From Microbispora amethystogenes (GTDB taxonomy: Bacteria; Actinomycetota; Actinomycetes; Streptosporangiales; Streptosporangiaceae): a stretch of DNA of 64,000 bases. The notes below the pieces were generated by a model that was given only the letters and a program-made list of their open reading frames with translations, ran no database searches and was not told the origin of the DNA. The position numbers and the translations under genes were made by a program. This document shows, piece after piece, positions 1-64,000 of the stretch; position 1 is the first letter of the stretch, and every line of letters begins with the position of its first letter. The stretch covers positions 124,001 to 188,000 of the forward strand of contig NZ_BOOB01000003.1 in NCBI RefSeq assembly GCF_016863015.1, read 5' to 3'.

Positions 1-75
1 GTTCGGGAGCCGATCCGGACTATGGAGGAGGAACACCCGAATCCACGTGTGCCGTGATCGGAGAGGAGAACGGCC

Positions 76-315
76 ATGCGAGGTAGGCGACTCGGCATGA
101 CCATCGGCTCGGCGCTGCTCACCACGGTCGCGCTCTGGCCGGCGGCGGGATCCCCGGCGCAGGCGTCCGCGATCTCCGGTGGCGCGGTCGTCGCGCAGAC
201 GGCTCCCGGCGCGTCCGTCGCGAAACCCAAGCCGCCCAAGTGCACCAACCGTTGCACGAACCACCGCAAGTTCAGGTGCTGTCCGAAGTGCAAACGCGTG
301 CCGGGTAAATGTTAG
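76..315 (+). CDS. Small secreted cysteine-rich cationic peptide
   Basis: This is a 79-residue precursor of unknown function. A purine-rich ribosome site (GAGGAG) lies just before the ATG. Residues 1-32 look like a signal peptide: two or three arginines, a hydrophobic stretch, then AxA cleavage options at AQA (28-30) or ASA (30-32). The mature part is short, lysine/arginine-rich and ends in a cluster of six cysteines: C56, C60, C68, C69, C72 and C79 (spacing C-x3-C-x7-CC-x2-C-x6-C, with the last Cys C-terminal). Such spacing fits either a disulfide-knotted extracellular peptide or a metal-binding peptide. The sequence does not decide between them. I do not recognise a named family. It stands alone, with the persulfide cluster convergent to its right. 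Confidence 0.6.
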   Translation: MRGRRLGMTIGSALLTTVALWPAAGSPAQASAISGGAVVAQTAPGASVAKPKPPKCTNRCTNHRKFRCCPKCKRVPGKC

Positions 316-504
316 CCGCCGATCGAAACGGAACGCGGGGGCGGCCGACGGCGTAGCGGGCGGCCTTTCGGCGGAGCCGCTCCGGATTTTCTCGCGGTCG
401 CCCCTCGCGGATGTGACCGGCACGACGTCCGCCGGTCACATCCCCGCCCGCGACGCCGGAAGCGGGACACGCGCGATCACGCCGGCTCCCGCACCGCCGC
501 GGGA

Positions 505-1917
505 TCAGCGGAGGTCACCTGAGGATCGGGAACCGGCGGACGAGGGGGTGAAGGCGCTCAGCCAGGCGCCGTATCCGCCGATGAGGTCGCTCACCTGAGC
601 GCGGCCGCTGTGCTCCAGCAGGCTGACCGCGATGGCGGAACGGGCGCCGCCGGCGCAGTAGACGACGACGGGACGGTCGTCCGGAACCTCGGCCAGCCGT
701 GCCGGGAGCTGGGCGAGCGGGATGTTGACCGCTCTCTCGACGCCGCCGTCCGCGACCTCGCTCGCGTTGCGGACGTCGAGCAGGAACGGAGGCCGCTCGG
801 CTCGGAGCGCCTCGCGCAGCTCGGCGGCGGTCAGGCGGGTGGAGTGGGCGATCTGGCCGGACCCGGCGAGGAAGGCGGCCTCCGGTTCGCGCAGGTAGCC
901 GGTCACCGTGTCGAAGCCGATGCGGGCCAGCCGGGTGACGACCTCCACCTCGCGGTCCTGCGGGGCGACGACGACGATCTCGCTGCCCGGTTCGATGACC
1001 GTGCCGGCCCGTTCGGCGAACCGGCCGTCCGCCGGGACGCTGAGCGAGCCGCGCAGGTGGGCCAGGGCGAACTCCTGCGCGTCGCGGGCGTCGAGCACCA
1101 CCGCGCCGGCGGCTCGCCGGGCGATGAACTCCTCGGCCGTCAGCGGCCGGGCGTGCGCGGCGACGTCCAGCAGGTCGTGGTTCTTGCGGTTGAGCACGGC
1201 GTCGAAGACGAAGTAGCCGGGCGCGGGCGGCTGTCCCTCGGTGACGATGGACAGGAACTCCTGCTCGCTCATCGGCCGGCAGGCGTAGTTGGTCAGCCGC
1301 TGCGTGCCGATCGTCGAGGTCCGCTCGGTGGACAGGTTCTTGCCGCAGGCCGAGCCGGCGCCGTGGGCGGGGAAGATCCGCACCTCGTCGGGCAGGCCCA
1401 TCAGCTTGTGCTGGACGCTGTCGTAGAGCATGCGCCCGAGCTGGTCGGAGGTCATGCCGAGCGAGGCGAGCAGGTCGGGCCGCCCCACGTCGCCGATGAA
1501 CAGCGCGTCTCCGGTCAGCACGCCGTACGGGACCGGGTCGGCGGCGTGCTCGCGGACCAGGACGCTGATCGACTCCGGCGTGTGCCCGGGCGTCTCCCAG
1601 ATCTCCAGCACGACGTCGCCGAGTTCGATCCGTTCGCCGTCGGACAGCTCGCGGATCGCGTACTCGGTCTCGGCGGCGCGACCGTAGCCGATCCAGGCAC
1701 CGGTGCGCGCGGCCAGCTCCAGGTGGCCGGCGAGGAAGTCGGCGTGGAAGTGAGTGTTGATCACTCCTTCGATCCGCAGCCCGTGCGCCTCGGCGTCGGC
1801 GAGGTATTCGGACACGTCGCGCCGTGGGTCCACCACCACCGCCCGGCCCGTCGACGTGTCTCCGATCATGTACGAGGCCTGCGACAGGCAGTCCAGGTAG
1901 TACTGCGTGAAGAACAT
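505..1917 (-). CDS. cstB: CstB-like persulfide dioxygenase fused to two rhodanese domains
   Basis: A 470-residue cytosolic enzyme predicted to oxidise low-molecular-weight persulfides and handle the sulfane sulfur. The N-terminal metallo-beta-lactamase fold carries the non-haem iron motif THFHAD at residues 55-60 with His65, as in ETHE1-type persulfide dioxygenases. A middle rhodanese-like domain (about 275-375) lacks a catalytic Cys (pseudo-rhodanese). The C-terminal rhodanese has the active loop CAGGARS with Cys421. This MBL / pseudo-rhodanese / rhodanese order is that of staphylococcal CstB. The ATG at 1917 has a good ribosome site (AGGAG, 7-8 nt upstream), and a CstR-type palindrome lies just before it. 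The reading frame is open upstream into the TauE/SafE gene with no stop between them, so some protein could be made as a fusion. Last gene of the cluster. Confidence 0.88.
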   Translation of the reverse strand: MFFTQYYLDCLSQASYMIGDTSTGRAVVVDPRRDVSEYLADAEAHGLRIEGVINTHFHADFLAGHLELAARTGAWIGYGRAAETEYAIRELSDGERIELGDVVLEIWETPGHTPESISVLVREHAADPVPYGVLTGDALFIGDVGRPDLLASLGMTSDQLGRMLYDSVQHKLMGLPDEVRIFPAHGAGSACGKNLSTERTSTIGTQRLTNYACRPMSEQEFLSIVTEGQPPAPGYFVFDAVLNRKNHDLLDVAAHARPLTAEEFIARRAAGAVVLDARDAQEFALAHLRGSLSVPADGRFAERAGTVIEPGSEIVVVAPQDREVEVVTRLARIGFDTVTGYLREPEAAFLAGSGQIAHSTRLTAAELREALRAERPPFLLDVRNASEVADGGVERAVNIPLAQLPARLAEVPDDRPVVVYCAGGARSAIAVSLLEHSGRAQVSDLIGGYGAWLSAFTPSSAGSRSSGDLR

Positions 1918-2862
1918 CGTTTTTCTCCTGTTCGCTTGGTACCCCAGGGGTACCGATCGGTGATGGTCGGGTGAGGTGCGGCTGCGTTCCCCGGTGCGCG
2001 GGCCCGGGTGGTCACGGTGGCGTCCCTTGCGCAGGAGTGAATAGACGGTCCCTGCTGCCGCGGCGGAGGCGCCGGTCAGCAGCGCGGCGACGCCCCACGT
2101 GGTGGGGAACAGCGCGGGCGGGGCCTGCTGGATGAGCACGAAGCCGCCCATCACGAGCACGAACCAGCCGAACCCCTTGCGCAGGCGGTCGGCCTGGATG
2201 CGCCCGGCGAGCCAGCCCCCGGCCAGACCGCCGGCGACCGCCGCCGCGGTGACGGGCAGGGCGATCGACCAGTCGACCGGGACGGTCCGCAGGTAGCCGG
2301 CCAGCCCGGCGAAGGACTTCATCGCGATCACCACCAGGGAGGTGGCGACGGCCGGGCCCATCGGCATGCGGCCGAGCAGCACCAGCGCGGGGACGACGAG
2401 GAACCCGCCGCCGGCCCCGACCACTCCGGTGACCAGGCCGACGACGACGCCTTCGGCGACGACGTGCAGGATCGGCAGGTCCTCGCGGGCCGTCGGGGGC
2501 CCGGCCGGCCCGCGTCCCCGGATCATGGCGGCGGCGGTGGCCATCATCATCAGCGCGAACCCCGCCAGCAGCGCCGTCGCGGGCAGGTGCGGCCCGAGCA
2601 GGCCGCCGCCGTACGCACCGGCCATTCCGGCGAGGCCGAAAAGCAGCCCGGTCCTCCACCGGATGCGGCCGGCGCGGGCGTGACCGACGGCGCCGACCAC
2701 GCTGGTCGCTCCGACGACGAACAGGGACATGGCGATCGCCGCCTTGGCCGGGACGCCGGCGACGTAGACGAGCAGGGGGACGGTCAGGATCGAGCCTCCG
2801 CCGCCGAAAAGGCCCAGGGCCAGACCGACGACGACGGCGCCGGCGAGGGTGAGAGCGGTCAT
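1918..2862 (-). CDS. tauE: TauE/SafE-family sulfite/sulfur-anion exporter, open into cstB without a stop
   Basis: An integral membrane protein of the TauE/SafE family, predicted to export sulfite or related sulfur oxyanions made by persulfide oxidation. It has the family hallmark of two homologous halves, each beginning with a glycine-rich membrane segment: GLFGGGGSILTVPLL near the N-terminus and VVGAGGGFLVVPAL in the middle. About eight hydrophobic segments are visible. The ATG at 2862 has an AGGGA ribosome site and lies 17 nt after the rhodanese stop. The usual end would be soon after the last helix, but no stop occurs. The frame runs on for about 40 polar residues, through the operator at 1938-1954, and enters cstB in phase (315 codons separate the two ATGs). 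The coordinates given stop where cstB starts; the true stop is at 505. Either the normal stop was lost or a natural fusion exists. Confidence 0.82.
1938..1954. promoter_or_regulatory. CstR-type operator before cstB
   Basis: A perfect 17-bp palindrome, GGTACCCCAGGGGTACC, lies 21 nt upstream of the cstB ATG and inside the open frame that joins tauE to cstB. It matches the other three palindromes in this cluster and the TACCCC-GGGGTA core known for CsoR/CstR-family repressors. It suggests a second, internal regulated promoter for cstB. Confidence 0.75.
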
Positions 2863-2879
2863 GGTGTTTCCCTGATCCG

Positions 2880-3497
2880 TCAGGCCGCGCCGCGGCCGGG
2901 GCGGCGGATACAGGCGAGGGCGGCGTCCACGTCGGTGCCCGCGCCCCGGTTGTAGGGCAGGCGGGCGAGCAGCGTGCCCATCGCGCAGGTGCCGGTAAGA
3001 CCGGCGAACATCAGGCCCGCGCCGACGAGGGCGCCTGCGAAGCGCGCCCCCGGCAGCCACAGGTCGGCCACGATCGAGGCGAGCACGAGGCCGCCCGCGA
3101 CCAGGCGAACCTGGCGCTCCAGGCTCCACCGTTGCCTTCCGCGCACCACCGGAGCGCCGGAGGCGATCCAGGCGTTCATCCCTCCGGCGAGCACGACCGT
3201 GTCGGGCAGTCCCGCCTCGCAGAGCCTCTTGTGCGCCTGGGTGGCGCGGCCGCCGGACTGGCAGACGAGCAGCATCCGCCCGCCGGCGTCGGCGACGATC
3301 CGCCGCAGGTGGGCGTCGACCTGGTCGAGCGGCAGGTTGATCGCGCCGCTGATGTGCGCGGTCTCGAACTCAGCGGGGGTCCGCACGTCCACGACGAGCA
3401 CGTCGGGGTTGGCGGCCATCAGCGCACGGGCGGCGGCGGTGTCGATGTCCGGGGATCCGGTGTTCGAGGATCCGGTGTTCGGGAATTCGGTGTTCAC
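2880..3497 (-). CDS. Rhodanese-DUF2892 membrane sulfurtransferase
   Basis: A 205-residue protein with a rhodanese domain (about residues 18-115) whose active-site loop CQSGGRA places the catalytic Cys at 79. It is followed by a DUF2892-type pair of membrane helices (about 128-180). It probably moves sulfane sulfur to or from thiols at the membrane. Start is GTG at 3497 with AAGGA five bases upstream; that GTG overlaps the stop of the preceding small ORF (GTGA). The N-terminus contains a small NTGS repeat. The tauE gene follows after 17 nt, so the two are very likely co-transcribed. Rhodanese-DUF2892 fusions are common partners of persulfide dioxygenases and TauE exporters. Reliable family call; exact sulfur substrate unknown. 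Confidence 0.88.
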   Translation of the reverse strand: MNTEFPNTGSSNTGSPDIDTAAARALMAANPDVLVVDVRTPAEFETAHISGAINLPLDQVDAHLRRIVADAGGRMLLVCQSGGRATQAHKRLCEAGLPDTVVLAGGMNAWIASGAPVVRGRQRWSLERQVRLVAGGLVLASIVADLWLPGARFAGALVGAGLMFAGLTGTCAMGTLLARLPYNRGAGTDVDAALACIRRPGRGAA

Positions 3498-3814
3498 GGT
3501 TTCCTTCTCGGTTTCTCAGGTGGGGTGGCCAGGCCGCGTGGCCGGGCCGGGGCCGCGTACGACGAGGCGACCAGGAGGCTGCCGCGGGAGAACACCGCGA
3601 CCGGCTCACCCTCGATCGGCACCGAGGGGAAGACCTCTCTCCTGGTACCCCCGGGGGTATGTGACGAGCAAAAAAAGGGACTTCCGGCGAGCCGCCCGCG
3701 TCGCGCGTCACCCGGCCGCCCGAGCACCTCCAGCCCGGCTTCCCGGACGTCGGCCACCGTGACACCCTCGCCGTACATCTGCCCGAAGCGGGTCGGATCG
3801 ACATCCAAAGTCAC
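3494..3814 (-). CDS. Small hypothetical ORF between cstR and the rhodanese gene
   Basis: I do not recognise this 106-residue ORF. The GTG at 3814 has a strong ribosome site (GGAGG, five bases upstream), while the in-frame ATG at 3832 abuts the operator and has none. Its stop overlaps the rhodanese GTG (GTGA), the usual sign of translational coupling. The first ~35 codons (beginning VTLDVDPTRFG) and the last third show normal GC-rich codon use. The middle (about 3640-3690) does not: it has TTT TTT, AGG and AGA codons and contains another CstR-type palindrome. The ORF may be one small gene, or a degraded gene followed by a second promoter that happens to stay open. Confidence 0.4.
   Translation of the reverse strand: MTLDVDPTRFGQMYGEGVTVADVREAGLEVLGRPGDARRGRLAGSPFFCSSHTPGGTRREVFPSVPIEGEPVAVFSRGSLLVASSYAAPARPRGLATPPEKPRRKP
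3646..3659. promoter_or_regulatory. CstR-type operator inside the small ORF
   Basis: A perfect 14-bp palindrome, TACCCCCGGGGGTA, about 150 bp upstream of the rhodanese start. It shares the TACCCC/GGGGTA arms of the other sites here. It may control a promoter for the rhodanese-tauE-cstB genes separate from the one near cstR. Confidence 0.65.
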
Positions 3815-3832
3815 TGCGACCTCCAGGCGCAT

Positions 3833-3848
3833 ATACCCCGGGGGGTAT
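3833..3848. promoter_or_regulatory. CstR-type operator before the small ORF
   Basis: A perfect 16-bp palindrome, ATACCCCGGGGGGTAT, between the end of cstR (3889) and the GTG of the small ORF (3814). It is placed to cover the promoter of the sulfur genes. Spacing of the arms differs by one or two bases among the four sites. Confidence 0.7.
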
Positions 3849-3888
3849 CGTCGAGATATGGAAAAGCGAACCTTTCCGGCAGGGCCGC

Positions 3889-4257
<369 letters not shown>

Positions 4258-4287
4258 CTATGCTGATCGGCGACGACGGGAGGGCGC

Positions 4288-4566
4288 ATGGCGGTGCTGA
4301 TCGACCGGCCGAACTGGCCGGGTCCCCGGGGGCTGCTCTGGTCCCACCTGGTCAGCGACTCGTCACTGCGGGAACTGCACGAGTTCGCCCGCCTGCTCGA
4401 CGTGCCGGAACGCGCCTTCGACCGGGACCACTACGACGTGCCGGAGACGGTCTACGACCGGGCGGTCCTGCTCGGCGCCGAGCCGGTCGGCAGCCAGGAG
4501 CTGGTGCGGCGGCTGCGCGCGTCCGGCCTGCGTCTCCCGAAGACGCGCAATAGATCTACATTGTAA
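4288..4566 (+). CDS. DUF4031 protein
   Basis: A 92-residue protein of the actinobacterial DUF4031 family, function unknown. Recognisable family features are the N-terminal IDRPNWPGPRGLLWSHLVSD-type block, the central FDRDHYDVPE segment (conserved aromatic and acidic residues), and the QELVRRLRASGLR segment near the end. The ATG at 4288 has GGGAGG four bases upstream, and a TATGCT hexamer at about 4259 could serve as a -10 element. It is divergent from cstR and convergent with the HD hydrolase gene, with only 11 bp between the two stops. Confidence 0.8.
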   Translation: MAVLIDRPNWPGPRGLLWSHLVSDSSLRELHEFARLLDVPERAFDRDHYDVPETVYDRAVLLGAEPVGSQELVRRLRASGLRLPKTRNRSTL

Positions 4567-4577
4567 AGGCGCACGCT

Positions 4578-5192
4578 TCAGAGGGCACTCAGCTCCCGGG
4601 TCATGTTCTCGCGCGCCCGGTCCTCCCACAGGTCCCGGCCCACGGGGGTGCCGTACAGGCGAGGTTTGCCGAGCAGGGCGCGCAGCACGGCGGCGCGGCC
4701 GGCCCGGAAGGCGTCGCCGGGCACGTGCCGATACTCCTCCCGTACGGCCCGCGTGTACGCGTCGTACGTCTCGGGCGGCGCCCCGAGGATCGCGAGGTCG
4801 GCGTCGCACAGGACGGCCGCGTTCGCGTCGCCGGGCTCGTACGTGTGCCCGGCCGTGAGCCGCACCAGCCGGGCGACCTCGGCGACCCGTTCCGGGGACA
4901 GACCGCAGGCGGGCAGCCGTGCCTGGGCGAGCTGGGCGCTGCGTTCCTCGTCCCGCCCGGGCCGCCCGTCGTAGACGGCGTCGTGGAACCACGCGGCCAG
5001 CCGTACGGCGTCGGCGTCCGCGGCCTGGGCGGCCAGCGGCTCGATCGCGGCCAGGACCGCCCGCAGGTGGGCCGTCGTGTGGTAGCGGCGGTGCGGCTCC
5101 GCCCATCGGGCGGTGAGTTCGGCGGTGAGCGCCCGGCCCGCGGGGGAGCCGGTGAGGCAGGCGGGCCGGGGCAGGCTCCGGTCGTCGGACAT
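4578..5192 (-). CDS. HD-domain metal-dependent phosphohydrolase
   Basis: A 204-residue HD-superfamily protein of the short stand-alone type common in actinomycetes. Visible metal ligands are His in YHTTAH (about 38-43), the HD pair in WFHDAVYD (about 68-75), and Asp in CDADLAIL (about 129-136). These make the H...HD...D set needed for a mono- or dinuclear metal centre. Members hydrolyse phosphoester or nucleotide substrates, but the substrate here cannot be read from sequence. The start has only a weak ribosome site (GGAG very close to the ATG), so the exact N-terminus is uncertain. It is divergent from the following ATPase operon. Confidence 0.82.
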   Translation of the reverse strand: MSDDRSLPRPACLTGSPAGRALTAELTARWAEPHRRYHTTAHLRAVLAAIEPLAAQAADADAVRLAAWFHDAVYDGRPGRDEERSAQLAQARLPACGLSPERVAEVARLVRLTAGHTYEPGDANAAVLCDADLAILGAPPETYDAYTRAVREEYRHVPGDAFRAGRAAVLRALLGKPRLYGTPVGRDLWEDRARENMTRELSAL

Positions 5193-5313
5193 GCTCCGAC
5201 CCTAAGCAGTGACCGCCCGCTGTGGGATCGTGCCAAGGCGGTGTCCCAGGCGCGGGCGGCTTTGGCGGATTCGGCCAGCGCGGCGCGCGACGCCCTGCGC
5301 GTAGCCTGTCCGT

Positions 5314-6216
5314 GTGCTGCGGCGGACCACCACCATCTCCGACATCGACTCGCCGGCGGGGCTGGCGGAGCTGCTTGACCACCACGACTACCTCGCCGAC
5401 GAGGGGCTCACGACCGCGGCCTATCTCGCGCTCAAGATGGGGCGGCCGCTGTTCCTGGAGGGCGAGGCGGGCGTCGGCAAGACCGAGCTGGCCAAGACCC
5501 TGGCGGCGATCCTGGGCGCGCCGCTCATCCGGCTCCAGTGCCACGAGGGCCTCGACGCCGCGCAGGCCATGTACGACTGGGACTTCCCCCGCCAGCTTCT
5601 CCACCTCAGGGCGGCCGAGGCGGCGGGGGCGGCCGACGTGGCCGCGCTGGAGGGCGAGATCTACGACCGGCGGTTCCTGATCGCCCGGCCGCTGCTGCGG
5701 GCCCTGGAGACGCAGCCCAGCGTGCTGCTGGTGGACGAGATCGACCGGGCGGACGACGAGTTCGAGGCGTTCCTGCTGGAGGTGCTGTCGGACTTCACGA
5801 TCTCGGTGCCGGAGATCGGGACGATCAGCGCCCCCACGCCGCCGGTCGTCGTCCTGACCTCCAACCGGACCCGCGAGGTGCACGACGCGCTCAAACGGCG
5901 CTGCCTCTACCACTGGCTGGAGCACCCGGATCTCGACCGGGAGGTGGCCATCGTGCGGCGGCGCCTGCCCGGATGCGCCGAACGGCTCGCGGCGGACGTG
6001 GCGCGGGCCGCCGGGCGGATGCGCGCGGCCGGCCTGATCAAGCCGCCGGGCGTCGCGGAGACCCTCGACTGGGCCGAGGCCCTGCTCACGCTCGGCGCGG
6101 CGGAACTCGACCCGGCCCTGGCCGCCGCCACGCTCGGCGCCCTGCTCAAGCACCGGGAGGACCAGGAGACGGTGCGCGCGGGAGGGCTGCTCCACGCGGA
6201 CGGCGGACGTGACTGA
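5314..6216 (+). CDS. coxD: MoxR/CoxD-like AAA+ ATPase
   Basis: A 300-residue AAA+ ATPase of the MoxR superfamily, CoxD-like branch. Walker A is GEAGVGKTE at residues 50-58; Walker B is VLLVDEID around 143-150; sensor-type TSNRTRE follows. Such ATPases pair with a VWA protein to mature molybdenum hydroxylases. The GTG at 5314 has no ribosome site but follows TAGCCT by about six bases, suggesting a leaderless transcript. It overlaps the next gene by 8 bp. The gene set CoxD-CoxE-XdhC-MobA is the accessory part of a carbon monoxide dehydrogenase-type operon, although no coxM, coxS or coxL gene is in this window. Confidence 0.85.
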   Translation: MLRRTTTISDIDSPAGLAELLDHHDYLADEGLTTAAYLALKMGRPLFLEGEAGVGKTELAKTLAAILGAPLIRLQCHEGLDAAQAMYDWDFPRQLLHLRAAEAAGAADVAALEGEIYDRRFLIARPLLRALETQPSVLLVDEIDRADDEFEAFLLEVLSDFTISVPEIGTISAPTPPVVVLTSNRTREVHDALKRRCLYHWLEHPDLDREVAIVRRRLPGCAERLAADVARAAGRMRAAGLIKPPGVAETLDWAEALLTLGAAELDPALAAATLGALLKHREDQETVRAGGLLHADGGRD

Positions 6217-7471
6217 CCCGGGCGACCGCCGCCCCGCCGAGCGCCGCGCGCCAGAAGCGCAGGGGCCCGAAGCGCAGGGGCCCGAAGCGCGGGGATACGG
6301 AGCGCAGGGGATCAGGCCAGGCCGGGCGGGCGACGCGGAGCGGATCACGGGCGGGCTGGTCGGCTTCGCCCGGACGCTGCGGGCGGCCGGGGTGCCGGCC
6401 GACCCCCAGCGCACGCGGAACTTCCTGGCGGCCCTCGCCCACCTCGACGGCGCCGTCGCGCGGGACGTCTACTGGGCGGGCCGCCTCACGCTGTGCGCCG
6501 GGCCGGGCGACCTGCCCCGGTACGACCGCTGCTTCGCCGCCTACTTCTCCGCCTCCCTCCGCACGGCACGCCGCGTCCGCGGAACGACGGTGTCCGTGAC
6601 CCGCCCGGTGGCGGCGCCGTACGGCACGGGCGGCCCGGAGACCACCGGCGAGCCGGGCGCGCCGCCGGCCACGGCGAGCGAGATCGAGGTGCTGCGGCAC
6701 CGGGACGTGGCGCGGATGAGCGAGGCCGAGCGGCGGGAGGTCCACCGCCTGCTCGCGCTGCTGCGCGGCACGAGACAGGCGCGCAGGTCGCGGCGCTACC
6801 GCCCGTCGCCCCACGGTCCCGCGTACGACCGGCGGCGCACGATCAGGGAGATCCTGCGCGACGGCGGGGAGCCGGCCCGGCCGCGCCGCCGCGCCCGCGG
6901 GCAGCGGCCGCACCGGGTCGTCCTGGTCGTCGACGTCAGTGGTTCGATGGCCGCCTACGCCGACACCCTGCTGCGGTTCGCGCACGCGCTGGTGCGGGCC
7001 GAGCCCCGGGCGACCGAGGTGTTCAGCGCGGGGACGCGGCTGACGAGGATCACCGGCGCGCTGCGCCACCACGATCCCGATCTCGCCATGGACGAGTGCT
7101 CGGCCGCCATCCCCGACTGGAGCGGCGGCACCCGGCTGGGCGAGGAGGTGCGGGCCCTGCTGCGGCTGCCCGACCCCCGGGGCGCGATCGTCGTGATCGC
7201 CTCCGACGGCTGGGAGAGGGGACCGGCCGACCTCCTGGGCGCGCAGATGGCCCGGCTCTCGCGGCTCGCCCGCCGGGTGGTGTGGGTCAACCCGCACAAG
7301 GGCGACCCCGCCTACCGCCCGCTGACCGCGGGGATCCGCGCGGCGCTGCCGTACGTCACGGACTTCGTGGCCGGGCACAGCCTGGCCGCGTTCGAGGACC
7401 TGGCCGCGCTGCTGGCCGGCCGGCGGGCGGATCCGCGCGGGGCCGTACGGAGGGGAGGGGCCGATGCGTGA
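6209..7471 (+). CDS. coxE: CoxE-like VWA-domain protein
   Basis: A 420-residue protein with a C-terminal von Willebrand A domain whose MIDAS motif DVSGSM is at residues 242-247, plus the downstream ASDGWERG block. It is the usual partner of a MoxR-like ATPase, and here it overlaps that gene by 8 bp. The N-terminal 35 residues contain four copies of a PEAQG-like pentapeptide, encoded by 15-bp tandem repeats at 6254-6313. These repeats lie before the conserved part and are probably a strain-level expansion. The role (maturation of a molybdoenzyme or other complex) is inferred from family and neighbours. Confidence 0.85.
   Translation: MTDPGDRRPAERRAPEAQGPEAQGPEARGYGAQGIRPGRAGDAERITGGLVGFARTLRAAGVPADPQRTRNFLAALAHLDGAVARDVYWAGRLTLCAGPGDLPRYDRCFAAYFSASLRTARRVRGTTVSVTRPVAAPYGTGGPETTGEPGAPPATASEIEVLRHRDVARMSEAERREVHRLLALLRGTRQARRSRRYRPSPHGPAYDRRRTIREILRDGGEPARPRRRARGQRPHRVVLVVDVSGSMAAYADTLLRFAHALVRAEPRATEVFSAGTRLTRITGALRHHDPDLAMDECSAAIPDWSGGTRLGEEVRALLRLPDPRGAIVVIASDGWERGPADLLGAQMARLSRLARRVVWVNPHKGDPAYRPLTAGIRAALPYVTDFVAGHSLAAFEDLAALLAGRRADPRGAVRRGGADA
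6254..6313 (+). repeat. 15-bp tandem repeat at the coxE N-terminus
   Basis: Four units of 15 bp, the first two identical (GAAGCGCAGGGGCCC) and the last two diverged. The unit length keeps the reading frame. Confidence 0.85.
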
Positions 7472-8561
7472 CGTGCTCGACGAGGTGCTGGAGTGGTGGG
7501 AGTCGGGGCGGCGGTTCGGGCTCGCCACCGTCGTCGGCACGTTCCGCAGCGCGCCGCGGCCGCCCGGGGCGGCGATGGCCGTGCTGGACGGCGAGGCGGT
7601 CGGCAGCGTGTCGGGCGGCTGCGTCGAGGGGGCGGTGTACGAGCTCGCCACCCGGGTCGCCGGGGACGGGACGCCGGTCCTGGAGCGCTACGGCGTCAGC
7701 GACGACGACGCGTTCGCGGTCGGGCTGACCTGCGGCGGGATCATCGACGTGTTCGTGGAGCCGGTGTCGCGCCGCGACTACCCGGAGCTGGGGGAGATCG
7801 CCGCGGCTGTGGCGACGCGGCGGCCGGTCGCGGTGGCCACGATCATCGACGGTCCCGGCCGCTTGGGCGCCCGCCGCGTGGTGTGGCCGGACCGGGCGTC
7901 GGGCTCGCTCGGCTCCGCCCGGCTCGACGACGCGGTGGACGACGACGCGCGCGGCATGCTCGCGCAGGGCTCGACGGGCGTGCGGCGGTACGGCCCGGAC
8001 GGCGAGCGGCGGCTGGACGACCTGTCGGTGTTCGTGCTCTCCTTCGCGCCGCCGCCGCGCATGCTGGTCTTCGGCGCGATCGACTTCGCCGCGGCCGTCG
8101 CGCGGATCGGCCGCTTCCTCGGCTATCACGTGGTGGTGTGCGACGCCCGGCCGGTCTTCGCGACGGCCAAGCGGTTCCCCGAGGCCGACGAGGTCGTGGT
8201 GGCCTGGCCGCACGACTATCTGACCACCACCGAGGTCGACGGGCGCACCGTGATCTGCGTGCTCACCCACGACCCGAAGTTCGACGTGCCGCTGCTGGAG
8301 GAGGCGCTGCGCACCCCGGCGGCGTACGTGGGGGCGATGGGATCGCGGCGCACGCACGAGGACCGGCTGGCGCGGCTGCGCGAGGCCGGGCTGTCGGAGG
8401 AGGAACTGTCCCGGCTGCGCTCGCCGATCGGGCTCGATCTCGGGGCGCGGACGCCCGAGGAGACCGCCGTGTCGATCGCGGCGGAGCTGATCCGGCTCCG
8501 CTGGGGCGGCAGCGGCAGGCCGCTCACCGAGACCTCCGGCCGCATCCACGGCGAGCGGTGA
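7464..8561 (+). CDS. xdhC: XdhC/CoxF-family molybdenum enzyme maturation factor
   Basis: A 365-residue XdhC-family protein, which in known systems binds molybdenum cofactor, promotes its sulfuration and delivers it to xanthine dehydrogenase/CO dehydrogenase-type enzymes. The N-terminal XdhC_CoxI domain carries SVSGGCVEGAV (about 49-59, conserved Cys) and TCGGIIDVFVEP. The C-terminal Rossmann-type domain begins near PPRMLVFGAIDFAAAVA (about 195-211) and contains YVGAMGSRRTHEDR. The ATG at 7464 overlaps coxE by 8 bp, and the MobA-like gene follows seven bases after its stop. It is part of one operon with the flanking genes. Confidence 0.9.
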   Translation: MRDVLDEVLEWWESGRRFGLATVVGTFRSAPRPPGAAMAVLDGEAVGSVSGGCVEGAVYELATRVAGDGTPVLERYGVSDDDAFAVGLTCGGIIDVFVEPVSRRDYPELGEIAAAVATRRPVAVATIIDGPGRLGARRVVWPDRASGSLGSARLDDAVDDDARGMLAQGSTGVRRYGPDGERRLDDLSVFVLSFAPPPRMLVFGAIDFAAAVARIGRFLGYHVVVCDARPVFATAKRFPEADEVVVAWPHDYLTTTEVDGRTVICVLTHDPKFDVPLLEEALRTPAAYVGAMGSRRTHEDRLARLREAGLSEEELSRLRSPIGLDLGARTPEETAVSIAAELIRLRWGGSGRPLTETSGRIHGER

Positions 8562-8567
8562 CGCGGC

Positions 8568-9329
8568 GTGGCGGACGAGGGGATCGTCGCCGGGCTGCTG
8601 CTGGCCGCCGGGGGCGGCAGCAGGTTCGGCGGGCCCAAGGCACTGGTGGAGTTCGAGGGGGAGCGCCTCGCCGGCCGCGGCGTCCGGCTGCTCGCCGAGG
8701 GCGGATGCCGGCCCGTGCTGGTCGTCGTCGGAGCCGCCCAGGCCGCGGTCGAGGCCGACCTCAAAGCCATGACCGAGAACACGGCCGAGAGCATGGTCGG
8801 GGGTGCCGCTGGAGATGTGGCGGCCGGCGATGCGGAGGGTGGCGCGAAGGCCGGCGCGAAGGCCGGCGCGGAGGTGGGCGTGGCCGCGGACGCGGGATCT
8901 GATGCGAAGGCGGGCGCGGAGGTGGGTGCGGTCGTCGTGCGCAACGCGCTGTGGGAGACGGGCATGGGCTCGTCGCTGCGGGCCGGGCTGGGCGCGCTCC
9001 CGCCGTCCGCCGCGGCGGTGGTGATCGCCCTCGCCGACCAGCCCCTCATACGGCCCGAGGCGGTGCGCCGGCTGATCGCGGCGTTCCGGGGCGGAGCCCG
9101 GGTCGCCGTCGCCGCGTACGGAGGCGTGCCGCGCAACCCCGTGCTGATCGCCCGGGAGCACCTCGCGGAGGTCGCGGCGCTGGCCGTGGGCGACGTGGGG
9201 GCCCGTCCCTTCCTGCGCGCCCATCCCGAACTCGTCACCGTCGTGGCCTGCGACGACGCGGGCGATCCCGCGGACGTGGACACCCCGGACGACCTACGGC
9301 TACTGCGCGGAGACCGCCCGGCCTTATGA
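8568..9329 (+). CDS. mocA: MobA-like molybdenum cofactor nucleotidyltransferase with Ala/Gly insertion
   Basis: A 253-residue NTP-transferase of the MobA/MocA type, predicted to attach CMP (or GMP) to molybdopterin. The nucleotide loop LLLAAGGGSRFGGPK is at about 11-25 and ALADQPLIRPEAV marks the metal-binding DQP. Between the second strand and the conserved NALWETGMGSSLRAGL block there is an extra stretch of roughly 45 residues (about 66-113), rich in A, G, K, E and D, with KAGAKAGAEVG-like repeats. The usual family has only a short loop there. It starts at GTG, seven bases after xdhC. The CMP-versus-GMP choice is not decided here; the CO dehydrogenase-type context favours CMP. Confidence 0.82.
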   Translation: MADEGIVAGLLLAAGGGSRFGGPKALVEFEGERLAGRGVRLLAEGGCRPVLVVVGAAQAAVEADLKAMTENTAESMVGGAAGDVAAGDAEGGAKAGAKAGAEVGVAADAGSDAKAGAEVGAVVVRNALWETGMGSSLRAGLGALPPSAAAVVIALADQPLIRPEAVRRLIAAFRGGARVAVAAYGGVPRNPVLIAREHLAEVAALAVGDVGARPFLRAHPELVTVVACDDAGDPADVDTPDDLRLLRGDRPAL

Positions 9330-9364
9330 TCATGAGGAATCATCCGGCGGAGCGGGAGCGTGTC

Positions 9365-10165
9365 ATGGCGGAGCAGGCACCCGGTGGGTTCGACGTCACG
9401 CAGCCCAACGTCGCCCGAATGTACGACTACTACCTGGGCGGCAAGAACCACTTCCCCGCCGACCGGGCGGCGGCCGAGCGGGTGATCGAACTGTCGCGGG
9501 GCCATGTGCGGGAGGCCGTACGGGAGAACCGCGCGTTCCTCGGCCGGGCCGTGCGCTTCCTGGCCCGCGAGCGCGGCGTCCGCGCGTTCCTCGACCTCGG
9601 CGCCGGGCTGCCGACGCAGGGCAACGTCCACGAGATCGCCCTCGACGTCTCGCCCGACGTGCGGGTGACGTACGTGGACAACGACCCGGTGGTGGCGGCG
9701 CACGCGCGGGCGCTGCTCGAAGGCGATCCCCGGGTGCGTTTCGCGCAGGCCGACCTGCGGCGGCCGGAGGAGGTCGTCGCCGCGGCGGAGGCGAACGGCC
9801 TCGCCCTCGACCGGCCCGTGGCGCTGCTGCTGGTGTCGTGCCTCCACTTCGTGCGCGACGAGGAGGACCCGGAGGGGCTCATGGCCGCCTACCGCGAGTT
9901 GCTCCCCTCCGGCAGCCACGTCGTGATCTCGCACGTCAGCTCCGACCCCCTTCCGGACGAGATGGCCGCGATGAGCGGTGTGTACAGCAGGGCCAACGCG
10001 CCGTTCGAGGCCCGGCCCGCCGCCCAGATCGCCAGGTTCTTCGACGGGTACGACCTGGTGGAACCCGGGGTCGTCGAGTTGCACCGGTGGCGGCCCGAGC
10101 CCGACGCGCTGCCGCTGAGCGGGCCGGTCCTGCCGGTGCTCGGCGGAGTCGCCCGCCGCGCCTGA
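9365..10165 (+). CDS. SAM-dependent methyltransferase, SAV2177/DUF574 family
   Basis: A 266-residue member of the actinomycete SAV2177 (DUF574) methyltransferase family, function unknown. Typical blocks are PNVARMYDYYLGGKNHFPADR near the start, the SAM loop DLGAGLPTQGN (about 79-89), YVDNDPVV for the ribose-binding acid, and LLVSCLHFV after strand 4. These proteins are numerous in filamentous actinomycetes, often near regulators; their substrates are not known. The ATG at 9365 is preceded by GGGAG at eight bases; an upstream ATG at about 9328 is possible but less likely. Confidence 0.85.
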   Translation: MAEQAPGGFDVTQPNVARMYDYYLGGKNHFPADRAAAERVIELSRGHVREAVRENRAFLGRAVRFLARERGVRAFLDLGAGLPTQGNVHEIALDVSPDVRVTYVDNDPVVAAHARALLEGDPRVRFAQADLRRPEEVVAAAEANGLALDRPVALLLVSCLHFVRDEEDPEGLMAAYRELLPSGSHVVISHVSSDPLPDEMAAMSGVYSRANAPFEARPAAQIARFFDGYDLVEPGVVELHRWRPEPDALPLSGPVLPVLGGVARRA

Positions 10166-10304
10166 GCCGCCACCGGACCCCCTGTGCCACCGCTGTGCCG
10201 CTCTTGAGCGGAGTGGCCGCGGCCGGTCCGTGTCGTTAGCCTTGGTCACGCCGACGGAACATCATTCGGTTACTCACCGGTGTACGCGCGGAAGGACGAG
10301 GCGG

Positions 10305-11339
10305 ATGCGGATCGGGATGGCCCTCAACTACTCCGGGGGCTTCAAGGAGACGGTCGCGGAGCTGGCCGACTACGAGAGGGCCGGGCTCGACATCGTGTTC
10401 GTCGCCGAGGCGTACAGCTTCGACGCGGTCAGCCAGCTCGGCTACATCGCGGCGCGGACCGAGCGGTTGCGGATCGCCTCGGGCATCCTGCCGATCTACT
10501 CCCGGACGCCGGCCCTGCTGGCCATGACGGCTGCGGGCCTCGACTACGTCTCCGACGGGCGTTTCACCCTCGGCCTCGGCGCCTCCGGCCCGCAGGTGAT
10601 CGAGGGCTTCCACGGCGTGCCGTACGACGCGCCGCTCGGCCGCACCCGCGAGATCATCGAGATCTGCCGCAAGGTCTGGCGGCGTGAGCGGCTGGAGTAC
10701 GAGGGACGCCACTACACCCTTCCGCTGGAGGGCGGCACCGGCCTCGGCAAGCCGCTCAAGCTGATCAACCACCCGGTGCGCGAGCGCATCCCCATCGTCG
10801 TCGCGGCGATCGGGCCGAAGAACGTCGAGCTGGCCGCCGAGCTCGCCGAGGGCTGGGAGCCGATCTTCTACATGCCCGAGAAGGCCGGAGAGGTGTGGGG
10901 CGCGTCGCTGGCCGCCGGGCGGGAGCGCCGCGACCCCGCGCTCGGCGAGCTGGACGTGATCGCGCAGGCCGTGCTGGCGATCGGCGACGACGTCGAGGAC
11001 GTGCTGGACCTGGGCCGCTCGATGGCCGCCCTCTACATCGGCGGCATGGGCGCCAAGGGCAGGAACTTCTACAACGACCTCGCCCGCCGCTACGGCTACG
11101 AGAAGGAGGCCGAGCAGATCCAGAACCTCTACCTGGAGGGCAAAAAGAAGGAGGCCGAGGCGCTGGTGCCGCGGGAACTGCTGGAACGCGTCTCCCTGGC
11201 CGGGCCCGAGGGCCACGTCAGGGAGCGGATCGCGGCGCTGCGCGAGGCCGGGGTCACCACGCTCAACGTCGCCCCGTTCGCGCACACCCACGAGGAGCGG
11301 GTCGCCCTCATCGAGAAGATCAAAGACCTGGTGTCCTGA
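10305..11339 (+). CDS. LLM-class F420-dependent oxidoreductase
   Basis: A 344-residue luciferase-like (TIM barrel) enzyme of the F420-dependent type. The start MRIGMALNYSGGF, the FVAEAYSFDAVSQLGYIAA block and GLGASGPQVIEGFHG are characteristic of the actinomycete subgroup that binds coenzyme F420 rather than FMN. The ATG at 10305 follows GAGG closely; an in-frame GTG at 10230 has no support. The substrate cannot be inferred. It is separated from pepQ by a 35-bp gap holding a likely leaderless promoter. Confidence 0.87.
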   Translation: MRIGMALNYSGGFKETVAELADYERAGLDIVFVAEAYSFDAVSQLGYIAARTERLRIASGILPIYSRTPALLAMTAAGLDYVSDGRFTLGLGASGPQVIEGFHGVPYDAPLGRTREIIEICRKVWRRERLEYEGRHYTLPLEGGTGLGKPLKLINHPVRERIPIVVAAIGPKNVELAAELAEGWEPIFYMPEKAGEVWGASLAAGRERRDPALGELDVIAQAVLAIGDDVEDVLDLGRSMAALYIGGMGAKGRNFYNDLARRYGYEKEAEQIQNLYLEGKKKEAEALVPRELLERVSLAGPEGHVRERIAALREAGVTTLNVAPFAHTHEERVALIEKIKDLVS

Positions 11340-11374
11340 CGGGGGCGTCCGGAGGACGGCGGTAAAGTCCGTTT

Positions 11375-12511
11375 GTGACCGATGTCGACAGGACCGCCGA
11401 CAGGACTGCCGGAAGGACCGCCGAGGAGACCCACGCCGCGCGGCGCGCGCGGCTGGCCGAGGCACTGGGGGAGCACGAGGCCGGGGCGGTCCTCGTCACC
11501 TGGCCGGTCAACGTGCGTTACCTGACCGGGCTGACCAGCTCCAACGCCGCCGTGCTGGTCACCGCGGCGGGGGAGGCCGCGCTCGCCACCGACTCGCGCT
11601 ACCGCGAGACGGCGGAGGCGGTGTGCGCGGGAGTCGAGGTGATCGAGGACCGCGACGTGACGGGTGCGCTGCTCGACCGGTGCGCCGGCGCGGCGCGGGT
11701 CCTGGTGGAGGGCGACCACATGCCGGTCGCGCTGTTCCAGCGGCTCTCCGAGCGGCTGTCGGGCCGTCCCCCCGGCCGCCGCCCCGCCCTCACCCCGGCA
11801 GGTGGCCTGGTGGAGACCCTGCGCGCCGTCAAGGACGAGGCGGAGATCGAGGCGCTGCGGCGCGCGTGCGCGCTCACCGACGAGGCGTTCTCCCTCGTCG
11901 TGGAGCGCGTCGCGGCCGGCGTCACGGAGCGGGAGATCGCCCGGTGGCTGGAGGCCGCCATGGTCGAGCTCGGCGCGGACCGGCCCGCCTTCGACTCCAT
12001 CGTGGCGAGCGGCCCGAACGGCTCGATCCCGCACCACTCGCCCTCCGAGCGGCGCGTCGAGCGCGGCGACCTCGTGACGATGGACTTCGGCGCGCGGTAC
12101 GGCGGCTACCACGCCGACATGACCCGCACGGTCGCGGTGGGCACGCCCGCCGCCTGGCAGCGCGACCTCTACGACCTCGTACGGCGGGCGCAGCGCGCGG
12201 GCCGCCACGCCGTACGGCCGGGGGCGACGGCCGGCGAGGTGGACGCGGCGGCGCGCGAGGTGATCGCCGAGGCGGGCCACGCCGAGCGGTTCGGCCACGG
12301 GCTGGGGCACGGAGTCGGCCTGGAGATCCACGAGCTGCCGTTCCTGGGCCCTGGCAGGACCGGTAGACTAGAGGATCGAGTTCCGATCACCGTCGAGCCG
12401 GGGGTCTATCTTCCGGGCGCGGGCGGTGTGCGCATCGAGGACACGCTGGTCACGCGTGCTGACGGGCCGGAGCTTCTCACACTGACGACCAAGGAGCTGC
12501 TCGTCCTCTAG
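11375..12511 (+). CDS. pepQ: M24 Xaa-Pro aminopeptidase
   Basis: A 378-residue cytosolic metallopeptidase of the M24B type that removes an N-terminal residue before proline. The creatinase-like N-terminal domain covers about 1-145. The pita-bread domain shows the five metal ligands: VTMDFGARYGGYHADMTRT (two Asp), GHGLGHGVGLEIHE (His), and Glu residues in TVEPGVY and RIEDT. The GTG at 11375 has a TAAAGT hexamer six bases before it and no ribosome site, so the mRNA is probably leaderless. The order pepQ-efp-nusB is conserved across actinomycetes. Confidence 0.92.
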   Translation: MTDVDRTADRTAGRTAEETHAARRARLAEALGEHEAGAVLVTWPVNVRYLTGLTSSNAAVLVTAAGEAALATDSRYRETAEAVCAGVEVIEDRDVTGALLDRCAGAARVLVEGDHMPVALFQRLSERLSGRPPGRRPALTPAGGLVETLRAVKDEAEIEALRRACALTDEAFSLVVERVAAGVTEREIARWLEAAMVELGADRPAFDSIVASGPNGSIPHHSPSERRVERGDLVTMDFGARYGGYHADMTRTVAVGTPAAWQRDLYDLVRRAQRAGRHAVRPGATAGEVDAAAREVIAEAGHAERFGHGLGHGVGLEIHELPFLGPGRTGRLEDRVPITVEPGVYLPGAGGVRIEDTLVTRADGPELLTLTTKELLVL

Positions 12512-12535
12512 GGCAGCCGCACGCGGGAGACGCAC

Positions 12536-13096
12536 GTGGCGACGACGAACGACCTGAAGAACGGACTCGTGCTCAAGCTCGACGGCGGAGAGTTGTGGAC
12601 CGTTGTCGAGTTCCAGCACGTAAAGCCGGGTAAGGGCGGCGCGTTCGTCCGTACCAAGCTGAAGAACATCATGTCCGGGAAGGTCGTCGACAAGACCTTC
12701 AACGCCGGCGTGAAGGTCGACGTGGCGAACGTCGACAAGCGGGAGATGCAGTACTCCTACCTCGACGGCGACGACTTCGTGTTCATGGACACCGAGACCT
12801 ACGACATGGTCAACATCGCGCGTTCCGTCGTGGGCACGGCCGCCAACTACATGCTGGAGAACACCACCGCGACCATCGCCTTCAACGAGGGCAACCCGCT
12901 GTACGTCGACCTCCCGGCGGCCGCCGAGCTGACGATCGCCCACACCGACCCCGGCCTGCAGGGCGACCGCTCGACCGGCGGCACGAAGCCCGCCACGCTG
13001 GAGACCGGCGCCGAGATCAAGGTCCCCCTCTTCATCACCACCGGCGAGAAGGTCAAGGTCGACACTCGCACCGGCGAGTACCTCGGTCGGGCCTGA
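12536..13096 (+). CDS. efp: Elongation factor P
   Basis: A 186-residue EF-P, which enters the ribosomal E site to relieve stalling at consecutive prolines. The KOW-like domain I carries the tip loop PGKGGAF with Lys33; domains II and III follow, ending with the family signature [25 protein letters not shown] region. Length is normal. The loop is of the actinobacterial type (PGKGxAF). The start is GTG at 12536 with GGGAG upstream; it lies 24 bp after pepQ and one base before nusB. Confidence 0.96.
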
Positions 13097-13097
13097 C

Positions 13098-13508
13098 GTG
13101 TCGGCTCGGGGGAAGGCCCGCCGCCGCGCGCTGGACGTCCTCTTCGAAGCCGAGGCCCGGCAGGTGAGCCCGCTCGACGTGCTCGCCGAGCGGGTGGAGC
13201 GGGCGGACCCGCCGGTCAACGAGTACACCTCCTTCCTCGTCGAGGGCGTGGTCCGGCACCTCGACCGCATCGACGAGCTGATCTCGACGTACGCCGAGGG
13301 CTGGACCCTGGAGCGCATGCCCGCCGTGGACCGCAACGTCCTGCGCGGCGGCACGTACGAGATGCTGTGGTCGGAGGAGGTCCCCGAGGGCGTGGTGATC
13401 AGCGAGTGGGTGCACCTGGTGGGGGAGCTGTCGACCGACGAGTCGCCGCAGTTCGTCAACGGCCTGCTGGCCCGTTTCAAGCAGCTCAAGCCCTCGCTGT
13501 CGCTCTGA
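13098..13508 (+). CDS. nusB: Transcription antitermination factor NusB
   Basis: A 136-residue all-helical NusB, which with S10 binds boxA RNA during rRNA transcription antitermination. It begins ARGKARRRALDVLFEAEAR and includes MPAVDRNVLRGGTYEMLW and VVISEWVHLVGELSTDESPQFVNGLL, all hallmarks of the family. The GTG start is one base after the efp stop, so the two are likely translationally coupled. Confidence 0.95.
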   Translation: MSARGKARRRALDVLFEAEARQVSPLDVLAERVERADPPVNEYTSFLVEGVVRHLDRIDELISTYAEGWTLERMPAVDRNVLRGGTYEMLWSEEVPEGVVISEWVHLVGELSTDESPQFVNGLLARFKQLKPSLSL

Positions 13509-13526
13509 GCCGGGAGGAGCCCGCAA

Positions 13527-14279
13527 GTGCGTGACGCCACACGCCGTGCCGTCGTCTGGGAGGCGCTGCGCGCGGCCCTCGCCGAGCGGACGGCCGCCCT
13601 CGGGCGCGAGACCCTCGACATCGTGGACGCGGGCGGCGGCACCGGCGGCTTCGCCGTGCCGCTGGCCTCGCTCGGCCACGTCGTGACCGTGGTCGACCCG
13701 ACCCCCGACTCGCTGGCCGCCCTGGAGCGCCGCGCCGCCGAGACGGGCGTCGGGGTCAAGGGCCTGCAGGGCGACGCCGCCGACCTCGGCGACCTGCTGG
13801 AGCCCGGCAGCGCCGACCTGGTCGTGTGCCACAGCGTGCTGGAGTACGTCGAGGACCCGGAGGGCGCCCTGCGCGCCGTCGCCGGCATCCTGCGGCCGGG
13901 CGGCGTGGTGAGCGTGCTCGCCGCCAACTCGGTCGCCGCGGCCGTCCACCGCTCCCTGGCCGGGCACTTCGACGAGGCCCGCCGGGTGCTGTCGGACCCG
14001 TCGGGGCGCTGGGGCGACCGTGACCCGACGCCGCGCCGCTTCTCCCGGGAGACGCTGGCCGCGCTGCTGGGCACGGCGGGGTTCGCCGTCGGCGAGGTGC
14101 ACGGCGTGCGCATCTTCGCCGACCTCGTGCCGGGCATGCTGGCCGAGAGCGACCCCGACGGCCTGGTCGCGCTGGAGCGGGCGGCGGCCACCCACCCCGT
14201 GCTGCGGGACGTCGCCACCCAGATCCACGTCATCGCGTACCGCGAACAGACGCGGACGGGCGCGGGCGAACGGGAATAG
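13527..14279 (+). CDS. Class I SAM-dependent methyltransferase
   Basis: A 250-residue methyltransferase with SAM loop VDAGGGTGGFAVPLA (about 31-45), the acidic VVDPTPDSL after strand 2, and VVCHSVLEYVEDPEGAL after strand 4. It resembles the CmoM/SmtA-like branch (tRNA or small-molecule methylation), but the substrate is uncertain. It starts at GTG with GGGAGGAG upstream, 18 bp after nusB, so it is likely in the same operon. Confidence 0.8.
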   Translation: MRDATRRAVVWEALRAALAERTAALGRETLDIVDAGGGTGGFAVPLASLGHVVTVVDPTPDSLAALERRAAETGVGVKGLQGDAADLGDLLEPGSADLVVCHSVLEYVEDPEGALRAVAGILRPGGVVSVLAANSVAAAVHRSLAGHFDEARRVLSDPSGRWGDRDPTPRRFSRETLAALLGTAGFAVGEVHGVRIFADLVPGMLAESDPDGLVALERAAATHPVLRDVATQIHVIAYREQTRTGAGERE

Positions 14280-14335
14280 AAAAGACGTTCGGGTGGGGTG
14301 AGGTTGGCGGGGCGGCGGTCGGGTAGGGTGACGTC

Positions 14336-15580
14336 ATGTCCCGGAACCAGCTGCTGCCCCGGGATCCGTCGCCGCCGCCGGAGGGGCCCGTCGACGACAG
14401 CGGCTGCCCGATCCTGCACGTGGACATGGACGCCTTCTTCGCCAGCGTCGAGCTGCTCGACCGCCCCGAGCTCCGGGGCACCCCGGTCATCGTGGGCGCG
14501 GCGGGCGCGCGCGGGGTCGTCCTGAGCGCGACCTACGAGGCCCGCCGGTTCGGGGTCCACTCCGCGATGCCGATGACCCGCGCCCGGCGCGTCTGCCCGC
14601 AGGCGACCGTGATCCCGCCCAGCCACGGCAAGTACGCCGAGGTGTCCCGCGGCGTCATGGAGATCTTCAAGGCGATCACCCCGGAGGTCGAGCCGATCGC
14701 CTCCGACGAGGCGTTCCTCGACGTGGGCGGGGCCAGGCGCAGGCTCGGCAGCCCCGCCGCCATCGCCCGGATGATCCGCGCCCAGGTCGCGGAGCAGTAC
14801 GGCATCACCTGCTCGGTGGGCGTGGCGAGCACGAAGTTCGTGGCCAAGCTCGCCTCACGGCAGTGCAAGCCGGACGGCCTGCTCGTGGTCCCGGCCGGCG
14901 AGGTGGTGCAGTTCCTGCACCCGCTGCCGGTGGCCGCCCTGTGGGGAGTGGGCGAGCGCACCGAGCAGGCCCTCGTACGGCTCGGCATCCGGACCGTGGG
15001 CGACCTGGCCCAGGTGCCGGTGACGACGCTCCGGCGCGAGCTCGGCGCCGTCGGCGCGCATCTGGCGGCCCTCGCCTGGGGGCGCGACGAACGCCGGGTG
15101 GTGCCGCACGCGCCCGACAAGAGCATCGGCAACGAGGAGACGTTCCCGCACGATGTCGACGACCCCGAGACGATCAGGCGTGAGCTGCTCCGGCTGTCGG
15201 AGCGGGTCGCCGCGCGGCTGCGCGCCGCCGGGCACGTCGGCCGCACCGTCAGCGTCAAACTCCGCCGCTCCGACTTCACCACCATCACCCGGTCGCGTAC
15301 GCTGCGCGAGGCTACGGACGTCGCGAAGGAGATCTACGACACATCATGCGAGCTCTACGAGGCGGCAGGGCTGGAACGGGTGCGGCTGCGGCTGGTCGGG
15401 GTGCGCGTGGAGAACCTCGGCCCGGCCGCCGCGGCGACCCGCCAGCTCGGTCTGGGCGAACGGGAGACGGGCTGGCGGGAGGCCGAACAGGCCATGGACC
15501 GGGCCGCCCGCCGCTTCGGCCCGGACGCGGTGAAGCCGGCATCGCTTGTTCGCCGTCCGTTTGGTCCAATAGGTCCATGA
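14336..15580 (+). CDS. dinB: DNA polymerase IV (Y family)
   Basis: A 414-residue translesion polymerase. Catalytic acids are visible in HVDMDAFFASVE (D30, D32) and SDEAFLDV (D124, E125). The steric-gate region and the finger motif YEARRFGVHSAMP follow, then the helix-hairpin-helix thumb LWGVGERTEQALVRLGIRTVGDLA and the little finger domain. No clear C-terminal beta-clamp pentapeptide stands out. A TAGGGT hexamer ends six bases before the ATG and no ribosome site is seen, suggesting a leaderless transcript. Confidence 0.93.
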   Translation: MSRNQLLPRDPSPPPEGPVDDSGCPILHVDMDAFFASVELLDRPELRGTPVIVGAAGARGVVLSATYEARRFGVHSAMPMTRARRVCPQATVIPPSHGKYAEVSRGVMEIFKAITPEVEPIASDEAFLDVGGARRRLGSPAAIARMIRAQVAEQYGITCSVGVASTKFVAKLASRQCKPDGLLVVPAGEVVQFLHPLPVAALWGVGERTEQALVRLGIRTVGDLAQVPVTTLRRELGAVGAHLAALAWGRDERRVVPHAPDKSIGNEETFPHDVDDPETIRRELLRLSERVAARLRAAGHVGRTVSVKLRRSDFTTITRSRTLREATDVAKEIYDTSCELYEAAGLERVRLRLVGVRVENLGPAAAATRQLGLGERETGWREAEQAMDRAARRFGPDAVKPASLVRRPFGPIGP

Positions 15581-15727
15581 CGTCGCCTCCGGTTTGGACC
15601 GCGTTGGTCGTTTTCTTTCGCCTACGTCTGAGGCCTCGTATTCTGGGGATAACCGACCGCGAGGTTCGGACACCCCGTGTCGTCCGTTGCCGTCTTCCCC
15701 TGAATGGGGCCGTCCTTGGGAGGCGCC

Positions 15728-16105
15728 GTGCCGCTGTCTGAGCACGAGCAGCGCTTGCTCGACCAGATCGAGCAGGCCCTCTACGCCGAGGACCCGAAGT
15801 GGGCGAACACCGTACGGATCAGTGATCCGCGCAGCCACTACAAGCGCCGCCTGGTGAAGGCCTCCATAGGCTTCGCACTCGGCGTGGTCCTGCTGATGGT
15901 CGGCGTCGTCGCGGCATTGATCTGGCTCGGTGCCGCCGGCTTCGTGGTCATGCTGGCCACCTGCCTGTGGGGCCTGTCGAGCTGGAAACGCATGAACGGG
16001 TTCGGTGACTCCCCGTCGTCCCGCACCCGGGGCCGCCGCCCCCAGCGCCGCAGCTTCATGGAGCGCATGGAGGAACGCTGGCGCCGCCGCCACGACGAGC
16101 ACTGA
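15728..16105 (+). CDS. DUF3040 membrane protein
   Basis: A 125-residue protein of the actinobacterial DUF3040 family: MPLSEHEQRLLDQIEQAL at the start, two membrane helices (about 48-68 and 72-90) and an arginine-rich cytosolic tail. Function unknown; the gene is often next to dinB or the dcw cluster. The GTG at 15728 was chosen because GGGAGG lies four bases before it and the conserved block starts immediately. A TATTCT hexamer at about 15640 could be its -10 element. Confidence 0.85.
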   Translation: MPLSEHEQRLLDQIEQALYAEDPKWANTVRISDPRSHYKRRLVKASIGFALGVVLLMVGVVAALIWLGAAGFVVMLATCLWGLSSWKRMNGFGDSPSSRTRGRRPQRRSFMERMEERWRRRHDEH

Positions 16106-16120
16106 TCCCCGAGCTAGGTC

Positions 16121-16322
16121 GTGTCTGATAAATCAAGCCCTGCTGCGCGTGGCCCAGGCGGCGCCTCGCTGCGTTGTCGCCCCACCCACGAAGATTCCTC
16201 GCAGGCTCGGAATCTCCGCGGGGCCCGGAGTCGTCGCCGATAACGCTGTTATCGGCTCCTCCTCCGCCTTGCGATGCAGCCACCTGGATCCACGCTCGCG
16301 ACGGGCAGCATTTATCAGACAC
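16121..16322. mobile_element. 202-bp MITE-like element with 13-bp perfect terminal inverted repeats
   Basis: The sequence GTGTCTGATAAAT at 16121-16133 is repeated as a perfect inverted copy at 16310-16322. Between them lie two more hairpins: GCCGATAAC/GTTATCGGC with a 3-nt loop (16236-16256), and AGATTCC/GGAATCT around 16192-16215. No coding frame is credible inside. It sits between the stops of two convergent genes. Size, terminal repeats and lack of genes fit a miniature inverted-repeat transposable element or a related dispersed repeat. No clear target-site duplication is visible, so a structured RNA remains possible. Confidence 0.55.
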
Positions 16323-16352
16323 TCCCTCGCACACACGTCCTGAACCACCTCC

Positions 16353-16377
16353 GGTGGGCCCGCACAGCGGGCCCACC
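16353..16377. terminator. Hairpin terminator between convergent genes
   Basis: A perfect 11-bp GC-rich stem, GGTGGGCCCGC / GCGGGCCCACC, with loop ACA. It has no T-tract, as is usual in actinomycetes. It can serve transcripts from either side. Confidence 0.7.
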
Positions 16378-16380
16378 GAT

Positions 16381-16495
16381 TCGTCTGCCCGGGCTCGTCT
16401 GCCCGGGCTCGTCTGCCCGGGCTCGGGGGCCGGGCTCGTTTGCTTGGGCTCGGTCTGCCCCGGGCTCGTCCGGCCGGGCTTGTCCGCCCGGCCGG
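16381..16495. repeat. 14-bp tandem repeat downstream of the transglutaminase gene
   Basis: About eight head-to-tail copies of a unit TCGTCTGCCCGGGC. The first three are identical; the later ones drift in sequence and by one or two bases in length. It lies outside any credible gene, just after the transglutaminase stop at 16511. Because the unit is not a multiple of three, it could not have grown inside a coding frame. Confidence 0.8.
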
Positions 16496-16510
16496 AGCCG
16501 GCCCCGTCGC

Positions 16511-19012
16511 TCAGCGGCGGGTGCCGGTGAGGGTTCGCTCCCGTGCCGCCCCGGCGTCGTCCCCGGCCGCCGGCCGGCGGAACGGCCCGTCCGGGCCGCC
16601 CGGGCGCGTCCCGCCCTCCCGGGCTCCGCTCCGCCGTGTCCCGCCCAGCGGCGCCCTGCTCAACCGTGCCCTGCTCAGCCGGGGCGTCAGGTTCTCCATC
16701 CGGTCGAACACGTCGAGCGCGCCCTCGCCGAACGCCCGCACCCGCAGCAGCGTCGACGCCGGAGCCAGCGCGGTCCCCAGCCTCCGCCACCGCGACAGGT
16801 GCGCGGCCAGCCCGCGCCTGATCCGGTGCAGGTCCGCGGCGACCGGCCCGGACGCCGGGGGAGCCGGCGCGTACCGCAGCCGCTCCTCGGCCGTGACGAC
16901 GCGGGCGAGCGACTCGGCGGCCCGAGGGTCCAGCGCGTACCGCTCGGCGATGCGGCGGCCGAGCGCCCGCGGCGTCTCGCCCGGCTCCCCGGCCATGCCG
17001 AAGTCGGTCAGCGTGTCGCGCAGCTCCGCCCACGCCGCGTGCGGCCCGCCGGACGGACGGGCCAGCCGGCGGACGCGGCCGCGCCGCACCAGCAGGCGTG
17101 CCGCGCCGGGCAGCAACAGCAGCACCAGCGCGCCCGCCACCCCGAGACCGGCTTTGACGCTCGTGGGCGTGCCCGGCTCGGCGGCGACGGCCGTGCCCTG
17201 CGACTCGCGGTCGAGCTGGCGCGGGTTCGGCCGGGACGGACCGCCGGCGCCGGTCGTCTCCTCGTCGTCGTCCGACTGTCCCGCCGAGGGACCGGCCGAT
17301 GGCTCGGCCTCCGGCGCGACGGGCCGGGTGTACTCCGGCACCTGGGCGCTGCCCTGCCCGCCGACGCCGGCCGGAGTGGGCTCGAACCGCAGCCAGCCGA
17401 CGCCGTCGAAGTACAGCTCCGGCCAGGCGTGGGCGTCGTGGGTGCGGACCGTCCACCTACCGTCGATCTTGCTGCCGCCCGTGTAGCCGATCGACACCCG
17501 GGCCGGGATGCCGGCCATCCGGGCCATCGCGGCCATCGCCCCGGCGAACTGCTCGCAGTAGCCGGTCCGGTTGCGCAGCACGAAGCGCGACAGCGCCTCG
17601 GCCCCTGACCCCGACGCGCGGAGGCTGTAGGTGAAGCCGCCCTTCCGGGTGAACCACTCCTGGAGCCTGACCGCCTTCTCGTACGGCGTGTCGGCCCCGG
17701 CGGTGACCCGGCGGGCGAGCGCGTTCACCCGCGGGTCGAGCCCGTCCGGAAGCCGCAGGAAGGGCTCGCTGTCGGGCCGCGCCACCGCCGAGCGCAGCGC
17801 CCCGAGGCCGGGATCGGGCTCGTCGGTGACCACCTGGTAGTCCAGGCCCGCCACCTCGTCGCGGGTGGAGAAGACCATGAGCGACCCGCGGTCGGCCCGC
17901 CAGTCGCCGTCGGCGTCGACCTGCCGGGCAGGGTACGGCAGGGGCAGGAAGTGGAGCCGGTCGAGGTCCTCGCTGATCGTGACCCGCATCGTGGCCCGCT
18001 TCACCGGCACCCCCGGGCCGAGGCCGGGCACGGGCGGCAGCGGCCCCTCCGACACGCGGTCCTCCGGGCGTCCCCGCAGCGGGCTGAAGGTCCACTTGGC
18101 GCCGTCGAACACGTCGAGCGCGTATATCCGCAGATAGTGCGGCTTGTCGTCGCTGCTGCTGTAGGTGAGGACGGTGGCGTTGCTGTCCTGCCTGAGCTGG
18201 CCGCCGAGCTTGGCGATGGCGTCGGGGATGCCGATGTTGCCGCCGCTCCCGCCCAGGCCGTTGCCCACACCGAAGCCGAACAGCGGGTCGGGGGACAACG
18301 CCGGCAGGATCGCGGGCACCAGCACCGCGAGCACGATCGCCGTCACGCCGACGCGCTTGCCCGACAGGGCCAGCCGCTCGGTGTCCGGCGTGACCCCGGA
18401 CGCCGGACCGCCGGAGCGGCGGACCACCACGGCCCGGCCCCAGCCCTTCAGCCGCTCCCGGCCGTCGGCGACGAGCAGGCCGATGTATCCGAACGCCGCG
18501 ACGACGAACGCCGGCCATCCGATCGGCTCGGGGAGCACGGCGGCCGGCACGGTGAACAGGGCGAGCATCGGCAGCCCGGCCAGCGCGGCGCGGCGCAGCC
18601 GTACCGCGAACAGGTCCACCAGCAGGGCGATCAGCGCCACGCCCGTCGTGGTGAGCAGGGTGATGCCGGGGTTGGCCGGCACCGGGGCGGCGTACTGCTG
18701 GATGTCGTCGAAACCCTCCCCGACGAGCGCGGCGAGCCCGGCGAGCGAGTCGAGGGTGGGAATCACCCGGAGGAACGCCTCCTCCGCGGTGAAGGCCGCC
18801 GTCAGATAGACGAGCACCGCGACGGGCGCGACCGCGGGCGCCACCCAGGGACGGGCGCCCAGGCGGGAGGCCACCGCCCCGGTGGCGGCGACGACCAGGA
18901 TGACCCCCATGCAGGACCAGAACCAGGCGCCGCCCTCGAAGAGCGGATAGAGCGTGATCGTGACCGCCGCCGTGGCGAGTCCCGCCGTGATCGGCAGTTT
19001 CAAGGGGTCCAC
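16511..19012 (-). CDS. Transglutaminase-like membrane protein (TgpA type)
   Basis: An 833-residue membrane protein. The N-terminal third has several membrane helices (DUF3488/TgpA-type). An extracellular transglutaminase core follows, with catalytic Cys in GYCEQFAGAM, His in THDAHAWPE and the acid in YFDGVGWLRFEPTP. A low-complexity S/G/E/D linker, one more helix (about 630-650) and a cytosolic DUF4129-like tail complete it. The GTG at 19012 has GGAG five bases upstream. It follows the DUF58 gene by 25 bp. The trio MoxR-DUF58-transglutaminase is a widespread conserved operon, perhaps for assembly of membrane or envelope complexes. The enzymatic substrate is not known. Confidence 0.87.
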   Translation of the reverse strand: MDPLKLPITAGLATAAVTITLYPLFEGGAWFWSCMGVILVVAATGAVASRLGARPWVAPAVAPVAVLVYLTAAFTAEEAFLRVIPTLDSLAGLAALVGEGFDDIQQYAAPVPANPGITLLTTTGVALIALLVDLFAVRLRRAALAGLPMLALFTVPAAVLPEPIGWPAFVVAAFGYIGLLVADGRERLKGWGRAVVVRRSGGPASGVTPDTERLALSGKRVGVTAIVLAVLVPAILPALSPDPLFGFGVGNGLGGSGGNIGIPDAIAKLGGQLRQDSNATVLTYSSSDDKPHYLRIYALDVFDGAKWTFSPLRGRPEDRVSEGPLPPVPGLGPGVPVKRATMRVTISEDLDRLHFLPLPYPARQVDADGDWRADRGSLMVFSTRDEVAGLDYQVVTDEPDPGLGALRSAVARPDSEPFLRLPDGLDPRVNALARRVTAGADTPYEKAVRLQEWFTRKGGFTYSLRASGSGAEALSRFVLRNRTGYCEQFAGAMAAMARMAGIPARVSIGYTGGSKIDGRWTVRTHDAHAWPELYFDGVGWLRFEPTPAGVGGQGSAQVPEYTRPVAPEAEPSAGPSAGQSDDDEETTGAGGPSRPNPRQLDRESQGTAVAAEPGTPTSVKAGLGVAGALVLLLLPGAARLLVRRGRVRRLARPSGGPHAAWAELRDTLTDFGMAGEPGETPRALGRRIAERYALDPRAAESLARVVTAEERLRYAPAPPASGPVAADLHRIRRGLAAHLSRWRRLGTALAPASTLLRVRAFGEGALDVFDRMENLTPRLSRARLSRAPLGGTRRSGAREGGTRPGGPDGPFRRPAAGDDAGAARERTLTGTRR

Positions 19013-19037
19013 CTCTTCTCCGGGCAGCCCGGCCGGC

Positions 19038-20264
19038 TCAGGCCGCGCTCCTGCTGTTTCCGGCCTCGGGCCACACGGTCGCGAGCGACGCGCCGGCGGG
19101 CAGGTCGAGCACCCGCCAGCCGGCCCCGGTCAGCACCGATCGGGAGGCCTGCGCGTGCTCGGCGCCGGAGCCGTCCCATCCGGCGAGGTCGAGCAGCACC
19201 GCCACGGCGGTCACGCCGGGGTGCCGGAGCCGCGCGAGGGCGAGGGCCTCCTCGGGGTCGACCGCGCCGAGGACCGCGATGATCAGGCCTTCCCCGCCGC
19301 CCTGGCGCAGCACGCCGATGCCGTGCTCCAGCGACCGCGACGAGCTCTGCTTGACGACCGCGAGCGTGTCGAGCAGCGACCACGACTGGCCGGTGTCCAC
19401 CGTCTGTCGCGCGCCCTGGTCGGTGACCAGGCGCAGGGCGAGCCCCTCCGCGGACAGGTGCACCCCGATGGACGCGGCGGCGGAGACCGCCACCTCGAAC
19501 GACGAGCGCGGCCCCTCGCCCCGGTGGGCGTACCTGCGGGTGTCGAGCAGCAGCGCGCCGCGGCTCTGCCACTCCTGCTCCTCGCGCCGGACCATCAGCT
19601 CGCCACGCCGCGCCGTCGATCGCCAGTGGACCCGCCGCAGGTCGTCCCCCTGGCGGTACTCGCGCGGCGCCACGTCGTCGTCGCCCGCCGCCGCGACCGA
19701 CCGCGTACGGCTGTCGCCCCCGCCGGTGTAGTCGCCCGACAGGCGTACCGGCGGCAGCGGCACCACCTCGGGGGTGACCACGAGCGTGTCGGTGATGGTG
19801 AACGAGCGGGCCAGCTCCACCAGCCCGAACGGGTCGGCGATCCGCACGGACAGCGGCCCGATCGGGAAACGCCCGCGCAGGTCCGAGCCGACCTTGTAGT
19901 CGATCTCCCGGACGCCGCGCGGCTCCATCCGGTCCAGGACGAACCTCGGCCGGGTGCCCAGCGCGTACTGCAGGGTGTCTTCCACCAGCAGCAGCCCGGT
20001 GGGCAGCCGGGTGACGTTCTCCAGCCGCAGGGTGACCGTGCTCTCCTCGCCGGCCTGCACGCGCGCCGGGCCGAGCCGGCGGGTGCAGGACAGGCGGTAG
20101 CGGGTCCGCGTCACGACCAGCGACGCGATCAGCGGCATCGCGATGATCAGTACGGCCACGCGCAGCAGGTCCTGCTCGCCCAGGACCAGGGCGCACACCA
20201 GGGCCGCCACGCCGGAGGCGAGGAACGACCGTCCCCGCGGGGTCAGAGCCTTCAGCCCGGGCAT
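19038..20264 (-). CDS. DUF58 protein
   Basis: A 408-residue protein with two N-terminal membrane helices (about 12-48), then a cytosolic part carrying the DUF58 signature [26 protein letters not shown] (about 202-227) and a VWA-like fold after it. It is the usual middle member of MoxR-DUF58-transglutaminase operons, where the MoxR ATPase is thought to act on the VWA-like partner. About 70 bp, including short imperfect GCGCGTCCGGGA repeats, separate it from moxR. Confidence 0.85.
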
Positions 20265-20337
20265 GGGCCCTCCGTCGCTTTCTCGTTCGTGCGCGTCCGG
20301 GACAGTACGCGTCCGGGAGTCGGTGCGCGTCTGGGAA

Positions 20338-21318
<981 letters not shown>

Positions 21319-21721
21319 CAGGCCTCCATGAGGGTGCGTCCCCGAGAATGGGGCGTTAAACGTTCCTTTTCCATTCTGTGTACTGACCTTATGTCCCCTC
21401 TGGTTCGCGGGCGACTTTGTCCGGAAAACAGGGTGAACTGCGCGTAGAGTCCGTACCTTTCGCGGTCACGTACCGCGACCAGCCGAATCCCGGGAGGCGA
21501 CCCCGGCCGCTCCACTTCTCCCCACCCGTTCCAGGGCCGCTTTCCCCCACCGGTCCCCACCCGGCCGCGCGCCCGGCCGGAACCCCCGTACGCGCCGGGG
21601 TTCGCGCCGTGGGCCGACACGCCCGTGCGCGGGCGGGGGCGGCGCGGCGCCCCACTCCGCACCACCCCGTTTCACCTGCGAAAACGCCGCCGATTTTGAA
21701 TGCGGACACGGCCGGAATCAG
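21319..21721. other. Divergent intergenic region between moxR and mraZ
   Basis: About 400 bp without a credible gene. The moxR-proximal 100 bp are less GC-rich and contain AACGTTTAACG-like sequence that may belong to the moxR promoter. The rest is C/G-rich with skewed composition. No RNA gene or repeat is evident. Confidence 0.6.
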
Positions 21722-21763
21722 TTGACGGTGGGGAGAAGTGGAGTATGGTGGTGCGCAGTGGAG
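21722..21763 (+). promoter_or_regulatory. mraZ promoter covered by four 10-bp-spaced MraZ boxes
   Basis: A TTGACG (-35, 21722-21727) and TATGGT (-10, 21744-21749) pair with a 16-bp spacer. Overlaid on it are four direct repeats GTGGNG starting at 21728, 21738, 21748 and 21758, exactly one helical turn apart. MraZ is known to bind repeated TGGGN motifs spaced by five bases upstream of its own operon. The TGGNG-N5 repeats here match that design and would place the repressor right over the promoter. Confidence 0.8.
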
Positions 21764-21813
21764 GGCAGAGGCTACAGAGCTGAGCGCTCCGCAAGGCACA
21801 GGAGGTGGGTCCG

Positions 21814-22245
21814 GTGTTTCTCGGCACCCACCACCCGCGCCTAGACGACAAAGGACGGCTGTTCCTGCCGGCGAAGTATCGCGAGGAGCTGGCGGAGGGT
21901 CTGGTGATCACCAAAGGCCAGGAGCGCTGCCTCTACGTCTTCCCCGTAGAGGAGTTCCAGCGCATCACCGAGGCCCTGCGCACCGCACCGGTGACGGCCA
22001 AGGCGGTCCGCGACTACAGCCGTGTCTTCTTCGCCAGCGCGTCCGACGAGATGCCGGACAAGCAGGGGCGCATCACGATTCCCCAGACGCTCAGGCGGTA
22101 CGCCGGGCTGGAACGCGACTGCGTCGTCATCGGCGCCAACACGCGTCTGGAGATCTGGGACGCCCAGGCGTGGGACACCTACCTGGATGCCCAGGAGCAG
22201 GCATTCTCCGATCTGTCGGAGGAGGTGCTGCCCGGGATCCTGTAG
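21814..22245 (+). CDS. mraZ: Transcriptional regulator MraZ
   Basis: A 143-residue MraZ, first gene of the dcw cluster and its own regulator. It has two AbrB-like swapped-hairpin halves: [22 protein letters not shown] at the start and [22 protein letters not shown] in the middle. The DxKGR and DxxGR pairs contact DNA in the family. The GTG at 21814 gives the family-typical MFLGT start and has AGGAGG eight bases upstream; the GTG at 21805 lies inside that ribosome site. The binding boxes are in the preceding promoter. A 237-bp gap follows before rsmH. Confidence 0.94.
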
Positions 22246-22482
22246 CTCGATTCCCTTTCTCGTTCGATCAGAAGACCCGTCGGTGACGTTCGGCGAGGTC
22301 TCCACCCGCTCCCAAAGGGCAGCTGATGCACCTTCCCCGGTGTCAGACGCCACGGAAGGCGACGCGGATGGGGACCTGGCCGGGCGGGTCGGTTCCCCGG
22401 GGGAACCGGCATGGGTGGGGATCCGTTGGGTAGTCACCGGCGGCACAGCCGCGAATCCGCGAGTACAGCGGCGTAATGGGGG

Positions 22483-27085
<4,603 letters not shown>

Positions 27086-27180
27086 CCGGGACCGTACCGG
27101 CCGGGGTGGGAAGCACGCGGGCCCCGGCGGCGGAGGGCGGCGTGGCGGAGCCGGACGGCGGAGGGGAGTACGCTCTCGCC

Positions 27181-28806
27181 GTGCGTTCCGCGTCGTCCAT
27201 GCGTCCCGAGGCCGTCCAGGCCCGCCCGCTGTCCGCGCTCGCGTCCCTGCTCGGCCCGTCGTCGTCGGCCGTACCCTCCCCCGGAGCGCGGGTGGTCCGC
27301 GGCGCCGTCACCGGCGTCACCCTCGACTCGCGCCGGGTGCGGCGCGGCGACCTGTACGTGGCGGTGGCCGGGGCCTCCCGGCACGGCGCGGAGTTCGCCG
27401 GCGCCGCCCTCGCGGCGGGCGCGGCGGCGATCCTCACCGACCCCGAGGGCCGTGACGCGGCCGTGGCCACCGGCCTGCCGGTGCTCGTCGTGCCCGACCC
27501 GCGGGCGGTGCTCGGGCAGGTCGCCTCCTGGGTGTACGGCAAGCCCGCGGCCGGCATCACCCTCATCGGCGTGACCGGCACCAGCGGCAAGTCCACCTCC
27601 ACCTTCCTGCTGGAGGCGGGACTACGGGCGGCGGGCCACCGCACCGGCCTCGTCGGCGGTGTGGAGATCCGCGCCGGGGACGTGCGGTTCACCCCCGACC
27701 TGACCACCCCCGAGGCGACCGACCTGCAGGGCCTGTTCGCGCTGATGCGCGAGCAGGGCGTGAGCGCCGCGGCCATGGAGGTCTCCAGCCACGCCCTGGC
27801 CCTCGGCCGGGTGGACGGCCTCTTCTACGACGTGTCGATCTTCACGAACCTGTCGCAGGACCATCTGGACTTCCACCGGGACCTGGACGACTACTTCGCG
27901 GCCAAGGCGCGCCTGTTCACCCCCGAGCTCAGCCGCCTCGGGGTGGTGAACGCCGACGACGCCCACGGCCGCGAGCTGGCCGGCACGGCCAAGATCCCGA
28001 TCACCACGTTCTCCGCCTCGGGAGCGCCGGAGGCCGACTGGCGCGCCGAGGACGTCCGCCTCGGCTCCACCGGCAGCCGGTTCCGGCTCGTCGGCCCCGG
28101 CGGCGTGGAGGCCGACGTGGCGGTGGGCCTGCCCGGGCCGTTCAACGTGGCCAACACGCTCGGCGCGCTGGTCGCGCTGGTGGAGACGGGCGTCCCGCTG
28201 CAGGCCGCGGTGACCGGCGTCGGCGAGTTCACCGGCGTCCCCGGCCGGATGGAGCGGGTGCGGGGCGACGGCGACGTGCCGGGGGACGTGCAGGTGATCG
28301 TCGACTACGCGCACAAGCCGGGCGCGGTGGAGTCGGTGCTCAACTCGCTGCGGGCGGTGCTGGACGACGGTCCGGACAACAGACGTGCCGAGCCCGGCGG
28401 ACGCCTGGTCGTCGTGCTGGGCTGCGGCGGCGACCGCGACCGCGGCAAGCGCCCGATGATGGGCGAGGCCGCCGCCCGCCTCGCCGACGTGGCGATCCTG
28501 ACCAGCGACAATCCTCGTACGGAGGACCCGCTCGCGATCCTCGCCGCGATGCTGGAGGGCGCTCTGCGGGTACCCCAGCAGGAGAGGGCGCACGTCGTCG
28601 TGGAGCCGGACCGGGCGGCCGCCATCCGTCTGGCCGTCGGCGGTGCTTCGCCCGGAGATGTGGTAGTTGTGGCGGGCAAGGGACACGAGCTGGGGCAGTA
28701 TGTCGGGGGCGAGGTCATCCCCTTCGACGACCGTGAGGTGGCCGCCGCGGCCATCGCGGAGCGGAACCGGGCACGGCGGGCCGCAGGGGAGACCGCCGGT
28801 GCGTGA
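27181..28806 (+). CDS. murE: UDP-MurNAc-tripeptide synthetase MurE (meso-DAP adding)
   Basis: A 541-residue Mur ligase that adds the third residue of the stem peptide. ATP loop GVTGTSGKST is at about 131-140; the central ligase motifs (SSHALALGRVDG, FTNLSQDHLDFH) and VDYAHKPGAVESVL are present. The substrate-selecting motif DNPR is at 443-446, which specifies meso-diaminopimelate over lysine. The GTG at 27181 is preceded by TACGCT at six bases, suggesting possible leaderless initiation; the ATG at 27199 is an alternative. The end overlaps a small repeat ORF by 8 bp. Confidence 0.93.
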   Translation: MRSASSMRPEAVQARPLSALASLLGPSSSAVPSPGARVVRGAVTGVTLDSRRVRRGDLYVAVAGASRHGAEFAGAALAAGAAAILTDPEGRDAAVATGLPVLVVPDPRAVLGQVASWVYGKPAAGITLIGVTGTSGKSTSTFLLEAGLRAAGHRTGLVGGVEIRAGDVRFTPDLTTPEATDLQGLFALMREQGVSAAAMEVSSHALALGRVDGLFYDVSIFTNLSQDHLDFHRDLDDYFAAKARLFTPELSRLGVVNADDAHGRELAGTAKIPITTFSASGAPEADWRAEDVRLGSTGSRFRLVGPGGVEADVAVGLPGPFNVANTLGALVALVETGVPLQAAVTGVGEFTGVPGRMERVRGDGDVPGDVQVIVDYAHKPGAVESVLNSLRAVLDDGPDNRRAEPGGRLVVVLGCGGDRDRGKRPMMGEAAARLADVAILTSDNPRTEDPLAILAAMLEGALRVPQQERAHVVVEPDRAAAIRLAVGGASPGDVVVVAGKGHELGQYVGGEVIPFDDREVAAAAIAERNRARRAAGETAGA

Positions 28807-28963
28807 GGCGGTGTTACAGGGCGCCCCAGGCGTCCCGGTCCACAGCGCTCCGATGCACGGTGCTCCGAGCCACGGCGCTCCGGTTCACGGTGCTCCGGTG
28901 TATGGCGCTCCGGTTCATGGGGGCCCGACAAGCGACGCGAAAGAGAGCAGGACAGACACATGA
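28799..28963 (+). CDS. HGAPV pentapeptide-repeat ORF coupled between murE and murF
   Basis: A 54-residue ORF of unknown function filling what would be a murE-murF gap. Residues 14-43 are six tandem pentapeptides of the form (V/M/S)-(H/Y)-(G/S)-A-P, five of them with His and one with Tyr. A polar end DAKESRTDT follows. The DNA repeat is 15 bp, six copies (28838-28927). Evidence that it is translated: a GGGGAG ribosome site about eight bases before its GTG, an 8-bp overlap with the end of murE, and a 4-bp ATGA overlap of its stop with the murF ATG. Its neighbours are coupled in the same style. No signal peptide or membrane helix. It could equally act as a passive coupling leader for murF. Confidence 0.5.
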   Translation: MREAVLQGAPGVPVHSAPMHGAPSHGAPVHGAPVYGAPVHGGPTSDAKESRTDT

Positions 28964-30327
28964 TCCCGTTGCCGCTGGCCCGGGTCGCCGAGATCACGTC
29001 CGGAGCCCTGAACGGCCTGGCCGACCCCGCGGCCGTGGTCCGAGGACCGGTCGTGATCGACTCGCGGGCGGTCGTGCCCGGCTCGCTCTTCGTGGCGATC
29101 AAGGGGGAGCGGGCCGACGGGCACGACTTCGCCCGGCAGGCCCACGAGGCGGGCGCCGTCGCGGTCCTCGCCACCCGGCCGGTCGACGCGCCGGCCGTGA
29201 TCGTGGGGGACCCCCAGGCCGCCCTGGCCGCCCTGGCGCACGCCGTGGTGACGGAGCTTCCCGGCGCGACCGTGGTGGGGGTGACCGGCTCCGCAGGCAA
29301 GACCACCACCAAGGACCTGCTGGCCGGTCTCGCCGCCCGGATGGGCCCAACGGTCGCGCCGGTCGGCTCGTACAACAACGAGATCGGCCACCCGCTGACC
29401 GTGCTCAAGGCCGACGAGGGCACCCGGTTCCTCGTGCTCGAACTGAGCGCGCGCAACATCGGCCACATCGCCTACCTGGCGGAGATCGCCCCGCCGCGCA
29501 TCGGCGTGGTGCTGAACGTCGGCACCGCCCACCTCGGCGTGTTCGGCGGCAAGGAGGCGATCGCCCGGGCCAAGGGCGAGCTCGTCGAGGCGCTGCCCGC
29601 CGACGGGACCGCGGTGCTCAACGCCGACGATCCGCTGGTCAGCGAGATGGCCGGCCGTACGAAGGCCCGGGTGACCTGGTTCGGCCGCTCGGCCCGCGCG
29701 CACGTGCGCGCGGAGGACGAGACGCTCGACGAGGCCGGACGCGCCTCGTTCACGCTGCGCACGCCGTCCGGCGCCGCCCCGGTGCGGCTGCGCCTGTACG
29801 GCGCCCACGCCGTCGAGAACGCCCTGGCCGCCGCGGCCGCCGCCTACGAGCTGGGCATGCCGGTGGCGGCCATCGCCGAGGAGCTGTCGGCGGCCGAGCC
29901 GCGCAGCCGCTGGCGGATGGAGGTCACCGACCGGCCCGACGGGGTGACCGTGATCAACGACGCGTACAACGCCAACCCCGACTCCATGCGGGCCGCCTTC
30001 GGCAGCCTCGGGGTCATCGGCGCGGGGCGGCGGCGGTTCGCCGTGATCGCCGCGCTGCGCGAGCTGGGCGAGGACGGCCCGGCGCTGAACGAGGACCTCG
30101 GGCGGCTGGCCGCCGGCGCGGGGCTGGAAGCGGTGGTCGTCGTGGGGGAGGACGCCGAGCCGGTGCTCAAGGGCGCCCCCGGCGCGATCCACGTGCCCGA
30201 CGCCGCCGCGGCGGCGCGGGAACTGTCGGACCGGCTCGCGCCCGGGGACGCGGTGCTGGTGAAGGGGCCGCGCGCGGCCGGGCTGGAACGGGTCGCCGAG
30301 GCGATCCTCGGAGGTGACGCCCGGTGA
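28960..30327 (+). CDS. murF: UDP-MurNAc-tripeptide:D-Ala-D-Ala ligase MurF
   Basis: A 455-residue Mur ligase that adds D-Ala-D-Ala to complete the UDP-MurNAc-pentapeptide. It shows the ATP loop [15 protein letters not shown] (about 106-120), the Mur central motif [40 protein letters not shown] with the carbamylated Lys region, and [15 protein letters not shown] in the C-terminal domain. The ATG at 28960 has AGGA seven bases upstream and overlaps the small repeat ORF by 4 bp. The stop overlaps mraY (GTGA). Confidence 0.95.
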
Positions 30328-31400
30328 GGAACATCCTCATCGCGGGGGCGATCTCGCTGCTGCTGTCCATGGTCGGCACGCCGCTGGCCATCCGGCTGTT
30401 CGCCCGGCGAGGGTACGGCCAGAACATCCGGGAGGAGGGCCCGTCGGGTCACTACGACAAGAAGGGCACTCCCACGATGGGCGGCACGGTGATCGTCATC
30501 GCCGCCCTGATCGGCTATTTCACGGCCCACGGGGTGACCGTCTTCTCGGCGGTCAGCGACCCCCCGACGGCCTCCGGCCTGCTGGTGCTGTTCCTGATGA
30601 CCGGCCTCGGCGCGGTCGGCTTCCTCGACGACTTCATCAAGATCTACAAGCAGCGCAGCCTGGGCCTGCGCAGCGGCGCGAAGGCCGCCGGGCAGCTCGT
30701 GATCGGTGCGGTCTTCGCAGTGCTGGTGCTGCGCTTCCCCAACGCCTACGCCGTCACCCCGGCCGACACCCACGTGTCGTTCCTGCGGGACATCGGGCCG
30801 TCCATCGGGCTGATCGGCTTCGTCGTCTGGGTCCTGTTCTTCATCGTGGGCTTCTCCAACGCGGTGAACCTGACCGACGGGCTCGACGGCCTGGCCTCCG
30901 GCGCCACCTGCCTGGTGCTCGCGGCGTACGTGCTGATCGGCAACTGGCAGCTGCGCAACAGCTGCACGACGGTCGGCTTCGGCCCCAACTGCTACTGGGT
31001 GCGGGACCCGCTCGACCTGGCGGTGGTCGCGGCGGCGGTGCTGGGGGCCTGCCTGGGCTTCCTGTGGTGGAACGCCCCGCCCGCCAAGATCTTCATGGGC
31101 GACACCGGCTCGCTGGCCCTCGGCGGCGTGATCGCCGGCCTCGCCTTCACCACCCGGACCCAGCTCCTGCTGGTCATCCTGGGCGGCCTGTTCGCGCTCA
31201 TCACGATGTCGGTGATCATCCAGGTCGGGTTCTTCAAGATGACCCGCAAACGGGTCTTCCGGATGGCTCCGCTCCAGCACCACTTCGAGCTGTCCGGCTG
31301 GGCCGAGACCACGATCGTGGTCCGCTTCTGGCTGATCGCCGCGCTGTGCGTGGCCGCCGGTCTCGGCCTGTTCTACCTCGAATGGATGCCGAAGCAGTGA
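30324..31400 (+). CDS. mraY: Phospho-MurNAc-pentapeptide translocase MraY
   Basis: A 358-residue enzyme with about ten membrane helices that transfers phospho-MurNAc-pentapeptide to undecaprenyl phosphate, forming lipid I. Active-site motifs: KKGTPTMGG (about 46-54), GFLDDFIKI with catalytic acids, [13 protein letters not shown], and the cytoplasmic [23 protein letters not shown] loop. The length is normal. GTG start with 4-bp overlap with murF. Its last codons overlap the start of murD. Confidence 0.96.
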
Positions 31401-32758
31401 GCGTGGTCGTCGCCGGTCTCGGCGTGTCGGGCGCGGCCGCGGCCCGGGCCCTGGCCCGCCGCGGCGAGCGGGTGATCGTGCTTGAGGCGGTGGACGGCGA
31501 GCGGCAGCGCGCCGCCGCCGCCGATCTCGACGCCCTCGGGGTGGAGGTGCGGTTCGGCGAACCCGCCCTGCCCGACGGCGCCTCGCTCGTCGTCACCTCG
31601 CCCGGCTGGCGGCCCGGTCATCCGCTCCTCGTCGCGGCGGAGAAGGCCGGCGCCGAGGTGATCGGGGAGGTCGAGCTGGCCTGGCGGCTGCGCGGGGAGC
31701 ACGCCGCCCCCTGGCTGGCGCTGACCGGGACCAACGGCAAGACCACCGCCGTCCGCATGCTCGCCTCGATCCTGACGGCCGCCGGGCACCGGGCCCTCGC
31801 CGTGGGCAACGTCGGCGTGCCGATCGTGGAGGCCGTCGACGGCCCCTACGACGTGCTGGCCGTCGAGCTGTCGAGCTTCCAGCTCCACTGGTCGTCGAGC
31901 CTCGCGCCGCTCGCGGGGGCCGTGCTCAACGTGGCGCCCGACCACATCGACTGGCACGGCTCGATGGAGGAGTACGCCGCGGCCAAGGCGCGGGTCTTCA
32001 CCGCCGCCGGGACGGTGGTCTTCAACGTCGACGACGCGTGGTCGTCGCGCCTGGCCGAGCCGTACGCCTCCCGGGTGGGCTTCACGCTCGCCGTGCCGCG
32101 GCCCGGTCAGCTCGGGATCGTGGAGGACCTGCTGGTCGACCGGGCCTTCGTGGCCGACCCGGCGCGTACGGCGGAGGAACTGGCCTCCCTGGAGGACGTG
32201 CGCCCCTTCGCGCCGCACAACGTCGCCAACGCGCTCGCCGCCGCGGCCCTGGCCCGTGCCCACGGCGTGCCGCCCGAGGCCGTACGACGGGGCCTGCGGG
32301 AGTTCACGCCCGACCCGCACCGCATCGCGCACGTCGCGACGGTGGGGGAGATCGACTACGTGGACGACTCCAAGGCGACCAACCCGCACGCGGCCGCCGC
32401 GTCGCTGGCCGCCTACCCCTCGATCGTGTGGATCGCGGGTGGTCAGCTCAAGGGCGCCGACGTGAACGACCTCGTACGGCAGGCCGCGCCCCGGCTGCGC
32501 GGCGCGGTGCTGCTGGGGGCCGACCGCGAGCTGATCCGCCAGGCGTTGGCGCGACACGCCGCGAATGTCCCCGTCGTGGACGTGCCGGGGCAAGACACTG
32601 GGGTCATGGACCGTGTCGTCGCCGAAGCCGCCCGGCTCGCCTCTCCGGGTGACACCGTGCTGCTCGCCCCCGCCGGGGCGTCACTGGACATGTACGCCGG
32701 CTACGGAGCGCGTGGGGAGGCCTTCGCCCGAGCCGTGCACCGCCTGGCGGCACGGTGA
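31382..32758 (+). CDS. murD: UDP-MurNAc-L-Ala:D-Glu ligase MurD
   Basis: A 458-residue Mur ligase adding D-glutamate to UDP-MurNAc-L-Ala. It has the N-terminal Rossmann domain starting [20 protein letters not shown] loop [45 protein letters not shown] and [15 protein letters not shown], all typical of MurD. The ATG at 31382 is chosen because other MurD proteins have residues before the Rossmann strand; a GTG at 31397 would give the 4-bp GTGA overlap with mraY seen elsewhere in the cluster. The stop overlaps ftsW by 4 bp. Confidence 0.94.
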
Positions 32759-34254
32759 GCGGCCGGACGGTGAGCGGCCGGACGGTGAGCGGCCGTACGC
32801 CGAGCCAGGCCGCCGACCCGGCCGACGCCCGGGCCGGCGGGGGAGCCGGCGCCCGGGCAAGCCGGGCCCAGGGTGAGCGAGCCGAGAGTGAGCAGGCGCC
32901 GGGCGGCTGGGCCGGCGCCCAGGTCGCGGCGCTGCGCGAGCTGCTCGGCCGCCCGCTGACGTCCTACCACCTCGTGCTGGGCTGCAGCGCGCTGCTGCTC
33001 GCCCTCGGGCTGATGATGGTGCTGTCGGCGTCGAGCATCGAGGCGCTGCAGCGCACCGGGAACCCGTTCTACTGGTTCCTCAAGCAGGTCACGTCGGTGG
33101 CGATCGGGCTGCCCCTCATGTGGGTCTGCTCCCGGCTGCCGCAGCGGTTCTTCCGCCTGACCGGCTACCCGCTGATGGGCCTGGCGATCCTCGGCCTGCT
33201 GATGGTCATCTTCCTCGGCCAGGAACTGCTGGGCGCCCAGCGGTGGATCGTCATCGGCCCGTTCTCCGTGCAGCCGTCGGAGCCGGCCAAGCTGGCCCTG
33301 GTGCTGTGGGGGGCCGACCTGCTCGCGACGCGGGCGCGCGGCGGCCGCATCGAGTGGCGTCAGCTGCTGATCCCCCTGATGCCGGGCGTGGCCCTGCTGG
33401 CCGTCCTGGTCATGATCGGGCGCGACCTCGGCACGACGTTCGTGCTCATGATGATCTTCCTGGCGCTGCTGTGGGTGGTCGGCGCGCCCGTGCGGCTCTT
33501 CGGCGGCATCCTCGGGCTGCTCGCGCTGGCGACCGCCACTATGATCATCGCCGAGCCCTACCGGTTCGACCGCCTCACCGGCTACCTGCATCCGTGGGAA
33601 ACCGCGCAGCACGAGGGGTTCCAAACCGTGCAGGGGCTGATGGCGATGGGGTCGGGCGGCTGGTTCGGCATCGGGCTGGGCGCGAGCCGGCAGAAGTGGA
33701 ACTATCTGCCCCACGCCGAGAGCGACTTCATCTTCTCCATCATCGGAGAGGAGCTCGGGCTGCTGGGCACGCTCGTGGTGGTCGCGCTGTTCGGCCTGCT
33801 CGGCTACGCGGGCCTGCGCATCGCCATGCGGACCAGGGACCCCTTCGTCCGGCTGGCGTCCGCCGCCGCCACCGCCTGGATCGCCGGGCAGGCCGTCGTC
33901 AACATCGGCGCGGTCATCGGGGTCCTCCCGGTCACCGGGATCCCGCTGCCGCTCGTGTCGTACGGCGGATCGGCGCTGCTGCCGACGCTCGCGGCGCTCG
34001 GCATGCTGCTGTCGTTCGCCAAGCGGGAGCCGGGCGCGGCCGAGGCGCTGGCGGCCCGTGGCCCCGGACCGGCCGCGCGGGCTCTAAGCTGGCTTGGCCT
34101 GAACGCCCGAGCCTGGCGCCGGCCCGCGTCCCCGCGCGAGGCCGTCCGGCGGACGGCACGGCCGCGTCCGGCACGAGTGGGAACGACGCGGAAGCAGCCG
34201 CGGGAGCAGTCGCGAGAACGTCCGCGGGAACATCCGCGAGAGAGCAGGGAGTGA
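32755..34254 (+). CDS. ftsW: Septal peptidoglycan polymerase FtsW (SEDS)
   Basis: A 499-residue SEDS glycosyltransferase with about ten membrane helices, partner of FtsI. Core blocks: GAQRWIVIGPFSVQPSEPAKLAL, the catalytic-Asp region GRDLGTTFVLMMIF, QKWNYLPHAESDFIFSIIGEELG, and PVTGIPLPLVSYGGSALLPTLAALGML. The N-terminus starts with three identical-looking VSGRT units from a 15-bp repeat (32755-32799), giving three in-frame GTG codons. The C-terminal tail is R/P/E-rich, ending in RERPREHPRESRE-like repeats. It overlaps murD by 4 bp; murG starts one base after it. Confidence 0.95.
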   Translation: MSGRTVSGRTVSGRTPSQAADPADARAGGGAGARASRAQGERAESEQAPGGWAGAQVAALRELLGRPLTSYHLVLGCSALLLALGLMMVLSASSIEALQRTGNPFYWFLKQVTSVAIGLPLMWVCSRLPQRFFRLTGYPLMGLAILGLLMVIFLGQELLGAQRWIVIGPFSVQPSEPAKLALVLWGADLLATRARGGRIEWRQLLIPLMPGVALLAVLVMIGRDLGTTFVLMMIFLALLWVVGAPVRLFGGILGLLALATATMIIAEPYRFDRLTGYLHPWETAQHEGFQTVQGLMAMGSGGWFGIGLGASRQKWNYLPHAESDFIFSIIGEELGLLGTLVVVALFGLLGYAGLRIAMRTRDPFVRLASAAATAWIAGQAVVNIGAVIGVLPVTGIPLPLVSYGGSALLPTLAALGMLLSFAKREPGAAEALAARGPGPAARALSWLGLNARAWRRPASPREAVRRTARPRPARVGTTRKQPREQSRERPREHPRESRE

Positions 34255-34255
34255 C

Positions 34256-35335
34256 ATGAGGGTGGTCCTCGCCGGCGGCGGGACGGCCGGCCACATCGAG
34301 CCGGCGCTCGCGCTGGCCGACGCGCTTCGCCGGCTCGACCCGAGGATCGGCATCACCTGCCTCGGCACCGAGCGCGGGCTCGAGACCCGCCTGGTGCCCG
34401 CGCGCGGCTACGAGCTGGAGCTCGTGCCCGCCGTGCCGCTGCCCCGCTCGCTCAGCCCCAAGCTCCTCACCGTGCCCGGCCGGCTCGCCGGGGCCATCGG
34501 CAGCGCCGCCGGGATCCTGGAGAAGGTCGGCGCGGACATCCTGGTCGGCTTCGGCGGCTACGTCGCCACCCCCGCCTACCTCGGCGCCCGGCGGCGCGGC
34601 GTGCCGATCGTGGTCCACGAGGCCAACCCGCGGCCCGGCCTGGCCAACCGGCTCGGCGCGCGCCTCACCGACCACGTCTTCACCGGGCACCCGGACGCCG
34701 TGCTCCCCAACGCGGAGTACGTCGGCATCCCGCTGCGCCGGGAGATCAGCATGATGGACCGCCTGTCGATGGGGGACAAGGCGCGGTCCTACTTCGGGCT
34801 GGAGTCCGACCGGGTGACGCTGCTGGTGTTCGGCGGGTCGCAGGGCGCCCGCTCGGTCAACCAGGCGGCGCTGGAGGCCGCGCCCTACCTGCGCGCCGCG
34901 GGCGTCCAGGTGCTGCACGTGGTCGGGCCGAAGAACACCGTCGAGATCGAGCCCCCGCCCGGCGACCCGCAGTACGTGATCCTCCCGTACGTCGACCGGA
35001 TGGACCTCGCCTACGCCGCGGCCGACCTCGTCCTGTCCCGCGCGGGCGCCATGACCTGCGCCGAGCTGACCGCCGTGGGGCTGCCCGCGGCGTTCGTGCC
35101 GCTGCCGCACGGCAACGGCGAGCAGCGCCTCAACGCCGAGCCGATCGTCCGGGCCGGGGGCGGCCTGATGGTCGACGACGCGGACCTGTCGGCGGCCTGG
35201 ATCGTCCAGACGCTGCTGCCGATCCTGAACGACCCCGAGCGCGTGGTCGCGATGTCCGAGGCGGCCTCCCGGATGGGCCGCAAGGACGCCGACACGACGC
35301 TCGCCCGCAAGGTGCTGGAGATCGCTCACCGATGA
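34256..35335 (+). CDS. murG: GlcNAc transferase MurG
   Basis: A 359-residue GT28-family enzyme at the inner face of the membrane that adds GlcNAc to lipid I to give lipid II. Glycine-rich donor/acceptor loop AGGGTAGHIEPALALADAL (residues 5-23), GFGGYVATPAYLGARRRGVPIVVHEANPRPGLANR, FGGSQGARSVNQAAL and the UDP-GlcNAc site region SRAGAMTCAELTAVGLPA are all present. The ATG start is one base past the ftsW stop; the end overlaps murC (ATGA). Confidence 0.96.
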   Translation: MRVVLAGGGTAGHIEPALALADALRRLDPRIGITCLGTERGLETRLVPARGYELELVPAVPLPRSLSPKLLTVPGRLAGAIGSAAGILEKVGADILVGFGGYVATPAYLGARRRGVPIVVHEANPRPGLANRLGARLTDHVFTGHPDAVLPNAEYVGIPLRREISMMDRLSMGDKARSYFGLESDRVTLLVFGGSQGARSVNQAALEAAPYLRAAGVQVLHVVGPKNTVEIEPPPGDPQYVILPYVDRMDLAYAAADLVLSRAGAMTCAELTAVGLPAAFVPLPHGNGEQRLNAEPIVRAGGGLMVDDADLSAAWIVQTLLPILNDPERVVAMSEAASRMGRKDADTTLARKVLEIAHR

Positions 35336-36756
35336 GTCTCGTCAAGCTCGTGGATCCCGTCCCGGCGGCCGACCTGGGGCGGGTGCACTTCATCGGCATC
35401 GGCGGCTCCGGGATGTCCGGCATCGCCCGGATCCTGCTCAAGCGGGGAGTGCCGGTGTCGGGCAGCGACGCGCGCCCGTCCGCGCAGCTGACCGAGCTGC
35501 GCGAGCTGGGGGCCACCGTCCACGTCGGCCACGCCGCCTCCCACATCAAGGACGTCGACACCGTCGTCGTCTCCACCGCGATCCGCGACTCCAACCCCGA
35601 GCTGGGCGAGGCGCTGCGCCAGAACCTGCGGGTGATCCCGCGCGCCGCGGCGCTGGCCTCGGTCATGTCCGGCCGCACCGGCATCGCCGTCGCCGGCACT
35701 CACGGCAAGACCACGACCACCTCGATGCTCACCGTGGCGCTGCAGAAGTGCGGCGAGGACCCGTCGTACTGCGTCGGCGGCCAGCTCGTCACGACCGGTC
35801 TCGGCGCCGACGACGGCACGGGCGAGGTGTTCGTGGCCGAGGCCGACGAGAGCGACGGCTCCTTCCTCATGCTCGCGCCGCGGATCGCCGTCGTGACCAA
35901 CGTCGAGGCCGACCACCTCGACAACTACGGAGACCCCCAGGCCGTCCACGACGGCTTCGCCCGCTTCGTCGAGCATGTCGGGTCGCTGCTGGTCGTCTGC
36001 GCCGACGACCCCGGGGCCGCCGCCCTCGTGCCGATCGCCCGTGAGCGGGGCCTCGCCGTCGTCACGTACGGCGAGAGCGCCGGGGTGGACCTGCGCACGA
36101 CCGACGTCGCCCCGCGCGGGCTCGGCGTGGAGTTCCGCGTGGAGCTCGGACCGGGGGCGCCCGGCGGGCCGGGACGCGGAGAGGTGCGCCTGGCCGTGCC
36201 AGGCCGGCACAACGCGGTCAACGCCACCGCGGTGATCGCCGTGGCGCTGCACCTCGGCCTGCGCTTCGACGACGTCAAGGAGGGCCTCGCCGCCTTCACC
36301 GGCGCCAAGCGGCGGTTCGAGTCCAAGGGCGAGGCCGGCGGCGTGACGGTCTTCGACAGCTACGCCCACCACCCGACCGAGCTGACCGCCGACCTGCGCG
36401 CCGCCCGCGACGTGGTCGGCGGCGACGGCCGGGTCATCGCGGTCTTCCAGCCGCATCTCTACTCGCGCACCCGGTTCTTCGCCGACGAGTTCGGCGCCGC
36501 GCTCGGCCTGGCCGACGAGGTCGTCGTGCTCGACGTCTACGGCGCGCGGGAGGACCCCGAGCCCGGGGTCTCCGGGGCGCTCGTCGCCGGGAAGGTGCCG
36601 CTGCCGGCCGAGCGGGTGGTCTACGCCCCCGACCGCGCGGCCGTGCCCTCCCTCGTCGCCGGCCGGGCCCACGCCGGGGACATCGTCCTTACGATGGGCG
36701 CGGGGGACGTCACCGAGCTCGGCCCGCGAATCGTCGCGGAGCTGTCCGCCCGGTGA
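35332..36756 (+). CDS. murC: UDP-MurNAc:L-alanine ligase MurC
   Basis: A 474-residue Mur ligase adding L-alanine to UDP-MurNAc. It has the N-terminal HFIGIGGSGMSGIARILL, ATP loop AVAGTHGKTTTTSML, EADESDGSFL, TNVEADHLDNYGD, and FDSYAHHPTELTADLRAAR motifs that mark MurC. The length is normal. 4-bp overlaps on both sides keep it in the continuous translational chain from rsmH to ftsQ. Confidence 0.96.
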   Translation: MSLVKLVDPVPAADLGRVHFIGIGGSGMSGIARILLKRGVPVSGSDARPSAQLTELRELGATVHVGHAASHIKDVDTVVVSTAIRDSNPELGEALRQNLRVIPRAAALASVMSGRTGIAVAGTHGKTTTTSMLTVALQKCGEDPSYCVGGQLVTTGLGADDGTGEVFVAEADESDGSFLMLAPRIAVVTNVEADHLDNYGDPQAVHDGFARFVEHVGSLLVVCADDPGAAALVPIARERGLAVVTYGESAGVDLRTTDVAPRGLGVEFRVELGPGAPGGPGRGEVRLAVPGRHNAVNATAVIAVALHLGLRFDDVKEGLAAFTGAKRRFESKGEAGGVTVFDSYAHHPTELTADLRAARDVVGGDGRVIAVFQPHLYSRTRFFADEFGAALGLADEVVVLDVYGAREDPEPGVSGALVAGKVPLPAERVVYAPDRAAVPSLVAGRAHAGDIVLTMGAGDVTELGPRIVAELSAR

Positions 36757-37424
36757 GGCGGGCCGTCCGGCGCTCGGCGCTCGCCACCCTGCTGACCGGC
36801 GGGGTCGTGGGCGTCGCCACCTGGGTCGTGTTCTTCTCGCCCGTCCTCGGCGTGCGGGAGGTCGAGATCACCGGCAACGGCCGCGTCCCGGCCGAGGAGC
36901 TGCGCCAGGCGGCGGGAGTGCGGACGGGCACGCCGCTCGCCACCGTGGACCTCGCCGGCGTCGAGGCGCGGGTGCGGGCGCTGCGCGCCGTCGAGTCGGC
37001 CACGGTCGGCCGCGTCTGGCCCGGCACGCTGCGGATCGGCGTGGTCGAGCGCGTCCCCGCGGCGGCCGTTCCCCTGGGCGCCGAGACCGCGGTGATCGAC
37101 CGGTACGGGGTCGTCCTCCAGCAGGTGACGGTCGCCCCGCCGCGGCTTCCGGTGCTGCGCGTCGAGCGGGCCGCCGCCGACGATCCCGCCACCAGGGCGG
37201 GCCTCACCGTGCTCCGGGCGCTGCCGGGCGACCTCCTCGACCGGCTGCGGGAGCTGCGCGCCCCCTCGCCCCGGTCGATCACCCTCAAGCTCACCGACGG
37301 CCGCTCCGTGACCTGGGGAGACGCGCGCGACTCGGCCCGCAAGGGGCGGGTGCTGCTCGCCGCCCTGGCCAAGCCGGGGAAGAGCTACGACGTCAGCTCA
37401 CCCGGGGTGGTGACGGTCAGGTGA
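36753..37424 (+). CDS. ftsQ: Cell division protein FtsQ
   Basis: A 223-residue bitopic membrane protein of the FtsQBL complex. A short basic cytoplasmic start (RRAVRRS) is followed by a helix (about 12-32) and the POTRA domain beginning VREVEITGNGRVPAEELRQAAGV (about 37-59). The beta domain includes WPGTLRIGVVERVPAAAV and TAVIDRYGVVL, and the end carries LTDGRSVTWGDA. It starts at GTG overlapping murC (GTGA). A 252-bp gap with promoter signals separates it from ftsZ. Confidence 0.93.
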   Translation: MRRAVRRSALATLLTGGVVGVATWVVFFSPVLGVREVEITGNGRVPAEELRQAAGVRTGTPLATVDLAGVEARVRALRAVESATVGRVWPGTLRIGVVERVPAAAVPLGAETAVIDRYGVVLQQVTVAPPRLPVLRVERAAADDPATRAGLTVLRALPGDLLDRLRELRAPSPRSITLKLTDGRSVTWGDARDSARKGRVLLAALAKPGKSYDVSSPGVVTVR

Positions 37425-37529
37425 CAAATCTCACTGACCGTGCTCGGACCGGCCGAAGCCGCCCTGGACCGGGGCATCGTGCGAAAAGGACAGCGCGCGA
37501 CACGCCGGACTGCCTTGCGGCGCGGTTAG

Positions 37530-37559
37530 TTGACCCTGGGGGAGGCGCAACCCTACTGT
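37530..37559 (+). promoter_or_regulatory. Candidate ftsZ promoter
   Basis: TTGACC (37530-37535) and TACTGT (37554-37559) are separated by 18 bp, about 120 bp upstream of the ftsZ GTG. A second TTGACA at 37577-37582 lies nearer, but its -10 position is taken by the palindrome described separately. ftsZ in related organisms is known to have several promoters of its own. Confidence 0.5.
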
Positions 37560-37583
37560 CCGTATCAATCCTCAGGTTGACAT

Positions 37584-37614
37584 AACTCTAAATCTCAACT
37601 TGAGGGTGAGAGTT
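37584..37614 (+). promoter_or_regulatory. 31-bp palindrome in the ftsZ leader
   Basis: Arms of 15 bases, AACTCTAAATCTCAA and TTGAGGGTGAGAGTT, are inverted repeats (12 of 15 match) around a central C at 37599. It starts one base after a TTGACA and lies about 60 bp before the ftsZ start, in an otherwise less GC-rich stretch. It could be an operator with half-sites spanning the promoter, or an RNA hairpin in the leader. Confidence 0.55.
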
Positions 37615-37676
37615 CAAGAGAAGAGACGGCGGGCCCTGCCCGCATGAAACGCAAACGAGCGGAAAGGCCCCTCGTC

Positions 37677-39155
37677 GTGGCAGCACCGCAGAACTACCTC
37701 GCGGTCATCAAGGTCGTCGGCATCGGCGGCGGCGGAGTGAACGCCGTCAACCGGATGATCGAGGAGGGACTCAAGGGCGTCGAGTTCATCGCCATCAACA
37801 CTGACGCCCAGGCGCTGCTGATGAGTGACGCCGACGTGAAACTCGACGTGGGGCGCGAGCTCACGCGAGGCCTCGGCGCGGGCGCCAACCCGGAGGTGGG
37901 CCGCAAGGCGGCCGAGGACCACCGGGAGGAGATCGAGGAGGTCCTCAAGGGGGCCGACATGGTCTTCGTCACCGCCGGCGAGGGCGGCGGCACCGGAACC
38001 GGCGGCGCGCCGGTCGTGGCCAGCATCGCCCGCTCACTTGGTGCGCTCACGATAGGAGTCGTCACCCGGCCCTTCAGCTTCGAGGGCAAGCGCCGGGCCA
38101 TGCAGGCCGAGGCCGGCATCGAGACCCTCCGCGAGGAGGTCGACACGCTGATCGTCATTCCGAACGACCGGCTGCTGTCGATCTCCGACCGCCAGGTGAG
38201 CGTGCTCGACGCCTTCAAGGCCGCCGACCAGGTGCTGCTGTCCGGTGTGCAGGGCATCACCGACCTCATCACCACGCCCGGTCTGATCAACCTGGACTTC
38301 GCCGACGTCAAGTCGGTCATGTCCGGCGCGGGTTCGGCCCTCATGGGCATCGGCCACGCGCGGGGCGACGACCGGTCGGTCGCCGCCGCCGAGATGGCCG
38401 TCTCCAGCCCGCTGCTGGAGGCGAGCATCGACGGCGCCCACGGCGTGCTGCTGTCCATCGCCGGCGGCTCCGACCTCGGCCTCTTCGAGATCAACGAGGC
38501 GGCCCAGCTCGTCAGCAACGCCGCCGCGATCGACGCCAACATCATCTTCGGCACGGTCATCGACGACGCGCTCGGCGACGAGGTGCGGGTGACGGTCATC
38601 GCGGCCGGGTTCGACGAGCCCGCCCCGGTCAAGCCGGTGGCCGCTCCGGTGGCGCGGCCGCAGCAGGCCCGCCCGGCGCCGGCCCAGCCCGCGCGCCCCG
38701 CCACCCCGGCGCCGGTCCGGCCGGAGCCGCGCCCGGAGCCGGCCCAGCCCTCCGTACGGCCGGCCGGCTCCGTGACGCCGCCCACCTCGGCGCCCACGCC
38801 GCCGCCCGCCCCCATCCAGGCAAGCACCATGCAGCCGGCCACGGCACAGGCCGCCATGAACGCCGCGGCCCAGCCGCAGGCGAGCGCCGTGCCGCCGCCG
38901 GCCCAGCCGGTGGGCCAGCCCGCCCAGCAGGCGGCCGCGCCGCAGGCACAGCAGGCCGAGGGAGTCACGCCGTTCCCCCGGGACGCGGCCGACGGCGGGC
39001 GTGACCAGGGCGTCGCCGGCCCGGTGTCGATCCCGAGGCCCACACCCGAGCCGCCGACTCCGATCACCTCCCGCACCTCCCAGCCGGGCCCCCGGCGTCC
39101 GGTGGTGTTCGAGGAGCAGGAGGAGGAGCTCGACGTGCCGGACTTCCTCAAGTGA
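37677..39155 (+). CDS. ftsZ: Cell division tubulin homologue FtsZ
   Basis: A 492-residue GTPase that forms the Z-ring. The N-terminal [18 protein letters not shown] block and the GTP signature [10 protein letters not shown] (about 102-111) are intact, as is the T7 loop [11 protein letters not shown]. After residue ~315 comes an unusually long P/A/Q-rich linker (about 160 residues), then the conserved C-terminal peptide [11 protein letters not shown], which binds SepF. The GTG at 37677 gives the standard actinomycete start [12 protein letters not shown] and has GGAAAGG upstream; an in-frame ATG at 37644 is less likely. Confidence 0.96.
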
Positions 39156-39159
39156 CCTT

Positions 39160-39204
39160 CCCGCCCGGCCCGCCCGGCCCGCCCGGCCCGCCCGGCCCGC
39201 CCGG
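39160..39204. repeat. Five perfect 9-bp repeats after ftsZ
   Basis: CCCGCCCGG is repeated five times without error, starting four bases after the ftsZ stop. It occupies part of the 99-bp gap in which a pgeF gene is normally found. Confidence 0.85.
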
Positions 39205-39254
39205 CGTGGCCGGGGTGAGGGGCGCGACGGGGCGGACGCCCGCGGGCGTGGTCC

Positions 39255-39953
39255 GTGAGTGACCGGCGCGAGGAGCTGGCCGCCGCCTTAACCGAGGTCG
39301 AAAGGCGCGTCGAGGAGGCGTGCCGGGCGGCCGGCCGGTCGCGGAAGGAGCTCACCCTCATCGCGGTGACCAAGACCTACCCGGTCTCCGACATCCGGCT
39401 GCTCGCCGGTCTCGGCGTCTCGCACGTCGGTGAGAACCGCGACCAGGAGGCGGCGGGCAAGGCCGCCGCCTGCGCGGACCTCGGCCTCACCTGGCACTTC
39501 ATCGGCCAGCTGCAGTCGAACAAGGTCCGCTCCGTCGTCGCCTACGCGCACATGGTTCACTCGGTCGACCGTCCCCGCCTGGTGGAGGCGCTCGGCCGCG
39601 AGGCCGTACGGGCCGGGCGCGAGGTGGACTGCCTCATCCAGGTCTCCCTCGACGAGGGAGCCGGGCGGGGCGGCGCGCGGCCGGAGGAGGTGCCCGCCCT
39701 CGCGGAACTCGTCGCGAAGACCGAGGGGCTGCGGCTGCGGGGGGTCATGGCGGTCGCACCGCTGGGGGAGGACCCGGCGCCGGCGTTCGCCAGGCTGCGG
39801 GCCGTCTCCGGGCGTCTCCGCGAGGACCACCCCGACGCGGACGTGATATCGGCCGGAATGAGCGGAGACATCCCCCAAGCCATCGCGAACGGCGCGACAC
39901 ACCTGAGAGTCGGTACGGCGTTGCTCGGCCGCAGAAAGCCCTTCGTCAGGTAA
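39255..39953 (+). CDS. ylmE: YggS/YlmE pyridoxal phosphate homeostasis protein
   Basis: A 232-residue PLP-binding protein (PLPBP) with a TIM-barrel fold like alanine racemase. The PLP lysine is in LIAVTKTYPVSDI (about Lys39). GVSHVGENRDQEAAGK, WHFIGQLQSNKVR and the phosphate-binding SAGMSGDIPQAIANGATHLRVGTALLG are typical. It buffers PLP rather than acting as an enzyme. GTG start. Usually pgeF lies between ftsZ and this gene; here it does not. Confidence 0.94.
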   Translation: MSDRREELAAALTEVERRVEEACRAAGRSRKELTLIAVTKTYPVSDIRLLAGLGVSHVGENRDQEAAGKAAACADLGLTWHFIGQLQSNKVRSVVAYAHMVHSVDRPRLVEALGREAVRAGREVDCLIQVSLDEGAGRGGARPEEVPALAELVAKTEGLRLRGVMAVAPLGEDPAPAFARLRAVSGRLREDHPDADVISAGMSGDIPQAIANGATHLRVGTALLGRRKPFVR

Positions 39954-40088
39954 TGTCCCCCAAGTGGACCATGGTGTCCGCGCTCCAGGTAGAGGTCGAT
40001 CAGCGGTGAGCTCCAAGGGGGGTACGGCTACCGCCCTGGCCTTCCCCAGGGACCTTGTAGGCACCAGAAACGCGGAGGACGACGAGCG

Positions 40089-40616
40089 ATGGCCGGCGCG
40101 ATGCGCAAGATGGCGGTCTACCTCGGTCTCGTGGAGGACGACCGCTACGAAGACAGGTACACGGCGGAGTACGGCACCGACGAGGACTACGGCGACGAGG
40201 AGTACGAGTCGCCGCGGCGCGGCTTCGCCGCATCCTCCGGTGCGCACGCCGGGGCTCCGGAGCGCGACGAGGACACCGAGACGTCCGTCCCGGCCCCGCG
40301 TCCCCCCACGGCCGTGCTGGAGCGCCGTACGACCGATCTGGCGCGGATCACCACCCTGCATCCGCGCACGTACAACGAGGCGCGCACGATCGGCGAGCAC
40401 TTCCGAGAGGGCACGCCGGTCATCATGAATCTGACAGAGATGGTCGACAGCGACGCCAAGCGCCTTGTCGATTTCGCGGCAGGTCTCGTCTTTGGCCTAC
40501 ACGGCAGCATCGAACGTGTTACCAACAAGGTGTTCCTGTTGTCCCCCGCCAACGTTGAGGTGACCGCCGAGGACAAGGCCAGAATCGCGGAACGCGGCTT
40601 CTTCAACCAGAGCTAG
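40089..40616 (+). CDS. sepF: Cell division protein SepF
   Basis: A 175-residue protein that anchors FtsZ to the membrane. It has an N-terminal amphipathic segment ([12 protein letters not shown]), an acidic D/E/Y-rich linker (about 17-90), and the SepF core with [28 protein letters not shown] and [25 protein letters not shown]. It binds the conserved C-terminal peptide of FtsZ. The start is ATG with GCGGAGGA upstream. Confidence 0.95.
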
Positions 40617-40699
40617 AGTTCCATACATGAACAGTGCAGAGCTGAGCGGTGCCCGTGCGGCCCGCAGGCGGCGGAACCGAGGGGAGGCGGGGCTCGACC

Positions 40700-40990
40700 G
40701 TGGGGATCATTAGCGAGATCTTGGTCATCGCCCTGACCCTCTACCTGGTTCTGCTGATCGGCAGAATGATCATAGATACGGTGCAGGCGTTCGCCCGCGC
40801 CTGGCGGCCCACGGGGGTCGTCCTGGTGCTGGCGGAGGTCACCTATACGGCGACCGACCCACCCCTCAAGTTCCTCCGCCGTTTCATTCCGCCCCTCAGG
40901 TTGGGTACGGTGGCCTTTGACCTGAGCTTCACAGTGCTGTTCATTGTGGTTTTGGTCTTGATCCAAGTCGTGAACGCGCTTCCACGTTGA
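40700..40990 (+). CDS. yggT: YggT-family membrane protein (YlmG)
   Basis: A 96-residue membrane protein with two hydrophobic segments (about 5-27 and 65-90) separated by the YggT signature TDPPLKFLRRFIPPLRLG. In actinomycetes it sits between sepF and divIVA and is linked to cell division or membrane organisation; the molecular role is unclear. The GTG at 40700 directly precedes the first helix. A G-rich ribosome site lies about 10 bases upstream. Confidence 0.88.
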   Translation: MGIISEILVIALTLYLVLLIGRMIIDTVQAFARAWRPTGVVLVLAEVTYTATDPPLKFLRRFIPPLRLGTVAFDLSFTVLFIVVLVLIQVVNALPR

Positions 40991-41039
40991 TCGGGTACCG
41001 CTCTACCGGACAGACTCCAAGCGCGCCAAGGAGACCCAA

Positions 41040-41903
41040 ATGCCGTTGACGCCCGCTGATGTGCGGAACAAGCAGTTCAGTACCACCCGGCTGAGGCCGG
41101 GGTACGACGAGGAGGAGGTCGACGCGTTCCTCGACGAGGTCGAGGCCGAGCTTGACCGTCTCATCCAGGAGAACGAGGAACTCCGCGCGAAGCTGGCCGA
41201 GTGCCTCAGGGGCAAGGTCCCCGGCGGCATGGGCATGCCGGGCCAGATGCAGATGGCGTCCGCTCCCGTGGCCGAGCCCAAGCCCGAGATGATGGCCCCC
41301 CAGCCGGAGCCGATCAAGCCTCCGGAGCCGGTGCGCCCCGAGCCGGTGCCGGTCGGCATGGGCCTGCCGCCCGCCGAGGACAACATGGACACCGCGGCCC
41401 GCGTGCTCGCCCTCGCGCAGCAGACGGCCGACCAGGCCATCGCCGACGCTCGCCGCGAGGCGGACGAGACGGTGACCCGCGCCCGGCGTGAGGCCGACGA
41501 CATCCTCGGCAAGGCCCGCCGCCAGGCCGAGCAGATCATCGGCGACGCCCGCGCCCGGGCCGAGACGCTGGAGCGCGACGCCCAGGAGCGGCACCGCCAG
41601 GCCATGGGCACGCTGGTGCAGACCCGCGACGAGATCGAGCGCAAGGTGGAGGACCTGCGGATCATCGAGCGCGAGTACCGCAGCCGCCTCAAGCTGTTCC
41701 TGGAGGACCAGCTCAGCAAGCTGAACGTGTCCGCCGAGGGCAGCGGGCCCTTCCCGATCCTCGGTGGCGGTCCGGCCATGGCCCACGCCGCCGCGCCGGG
41801 ACCGCAGCAGGCCGCGGGCGCGCCCAACCCGTTCGCCCAGGAGCCTCCCCAGCACTCCGGCGCCTTCCCCGGTCCCGACGGCCCCCACAACGACCGCCGG
41901 TAA
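41040..41903 (+). CDS. divIVA: Polar growth protein DivIVA (Wag31)
   Basis: A 287-residue coiled-coil protein marking growing poles and directing tip growth. The membrane-binding N-terminal domain LTPADVRNKQFSTTRLRPGYDEEEVDAFLDEVEAELDRL is followed by a P/M/G/E-rich linker (about 60-110) and a long coiled coil of A/R/E/D repeats (about 118-225). The C-terminal tail is flexible. Excellent ribosome site (AAGGAG). The next gene follows three bases after the stop. Confidence 0.95.
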   Translation: MPLTPADVRNKQFSTTRLRPGYDEEEVDAFLDEVEAELDRLIQENEELRAKLAECLRGKVPGGMGMPGQMQMASAPVAEPKPEMMAPQPEPIKPPEPVRPEPVPVGMGLPPAEDNMDTAARVLALAQQTADQAIADARREADETVTRARREADDILGKARRQAEQIIGDARARAETLERDAQERHRQAMGTLVQTRDEIERKVEDLRIIEREYRSRLKLFLEDQLSKLNVSAEGSGPFPILGGGPAMAHAAAPGPQQAAGAPNPFAQEPPQHSGAFPGPDGPHNDRR

Positions 41904-41906
41904 GCA

Positions 41907-44411
41907 GTGGCGGGTCCCAGCAGGGACCCGGTAGCTCGGAGAACCCCCGTGATCCTCATCAGTGCCGCACTCGTCCTCGCCGCCATCGTCCTGCTCATCG
42001 CGGGCGTCGTGCTGGGGACGCCCACCCTAGTGATGTGGTCGATCGTCGTCAGTGTGCTGTCGGCGGTCTGTCTGCTGATCGGGGCACTGCTGAGGCGCCA
42101 CGAGCTGTTCCCGTCCGGCGGGCGTGCCGCCGAGGGGACCGCTCCCACCCCCCAGGGTTCGACCGCGTCCCAGCTCGCCCCCGTGGGCGCCATGAGCGGG
42201 GCGTACGGCGGAACCCTCGCCGGGGCACCGGCGCACCCGGTGGCGACGCCCATGGTGGCGGCACCACCGGTCACGCATCACGGGGCTGTGCCGCCCCAGC
42301 CTTTCCCAGGACAGCCCTTCCCCTCCCAGGCGTTCCCCGCGCAGCCCTTCCCGCCGCAGCCCTCCCAGCGGACGGCGCCGGTCTCCCGGCCGCCGGCCAC
42401 CTCCGGCCGCGGCCTCGCCCCCGACGCGATCGTCCTGGTGATCCCCGGACGCCGGCGTTTCCACCTGGCAACCTGCCGCCAGCTCGCGGGGCGCGAGACC
42501 GAGGAGCTCACCTACGAGGAGGCTCGCGAGGAGGGCTTCACCCCCTGCACCACCTGCCTTCCCGAGATCTCCGCCCGTACGGCGGGGCCGGAGGAGCCCA
42601 CACCCCGCGACAGCGCCCCCGGCGACGACAAGGTCCGGGCCGACGCGGCGCCCGGCGACACAGCCTCTCGCGACACAGCCTCTGGTGACGCAACCCCCGG
42701 AGAGACAGCCTCTGGTGACGCGGCCGCTGACGGCGCGGCCCAGGGGAAAGCGGCCCCGGGTGACAGCGCTGTGAGTGACGCCGCTCTCCGCGCCGACGCT
42801 CCTGGTGCCGAAGCCGGACCCACGACGACCCCCCGCCCCGCAGGGGCGCCCGCGGCCACCGACCCGAAGACGCCCCGTTCCGCGCCTGCCGACCCCAAGC
42901 CGCCCGTGGCCGGGCTCCCCGAGACCGGCGTGCAGGGATCACGCCCGTCCGGGCCCGCCCGCCCGTCCGGCACCTCGGCGTTCAAGGCCGCGACACCCGG
43001 GGCTGCGGCATTAGGAGCTGCGGCATCGGGCGCCGCCTCCTCCGGGGCCGCGTCTTCCGGCAGCACGACTTCCGGCGCTGGGACGTCCACCACCAAGACC
43101 TCTGGCGCCACGTCCTCCGGCTCTGTCGCCGGGAGTGCGTCCTCCGGCGCCACCGCGTCCGGCGATGAAGCCGAGAGCACCAGAGCCTTCGGTGGTGCGG
43201 TGGGCGGCGCATCCTCCGGCGGTGAGACTTCTGCCACCCGGGCGTCCGGCGGGGAGTCCGCGAGCACGAAGGCAGCCGGCAGCGCGTCGCCCGGCACCGC
43301 GTCTTCCGGCGCTGGGACGTCCACCACCAAGACCTCCGGCACCGCGTCTTCCGGCACCGCGTCTTCCGGCACCGCGTCTCCTGGCGCCGGCGCGTCCGGT
43401 TCGGCCTCGTCTGGCATCGGTTCGTCGGCCACCTCGTCGCCCGCGTCCCGGCCGTCCGCGGCCGGTTCGTCGGCAGGGCCGGACAAGACGGACGAAAAGC
43501 GTGAGAAGTCGTCCGGCGGGACCGATGACGAGGTCGATGGTCACACGCCGGTGGACTGGTTCGGACGGAGCACGTCGAAGCCGTCCGGAGCCGCGAGCCC
43601 GGCGTCCGGTACCCCGTCGACCGGGTCGTCGGAACCGTCAGGGTCGTCCGCATCATCCACATCGTCCGGAGCGGCCGGGTCCTCGGCGTCTTCTGTGTCG
43701 TCCTGGTCCGTGCGGTCCTGGTCGCCGTCCGGCACCGGGGACGAAGCCGGCCGGGCCGACGACGAGACGGACGAGTCGATCACCGACACGGCGGAACACG
43801 ACTGGTTCAGGCCTGGCAAGGTCCGGCCCTGGGACCCGGCGCCGGCCAACGCCGCTGGAGGCGAGGACCCGGGGGAGAACGCTTCCTCCCGTTCCGCCAC
43901 GCCCGGTGAGACCAAGGCGCCGGGCAAGAAGCCGGTGGAGCCGGCGGAGACCACCGAATCCGGGCGCGCCGGGTTCGAGGCATCCGCCGGCCCCACCACC
44001 TCAAAGCCCGCCCCCGCCACATCCGGGGGCGACGCGGGCGTCACGTCAGCCGCGGACGACGACGGCGATACAGGCGGCGGTGCGGGTAAGAGCGGTGCGG
44101 GTAAGAGCGGCGGCGCAGGGAAGAGCGGCGCGGTGGCCGAGAGAGCCGCTAACGCCGGCAGTGCCGACGACGCCGATGATGCCGGCGACGCCGAAGACGC
44201 CGGTCAGCCCGCCGGGGCGTCCGTAGACGAGGACCGGGAGGCGGACCGGGACGGGGACGCGCGGGTGCGGGTGATGATCGGCACGCGGCGCTACCACAAC
44301 GCCGAATGCCCCCTGGTCAGCGGAATCGACGACAGCGGTGTGGAGACCATGACGCGGGCCGAGGCCGACGCGTCCGGCCTCACCCCCTGCTCGGTCTGCC
44401 GGAACGACTGA
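41907..44411 (+). CDS. Low-complexity membrane protein with two Ada-like zinc motifs
   Basis: I know no named family for this 834-residue protein. Two adjacent membrane helices (about 14-36 and 41-62) anchor it. A motif like the zinc site of Ada/nuclease C-terminal domains occurs twice: H186-x3-C190...C214-x2-C217, and at the very end H797-x3-C801...C828-x2-C831. Both copies share the surrounding pattern RRxH, E-A-x(3)-G-x-TPC. The ~575 residues between are S/G/T/A/D/E-rich low complexity with SSGTA-like and TSTTKTSG repeats. GTG start three bases after divIVA, so it is probably co-transcribed with it. A role at the growing pole or in redox or metal sensing is conjecture. Confidence 0.7.
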   Translation: MAGPSRDPVARRTPVILISAALVLAAIVLLIAGVVLGTPTLVMWSIVVSVLSAVCLLIGALLRRHELFPSGGRAAEGTAPTPQGSTASQLAPVGAMSGAYGGTLAGAPAHPVATPMVAAPPVTHHGAVPPQPFPGQPFPSQAFPAQPFPPQPSQRTAPVSRPPATSGRGLAPDAIVLVIPGRRRFHLATCRQLAGRETEELTYEEAREEGFTPCTTCLPEISARTAGPEEPTPRDSAPGDDKVRADAAPGDTASRDTASGDATPGETASGDAAADGAAQGKAAPGDSAVSDAALRADAPGAEAGPTTTPRPAGAPAATDPKTPRSAPADPKPPVAGLPETGVQGSRPSGPARPSGTSAFKAATPGAAALGAAASGAASSGAASSGSTTSGAGTSTTKTSGATSSGSVAGSASSGATASGDEAESTRAFGGAVGGASSGGETSATRASGGESASTKAAGSASPGTASSGAGTSTTKTSGTASSGTASSGTASPGAGASGSASSGIGSSATSSPASRPSAAGSSAGPDKTDEKREKSSGGTDDEVDGHTPVDWFGRSTSKPSGAASPASGTPSTGSSEPSGSSASSTSSGAAGSSASSVSSWSVRSWSPSGTGDEAGRADDETDESITDTAEHDWFRPGKVRPWDPAPANAAGGEDPGENASSRSATPGETKAPGKKPVEPAETTESGRAGFEASAGPTTSKPAPATSGGDAGVTSAADDDGDTGGGAGKSGAGKSGGAGKSGAVAERAANAGSADDADDAGDAEDAGQPAGASVDEDREADRDGDARVRVMIGTRRYHNAECPLVSGIDDSGVETMTRAEADASGLTPCSVCRND

Positions 44412-44538
44412 TCCTCGCGGCCAGACCAGGCCGGAGACGGCTCCTGCCACCCCCGCCCACCTCTGCCCGGAACGGCGGCTGATCCTCGCGGCCCGATCGG
44501 GCCGGAGACGGCTCCTGCCACCCCCGGCCACCTCTGCC
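44408..44538. repeat. 71-bp tandem duplication spanning the stop codon
   Basis: Two copies of a ~60-bp core (44408-44467 and 44479-44538), period 71 bp, differ at about four positions. The first copy starts inside the TGA of the preceding gene. Each includes GGCC-GGCC inverted symmetry (perfect GGCCCGATCGGGCC in the second), where three of the differences fall. Confidence 0.75.
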
Positions 44539-44770
44539 GCCACCCATGGTGGACCGGCCTCCGCTGTCCTCCTCGTCCAGGCGGTCGAGCACGTGCGTGC
44601 ACGTCTGGTCGCACGGGATGACGCGTGCGGTGGACGTCTGAGGGTCGACTCCCGGTCCCGCGCCGTTCTCCCTCCACCCGGAGGCGCGGCGAGGGCGGCG
44701 TGCTCGCACATCCCGACTGAAAGCGCGATGGGGCCGGTCGGGTGACCGGCCATCGGGGGCGGGGAAAGGC
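44539..44770. other. Non-coding stretch between the membrane protein gene and ileS
   Basis: Together with the duplication before it, this makes about 360 bp without a credible gene. It holds some GTGCACG-like short repeats near 44590-44640. Only the ileS terminator to its right is clear. Confidence 0.5.
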
Positions 44771-44803
44771 GGGCGGTGCCCGGCAGGTCGCCGGACACCG
44801 CCC
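44771..44803 (-). terminator. Terminator of ileS
   Basis: A 14-bp stem (one G-T pair) with a 5-nt loop just after the ileS stop. On the + strand it reads GGGCGGTGCCCGGC, then AGGTC, then GCCGGACACCGCCC. No T-tract follows. Confidence 0.75.
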
Positions 44804-44810
44804 AGCTCGT

Positions 44811-47800
44811 TCAGGCCTTGCGGAGCCGGAAGGACAGGCCGAGGTCGGTGTCCTCGTGGACCGGCAGGTCCTCGTCCGGGCCGTCATCGCCCCCGGTGAT
44901 CTCGGTCATGCTCGCCGCCAGGACCTCCTCGGCGACGGCCGCCCCGCTCTCGCGCAGCGCCCCGGCCAGCTCGCCGTCCGCCGACCACCACAGGTCGATG
45001 CGGTCGGTGATGGACAGGCCGGTGGACTTGCGGGCCTCCTGGACGAGCCGGATCACGTCGCGCACCAGGCCCGCCCGGCGCAGCTCGTCGGTGATCGCCA
45101 GGTCGAGGGCCACGGTTTCGCCGGTGCCGGTGTCGACCGCCCCGGTCTCCACGGCCCAGCCCGACTTCGGCTGCTCGGTGACGATCACGTCGTCCGTGCC
45201 CAGCTCCACCGTGCCCAGCTCCCCGGCCTCGACCGTCGCGGAGCCGCCCGAGCGCAGCGCACGGGCCAGCTCCGCCGGGTCGGCGGCCGACACGGCGGAG
45301 GCCACGAGCTTCGTCTGCGACCCGAACCGCTTGCCGAGGCTGCGGAAGTTCGGCTTGACCGTGAACGTCACCAGGTCGGCGGAGAAGCCGGACAGGTCCT
45401 CCAGCCGCTGGACGTTCAGCTCGTCGGCGATCAGCTCGCGCAGCTCGCCGGGGAGCGCGGCCCAGCCTGGAGCCCCGACCAGGGCCCGCCCGAGCGGCTG
45501 GCGGGTCTTGACCGAGGAGGAGGCGCGGGCCGACCGGCCCAGCTCCACGAGCCGGCGCACCAGCGCCATCCGCTCCGACAGCTCGGGGTCGAGCAGCGCC
45601 GCGTTGGCCTCCGGCCAGGACGCCAAATGCACCGAGGCCGGGGCGTCCTGGTCGCGCAGCGCGTCCCACAGATAGTCGGTGAGGAACGGCACGAGCGGGG
45701 CCATGAGCCGGGTGACGGTCTCCAGGCACTCGTACAGCGTCGCGAAGGCGGCGGCCTCGCCCGTCCAGAAACGGCGGCGCGAGCGGCGGACGTACCAGTT
45801 GGAAAGGTCGTCCAGGAACTCGGTGAGCCGCCGCCCGGCCCGGGCCGTGTCGAACTCCTCCAGCGAGGCGGTGACCTCCGTCACCGTGCGGTGCAGCTCC
45901 GCCAGCGCCCACCGGTCGATCAGCGGCCGGTCGGCGTACGCCGGCGCGTCGGCCATCCGGGCGGGCGACCACGACTCGGCGTTGGCGTAGAGGGTGAAGA
46001 ACGACGCGGTGTTCCAGTAGGTCAGCAGGACCTTGCGGACGATCTCCTCCAGCGCGGCGTGCCCGATCCGCCGGGGCGCCCAGGGGGAGCCGGAGGTGGC
46101 CATGTACCAGCGCAGGGAGTCGGCGCCGTGCTGGTCCATCAGCGGCATCGGCCGCAGCACGTTGCCGAGGTGCTTGCTCATCTTCCGGCCGTCCTCGGCG
46201 AGGATCAGCCCGAGGCACAGCACGTTCTCGTACGACGAGCGGTCGAAGACCAGCGTGCCGACGGCCATCATCGAGTAGAACCAGCCGCGGGTCTGGTCGA
46301 TCGCCTCGCAGATGAACTGACCCGGGTAGGACTTCTCGAAGACGTCCTGGTTGACGAGCGGCGCGCCCCACTGGGCGAACGGCATGGCGCCCGAGTCGTA
46401 CCAGACGTCGATCACGTCCGGCACCCGGCGCGCCTCCGCCTGACACGCCGGGCAGGGGAAGGTGACGTCGTCGACGAAGGGGCGGTGCGGGTCGAGCGCG
46501 GTCAGGTCGCGGCCTGCCAGCTCGCCCAGCTCCTTCAGCGAGCCGACGCACGTGACGTGGTCCTCGTCGGCCGAGCAGACCCACAGCGGCAGCGGCGTGC
46601 CCCAGTAGCGGGAGCGCGACAGCGCCCAGTCGACGTTGTTACGGAGCCACTCGCCGTACCGGCCGTGCTTGATCGTCTCGGGGAACCAGTTCGTGCCCTC
46701 GTTCTCGGCGAGGAGCCGGTCCTTGACCGCTGTGGTCCTGATGTACCAGGAGGGGAGCGCGTAGTAGAGCAGCGGGGTGTGGCAGCGCCAGCAGTGCGGG
46801 TAGCTGTGCTCGAAGTGCTCGCCGCGGAACAGCAGGCCGCGCTCGCGCAGGTTCTCCGTCAGGGGCTCGTCGGCGTCCTTGAAGAACAGCCCGCCCACGA
46901 ACGGCACGTCCGGCGCGAAGCGCCCGTCGGGGCCGATCGGGTTGACGACCGGCAGGCCGTACTGCTTGCAGACGGCCATGTCGTCGGCGCCGAAGGCCGG
47001 CGCCTGGTGGACCAGGCCGGTGCCGTCCTCGACCGTGACGTACGTGCCGAGCACGACGTAGTGGGCGTTCTCGATGTCCACCAGGTCGAAGGGCCGCCGG
47101 TAGGCGGTGTGCTCCAGCTCCGCGCCCTGGTAGGTGGCCAGCACCTCGGCGTCCTCGCCGAGGACCCGCCGCAGCAGCGGCTCGGCCACCACGAGCACCT
47201 CGTCACCGCGCCGGGCCGCGACGTACGTCACGTCGGGGTGCACGGCGACGGCGGTGTTGGACACCAGGGTCCAGGGGGTGGTGGTCCAGATCAGCAGGGT
47301 GGCGCCCAGGTCGGCCAGGGGGCCGGAGACGACGGGCATCCGGACGTAGACCGACGGGCTGGAGACGGTCTCGTAGCCGCCGGGCTGGCCGAGCTCGTGG
47401 TCGGACAGGCCCGTGCCGCAGCGGGGACAGTACGGCGTGATCCGATGGTCGCGGAACAGCAGGTTCTTGTCCCAGACGACCTTGAGCGACCACCAGACGG
47501 CCTCGACGTACTGGGGGTCCATGGTGCGGTAGGCCTGGGACATGTCGACCCAGTAGCCCATCCGCTCGGTCATCTCCTCGAACGCGTCCACGTGCCGCAG
47601 CACCGACTCGCGGCAGCGTTCGTTGAACTCGGCGATGCCGTACGCCTCGATCTCGGGCTTGCCGGACAGGCCGAGTTCCTTCTCCACGGCGACCTCGACG
47701 GGCAGGCCGTGGCAGTCCCAGCCCGCCTTGCGGGGCACGTGGTAGCCGCGCATCGACTTGTAGCGGGGGAAGACGTCCTTGAAGACCCGGGCCTCCACGT

Positions 47801-47984
47801 GGTGGACGCCCGGCATGCCGTTGGCGGTGGGCGGGCCCTCGTAGAACACCCAGGAGGGGCCGGCGGCGTTCTGTTCCAGGGATCGCTCGAAGATCTTCCC
47901 GTCCCGCCAGCGTTCGAGGACCTCTCGTTCGAGGGCCGGCAGGTCGACCTGCGCGGGAAGTGAGCGGAAGTAGTGGGAAGACAT
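44811..47984 (-). CDS. ileS: Isoleucyl-tRNA synthetase
   Basis: A 1057-residue class I synthetase charging tRNA-Ile. It has the HIGH-type region TANGMPGVHHVEARVFKD near residue 50-65, the KMSKS loop as KMSKH (GRKMSKHLGNVLRP), the editing CP1 domain (TLLIWTTTPWTLVSNTAVAV, GTGLVHQAPAFGADD), and a zinc-type CPACQ pair. The length and motif forms match the eukaryote-like (type 2) IleRS. ATG at 47984 is taken as the start because it follows GGAGGG and opens with the conserved SSHYFRSLP block; an in-frame GTG at 48029 lies inside the T-box. Confidence 0.95.
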   Translation of the reverse strand: MSSHYFRSLPAQVDLPALEREVLERWRDGKIFERSLEQNAAGPSWVFYEGPPTANGMPGVHHVEARVFKDVFPRYKSMRGYHVPRKAGWDCHGLPVEVAVEKELGLSGKPEIEAYGIAEFNERCRESVLRHVDAFEEMTERMGYWVDMSQAYRTMDPQYVEAVWWSLKVVWDKNLLFRDHRITPYCPRCGTGLSDHELGQPGGYETVSSPSVYVRMPVVSGPLADLGATLLIWTTTPWTLVSNTAVAVHPDVTYVAARRGDEVLVVAEPLLRRVLGEDAEVLATYQGAELEHTAYRRPFDLVDIENAHYVVLGTYVTVEDGTGLVHQAPAFGADDMAVCKQYGLPVVNPIGPDGRFAPDVPFVGGLFFKDADEPLTENLRERGLLFRGEHFEHSYPHCWRCHTPLLYYALPSWYIRTTAVKDRLLAENEGTNWFPETIKHGRYGEWLRNNVDWALSRSRYWGTPLPLWVCSADEDHVTCVGSLKELGELAGRDLTALDPHRPFVDDVTFPCPACQAEARRVPDVIDVWYDSGAMPFAQWGAPLVNQDVFEKSYPGQFICEAIDQTRGWFYSMMAVGTLVFDRSSYENVLCLGLILAEDGRKMSKHLGNVLRPMPLMDQHGADSLRWYMATSGSPWAPRRIGHAALEEIVRKVLLTYWNTASFFTLYANAESWSPARMADAPAYADRPLIDRWALAELHRTVTEVTASLEEFDTARAGRRLTEFLDDLSNWYVRRSRRRFWTGEAAAFATLYECLETVTRLMAPLVPFLTDYLWDALRDQDAPASVHLASWPEANAALLDPELSERMALVRRLVELGRSARASSSVKTRQPLGRALVGAPGWAALPGELRELIADELNVQRLEDLSGFSADLVTFTVKPNFRSLGKRFGSQTKLVASAVSAADPAELARALRSGGSATVEAGELGTVELGTDDVIVTEQPKSGWAVETGAVDTGTGETVALDLAITDELRRAGLVRDVIRLVQEARKSTGLSITDRIDLWWSADGELAGALRESGAAVAEEVLAASMTEITGGDDGPDEDLPVHEDTDLGLSFRLRKA

Positions 47985-48255
47985 CGTCGGGTGTGACCCT
48001 CCACGCGGTGGCTGACAGTGCTGGTTCACGCGTGAAGGGACGAAGCCCGGGAAGGCTCCGCGGTACCACCCTTCTTGACGCCCGCTGCCGGACGCCCTCT
48101 CGTTTCGCTGCCGCTGCCGGTTCTACTCGGCCGAAGGCCTTTCTTCCGGCGGCTCCGGGGTGATCTTCTCGCCGCGGCCCGCCCCGGGCTCACACCGTCC
48201 CCGGGTCGCTGAGCGGGCGGATGCGGAGGTACTCGTCCCCATCAACGCCTTGCAG
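47985..48255 (-). promoter_or_regulatory. T-box riboswitch of ileS (Ile specifier ATC)
   Basis: On the minus strand the conserved T-box AAGAAGGGTGGTACCGCGG occupies 48076-48058. Upstream, GAGTACCTCCGCATCCGCC presents ATC at 48222-48220 as the likely isoleucine specifier codon after the AGTA segment. GGAGGG at 48002-47997 is the ribosome site that the downstream structure can hide. No terminator T-tract is present. Short-stem-I translational T-boxes before ileS are established for actinobacteria; this one fits that class. Uncharged tRNA-Ile would raise synthesis of IleRS. Confidence 0.88.
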
Positions 48256-48519
48256 ACTACGAGGATAACGCGGACCGGCCGTGCGGGCTTCCCGATATAC
48301 GGGTGGAGACCGGCGACGGTGGGCGAGACCCGGGTGAGATCCGGCCTGAGGGGGGAATACGTCGGAGGAACATACGCGGACACCGGGAGGAACTGGCCGA
48401 ACGTGCCATTCGGGTACGGATGGGGTAAAGGCCTCGGCGAGCCCGTTGCCGATTCGTTATCGGCGACCTATGCTTCCCAAACCTGGTCGAAGTGCTCCTG
48501 TGCGAAGGGGAGGCCCGCA

Positions 48520-48915
48520 ATGACGATCCGCACGGCGAGAACCGCCATCAGTGACGACGTCTGGTCCGCCGAGGAGCTCGCCGGGGTCCGGGAGCGGCTG
48601 CGGCACGAGATCGAGGAGCTGCGCGCCGACATCGCCAGGGCAGAGGAGCAGCTCGCCTCGGGGGACGTGAGCCAGGGAGCGGGAGACGATCCGGCGGACG
48701 CCGGGGCCAAGACCTATGAGCGGGAGCGCGAGATCGCCCTTACCCTGAATGCGCGCGACCTGCTCGCGCAGAACGAGCGGGCGATCGCCCGCGTCGACGC
48801 AGGGACATACGGAGAGTGCGAATCGTGCCACAAGCCGATCGGCAAGGAGCGCCTGCGGGCGTTCCCGAGGGCGACGCTGTGCGTAGCGTGCAAGCAGCGG
48901 GAGGAGCGCCGCTGA
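48520..48915 (+). CDS. TraR/DksA-family zinc-finger protein
   Basis: A 131-residue protein with an N-terminal helical hairpin (about 14-85, E/R/A-rich) and a C4 zinc finger CESCHKPIGKERLRAFPRATLCVAC near the end. DksA-like proteins enter the RNA polymerase secondary channel; whether this one does is inference. The ATG at 48520 has GGGGAGG upstream. The stop overlaps the probable lspA start (CTGA), and dksA-lspA-rluD is a conserved actinomycete gene order. Confidence 0.88.
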   Translation: MTIRTARTAISDDVWSAEELAGVRERLRHEIEELRADIARAEEQLASGDVSQGAGDDPADAGAKTYEREREIALTLNARDLLAQNERAIARVDAGTYGECESCHKPIGKERLRAFPRATLCVACKQREERR

Positions 48916-49661
48916 GCGGCGCCGACCCGGCGAGGCCCAACCGGGCGCGGAGGATCGCCCTCCTCGTCGTCGTGGCCACGGTGATCTACGCGCTCGACCA
49001 GATCAGCAAGTTTCTCGTGGTGAAGTTCCTGGAGCACGAGGAGCCCCTGACCGTCGTCCCCGGCGCGCTCGTCCTGACCGTGATCCGCAACGCCGGCGCC
49101 GCCTTCAGCATCGGCACCGGCATGACGATCGTGTTCACGGTGATCGCGCTTACCGTCGTCGTCGCGATCGTCCGTACGGCCCGGCAGCTGCGCAGCCTGC
49201 CCTGGGCGATCACGCTCGGACTGCTGCTCGGTGGTGCCGTCGGCAACCTGACCGACCGCATCTTCCGGTCGCCGGCGCCGTTCCAGGGACACGTGGTCGA
49301 CTTCATCCAGGTGTTCCCGGTCACCCGGTTCCCGGTGTTCAACGTCGCGGACTCGGCGATCGTCTGCGGCGGCGTGCTCGCGGTGTTCCTGGCCTGGCGC
49401 GGCTACCAGATCGACGGCACCCGCCAGATCGAGGAGGAGACCTCCGGGACCGGCGCGGAGCAGGGGGCTGCGGGCCGCAGCGTCGCGGAGCACGCCGCGG
49501 AGCCGTCCGGGAACGAGAGCCGCGAAGAGGTCCGTGCGGCGACCCAGGGCGAGAGCCGGGGCGAGGTCCTCGCGGACACCCGCGAACAGGCCCGGGAGCA
49601 GGTCCGGGAGCAGGTCCGGGAGCAGGCGGGGGACCGGTCGAGGGAGCGGGCCGATGGGTGA
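48912..49661 (+). CDS. lspA: Lipoprotein signal peptidase LspA
   Basis: An aspartyl protease of the inner membrane that removes lipoprotein signal peptides. Four membrane helices; catalytic Asp residues are in VGNLTDRIF and [20 protein letters not shown] and the loop [10 protein letters not shown] are typical. The C-terminal cytosolic tail (about 85 residues) is unusually long, E/R/Q-rich, ending in four 12-bp repeats (REQV units, 49584-49631). Start is unsettled: no ATG. A CTG at 48912 has the strong site GGGAGGAG five bases upstream and overlaps the previous stop as CTGA; GTGs at 48879 and 48888 lack a good site. Confidence 0.9.
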
Positions 49662-50583
49662 CCGCCGCAGTCTGCCGGTGCCCGACGGGCTGGAGGGCGA
49701 GCGCCTCGACGCCGCCCTGGCCCGGTTGTTCGGCTTCTCCCGCACCCGCGCGGCCGAGTTGATCGCCGCCGGGGAGGTGCTGGTCGACGGCGCGGTCCCG
49801 GCGAAGTCCGACCGCGTCCACGCCGGGGCCTGGCTGGACGTCACGATCCCGCCGCCCCCCGCCGCCCCGATGCCCGTGGCCGAGCCCGTGCCCGGCATGA
49901 CGATCCTGTACGAGGACGACGACGTCGTCGTGGTGAGCAAGCCGATCGGGGTGGCGGCGCACCCCACCGTCGGCTGGACCGGCCCCACCGTGATCGGCGG
50001 CCTGCTCGGCGGCGGCCATCGCGTCTCCACCAGCGGCGCGGCCGAGCGGCAGGGCATCGTCCACCGGCTCGACGCCAACACCACCGGCGTCATGGTCGTC
50101 GCCAAGAGCGAGCGGGCCTACACGCACCTCAAGCGGGCCTTCAAGGAACGGACGGTCGACAAGCGCTACCACGCGCTCGTCCAGGGGCACATGGACCCGC
50201 TGCGGGGTACGGTGGACGCCCCGATCGACCGGCACCCCTCAGGCGACGGACGCTTCGCGGTGGTGGCGGGGGGCAAGGACTCGGTCACCCACTACGACAC
50301 GATCGAGGCGTTCCGGGCGGCGTCGCTGCTCGACATCAAGCTGGAGACCGGCCGGACCCACCAGATCCGGGTCCACATGGCCGCGCTCAGGCATCCGTGC
50401 GTGGGCGACCTGCTCTACGGCGCCGATCCCACCCTGGCCGCCCGCCTCGGCGTGCGCCGGCAGTGGCTGCACGCGGTGTCGCTGTCGTTCGAGCACCCGG
50501 CGACGGGGGAGTGGATGACGTTCACCAGCGACTACCCCGACGACCTGGGCCGCGCGCTGGAGATCCTCGGCGACGAGGGCTGA
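49654..50583 (+). CDS. rluD: RluD-family pseudouridine synthase
   Basis: A 309-residue RluA/RluD-type enzyme that converts uridines to pseudouridine in large-subunit rRNA. An S4-like N-terminal domain ([32 protein letters not shown]) precedes the catalytic domain with [16 protein letters not shown] (catalytic Asp in RLD) and [30 protein letters not shown] at 49654 has AGGGAG eight bases upstream and overlaps lspA by 8 bp. Convergent with the kinase gene. Confidence 0.93.
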
Positions 50584-50709
50584 CGCCGCCTCCAGGTCCC
50601 CCGTTCCGGCGAGCGAGGCGTCTCGCCGGGAGATGTCAGGTGCGGGGGACGTGCTGATCGATCAATGTCCGGGCGGCGGCCATGGCGCGCCCGGCGAGGC
50701 GTCCGGAAG

Positions 50710-52395
50710 TCAGGCGTCCCAGTCCGTCTCCGGCTGGGTGTAACCGTCCGGGAAGTCCCCGGAAACGTCGCCGGCCCCGGCCGCGTTGCCGTTACCGGTG
50801 CCCTTTCCGTTTCCCTGGTTTCCCGGGTTGCCCGTGCCCTGGTTTCCCTTGCCGGAGTTTCCAGAGGTTCCCGTGCCCTGGTTGCCCTTGCCGGTGGGCG
50901 GCTGGGCCGCGCCGGCGTTCGGGCCCTTGGCGGGCTTCCGCGTGCCGTGGCCCGCCTCGGCGGGCTTGCCTTTTGGGGCCTTGGCCTTATCGCCGGGCTT
51001 CGTCTGGCTCTTCGGCTTGGGCTTGTTCGCGGTGTTCGACCTTTCCGCGGACCTGCCGCCGTGGTTCTCCTGCGTCCGCCGCCCGTTCCCGCTGTAGGAG
51101 CCGCCCCTGGAGTTCGCCACCGGTCTGGTCGCCGTACGGCCGGAGGCGCCGTCCGTGGATCCGGAGGCCGCCGAGCCCCCGGCGTCGCCGGGCGCGGGCT
51201 TGGCGGTCTTGGTCGCGAAGACGGTCACGGTGGGCACGCTGACGACGGCGGCGGCCCGGGGGTCGCCCGCCGTCCGGGCGGTCGCGAAGGCCGCCGCGCC
51301 CGCGGCCACCCCGACCAGGGCGACGAGCGCGCCCGTTCCGACCGCCACCGCCCAGGGCCTGCGGCGCGGGTTCGCCGAGACCGTCGCGGAAGGCGGCGTG
51401 GGGGTGAAAGTGTGGCCGGTGACCGGTGCGGGGACGGACGCGGGCAGGGGCGTGGGGACGGACACGGGAACGGGGGTGGGCGCGGTCGCGCCGCCCTGGT
51501 CGAACATCGGCACGAACCGGGCGAGACGGGGCGCCTGCCGGGGACGCGGCACCACCGGGTCGGTCACCCGGCCGGTGGCCACCGCGTGCAGGTGCAGCAC
51601 CGCCTGGTCGGCCGTCATCCTGAGATCGGGGTCCTTGACGAGGAGCCCCGCGATGACCTGGGCCAGCGGCCCGGCCCGGTGCAGCGGGCCCGCGTCCTCG
51701 TACATCACCGCGGCCAGCGTCGCGAGCGCGTGACCCCGGTTGAACGGCGAGCGCCCCTCCACGGCCAGGAACAACGTCACCCCGAGAGACCACAGGTCGG
51801 ACGCCCGCTGCGCCTGCCGTCCCGCCGCCCGTTCGGGGGCGATGAACGCCGGCGTTCCGACGAGCATCCCGGTGCGCGTGACGGGGGAGTCGTCCTCCAT
51901 CGCCGCGATGCCGAAGTCGGTCAGCACGACCCGGCCGTCCTCGGCGAGCAGGACGTTGTCGGGCTTGACGTCCCGGTGCAGCACTCCGTTCGCGTGGGCG
52001 ACGCGCAGGCCGGCCAGCACCTGCGAGCCGATCTCCGCCACCCGACGTGGCGGGAGCGGCCCCTCCTCGCGGATCACCGATCCCAGCGTCCGGGACGGGA
52101 CCAGTTCGAGCACGATCCAGGGGTAGCCGCCCTCCTCGAAGGCGTCGTACACCGCCGCCACGTTCGGATGGCTGAGCCGTCCGGCCGCCCGGGCCTCCCG
52201 GAAGGTCCGGACGGTGAAGACGTCCCGTTCGGTCCCGGTCATCTCGGCCGACTGGTGGAGCTCCTTGACGGCGACCTCGCGTTCGAGCACCTGGTCGACC
52301 GCTCGCCACACGGTGCCCATACCGCCCCGCCCCAGCGGCTCGATCAGGCGATAGCGTCCTGCCACGACACGTTCGGAGGTCTGCGCTTCAGCCAT
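50710..52395 (-). CDS. Membrane Ser/Thr protein kinase with basic G/N/K-rich tail
   Basis: A 561-residue eukaryote-like (Hanks-type) kinase. Glycine loop LGRGGMGTVWRAV (about 21-33), VAVKEL (catalytic Lys), HRDVKPDN catalytic loop and DFGIA, with activation segment ending GTPAFIAPE. A single membrane helix (about 330-352) leads to an extracellular tail of ~190 residues, rich in K, G, N, Q, T and P with repeated GNQGTGN/GKGNQGTG units. No PASTA domains. The ATG at 52395 is chosen because the kinase fold starts right after it; an in-frame ATG at 52428 is possible. It lies 92 bp downstream of the second kinase gene, same strand. Confidence 0.88.
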   Translation of the reverse strand: MAEAQTSERVVAGRYRLIEPLGRGGMGTVWRAVDQVLEREVAVKELHQSAEMTGTERDVFTVRTFREARAAGRLSHPNVAAVYDAFEEGGYPWIVLELVPSRTLGSVIREEGPLPPRRVAEIGSQVLAGLRVAHANGVLHRDVKPDNVLLAEDGRVVLTDFGIAAMEDDSPVTRTGMLVGTPAFIAPERAAGRQAQRASDLWSLGVTLFLAVEGRSPFNRGHALATLAAVMYEDAGPLHRAGPLAQVIAGLLVKDPDLRMTADQAVLHLHAVATGRVTDPVVPRPRQAPRLARFVPMFDQGGATAPTPVPVSVPTPLPASVPAPVTGHTFTPTPPSATVSANPRRRPWAVAVGTGALVALVGVAAGAAAFATARTAGDPRAAAVVSVPTVTVFATKTAKPAPGDAGGSAASGSTDGASGRTATRPVANSRGGSYSGNGRRTQENHGGRSAERSNTANKPKPKSQTKPGDKAKAPKGKPAEAGHGTRKPAKGPNAGAAQPPTGKGNQGTGTSGNSGKGNQGTGNPGNQGNGKGTGNGNAAGAGDVSGDFPDGYTQPETDWDA

Positions 52396-52487
52396 GGTTG
52401 TCGCGCTACCCCACTTGGGGGAACACATGCGACATCGTTACCGTTCTGGGACAAATGCGTTCCGGCCCGCACACGTCGGCTGGATCG

Positions 52488-54389
52488 TCAACTGGCCTGG
52501 AAGGTGCGGGCGAAGGCCTTGAAGTACGACAACCCGGAAGTCCAGCGGGTGTCCGCGACCTGCCAGTAGAGCATGATGCACCGGCCGTCGCCGAGCCGGA
52601 AGGCGCGGTCGAGCACCCGCACCTTCCCGGCGCTGACCATGTGGGTGAACTCCCAGTCGGCGGAGGGCACGCCCAGGTAGGTGCCCGGCGTGATGCCGAT
52701 GCGTTCGTAGCCGCGCAGGTATCCCTTCTCGGTCGAGGCCTCCTCGACCGTGCGCACGGCGCTGACCGGGTCGTCGGTCTCCCAGGGGGTCAGGTCCACC
52801 TGGAGGTAGTCGCGGCCGTTCGGGGCGTGGAAGCGCACCCGCGTGGCCTCCCTGCCGTACGGGACCCAGCCGGAGGGCAGGGCGATCGAGAAGCCCAGCG
52901 GGTCGCGGTGGACCTTCCAGCCGGCGGGCAGCGTGGCGGGCGGACGCGGAGACGGCTTCGCGGACGGCTCCCGGGACGGCTCTGCTGACTGCTCGGGCGA
53001 CGGAGGTCCGGAGGAGGTCCCGGTGTGGGGGCTCGGCTCGCCGGCGCCGTCCGACGTCGAGTCGCCCGCCGAGTCGCCAGTGGAGTCGCCCGTGGTGTCT
53101 CCGGTGGTGCCGTTCTCGGAGGCCGACGCGGAGTCCCGGACGGCCGGCCCCGTCGCGAGCTTCTGGTAGCCGAACCACCCGCCCGCGACGACGCCCACGA
53201 GCAGCACCGGGATCAGGACCAGCAGGGCCACTCTGCCCGCCGGGCCGCGCCGGGCGGGGGACTGCGGCGGAGAAGGGGGCAGGGAGTGCGGGGGGTGCGT
53301 GGAGGCGGCGCCGTACGCGCCGGAGCCGGGCTGCCCCGGACCCGGGGGCGCGCCGTGCCAGGACCCGCCGTACGGCTGGGCGCCGGGCGGTGTCTGCTGC
53401 CAGTGCGCACCGGACGGCTGCTGCGGCCCGGACGGGTTCGGCTGCCAGTGACTGCCACCCGGCGGTAGCGGAGATCCGGAGGGCGTCTGCTGCCAGGGAC
53501 CGCCGGACGACTGCTGCGGGCCGGACGGGTTCGGGCGCCAGGAGCCGGGCGGAGGCGCGGCGGCCGCCGGTCCAGGGCCGGCCGCTATCGCGGCGTTGAG
53601 CAGGGCGGCGGTCTCGGCCGGGGAGATGCGGTGAGCGGGATCCTTCCGCAGCAGGCCTTCGAGCACGGGCGTGAGGGCCCCCGCCCGCAGGGGCGGCGCG
53701 GGATCGTCGTGCAGCACGGCGGCCATCGTGGCCACCGCCGAGTTGCGGTCGAACGGCGTCCTGCCCTCCACCGCGGCGTACAGCGTCGCGCCGAGGGACC
53801 ACAGGTCGGACTCGGGGGTCGCGAGGTAGCCGTTGAGCCGCTCGGGCGGCAGGAACGCGGGAGTGCCGGTGATGCCCCCGGTCATGGTCAGCCCGGTCTC
53901 CTCCGGCATGGTCGCGATGCCGAAGTCGGTGAGCACGACCCGGGTCTCCCCGCTGAGCAGCACGTTCTCCGGCTTCACGTCCCGGTGCAGCACGCCGGCG
54001 GCGTGCGCGGTGCACAGCGCGTCGAGGACCTGCAGGCCGATGGCGGCCACCCGGTCGGGCGGAAGCGGGCCCTGGTCGCGCAGCACCTGGCCGAGGGAGA
54101 GCGACTGGACGAGCTGCATCACGATCCAGGGCCGGCCGTCCTCCTCGATGACGTCGTGCACGACGACGACGTTGGGATGGTCGATGCGGCCCGCCGCCCG
54201 CGCCTCGCGGATCGTCCGCCGGTTGAACGTGTCCCGGTCCTCTTCGGAGGTGGGATGGTAGAGCACCTCTTTCACGGCCACCGTGCGGGCGAGCAGGTCG
54301 TCATGGGCACGCCAGACGACGCCCATGCCCCCGCGGCCGATCGGTTCGAGCAGGCGATATCTGCCCGCCACCCGACGCTCCTCGTCCAC
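52488..54389 (-). CDS. Membrane Ser/Thr protein kinase with extracellular sensor-like domain
   Basis: A 633-residue Hanks-type kinase. Glycine loop IGRGGMGVVWRAH, VAVKEV, catalytic HRDVKPEN, DFGIA and GTPAFLPPE are intact. A juxtamembrane linker with WQQTPSG/NPSGPQQ repeats precedes one membrane helix (about 376-398). A D/S/T-rich stretch and then a folded-looking extracellular domain of ~150 residues follow (begins LPAGWKVHRDPLGFSIALPSGW, with WEFTH and CIMLYWQVADTRW). The GTG at 54389 has GAGGAGG upstream. Its kinase domain is clearly related to the neighbouring kinase, which suggests an old duplication with different sensor ends. Confidence 0.9.
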   Translation of the reverse strand: MDEERRVAGRYRLLEPIGRGGMGVVWRAHDDLLARTVAVKEVLYHPTSEEDRDTFNRRTIREARAAGRIDHPNVVVVHDVIEEDGRPWIVMQLVQSLSLGQVLRDQGPLPPDRVAAIGLQVLDALCTAHAAGVLHRDVKPENVLLSGETRVVLTDFGIATMPEETGLTMTGGITGTPAFLPPERLNGYLATPESDLWSLGATLYAAVEGRTPFDRNSAVATMAAVLHDDPAPPLRAGALTPVLEGLLRKDPAHRISPAETAALLNAAIAAGPGPAAAAPPPGSWRPNPSGPQQSSGGPWQQTPSGSPLPPGGSHWQPNPSGPQQPSGAHWQQTPPGAQPYGGSWHGAPPGPGQPGSGAYGAASTHPPHSLPPSPPQSPARRGPAGRVALLVLIPVLLVGVVAGGWFGYQKLATGPAVRDSASASENGTTGDTTGDSTGDSAGDSTSDGAGEPSPHTGTSSGPPSPEQSAEPSREPSAKPSPRPPATLPAGWKVHRDPLGFSIALPSGWVPYGREATRVRFHAPNGRDYLQVDLTPWETDDPVSAVRTVEEASTEKGYLRGYERIGITPGTYLGVPSADWEFTHMVSAGKVRVLDRAFRLGDGRCIMLYWQVADTRWTSGLSYFKAFARTFQAS

Positions 54390-54773
54390 CCGTCCCTCCT
54401 CGAAACCCCCTGAATGGTCCCACAGGCGGACGGCCGGCCGTTCGCCGTGCCGGAAATCCCCGGCACCGGAGGGCGCCGGGAGGACGGGCGGGGGTGGGGA
54501 CGTGCGCACGCCGTGCCGCCGCCACCGCATGCCGGCGTGGGCGAACCCGATGCGCAGTCGTTATGGCGCGTTATAAAGGTGAATTTGGCCCTGTCTTATT
54601 GCGTTGACCTGCGAAAACGTCACATCTCACACTTTCTCTCGTTACATCGTGGCATTTTCGACACATCCTGCCACTCTTGTCCGGTCATTCCCCTCTAATA
54701 CTGTCCGCAGTGACTTTGTCGTTTCCCGGACGGAACTCCCCCCGAGACATCCCGTCCCCCGCCTGGAGGCGAA
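54390..54773 (+). other. Less GC-rich promoter region of the M14 peptidase gene
   Basis: The 384 bp between the kinase and peptidase genes hold no credible ORF. From about 54540 to 54720 the composition falls to near 50% GC, unlike the rest of the window. It contains several promoter-like hexamers (TTGACC near 54606, TAATAC near 54697). Divergent promoters for both flanking genes are expected here. Confidence 0.55.
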
Positions 54774-57614
54774 ATGCGGTTGCGCACGACCATGTGCGGA
54801 AGATCCCCCTATGGCATGGCGCTCGGCGCCGCGGTCCTGGTGTCGGCCGCGCTCGCGCTGACGCCGGTCCCGCCCGCGCAGGCCGATCCGGCCGCCGGAA
54901 AGAAACCCCCCGCGCCGTGCGGTGATTCGAGCGCGCACCTGGACACGGTGCCCACCCCCGAACAGTTCTTCGGCTTCCCGCTGGGCAAGGGACAGCCCCG
55001 GGTGCTCACGACCGAAGAGATCACGAAATATGTGGAGGCCGTCGGGCGCGCCTCCGACCGGGTGGTCACCGGCACGATGGCGCGCAGCGTGTCCGGCCAG
55101 GGCCTGCCCTACGCCATCGTGTCCGACGCCCACCACGTGGTCCCGGGACAGCTGAAGAAGATCACCGATCAGATCCGCTCGCTGCGCGACCCGAGGACGC
55201 TGCGGGCGGACAAGGCCGCGCGGATCGCCGAGGAGGCGCCCGCCATCGTCTGGATCGCGGGCAACGTCCACGGCGGTGAGAAGAGCGGCGCCGACGCGGC
55301 GCTCAAGACCCTGTACGAACTGGCCGCCGGCCTGTCCTGCGACGTGGTCAAGCGCAACGACAACCTGCTCACGGTCATCGTGCCCACCCAGAACCCGGAC
55401 GGCCGCGACGCGAACCGCAGGCAGAACGACTTCGGGTTCGACCTCAACCGGGACTGGTTCGCCCGCACCCAGCCGGAGACCGACGCGAAGATCGACATGC
55501 TGCGGGCGTACCCGCCGCAGGTCTTCGTCGACGCGCACGAGATGGGCGGGCGGCAGTACTTCTTCCCGCCGAACGCCGACCCGATCCACCACGAGATCGC
55601 CGACCAGCCGGTGAATTGGATCAACCGAATCGGCGCGGCGAACGCCGCGGGCTTCGGCTACAACGGTGCCTGCGGCGGCGCGGTCACCACCGAGTGCTAC
55701 TTCAACTACGCGACGTACGACCTGTTCTACATGGGGTACGGCGACAGCGTCCCGGCCGCGGGCTTCGGCGCCGCCGGCATGACGTTCGAGAAGGGCAGCA
55801 CCTCGGCCGTCGAGGACCGGGTGCAGCAGCAGTTCAACACCCAGTGGGCGACCACCGGCTGGGCCGCCGACAACCGGCGCGAGGTCCTGGACGGCTACTT
55901 CTCGATCTGGCGGACCGCGCTCGCCGAGGGCGCCGCCGGCGCCCTGGAGCCGAACGAGGTCGTCCAGCCCACGAACACCGTCCGGTTCCCGGTGCCCGAC
56001 ATCACGATCCGGTCCTACTTCCTGCTGCCCGGCCGGCAACTCGGCGACGTACGCAGGCTGGTCCAGCGGCTCCGCCGCATGGACGTCGAGGTCTACCGGG
56101 TGAAGAAGCCCGTTCAGGTGCCGACCGCTCACGTGTTCGGCGGGCGCACGGCGCGCGACGTGACCGTGCCCGAGGGCGCCTACTGGATCCCGATGGACCA
56201 GCCGCAGAAGCACTGGATCCAGGCGGTCATGGGTGAGGACCCGTACGTCCCGTTCCCGTACTTCTACGACGTCTCCTCGTGGAGCAACCCGCTGCTCGCG
56301 GGGGTGGACACCATCACCACCGGCGACGCGGTGTCGCCGAAGGCCGACCCCGTCAGGGACATCGACGGCGGCGTGGCCTTCGGGGCGCAGCGCGGCGGGT
56401 CCTACACCTACCCGATGGACTCGGCCGCCGCGTCGGAGCTGACCTTCCGGCTGCTCGCCAAGGGAATCCCGCTGACACGCGACACCAGGAGCGGGCTCGT
56501 CGGCCTGCCCCTCACCGCGATCAGCCGCGACGAGCTGGACAAGCTGGCCGAATCGCTCGGCGTCACCGTCGAGGGCCGGCCCGGGCAGGTCTCCGGCCCC
56601 GCGCTGCGCACGCCCGACGTCGGCCTGTTCGCCGGCACCGGCGTCTCCACGACCTCCGGGTCGTACGGCGAGGCGCGGTACGTGCTCGGGGCCCGCTGGG
56701 GCCTGGACCTCACGCCGGTCACCACCGCCGACGTCAACGGCAACACCCCGGCCTTCACGGAGCGGACGGTCCTGCTCGTGCCGGACGGCAGCAGCTCCAA
56801 CGGCGGGCTGACCGCGCAGGGCCTGGCCAACCTCCGGCAGTGGGTGGCCGCGGGCGGCACGTACGTCGGGCTGCGCAACGAGGGCACCCGGGTCGCCCGG
56901 GCGGCGGGCCTCACCTCCACCACCGAGAAGGCCAAGCCGACCGGCTACCAGGTCATCGGCTCGCACTTCCGGGTCGACGTGAGCGCGGGCAGCCCGGTCG
57001 CGCTCGGCCGTCCCGCCGAGGACTTCCAGTTCAACAACGGCGACCCCATCCTGAACCCGAGCCAGACCGGCGTGAACGTGCTCACCTATCCGTCCGGCGA
57101 CACGTTCTGGTCCAACGGCTACACCGTGGGAGCCGAGGCGCTCAAGGGCACGGCCTCCCTCGTGGACGAGCCGAACGGCGCCGGGCACGCCGTGCTGTTC
57201 GCCTACAACCCGCTGTTCCGGGCGTACAACGAGAACGGCATCCACCTCCTCGCGAACGCGCTGCTCTACCCGGCCGGGGCGCCCGCCGCGCAGCAGCGCA
57301 CCCTCGCGGCCCCGACGCCCGGCGGGCCGGCGGTGGAGTCGCTGCGCGCCGCCGCGGCGAAGGCGGAGGAACCGCCCAACCTGGGCGGTGAGTGGCGGCC
57401 GATCGTGATCGAGGTGGCCGGCGCCGACCTCGCCCGCACCCAGGCCGTGGTGGCCCGGTACACCGGCGCGGCGAGCACGGCGACGGCGGGAGACTCGGCG
57501 TACGTCACGATCCCGAACCCGGACGGCCTGGCGGCCGACGAGCACCCCTTCGTCCGCGACCTGGTGCGCGATCTGGGCGCGGCGGGCATCCCGCTCCGCT
57601 CCGTCGTGGCCTGA
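54774..57614 (+). CDS. Secreted M14 zinc carboxypeptidase-like protein
   Basis: A 946-residue exported protein. The signal peptide is about residues 1-38 (ends PPAQA-DPAAG). The M14 domain shows zinc ligands in AGNVHGGEKSGAD (HxxE) and FVDAHEMGGRQYFF (second His), with NPDGRDANRRQNDFGFDLNRDWFA as the substrate region and the general-base Glu probably in MTFEKGS. The long C-terminal half (about 450-946) includes a glutamine-amidotransferase-like segment (LLVPDG...NLRQWVAAGGTYVGLRNEG). GGAGG lies four bases before the ATG. It is followed by a terminator and a second secreted peptidase gene. Confidence 0.87.
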   Translation: MRLRTTMCGRSPYGMALGAAVLVSAALALTPVPPAQADPAAGKKPPAPCGDSSAHLDTVPTPEQFFGFPLGKGQPRVLTTEEITKYVEAVGRASDRVVTGTMARSVSGQGLPYAIVSDAHHVVPGQLKKITDQIRSLRDPRTLRADKAARIAEEAPAIVWIAGNVHGGEKSGADAALKTLYELAAGLSCDVVKRNDNLLTVIVPTQNPDGRDANRRQNDFGFDLNRDWFARTQPETDAKIDMLRAYPPQVFVDAHEMGGRQYFFPPNADPIHHEIADQPVNWINRIGAANAAGFGYNGACGGAVTTECYFNYATYDLFYMGYGDSVPAAGFGAAGMTFEKGSTSAVEDRVQQQFNTQWATTGWAADNRREVLDGYFSIWRTALAEGAAGALEPNEVVQPTNTVRFPVPDITIRSYFLLPGRQLGDVRRLVQRLRRMDVEVYRVKKPVQVPTAHVFGGRTARDVTVPEGAYWIPMDQPQKHWIQAVMGEDPYVPFPYFYDVSSWSNPLLAGVDTITTGDAVSPKADPVRDIDGGVAFGAQRGGSYTYPMDSAAASELTFRLLAKGIPLTRDTRSGLVGLPLTAISRDELDKLAESLGVTVEGRPGQVSGPALRTPDVGLFAGTGVSTTSGSYGEARYVLGARWGLDLTPVTTADVNGNTPAFTERTVLLVPDGSSSNGGLTAQGLANLRQWVAAGGTYVGLRNEGTRVARAAGLTSTTEKAKPTGYQVIGSHFRVDVSAGSPVALGRPAEDFQFNNGDPILNPSQTGVNVLTYPSGDTFWSNGYTVGAEALKGTASLVDEPNGAGHAVLFAYNPLFRAYNENGIHLLANALLYPAGAPAAQQRTLAAPTPGGPAVESLRAAAAKAEEPPNLGGEWRPIVIEVAGADLARTQAVVARYTGAASTATAGDSAYVTIPNPDGLAADEHPFVRDLVRDLGAAGIPLRSVVA

Positions 57615-57656
57615 TCCACCGCACAGTCACCCTGCACCCTCAACCCTGCACCCTCA

Positions 57657-57683
57657 CCGGGCGGCCGGCCTCCGGCCGCCCGG
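57657..57683. terminator. Terminator after the M14 peptidase gene
   Basis: A perfect 12-bp stem, CCGGGCGGCCGG / CCGGCCGCCCGG, with loop CCT. A four-copy imperfect 14- to 15-bp repeat (GCCGGAAGCACCGA-like) fills 57689-57745 before the next gene. Confidence 0.75.
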
Positions 57684-57753
57684 TCCTGCCGGAAGCACCG
57701 AAGCCGGAAGCACCGAGCCGGAAACATCGAGCCGGACCATCGAAAGGACCCCC

Positions 57754-59184
57754 ATGACATCGCCTCGTACCCGCCGGGCGGCGCGGTTCGGCGGCGCGGC
57801 GCTCGCGGCCGCGCTGCTCACCGCGACCCAGGCGACCGCCTCCCTCGCGGCGCCCGGAAACCCCGGGGAGCCGCGCTACTCCGCCGGCGCCCCCTCGCTC
57901 GGCGACCCGTACTTCCCCGACCAGGGCAACGGCGGGTTCGACGTGCGGCACTACGACGTCACCTTCGCGTACGACCCCGCCACCAGGATCCTGGACGCCA
58001 CGACGGTGATCACCGCGGTCGCCACCCAGGACCTCGACCAGTTCGACCTCGACTTCCGCGGCCCGGAGATCACGTCTCTCAAGGTCGGCAAGCACCCGGC
58101 CGCGTTCCGCCGGGACGGGCAGGAGCTCGTGATCACCCCGCGGCCGAAGCTCAAGACCGGGGAGACCTTCACCGTCACGGTGGCGTACAAGGGGACCCCG
58201 CCGGTCATCACCGACCCGGACGAGTCGATCGAGGGCTGGGTGCCGACGGACGACGGCGTGTTCGTGCCGGGCGAGCCGCAGGGCGCCCCGGCGTGGCTGC
58301 CGTCCAACGACAGCCCGAAGGACAAGGCCACGTTCACCTTCCGCGCGACGGTCCCCGAGGGCGTCACGGTCGTCGGCAACGGCCGCCTGGTCTCGAAGAC
58401 GACCAAGAACGCGAAGACCACGTTCGTCTGGGACTCGGCCGAGCCGATGGCGACCTACCTCGCCACGGTGACCCTGGGCAACTTCACGGTCAGCGAGACG
58501 ACCACTCCCAGCGGCATCCCCGTCTACACGGCGGTGGACCCGCGCCTGGTGACGCAGTCGGCGAACGCCGTCGCCCGGATCCCCGACATCCTGGAGTACT
58601 TCTCCTCGGTCTTCGGGCCGTACCCGTTCAACACGGCGGGCGCGATCATCGACCGCGCGCCCGACGTCGGGTACGCCCTGGAGAGCCAGACCAAGCCGAT
58701 CTTCTCCAGCGCGCCCAGCGTGGGCACGATGGCGCACGAGCTCGCCCACCAGTGGTACGGCGACAGTGTGTCCCTCGGCAGGTGGTCCGACATCTGGCTG
58801 AACGAGGGCTTCGCGACGTACGCGACCTGGCTCTGGACCGAGCACAGCGGCGGCGCGACGGCGCAGCAGACGTTCAACAGCTCAAGCAACTACGGCCGCG
58901 CGGCGACCTCGTCGTTCTGGCAGATCGCCACGGCCGACCCCGGCCCGGAGGACATGTTCGGCAACGTGCCGTACAACCGGGGCGCGATGACGCTGCACGC
59001 GCTCCGCGGCAAGATCGGCGACACCGCGTTCTTCAAGCTCGTCAAGGACTGGGCCACCGAGCACCGGTACGGCACCGTCAGCACCGCCGACTTCGTCAGG
59101 GCGGCGGAGAAGGTCTCGGGCCTGGACCTGAAGGCGTTCTTCGACGTGTGGCTCTACCAGAAGGGCAAGCCCACCGCCTGGTGA
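57754..59184 (+). CDS. Secreted M1-family aminopeptidase
   Basis: A 476-residue exported gluzincin. Signal peptide about 1-32 (ends LAA). The N-terminal beta-saddle domain is followed by the catalytic domain with zinc motif HELAHQWYGD (HExxH) and the third ligand in NEGFATY 18 residues later; the GxMEN-type exopeptidase motif is replaced by YALESQTKP. It lacks the large C-terminal helical domain, so it is a short M1 form common in actinomycetes. ATG with AAAGGA upstream. Confidence 0.9.
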   Translation: MTSPRTRRAARFGGAALAAALLTATQATASLAAPGNPGEPRYSAGAPSLGDPYFPDQGNGGFDVRHYDVTFAYDPATRILDATTVITAVATQDLDQFDLDFRGPEITSLKVGKHPAAFRRDGQELVITPRPKLKTGETFTVTVAYKGTPPVITDPDESIEGWVPTDDGVFVPGEPQGAPAWLPSNDSPKDKATFTFRATVPEGVTVVGNGRLVSKTTKNAKTTFVWDSAEPMATYLATVTLGNFTVSETTTPSGIPVYTAVDPRLVTQSANAVARIPDILEYFSSVFGPYPFNTAGAIIDRAPDVGYALESQTKPIFSSAPSVGTMAHELAHQWYGDSVSLGRWSDIWLNEGFATYATWLWTEHSGGATAQQTFNSSSNYGRAATSSFWQIATADPGPEDMFGNVPYNRGAMTLHALRGKIGDTAFFKLVKDWATEHRYGTVSTADFVRAAEKVSGLDLKAFFDVWLYQKGKPTAW

Positions 59185-59190
59185 GCCGGT

Positions 59191-59829
59191 TCACGATCGA
59201 AGCCGCAGGGCGAGCTGGATCCGGTCGCGCAGGCCCAGCTTGCGCAGCACGCTGGAGACGTGGTTCTTCACCGTGCCCTCGCTGATCGAAAGGCGCGCGG
59301 CGATCTCCCGGTTGGCCGCCCCGGCGGCCACCATCCGCGCGACCTCCAGCTCGCGCTCCGACAACAGCTCCCGCCCGGGGAAGCCGGCCGAGCCCTGCAG
59401 CGGGAGCTGCCGCAGCTCGGCGACCAGCCGGGCGGCCACCGGGCTGCCCAGCACCGTCTCCCCGCGGCTCACCCGGTGGACGGCCGTGACCAGTTCCTCG
59501 GGCGAGCAGTCCTTGAGCAGGTAACCGGTCGCGCCGCCGCGCAGCGCGCCGAAGATGTACTCGTCCTCGTCGAAGGTGCTGAGCACGATGACGGCCACCT
59601 GCGGGTGCTCGGCGGCCAGGCGGGTGATCAGCTCCACGCCGTTCATGCCCGGCATCCGCATGTCCACCAGTGCGACGTGGGGGCGGCGCTCGCCGATGAC
59701 CAGCAGCGCCTCGTACCCGTCGGCCGCCTCGCCCACGACCTCGACGCCGTCCTCGACTTCCAGCAGCTTGCGCAGCCCCTGGCGCATGAGCGCCTGGTCG
59801 TCGACCAGCACCACCCTGACCCGCGTCAT
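59191..59829 (-). CDS. NarL/LuxR-family response regulator
   Basis: A 212-residue two-component regulator. Receiver domain with phosphoacceptor Asp56 (LVDMRMPGMNG), conserved Thr/Ser and Lys in VLSTFDEDEY and GYLLKDCSPEEL. The C-terminal LuxR-type helix-turn-helix is LLSERELEVARMVAAGAANREIAARLSISEGTVKNHVSSVLRKLGLRDR. Its ATG overlaps the stop of the histidine kinase gene (ATGA), so the pair is co-translated. Targets unknown; it is convergent with the M1 peptidase gene. Confidence 0.93.
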   Translation of the reverse strand: MTRVRVVLVDDQALMRQGLRKLLEVEDGVEVVGEAADGYEALLVIGERRPHVALVDMRMPGMNGVELITRLAAEHPQVAVIVLSTFDEDEYIFGALRGGATGYLLKDCSPEELVTAVHRVSRGETVLGSPVAARLVAELRQLPLQGSAGFPGRELLSERELEVARMVAAGAANREIAARLSISEGTVKNHVSSVLRKLGLRDRIQLALRLRS

Positions 59830-60977
59830 GCCACGACCTCCGTGAGCGGCAGCTCGGCGCGCAGCTCGAACCCGCCGCGCGTCGCGTTGGCGCCGGTCAG
59901 CGTGCCGCCGAGCGCCCTGGCCCGGTCCGCCAGCGAGGTTAGCCCGAAGCCGCCGGACGACCGGTCGTCGCGGCCCTTCCCGTCGTCGCTGACCACGAGC
60001 ACGACCCGGTCGTCGCCGAAGGTGAGCGTGCCCCGCACGTGCTCGGCTCCGGCATGCCGCAGCGCGTTGGTGAGCCCCTCCTGCAGCACCCGGTAGAGGA
60101 CGAGCTCGACGTCGGGCGTGAGGAGCCGTTCCTCGCCCCGCACCTCGAACCGTACGCTGATGCCGGTGCCGTCGAACGACGCGGCGAGCCGTTCGAGCGC
60201 GGCGCTGCCCACCCGGCCGTCCAGCGCGAGCGGGCGCAGCGCGCGCACCCAGCGCCGGGCGTCGGCCAGCGCCTCGACGGTGAGCTCCTTGGCCTGGCGG
60301 ACCTCCTCCCAGGCGGCGTCGGGGCGGCGTTCCCGGAAGCGCTCGGCGTTCTCCAGGCCCATCTTGACGACGGTCAGGTGATGGCCGACGGAGTCGTGCA
60401 TCTCCGCCGCCATCCTCGCCCGCTCCTCGGCGACGGCCAGCTCCCTGATGCGTTCGAGGAGCCCCCGCGCCTCCTCCCGGCTGCGCCGCGCGGCCAGCGT
60501 GGAGGAGGTCATGCCCAGCACGAACGCCGCGAGCACCGCGCCGAGACCCATCTCCTGCAGGCCGTCGAGCACGGTCTTGTGGAAGATCAGGGGGACCGCC
60601 GCGAACATCACCACCGCGAGGCAGGACAGGATGATCGTCGCGGCCCGCATGCTGTAGATGAAGGCCAGGTTGGCCACGGCGATGAGGATCAGGGGGAGCT
60701 GGGTGCTGTAGGCGCCGCTGATGCCCAGCATGGTGGTCGCCACGAGGAACAGCGGGGCCGCCCAGCGGCGGCCCTCCGCCCGGTCCCAGGGCAGCAGCGG
60801 CCACAGCGCCACGACCAGCCCGAGGTTGGCGGCGAACAGCACATACTCCAGCACGCTGCCGACGCCGAGCAGCACCGCCTGCACGAGGCCGGCCGCCATG
60901 ACCGCCGTGACCGCCCAGAACACGAGGTTGAACAGGAACGGCCGGTCGGCGTCCCGAAGCCAGTCGAAACCCGCCAT
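59826..60977 (-). CDS. NarL-type sensor histidine kinase
   Basis: A 383-residue kinase with about six membrane helices (roughly 15-165) and no large extracellular loop. The HisKA_3 phosphoacceptor is in MAAEMHDSVGHHLTVVKMGLENAERF, and the HATPase domain shows VLYRVLQEGLTNALRHAGAEHV and DDGKG...GFGLTSLADRARALGG. It phosphorylates the response regulator encoded next to it. The signal is unknown; lack of an outer loop suggests a membrane-linked signal or partner. Confidence 0.92.
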   Translation of the reverse strand: MAGFDWLRDADRPFLFNLVFWAVTAVMAAGLVQAVLLGVGSVLEYVLFAANLGLVVALWPLLPWDRAEGRRWAAPLFLVATTMLGISGAYSTQLPLILIAVANLAFIYSMRAATIILSCLAVVMFAAVPLIFHKTVLDGLQEMGLGAVLAAFVLGMTSSTLAARRSREEARGLLERIRELAVAEERARMAAEMHDSVGHHLTVVKMGLENAERFRERRPDAAWEEVRQAKELTVEALADARRWVRALRPLALDGRVGSAALERLAASFDGTGISVRFEVRGEERLLTPDVELVLYRVLQEGLTNALRHAGAEHVRGTLTFGDDRVVLVVSDDGKGRDDRSSGGFGLTSLADRARALGGTLTGANATRGGFELRAELPLTEVVA

Positions 60978-61063
60978 GCTCCGACCCTAGATCGCCACGG
61001 TGCGGATGCAACCCGCCATCGGGACCATGACCGGAGTCATGCCGCCGCCGCAGGCACACCCGT

Positions 61064-61091
61064 GCCCCGCCCGCGTTCGTACGGGCGGGGC
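61064..61091 (-). terminator. Terminator of the glycoside hydrolase gene
   Basis: A perfect 10-bp stem, GCCCCGCCCG / CGGGCGGGGC, with an 8-nt loop, about 25 bp after the hydrolase stop. No T-tract. Confidence 0.75.
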
Positions 61092-61116
61092 AGGGTGAGA
61101 GGCACGGCGAGCAGGT

Positions 61117-62961
61117 CTAAGTCGCGGAGCAGGTGACCGGCGAGGGCACGTCGTTCGCGCCGGTCGCGTTGCCGGTGAAGCCGAACGACGTGGACGCGCC
61201 GGCCGCCAGGGAGCCGTTGTAGTTCACGTTCTTCGCGGTGACCGCGGCCCCCGACTGGGACACCGTGGCGTTCCAGGAGGAGCTGATCGTCTGGCCGTTG
61301 CGGTACGACCAGCCGACGGTCCAGCCGGAGATCGCGCTGGTCCGGGTGTTCTTCACCGTCACCTCGGCCTGGAACCCGCCCGGCCAGGAGTTGGTCACCG
61401 TGTACGTCGCCGTGCAGCCCTGGCCCGGGTTGGGGGAGCCCGACGGCGAGGACGACGGCGAGACCGACGGAGACGGGGACGGCGAGGGCGAGGCGGACGG
61501 CGACGGCGACGGGGAGGGCGACGACGTGCCGCCGCCGCTCGCCTTGAGCACGGTGACCGAGTAGGGCGGGAGCGTGATCGAGGTGGCCGACGACGCGCTG
61601 CTCGTGCTGATCGAGGTGGCGCCCTTGCGCCACTGCACGACGGTCGCCGCGTTGCCGGGGGAGAAGCCGGAGTAGGACAGCGACACCGTCGTGGAGTTGT
61701 TCAGGTCCTTGTTGATCAGCACGACGTTGACCCCGTTCGAGGTCTTCACGGCGTGCGCGGCGAGCTGCGAGGTGGACGAGGACGCCTTGACCAGGGTGTC
61801 GCCCGGCGACCCGGCCTTACCCACCATCGACAGGCCGAAGTACGGCGGGAACGGCGTGTTCGCCGCGGGCTCGCCGGAGGCGCCGGAGGACAGGATGCCC
61901 TCGTCGTGGTAGTCGGGGGTCCCGTCATCACCGGTGGCCGGGCCCTGGCTGGTCCCGTTGTGCAGGTTCCACCAGTCGAGGTTCATCGCGCCGTTCTCGA
62001 ACCACGTCAGATAGCTGTCGGTGGCGAACAGCGCGGCGGTCGCGGTGGTGAGCTGGTAGCTGGGGTTCAGCTCGGTCACCGAGATGCCGATGCTCGACGC
62101 CCTGCTCCCGGCGTACTTGGAGATCAGGGAGCGGACCGTGCTGGTGATCGTCGAGATCTGCGAGACCTTGCCGAGGCTGTCGGCGGCCGAGGTGGCGCCG
62201 GGGTACCAGTGGACGATGACGAAGTCGGCCTTGTCCTTCACGATCGACATGACCGTGTTGTTCCAGTCGGCGCTGTCGCCGGAGCCGACGATGCCGTCCG
62301 GCCAGCCGCCCGGGGTGGTGAGCACCACGCCGATCTTGATGGAGGAGTCGACGGCCTTCATGGCCGAGATGTACTGCAGCACGTTGTTCGCGTACGCCTT
62401 GGGGCTCTTGTCGGAGTGGTTGTCCTGCTCCCAGCCCGAGCCATAGTGGCCGTTGCCGTAGACCTCGTTGCCGATCTCCCAGTACTTGACGCCGTACCCC
62501 TTGGTGACGTTGGCGTACTTCACCCAGTCGGCGGCCTCCTGCGCGGTGCCCGAGCCGTAGTTGGCGATGATGACCGGCTGCGCGCCGGCCGAGCGCACCG
62601 TGCCCATGTAGGTGTCGAAGTCGGTGTTCGGCGCCACGTAGCCGCCGTCGGCGGTGTTGGTCTTCCAGTGGTAGATGTCGCCGTACGAGCCGCCGGGGTA
62701 GCGGACGGCGGTGAAACCGGCGTCGCGCAGCAGGCCCGCGATGGGGGCGCTGTTCATGTTCCCGTCGTAGACGGCGACGTTGACCCCGTGCCCGGCGGCG
62801 GGGATCGTGCCCAGGCTCGTGCCGGTGTTCACCGTCACGGTGGCGGATGTCGCGGCCGACGCGGGTGCGACGGTGACGGCCGTGACCGACGCGGCGGCGA
62901 GCGCCGCGGACGTCAGCAGGGCCAGTCCGACGCGCCGCCGGCCTGTGAGCGAGGCGTGCAT
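61117..62961 (-). CDS. Secreted clan GH-A glycoside hydrolase with CBM2
   Basis: A 614-residue exported enzyme, best described as arabinofuranosidase-like. Signal peptide 1-37 (ends PASAA). The TIM-barrel domain has the clan GH-A acid/base in WEIGNE (E166) and probable nucleophile in SVTELNP (E297). A small beta domain follows (about 390-470), then a PSPSPS linker (about 475-507), and a family 2 cellulose-binding module to the end with paired cysteines (GQGCTATYTV and VTCSAT) and surface tryptophans (NSWPGGF, WTVGWSYRNG). AAGGAG precedes the ATG. Substrate (arabinan, arabinoxylan or another plant glycan) is not proven by sequence. Confidence 0.85.
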   Translation of the reverse strand: MHASLTGRRRVGLALLTSAALAAASVTAVTVAPASAATSATVTVNTGTSLGTIPAAGHGVNVAVYDGNMNSAPIAGLLRDAGFTAVRYPGGSYGDIYHWKTNTADGGYVAPNTDFDTYMGTVRSAGAQPVIIANYGSGTAQEAADWVKYANVTKGYGVKYWEIGNEVYGNGHYGSGWEQDNHSDKSPKAYANNVLQYISAMKAVDSSIKIGVVLTTPGGWPDGIVGSGDSADWNNTVMSIVKDKADFVIVHWYPGATSAADSLGKVSQISTITSTVRSLISKYAGSRASSIGISVTELNPSYQLTTATAALFATDSYLTWFENGAMNLDWWNLHNGTSQGPATGDDGTPDYHDEGILSSGASGEPAANTPFPPYFGLSMVGKAGSPGDTLVKASSSTSQLAAHAVKTSNGVNVVLINKDLNNSTTVSLSYSGFSPGNAATVVQWRKGATSISTSSASSATSITLPPYSVTVLKASGGGTSSPSPSPSPSASPSPSPSPSVSPSSSPSGSPNPGQGCTATYTVTNSWPGGFQAEVTVKNTRTSAISGWTVGWSYRNGQTISSSWNATVSQSGAAVTAKNVNYNGSLAAGASTSFGFTGNATGANDVPSPVTCSAT

Positions 62962-63095
62962 GGAGGAGCTCCTTCGAGCGATCGCGCTGTCGCCCGTGCC
63001 GGGCGCAGATCGAGCCGCATCCTGTTCCCCGCCACCCCGCACGGTCAACGAGAAGACCCCTCGCAACCTCCTGACCTGCGGTCGATTTCGTATGG

Positions 63096-63105
63096 AGTTG
63101 CAACT
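63096..63105. promoter_or_regulatory. Palindrome upstream of the glycoside hydrolase gene
   Basis: AGTTGCAACT is a perfect 10-bp palindrome within GAAAGTTGCAACTCC on the gene's strand, about 135 bp before its start and in an AT-richer patch. It is operator-like, perhaps for a LacI- or similar sugar regulator. Weak support. Confidence 0.35.
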
Positions 63106-63128
63106 TTCATCATGCCGTCATGGTCATG

Positions 63129-63835
63129 TCACGGCGACAGCAGACACGCCAGGGCGTGTTCGAGCTCCTCGGGAGTCGCGACGGGCGCCGCCCAGGGGAC
63201 CCGGATGAGATGGCCGGGCCCCGGCCGCAGAGTGGCGCCGTAGCGGTCCAGCTCCCACAGCCACACCTCGCCGGGAGCCGCCTCGCCCGTCAGCCTCTCC
63301 GCCGCCTCCCTGAGCTGCTGCGCGTGGGACCCGTTGACGTGGCGCACCATGCGCTCGGCCGGTGGCAGCAGCGGGTCGGGGGCCGAGGCGAGGTACGTCT
63401 CGGCGTCGAGGACGCCCGAGTCCCCGCCGGTCAGATAGATCACGTGGCAGACGTCGACGCGCACCAGCGCGGGAGCACCGCCCTCGACGGCCGCGAAGAG
63501 GTCCTCGTCGGGGCACGCCTCCGCGATGGCGACGGCGGCGGCGCGGGCACGGGCCGCGTCCAGCCGCGCACCTTGAGCAGGGCGCGGGGCCGCTCGACCC
63601 CCCCGACCTCCCTGCTCGCGGAGAGGTCGACCGTCACCAGGGTCTCGGCGGGTGCGCCGTAGAGGACCTCGCCCGGCCGCACCAGCAGGACCGGCCGGCC
63701 CCTGCCGTCCACACCGCCGCGGGCGGCGGCCGTGGGCACGTCCGACCCGGCGACCGAGACGTGGGTGGGCGCCGACAGGGCCGCGAGAGTGCGTACGCGC
63801 TCGGGGACCGGGGGAGCGGTGACGGGATGCCGCAT
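63129..63835 (-). pseudogene. DUF2470-domain protein gene broken by a frameshift
   Basis: Two overlapping frames together make one DUF2470 protein of about 235 residues. The first half (start ATG 63835, with GAAGGAG five to six bases upstream) reads MRHPVTAPPVPERVRTLAAL to ALLKVRG. The frame is then lost near 63568; the continuation RLDAARARAAAVAIAEACPD in the -1 frame leads into VRVDVCHVIYLTGG and the DUF2470 core (MVRHVNGSHAQQLREAAERL, ending at 63129). A single missing base or two extra bases in CGCGGCTGGACG explains it. It may be real inactivation or a sequencing error. DUF2470 proteins are related to haem-utilisation proteins, and iron boxes lie upstream. Confidence 0.75.
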
Positions 63836-63851
63836 GGGAGCTCCTTCGATG

Positions 63852-63884
63852 TAGGTTAGGCTCACCTTAGTAAGGCTTACCTAA
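63852..63884. promoter_or_regulatory. Two overlapping iron (DtxR/IdeR-type) boxes
   Basis: TAGGTTAGGCTCACCTTA (63852-63869) and TTAGTAAGGCTTACCTAA (63867-63884) each resemble the 19-bp DtxR/IdeR/DmdR box TTAGGTTAGGCTAACCTAA and overlap by three bases. They lie 17 bp before the DUF2470 ATG and 17 bp before the rpsD ATG. Repression by iron-loaded regulator is expected for DUF2470; an effect on rpsD is possible. Confidence 0.78.
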
Positions 63885-63901
63885 CTTGGAAAGAGGGCGC
63901 C

Positions 63902-64000
63902 ATGCGTTACACGGGACCGAAGGTGCGGCTGTCGCGCCGGGCGGGCGTTCCGCTCACCCGCAAGGCGGTGAAGTACTTCGAGGCCCGGCCCTACCCGCCC
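63902..64000 (+). CDS. rpsD: 30S ribosomal protein S4, 5-prime end only
   Basis: The first 33 codons are present before the window ends. They read RYTGPKVRLSRRAGVPL followed by TRKAVKYFEARPYPP, the typical N-terminus of the zinc-free S4 of actinomycetes (no CxxC pattern). S4 is a primary 16S rRNA-binding protein. ATG preceded by an AGAGGG site. In related genomes rpsD is a stand-alone gene, as it seems here. Confidence 0.9.
   Translation, partial: MRYTGPKVRLSRRAGVPLTRKAVKYFEARPYPP

Follow-up and report, generated by a model that had tools for sequence, protein, structure and literature searches.

Genes in prokaryotes most commonly overlap by 4 nt, followed by overlaps of 1 and 8 nt, and in six gene pairs of E. 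coli and Haloferax a distance of about 20 nt between the genes left almost no coupling or reinitiation (PMC10666635). Short upstream ORFs are thought to serve the delivery of ribosomes to the next gene rather than a peptide, as stated in a review (PMC12548453). The same review, in its passage on Supply et al. 1997, describes the MIRUs of mycobacteria as repeat-bearing small ORFs that are inserted with -4 spacing, occur in many mycobacteria and are apparently mobile. In Bordetella pertussis, MurE and MurF form one polypeptide (PMC6420597), which makes co-production of the two proteins plausible.

Here we analysed a window of 64,000 nt from Microbispora amethystogenes (contig NZ_BOOB01000003.1, positions 124,001 to 188,000 of the forward strand), in which a small ORF lies between murE and murF. 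It resembles the coupling ORFs covered in the review (PMC12548453) in being short and in having a stop codon that overlaps the next start by 4 nt. Unlike them, it sits between two genes and overlaps the upstream one (-8), and it would therefore relay ribosomes rather than load new ones. With the MIRUs, as the review describes them, it shares the repeat-bearing small ORF before a gene and, judged by geometry only, the -4 spacing. It differs from them in that its repeat is found by BLAST at two places of the genome only, instead of being dispersed at many, and in that the frame is also present in relatives that lack the repeat. A literature search limited to one collection returned no paper on a relay ORF between murE and murF.

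Layout of the murE-murF junction

Translation and coordinates bore out the frame described in the initial annotation, with its 54 codons, the 8-nt overlap with murE, the ATGA overlap with murF and six HGAPV-like pentapeptides (Table 1). Without a stop codon, the frame extends back to 140 nt before the end of murE, and the list of ORFs gives a 98-aa ORF from a TTG at position 28667. Since the frame is open further upstream, the GTG start is a choice, which is supported by the relatives described below. The Shine-Dalgarno (SD)-like sequence preceding this GTG forms a duplex of -8.5 kcal/mol with an assumed anti-SD tail, a strength that 7.7% of the same-register positions in this murE reach or exceed. 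The spacer of the window genome contains no stop codons in any of the three forward frames, and the pentapeptide is one of the possible readings of the repeated DNA. At the other end, murF begins with ATG-ATC (Met-Ile) in all 15 Microbispora genomes, so that any frame in that register stops there and the ATGA is not a property of the small ORF.

Folding of the spacer RNA was no better than that of shuffled sequences (z 0.83), and an Rfam search yielded just one sub-threshold match, which lies outside the spacer. A plasmid origin was rejected, as positions 28600-29200 had no megablast match in the plasmid set, and a tRNA search of the window found none.

Table 1 Features at the murE-murF junction, in coordinates of the window.
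Feature	Coordinates	Strand	Description
Stretch upstream of the small ORF, within the murE 3' end	28781..28798	+	Shine-Dalgarno-like AGGGGAGA at 28785-28792
Small (putative relay) ORF	28799..28963	+	GTG start 8 nt before murE end; 54 codons; TGA inside the ATGA of murF
murE stop codon TGA	28804..28806	+	Pfam identifies murE by its Mur ligase domains
Six 15-bp tandem units (HSAPM HGAPS HGAPV HGAPV YGAPV HGGPT)	28841..28930	+	TRF; the two closest relatives have other unit numbers and sequences
Purine-rich conserved murF leader with Shine-Dalgarno GCGAAAGAGAGCAGGA	28930..28959	+	Low divergence in the ten genomes with a 63-nt gap
murF	28960..30327	+	Starts ATG-ATC; Mur ligase by Pfam

Start, stop and frame in Microbispora

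Each of the 15 Microbispora genomes has an ORF of 22-54 codons whose start lies 8 nt upstream of the end of murE and whose stop falls in the ATGA of murF. The -4 spacing on the murF side lies within the range of about -8 to +10 nt that defines a coupled short ORF, and the -8 spacing puts the start near the murE stop, as the definition of a relay demands. A second MurF-like gene, 52% identical, is present elsewhere in the genome of M. oryzae (G006), and this divergent match (L018) was left out throughout; second MurF-like matches of 51-55% identity also occur in some other genomes of the family.

Ten genomes have a gap of 63 nt between murE and murF, and the other five have gaps of 57, 75, 108, 141 and 153 nt, always a multiple of three, a regularity to be read in light of the shared ancestry of the 15 genomes, which leaves few independent indels, and of the 15-bp steps, which preserve the frame on their own. 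The genomes of the ten-genome group carry one additional base beside murF, for which a change elsewhere compensates, such that the total length stays a multiple of three. This base turns the C-terminus of the small ORF from ESRxxx into RKRAGKxP.

The small ORF has its start codon only if the penultimate codon of murE ends in T. This base is T in all 15 genomes, whether the codon stands for Gly (5), Asp (9) or His (1), and T makes up 3.2% of murE third positions. Among the last 45 murE codon positions, counted from the stop and unaligned, only the penultimate one has T in all 15. Across the genomes, SD-like duplexes ahead of the -8 start have energies between -5.3 and -14.1 kcal/mol; fewer than 1% of same-register murE positions are as strong in six of them, and up to 32% in others. 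Start, stop and frame are thus kept through several indels while the sequence changes, and by this comparison start and frame look selected.

The arrangement with a start at -8 recurs in four of six related rows (from Microtetraspora, genus g39 and G053). In M. glauca the gap is 1 nt longer and an in-frame GTGA start lies at -4, and one Microtetraspora lacks the start (GCG).

The element that is conserved next to murF is, judged from the aligned genomes, its leader, as DNA or RNA. Differences per site in the ten 63-nt spacers amount to 0.072 in the first 31 nt and 0.006 in the last 32 nt, with 0.135 at fourfold sites of murF. A 24-nt core of the leader was found within 3 mismatches in 14 of the 15 genomes; being present as a single copy in each, it was rejected as a genome-wide site. 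The small ORF reads the leader DNA as ESRxxx in five Microbispora genomes and, in a different frame, as RKRAGKxP in the other ten. The leader DNA before murF, AGAGAGCAGGAAAGACGC, forms the end of murE (ESRKDA followed by the stop) in sister genera (G073, Sphaerimonospora and G097), and the homologous DNA of Microbispora and Microtetraspora ends the small ORF. A murE tail split off by a frameshift, the direction that we infer for this change, may be the simplest account of how the putative relay originated.

The repeat array and the encoded peptide

TRF scored the array at 100 with a 30-bp and at 83 with a 15-bp period, which places it among the eight of the window's 86 rows that score at least 100. 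A repeat is present at this junction in three of the 15 Microbispora genomes, the window genome (G000), G013 and G014, which the MurF tree groups together with a support of 100/99. The units read HGAPV HGAPV HGGPT in G013 and HMAPV HMAPV DSAPG DGAPP in G014.

By BLAST (E <= 0.001), the array occurs at two places in G000, this junction and one other, and outside G000 it was matched among the 15 genomes solely in G013, at the same junction. A dispersed repeat family was rejected on the basis of this one further G000 place. A looser pattern allowing 2 mismatches yielded 20 matches in nine of the 15 genomes, nine of these 20 within the two G000 arrays, and its reversed control yielded 11 matches in ten of the 15; because the control matches comparably, single matches outside the arrays carry no meaning.

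The other place in G000 (G000:C4, about 195099-195185) is a second 15-bp array with a nearly identical unit, which begins right after the stop codon of a different gene that we take to be alcohol dehydrogenase-like. Its six units repeat the last codons and the stop of this upstream gene; one frame reads repeated SHGAL, and the gene's own frame is stopped in every unit. At the corresponding site, G013 has one or two units plus a different short array beside them.

Pentapeptide-sized repeats were also seen elsewhere. In the window, a second 15-bp tandem repeat lies at another junction of the same operon (32752-32799), where the murD end and the ftsW start consist of repeated GTGAGCGGCCGGACG, giving the ftsW frame a repeat N-terminus and several candidate GTG starts. 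A long RDAPD-like pentapeptide array makes up part of the C-terminal tail of murE, just before murF, in Actinomadura rupiterrae (L157).

The initial annotation had taken third positions that vary while the peptide is kept as a hint of selection on protein. This hint proved weak, as pairwise codon differences among the six G000 units comprise 14 synonymous and 27 non-synonymous changes in the reported frame, no better than the 10 and 18 in the next frame or the 14 and 20 in one antisense frame. The corresponding counts are 3 and 14 in G014, and the three units of G013 lean synonymous with 7 and 4. Between the last three units of G000 and the three of G013, 2 synonymous and 1 non-synonymous differences were counted (codons read from the alignment). 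Outside the array, variants from the consensus in the ten 63-nt genomes (8 distinct ORFs) comprise 1 synonymous and 11 non-synonymous changes, where 29% of the possible single changes in 63-nt ORFs are synonymous. In the pre-array part of G000, G013 and G014, four codons differ and all four change the amino acid (again read from the alignment); the count of murE differences among these three genomes (118-137 of 592) is out of register through an indel and was not used.

The peptide came near no family cut-off in Pfam, the best match being Extensin_1 (E 0.017, 15.4 bits against 105). The small ORF thus shows neither purifying selection on amino acids nor a recognisable domain, the two marks of a conserved micropeptide. 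Comparison with relatives, proposed earlier as a check of the frame, found the ORF present and its indels frame-keeping, but no general preference for synonymous change. From the occurrence in three of 15 genomes, the non-synonymous variants, the leader that is reframed in ten of 15 and the array behind another stop codon, the HGAPV repeat is best described as a lineage-specific tandem expansion, a matter of DNA.

Junctions across the family and the role of the small ORF

A murF match was found in 145 of 150 searched genomes of the family, five of them Microbispora, and 125 junctions were taken from the other 140. Together with the 15 Microbispora genomes this made 140 loci to be examined, of which 135 gave a junction (L207, L212, L221, L231 and L238 were left out of the count). 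The tables of murE tails and relay ORFs further omit L153, L166, L167, L174 and L179, in which murF is off the standard offset, and L136, L139 and L180, in which the murE tail was not found. The two genes overlap by 4 nt in 61 of the 135 junctions and by 1 nt in three; 11 junctions have a gap of 0-19 nt and 60 a gap of at least 20 nt. These overlaps and the Bordetella fusion resemble the Microbispora junction in that the gene pair is in close translational contact. The fusion yields one polypeptide, however, and the overlaps have no spacer, whereas in Microbispora a separate, disposable frame would link the genes.

We counted an ORF as a bridge, or relay, if its start was no more than 20 nt away from the stop of murE and its end coincided with the NTGA of murF. 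In the class of gaps of 30-153 nt, which was chosen after the gap lengths had been seen and whose smallest gap is 30 nt (L210), a bridge is present in 29 of 38 junctions, compared with 7.5 expected from randomised spacers and random murE tails. With one row per genus, the mean is 9.4 of 12 (at least 8) against 2.5 expected; among 5000 draws of this null, which ignores ancestry between genera, none reached 9 and 0.08% reached 8. When the four genera of the -8 clade were omitted, 5.6 of 8 remained against 1.6 expected, and 1.2% of the null draws reached 5. If the spacers are frameshifted murE tails, the open frame was inherited and this null is too easy to beat.

No bridge was found in the other nine of the 38 junctions, nor in any of the 22 junctions with gaps of 222-427 nt. 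A single bridge is absent from all five rows of Planotetraspora (g23) and from the one row of g66, and it is missing in two of five rows of g32 and one of four of g62. Four of the five Planotetraspora rows (L019, L022, L024 and L025) have a GTG at -8, but the 28-codon ORF starting there ends in a TAA 46 nt before murF; 2 nt further on, a 15-codon ORF starting with TTG leads to the ATGA. A two-step relay is possible in Planotetraspora, a weaker case than the single bridges.

We consider it probable that the small frame of Microbispora is a sequence-independent translation relay that carries murE ribosomes to murF. A ribosome finishing murE would restart at the overlapping NTG, translate 22-54 codons of indifferent identity, stop on the ATGA and restart on murF, which would thereby stay coupled to murE though the genes no longer touch. 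If the distance of about 20 nt that almost abolishes reinitiation also applies to Microbispora, murF would lose its coupling to murE across the 57-153 nt that separate them there, and the small ORF would restore a -8 and a -4 junction. The HGAPV repeat would be a passenger, a 15-bp array that grew in the spacer of three species closely related to each other; as 15 is divisible by three, it was tolerated. The earlier suggestion of a coupling device that sets murF translation accordingly draws its support from comparison, namely start, stop and frame in 15 of 15 genomes and the family excess of bridges, from which we infer the effect on murF. Against a relay speak the strongly conserved leader and SD of murF, which may not need one, the SD pairing before the -8 start, which is unremarkable in several genomes, a TTA codon in the frame, odd for one that is well translated, and the junctions without a single bridge, among them those of Planotetraspora and those with long gaps.

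Some of the same observations would fit a neutral spacer, the frame of which is open by ancestry and composition, with murF translated from its own conserved SD and the array as tolerated junk. The almost invariant murF leader, the peptide that is not kept, the frame open upstream inside murE together with the open forward frames of the G000 spacer, and the lack of relays in the long family gaps all agree with it. We nevertheless regard it as unlikely, because the start-making T is present in all 15 genomes in codons for three amino acids, each of the six gap lengths in Microbispora is divisible by three and bridges are in excess in the family. A functional His/Pro-rich micropeptide, as in the metal-binding role proposed at first, is the least credible reading, to be given hardly any weight: five His and one Tyr do occupy the first place of the six G000 units, and some array differences are synonymous (14 of 41 in G000, 7 of 11 in G013 and two of the three between these genomes), but the repeat is confined to three of 15 genomes, in G014 only 3 of 17 differences are synonymous, the ten 63-nt ORFs encode no His at all, no Pfam family comes near its cut-off and variants outside the array are nearly all non-synonymous.

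The TTA codon allows a further reading. In Streptomyces, the rare leucyl-tRNA (bldA) limits development genes, and a TTA in the small ORF could likewise make the relay, and thus murF, dependent on such a tRNA. One TTA is present in 13 of the 15 relay ORFs, at codon 6 or codon 14 (28814-28816 in the window), compared with none among 12,825 murE and murF codons of the same genomes. We think this very improbable, as two Microbispora genomes lack the TTA and in ten it sits inside leader DNA that hardly varies anywhere along its length; moreover, spacer DNA is not codon-adapted, which makes a TTA less surprising there, and it may be due to chance.

Returning to the relay, its extension to the whole family is tentative and in our view somewhat doubtful: murE and murF genes that had drifted apart would have been re-linked by relay ORFs with selected start, stop and frame and a free peptide, and in Microbispora the TTA may tune the relay. 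Should relay ORFs exist, the "small proteome" would in part consist of frames that are kept for ribosome traffic and not for their product. Such ORFs would be recognisable by overlap geometry and length modulo three rather than by sequence similarity, and they would form a class of conserved ORFs that is invisible to dN/dS and homology searches. The murE-murF junction of these soil actinomycetes would then offer a natural series, from overlap through short relay, repeat-swollen relay and a possible two-step relay to the long gap.
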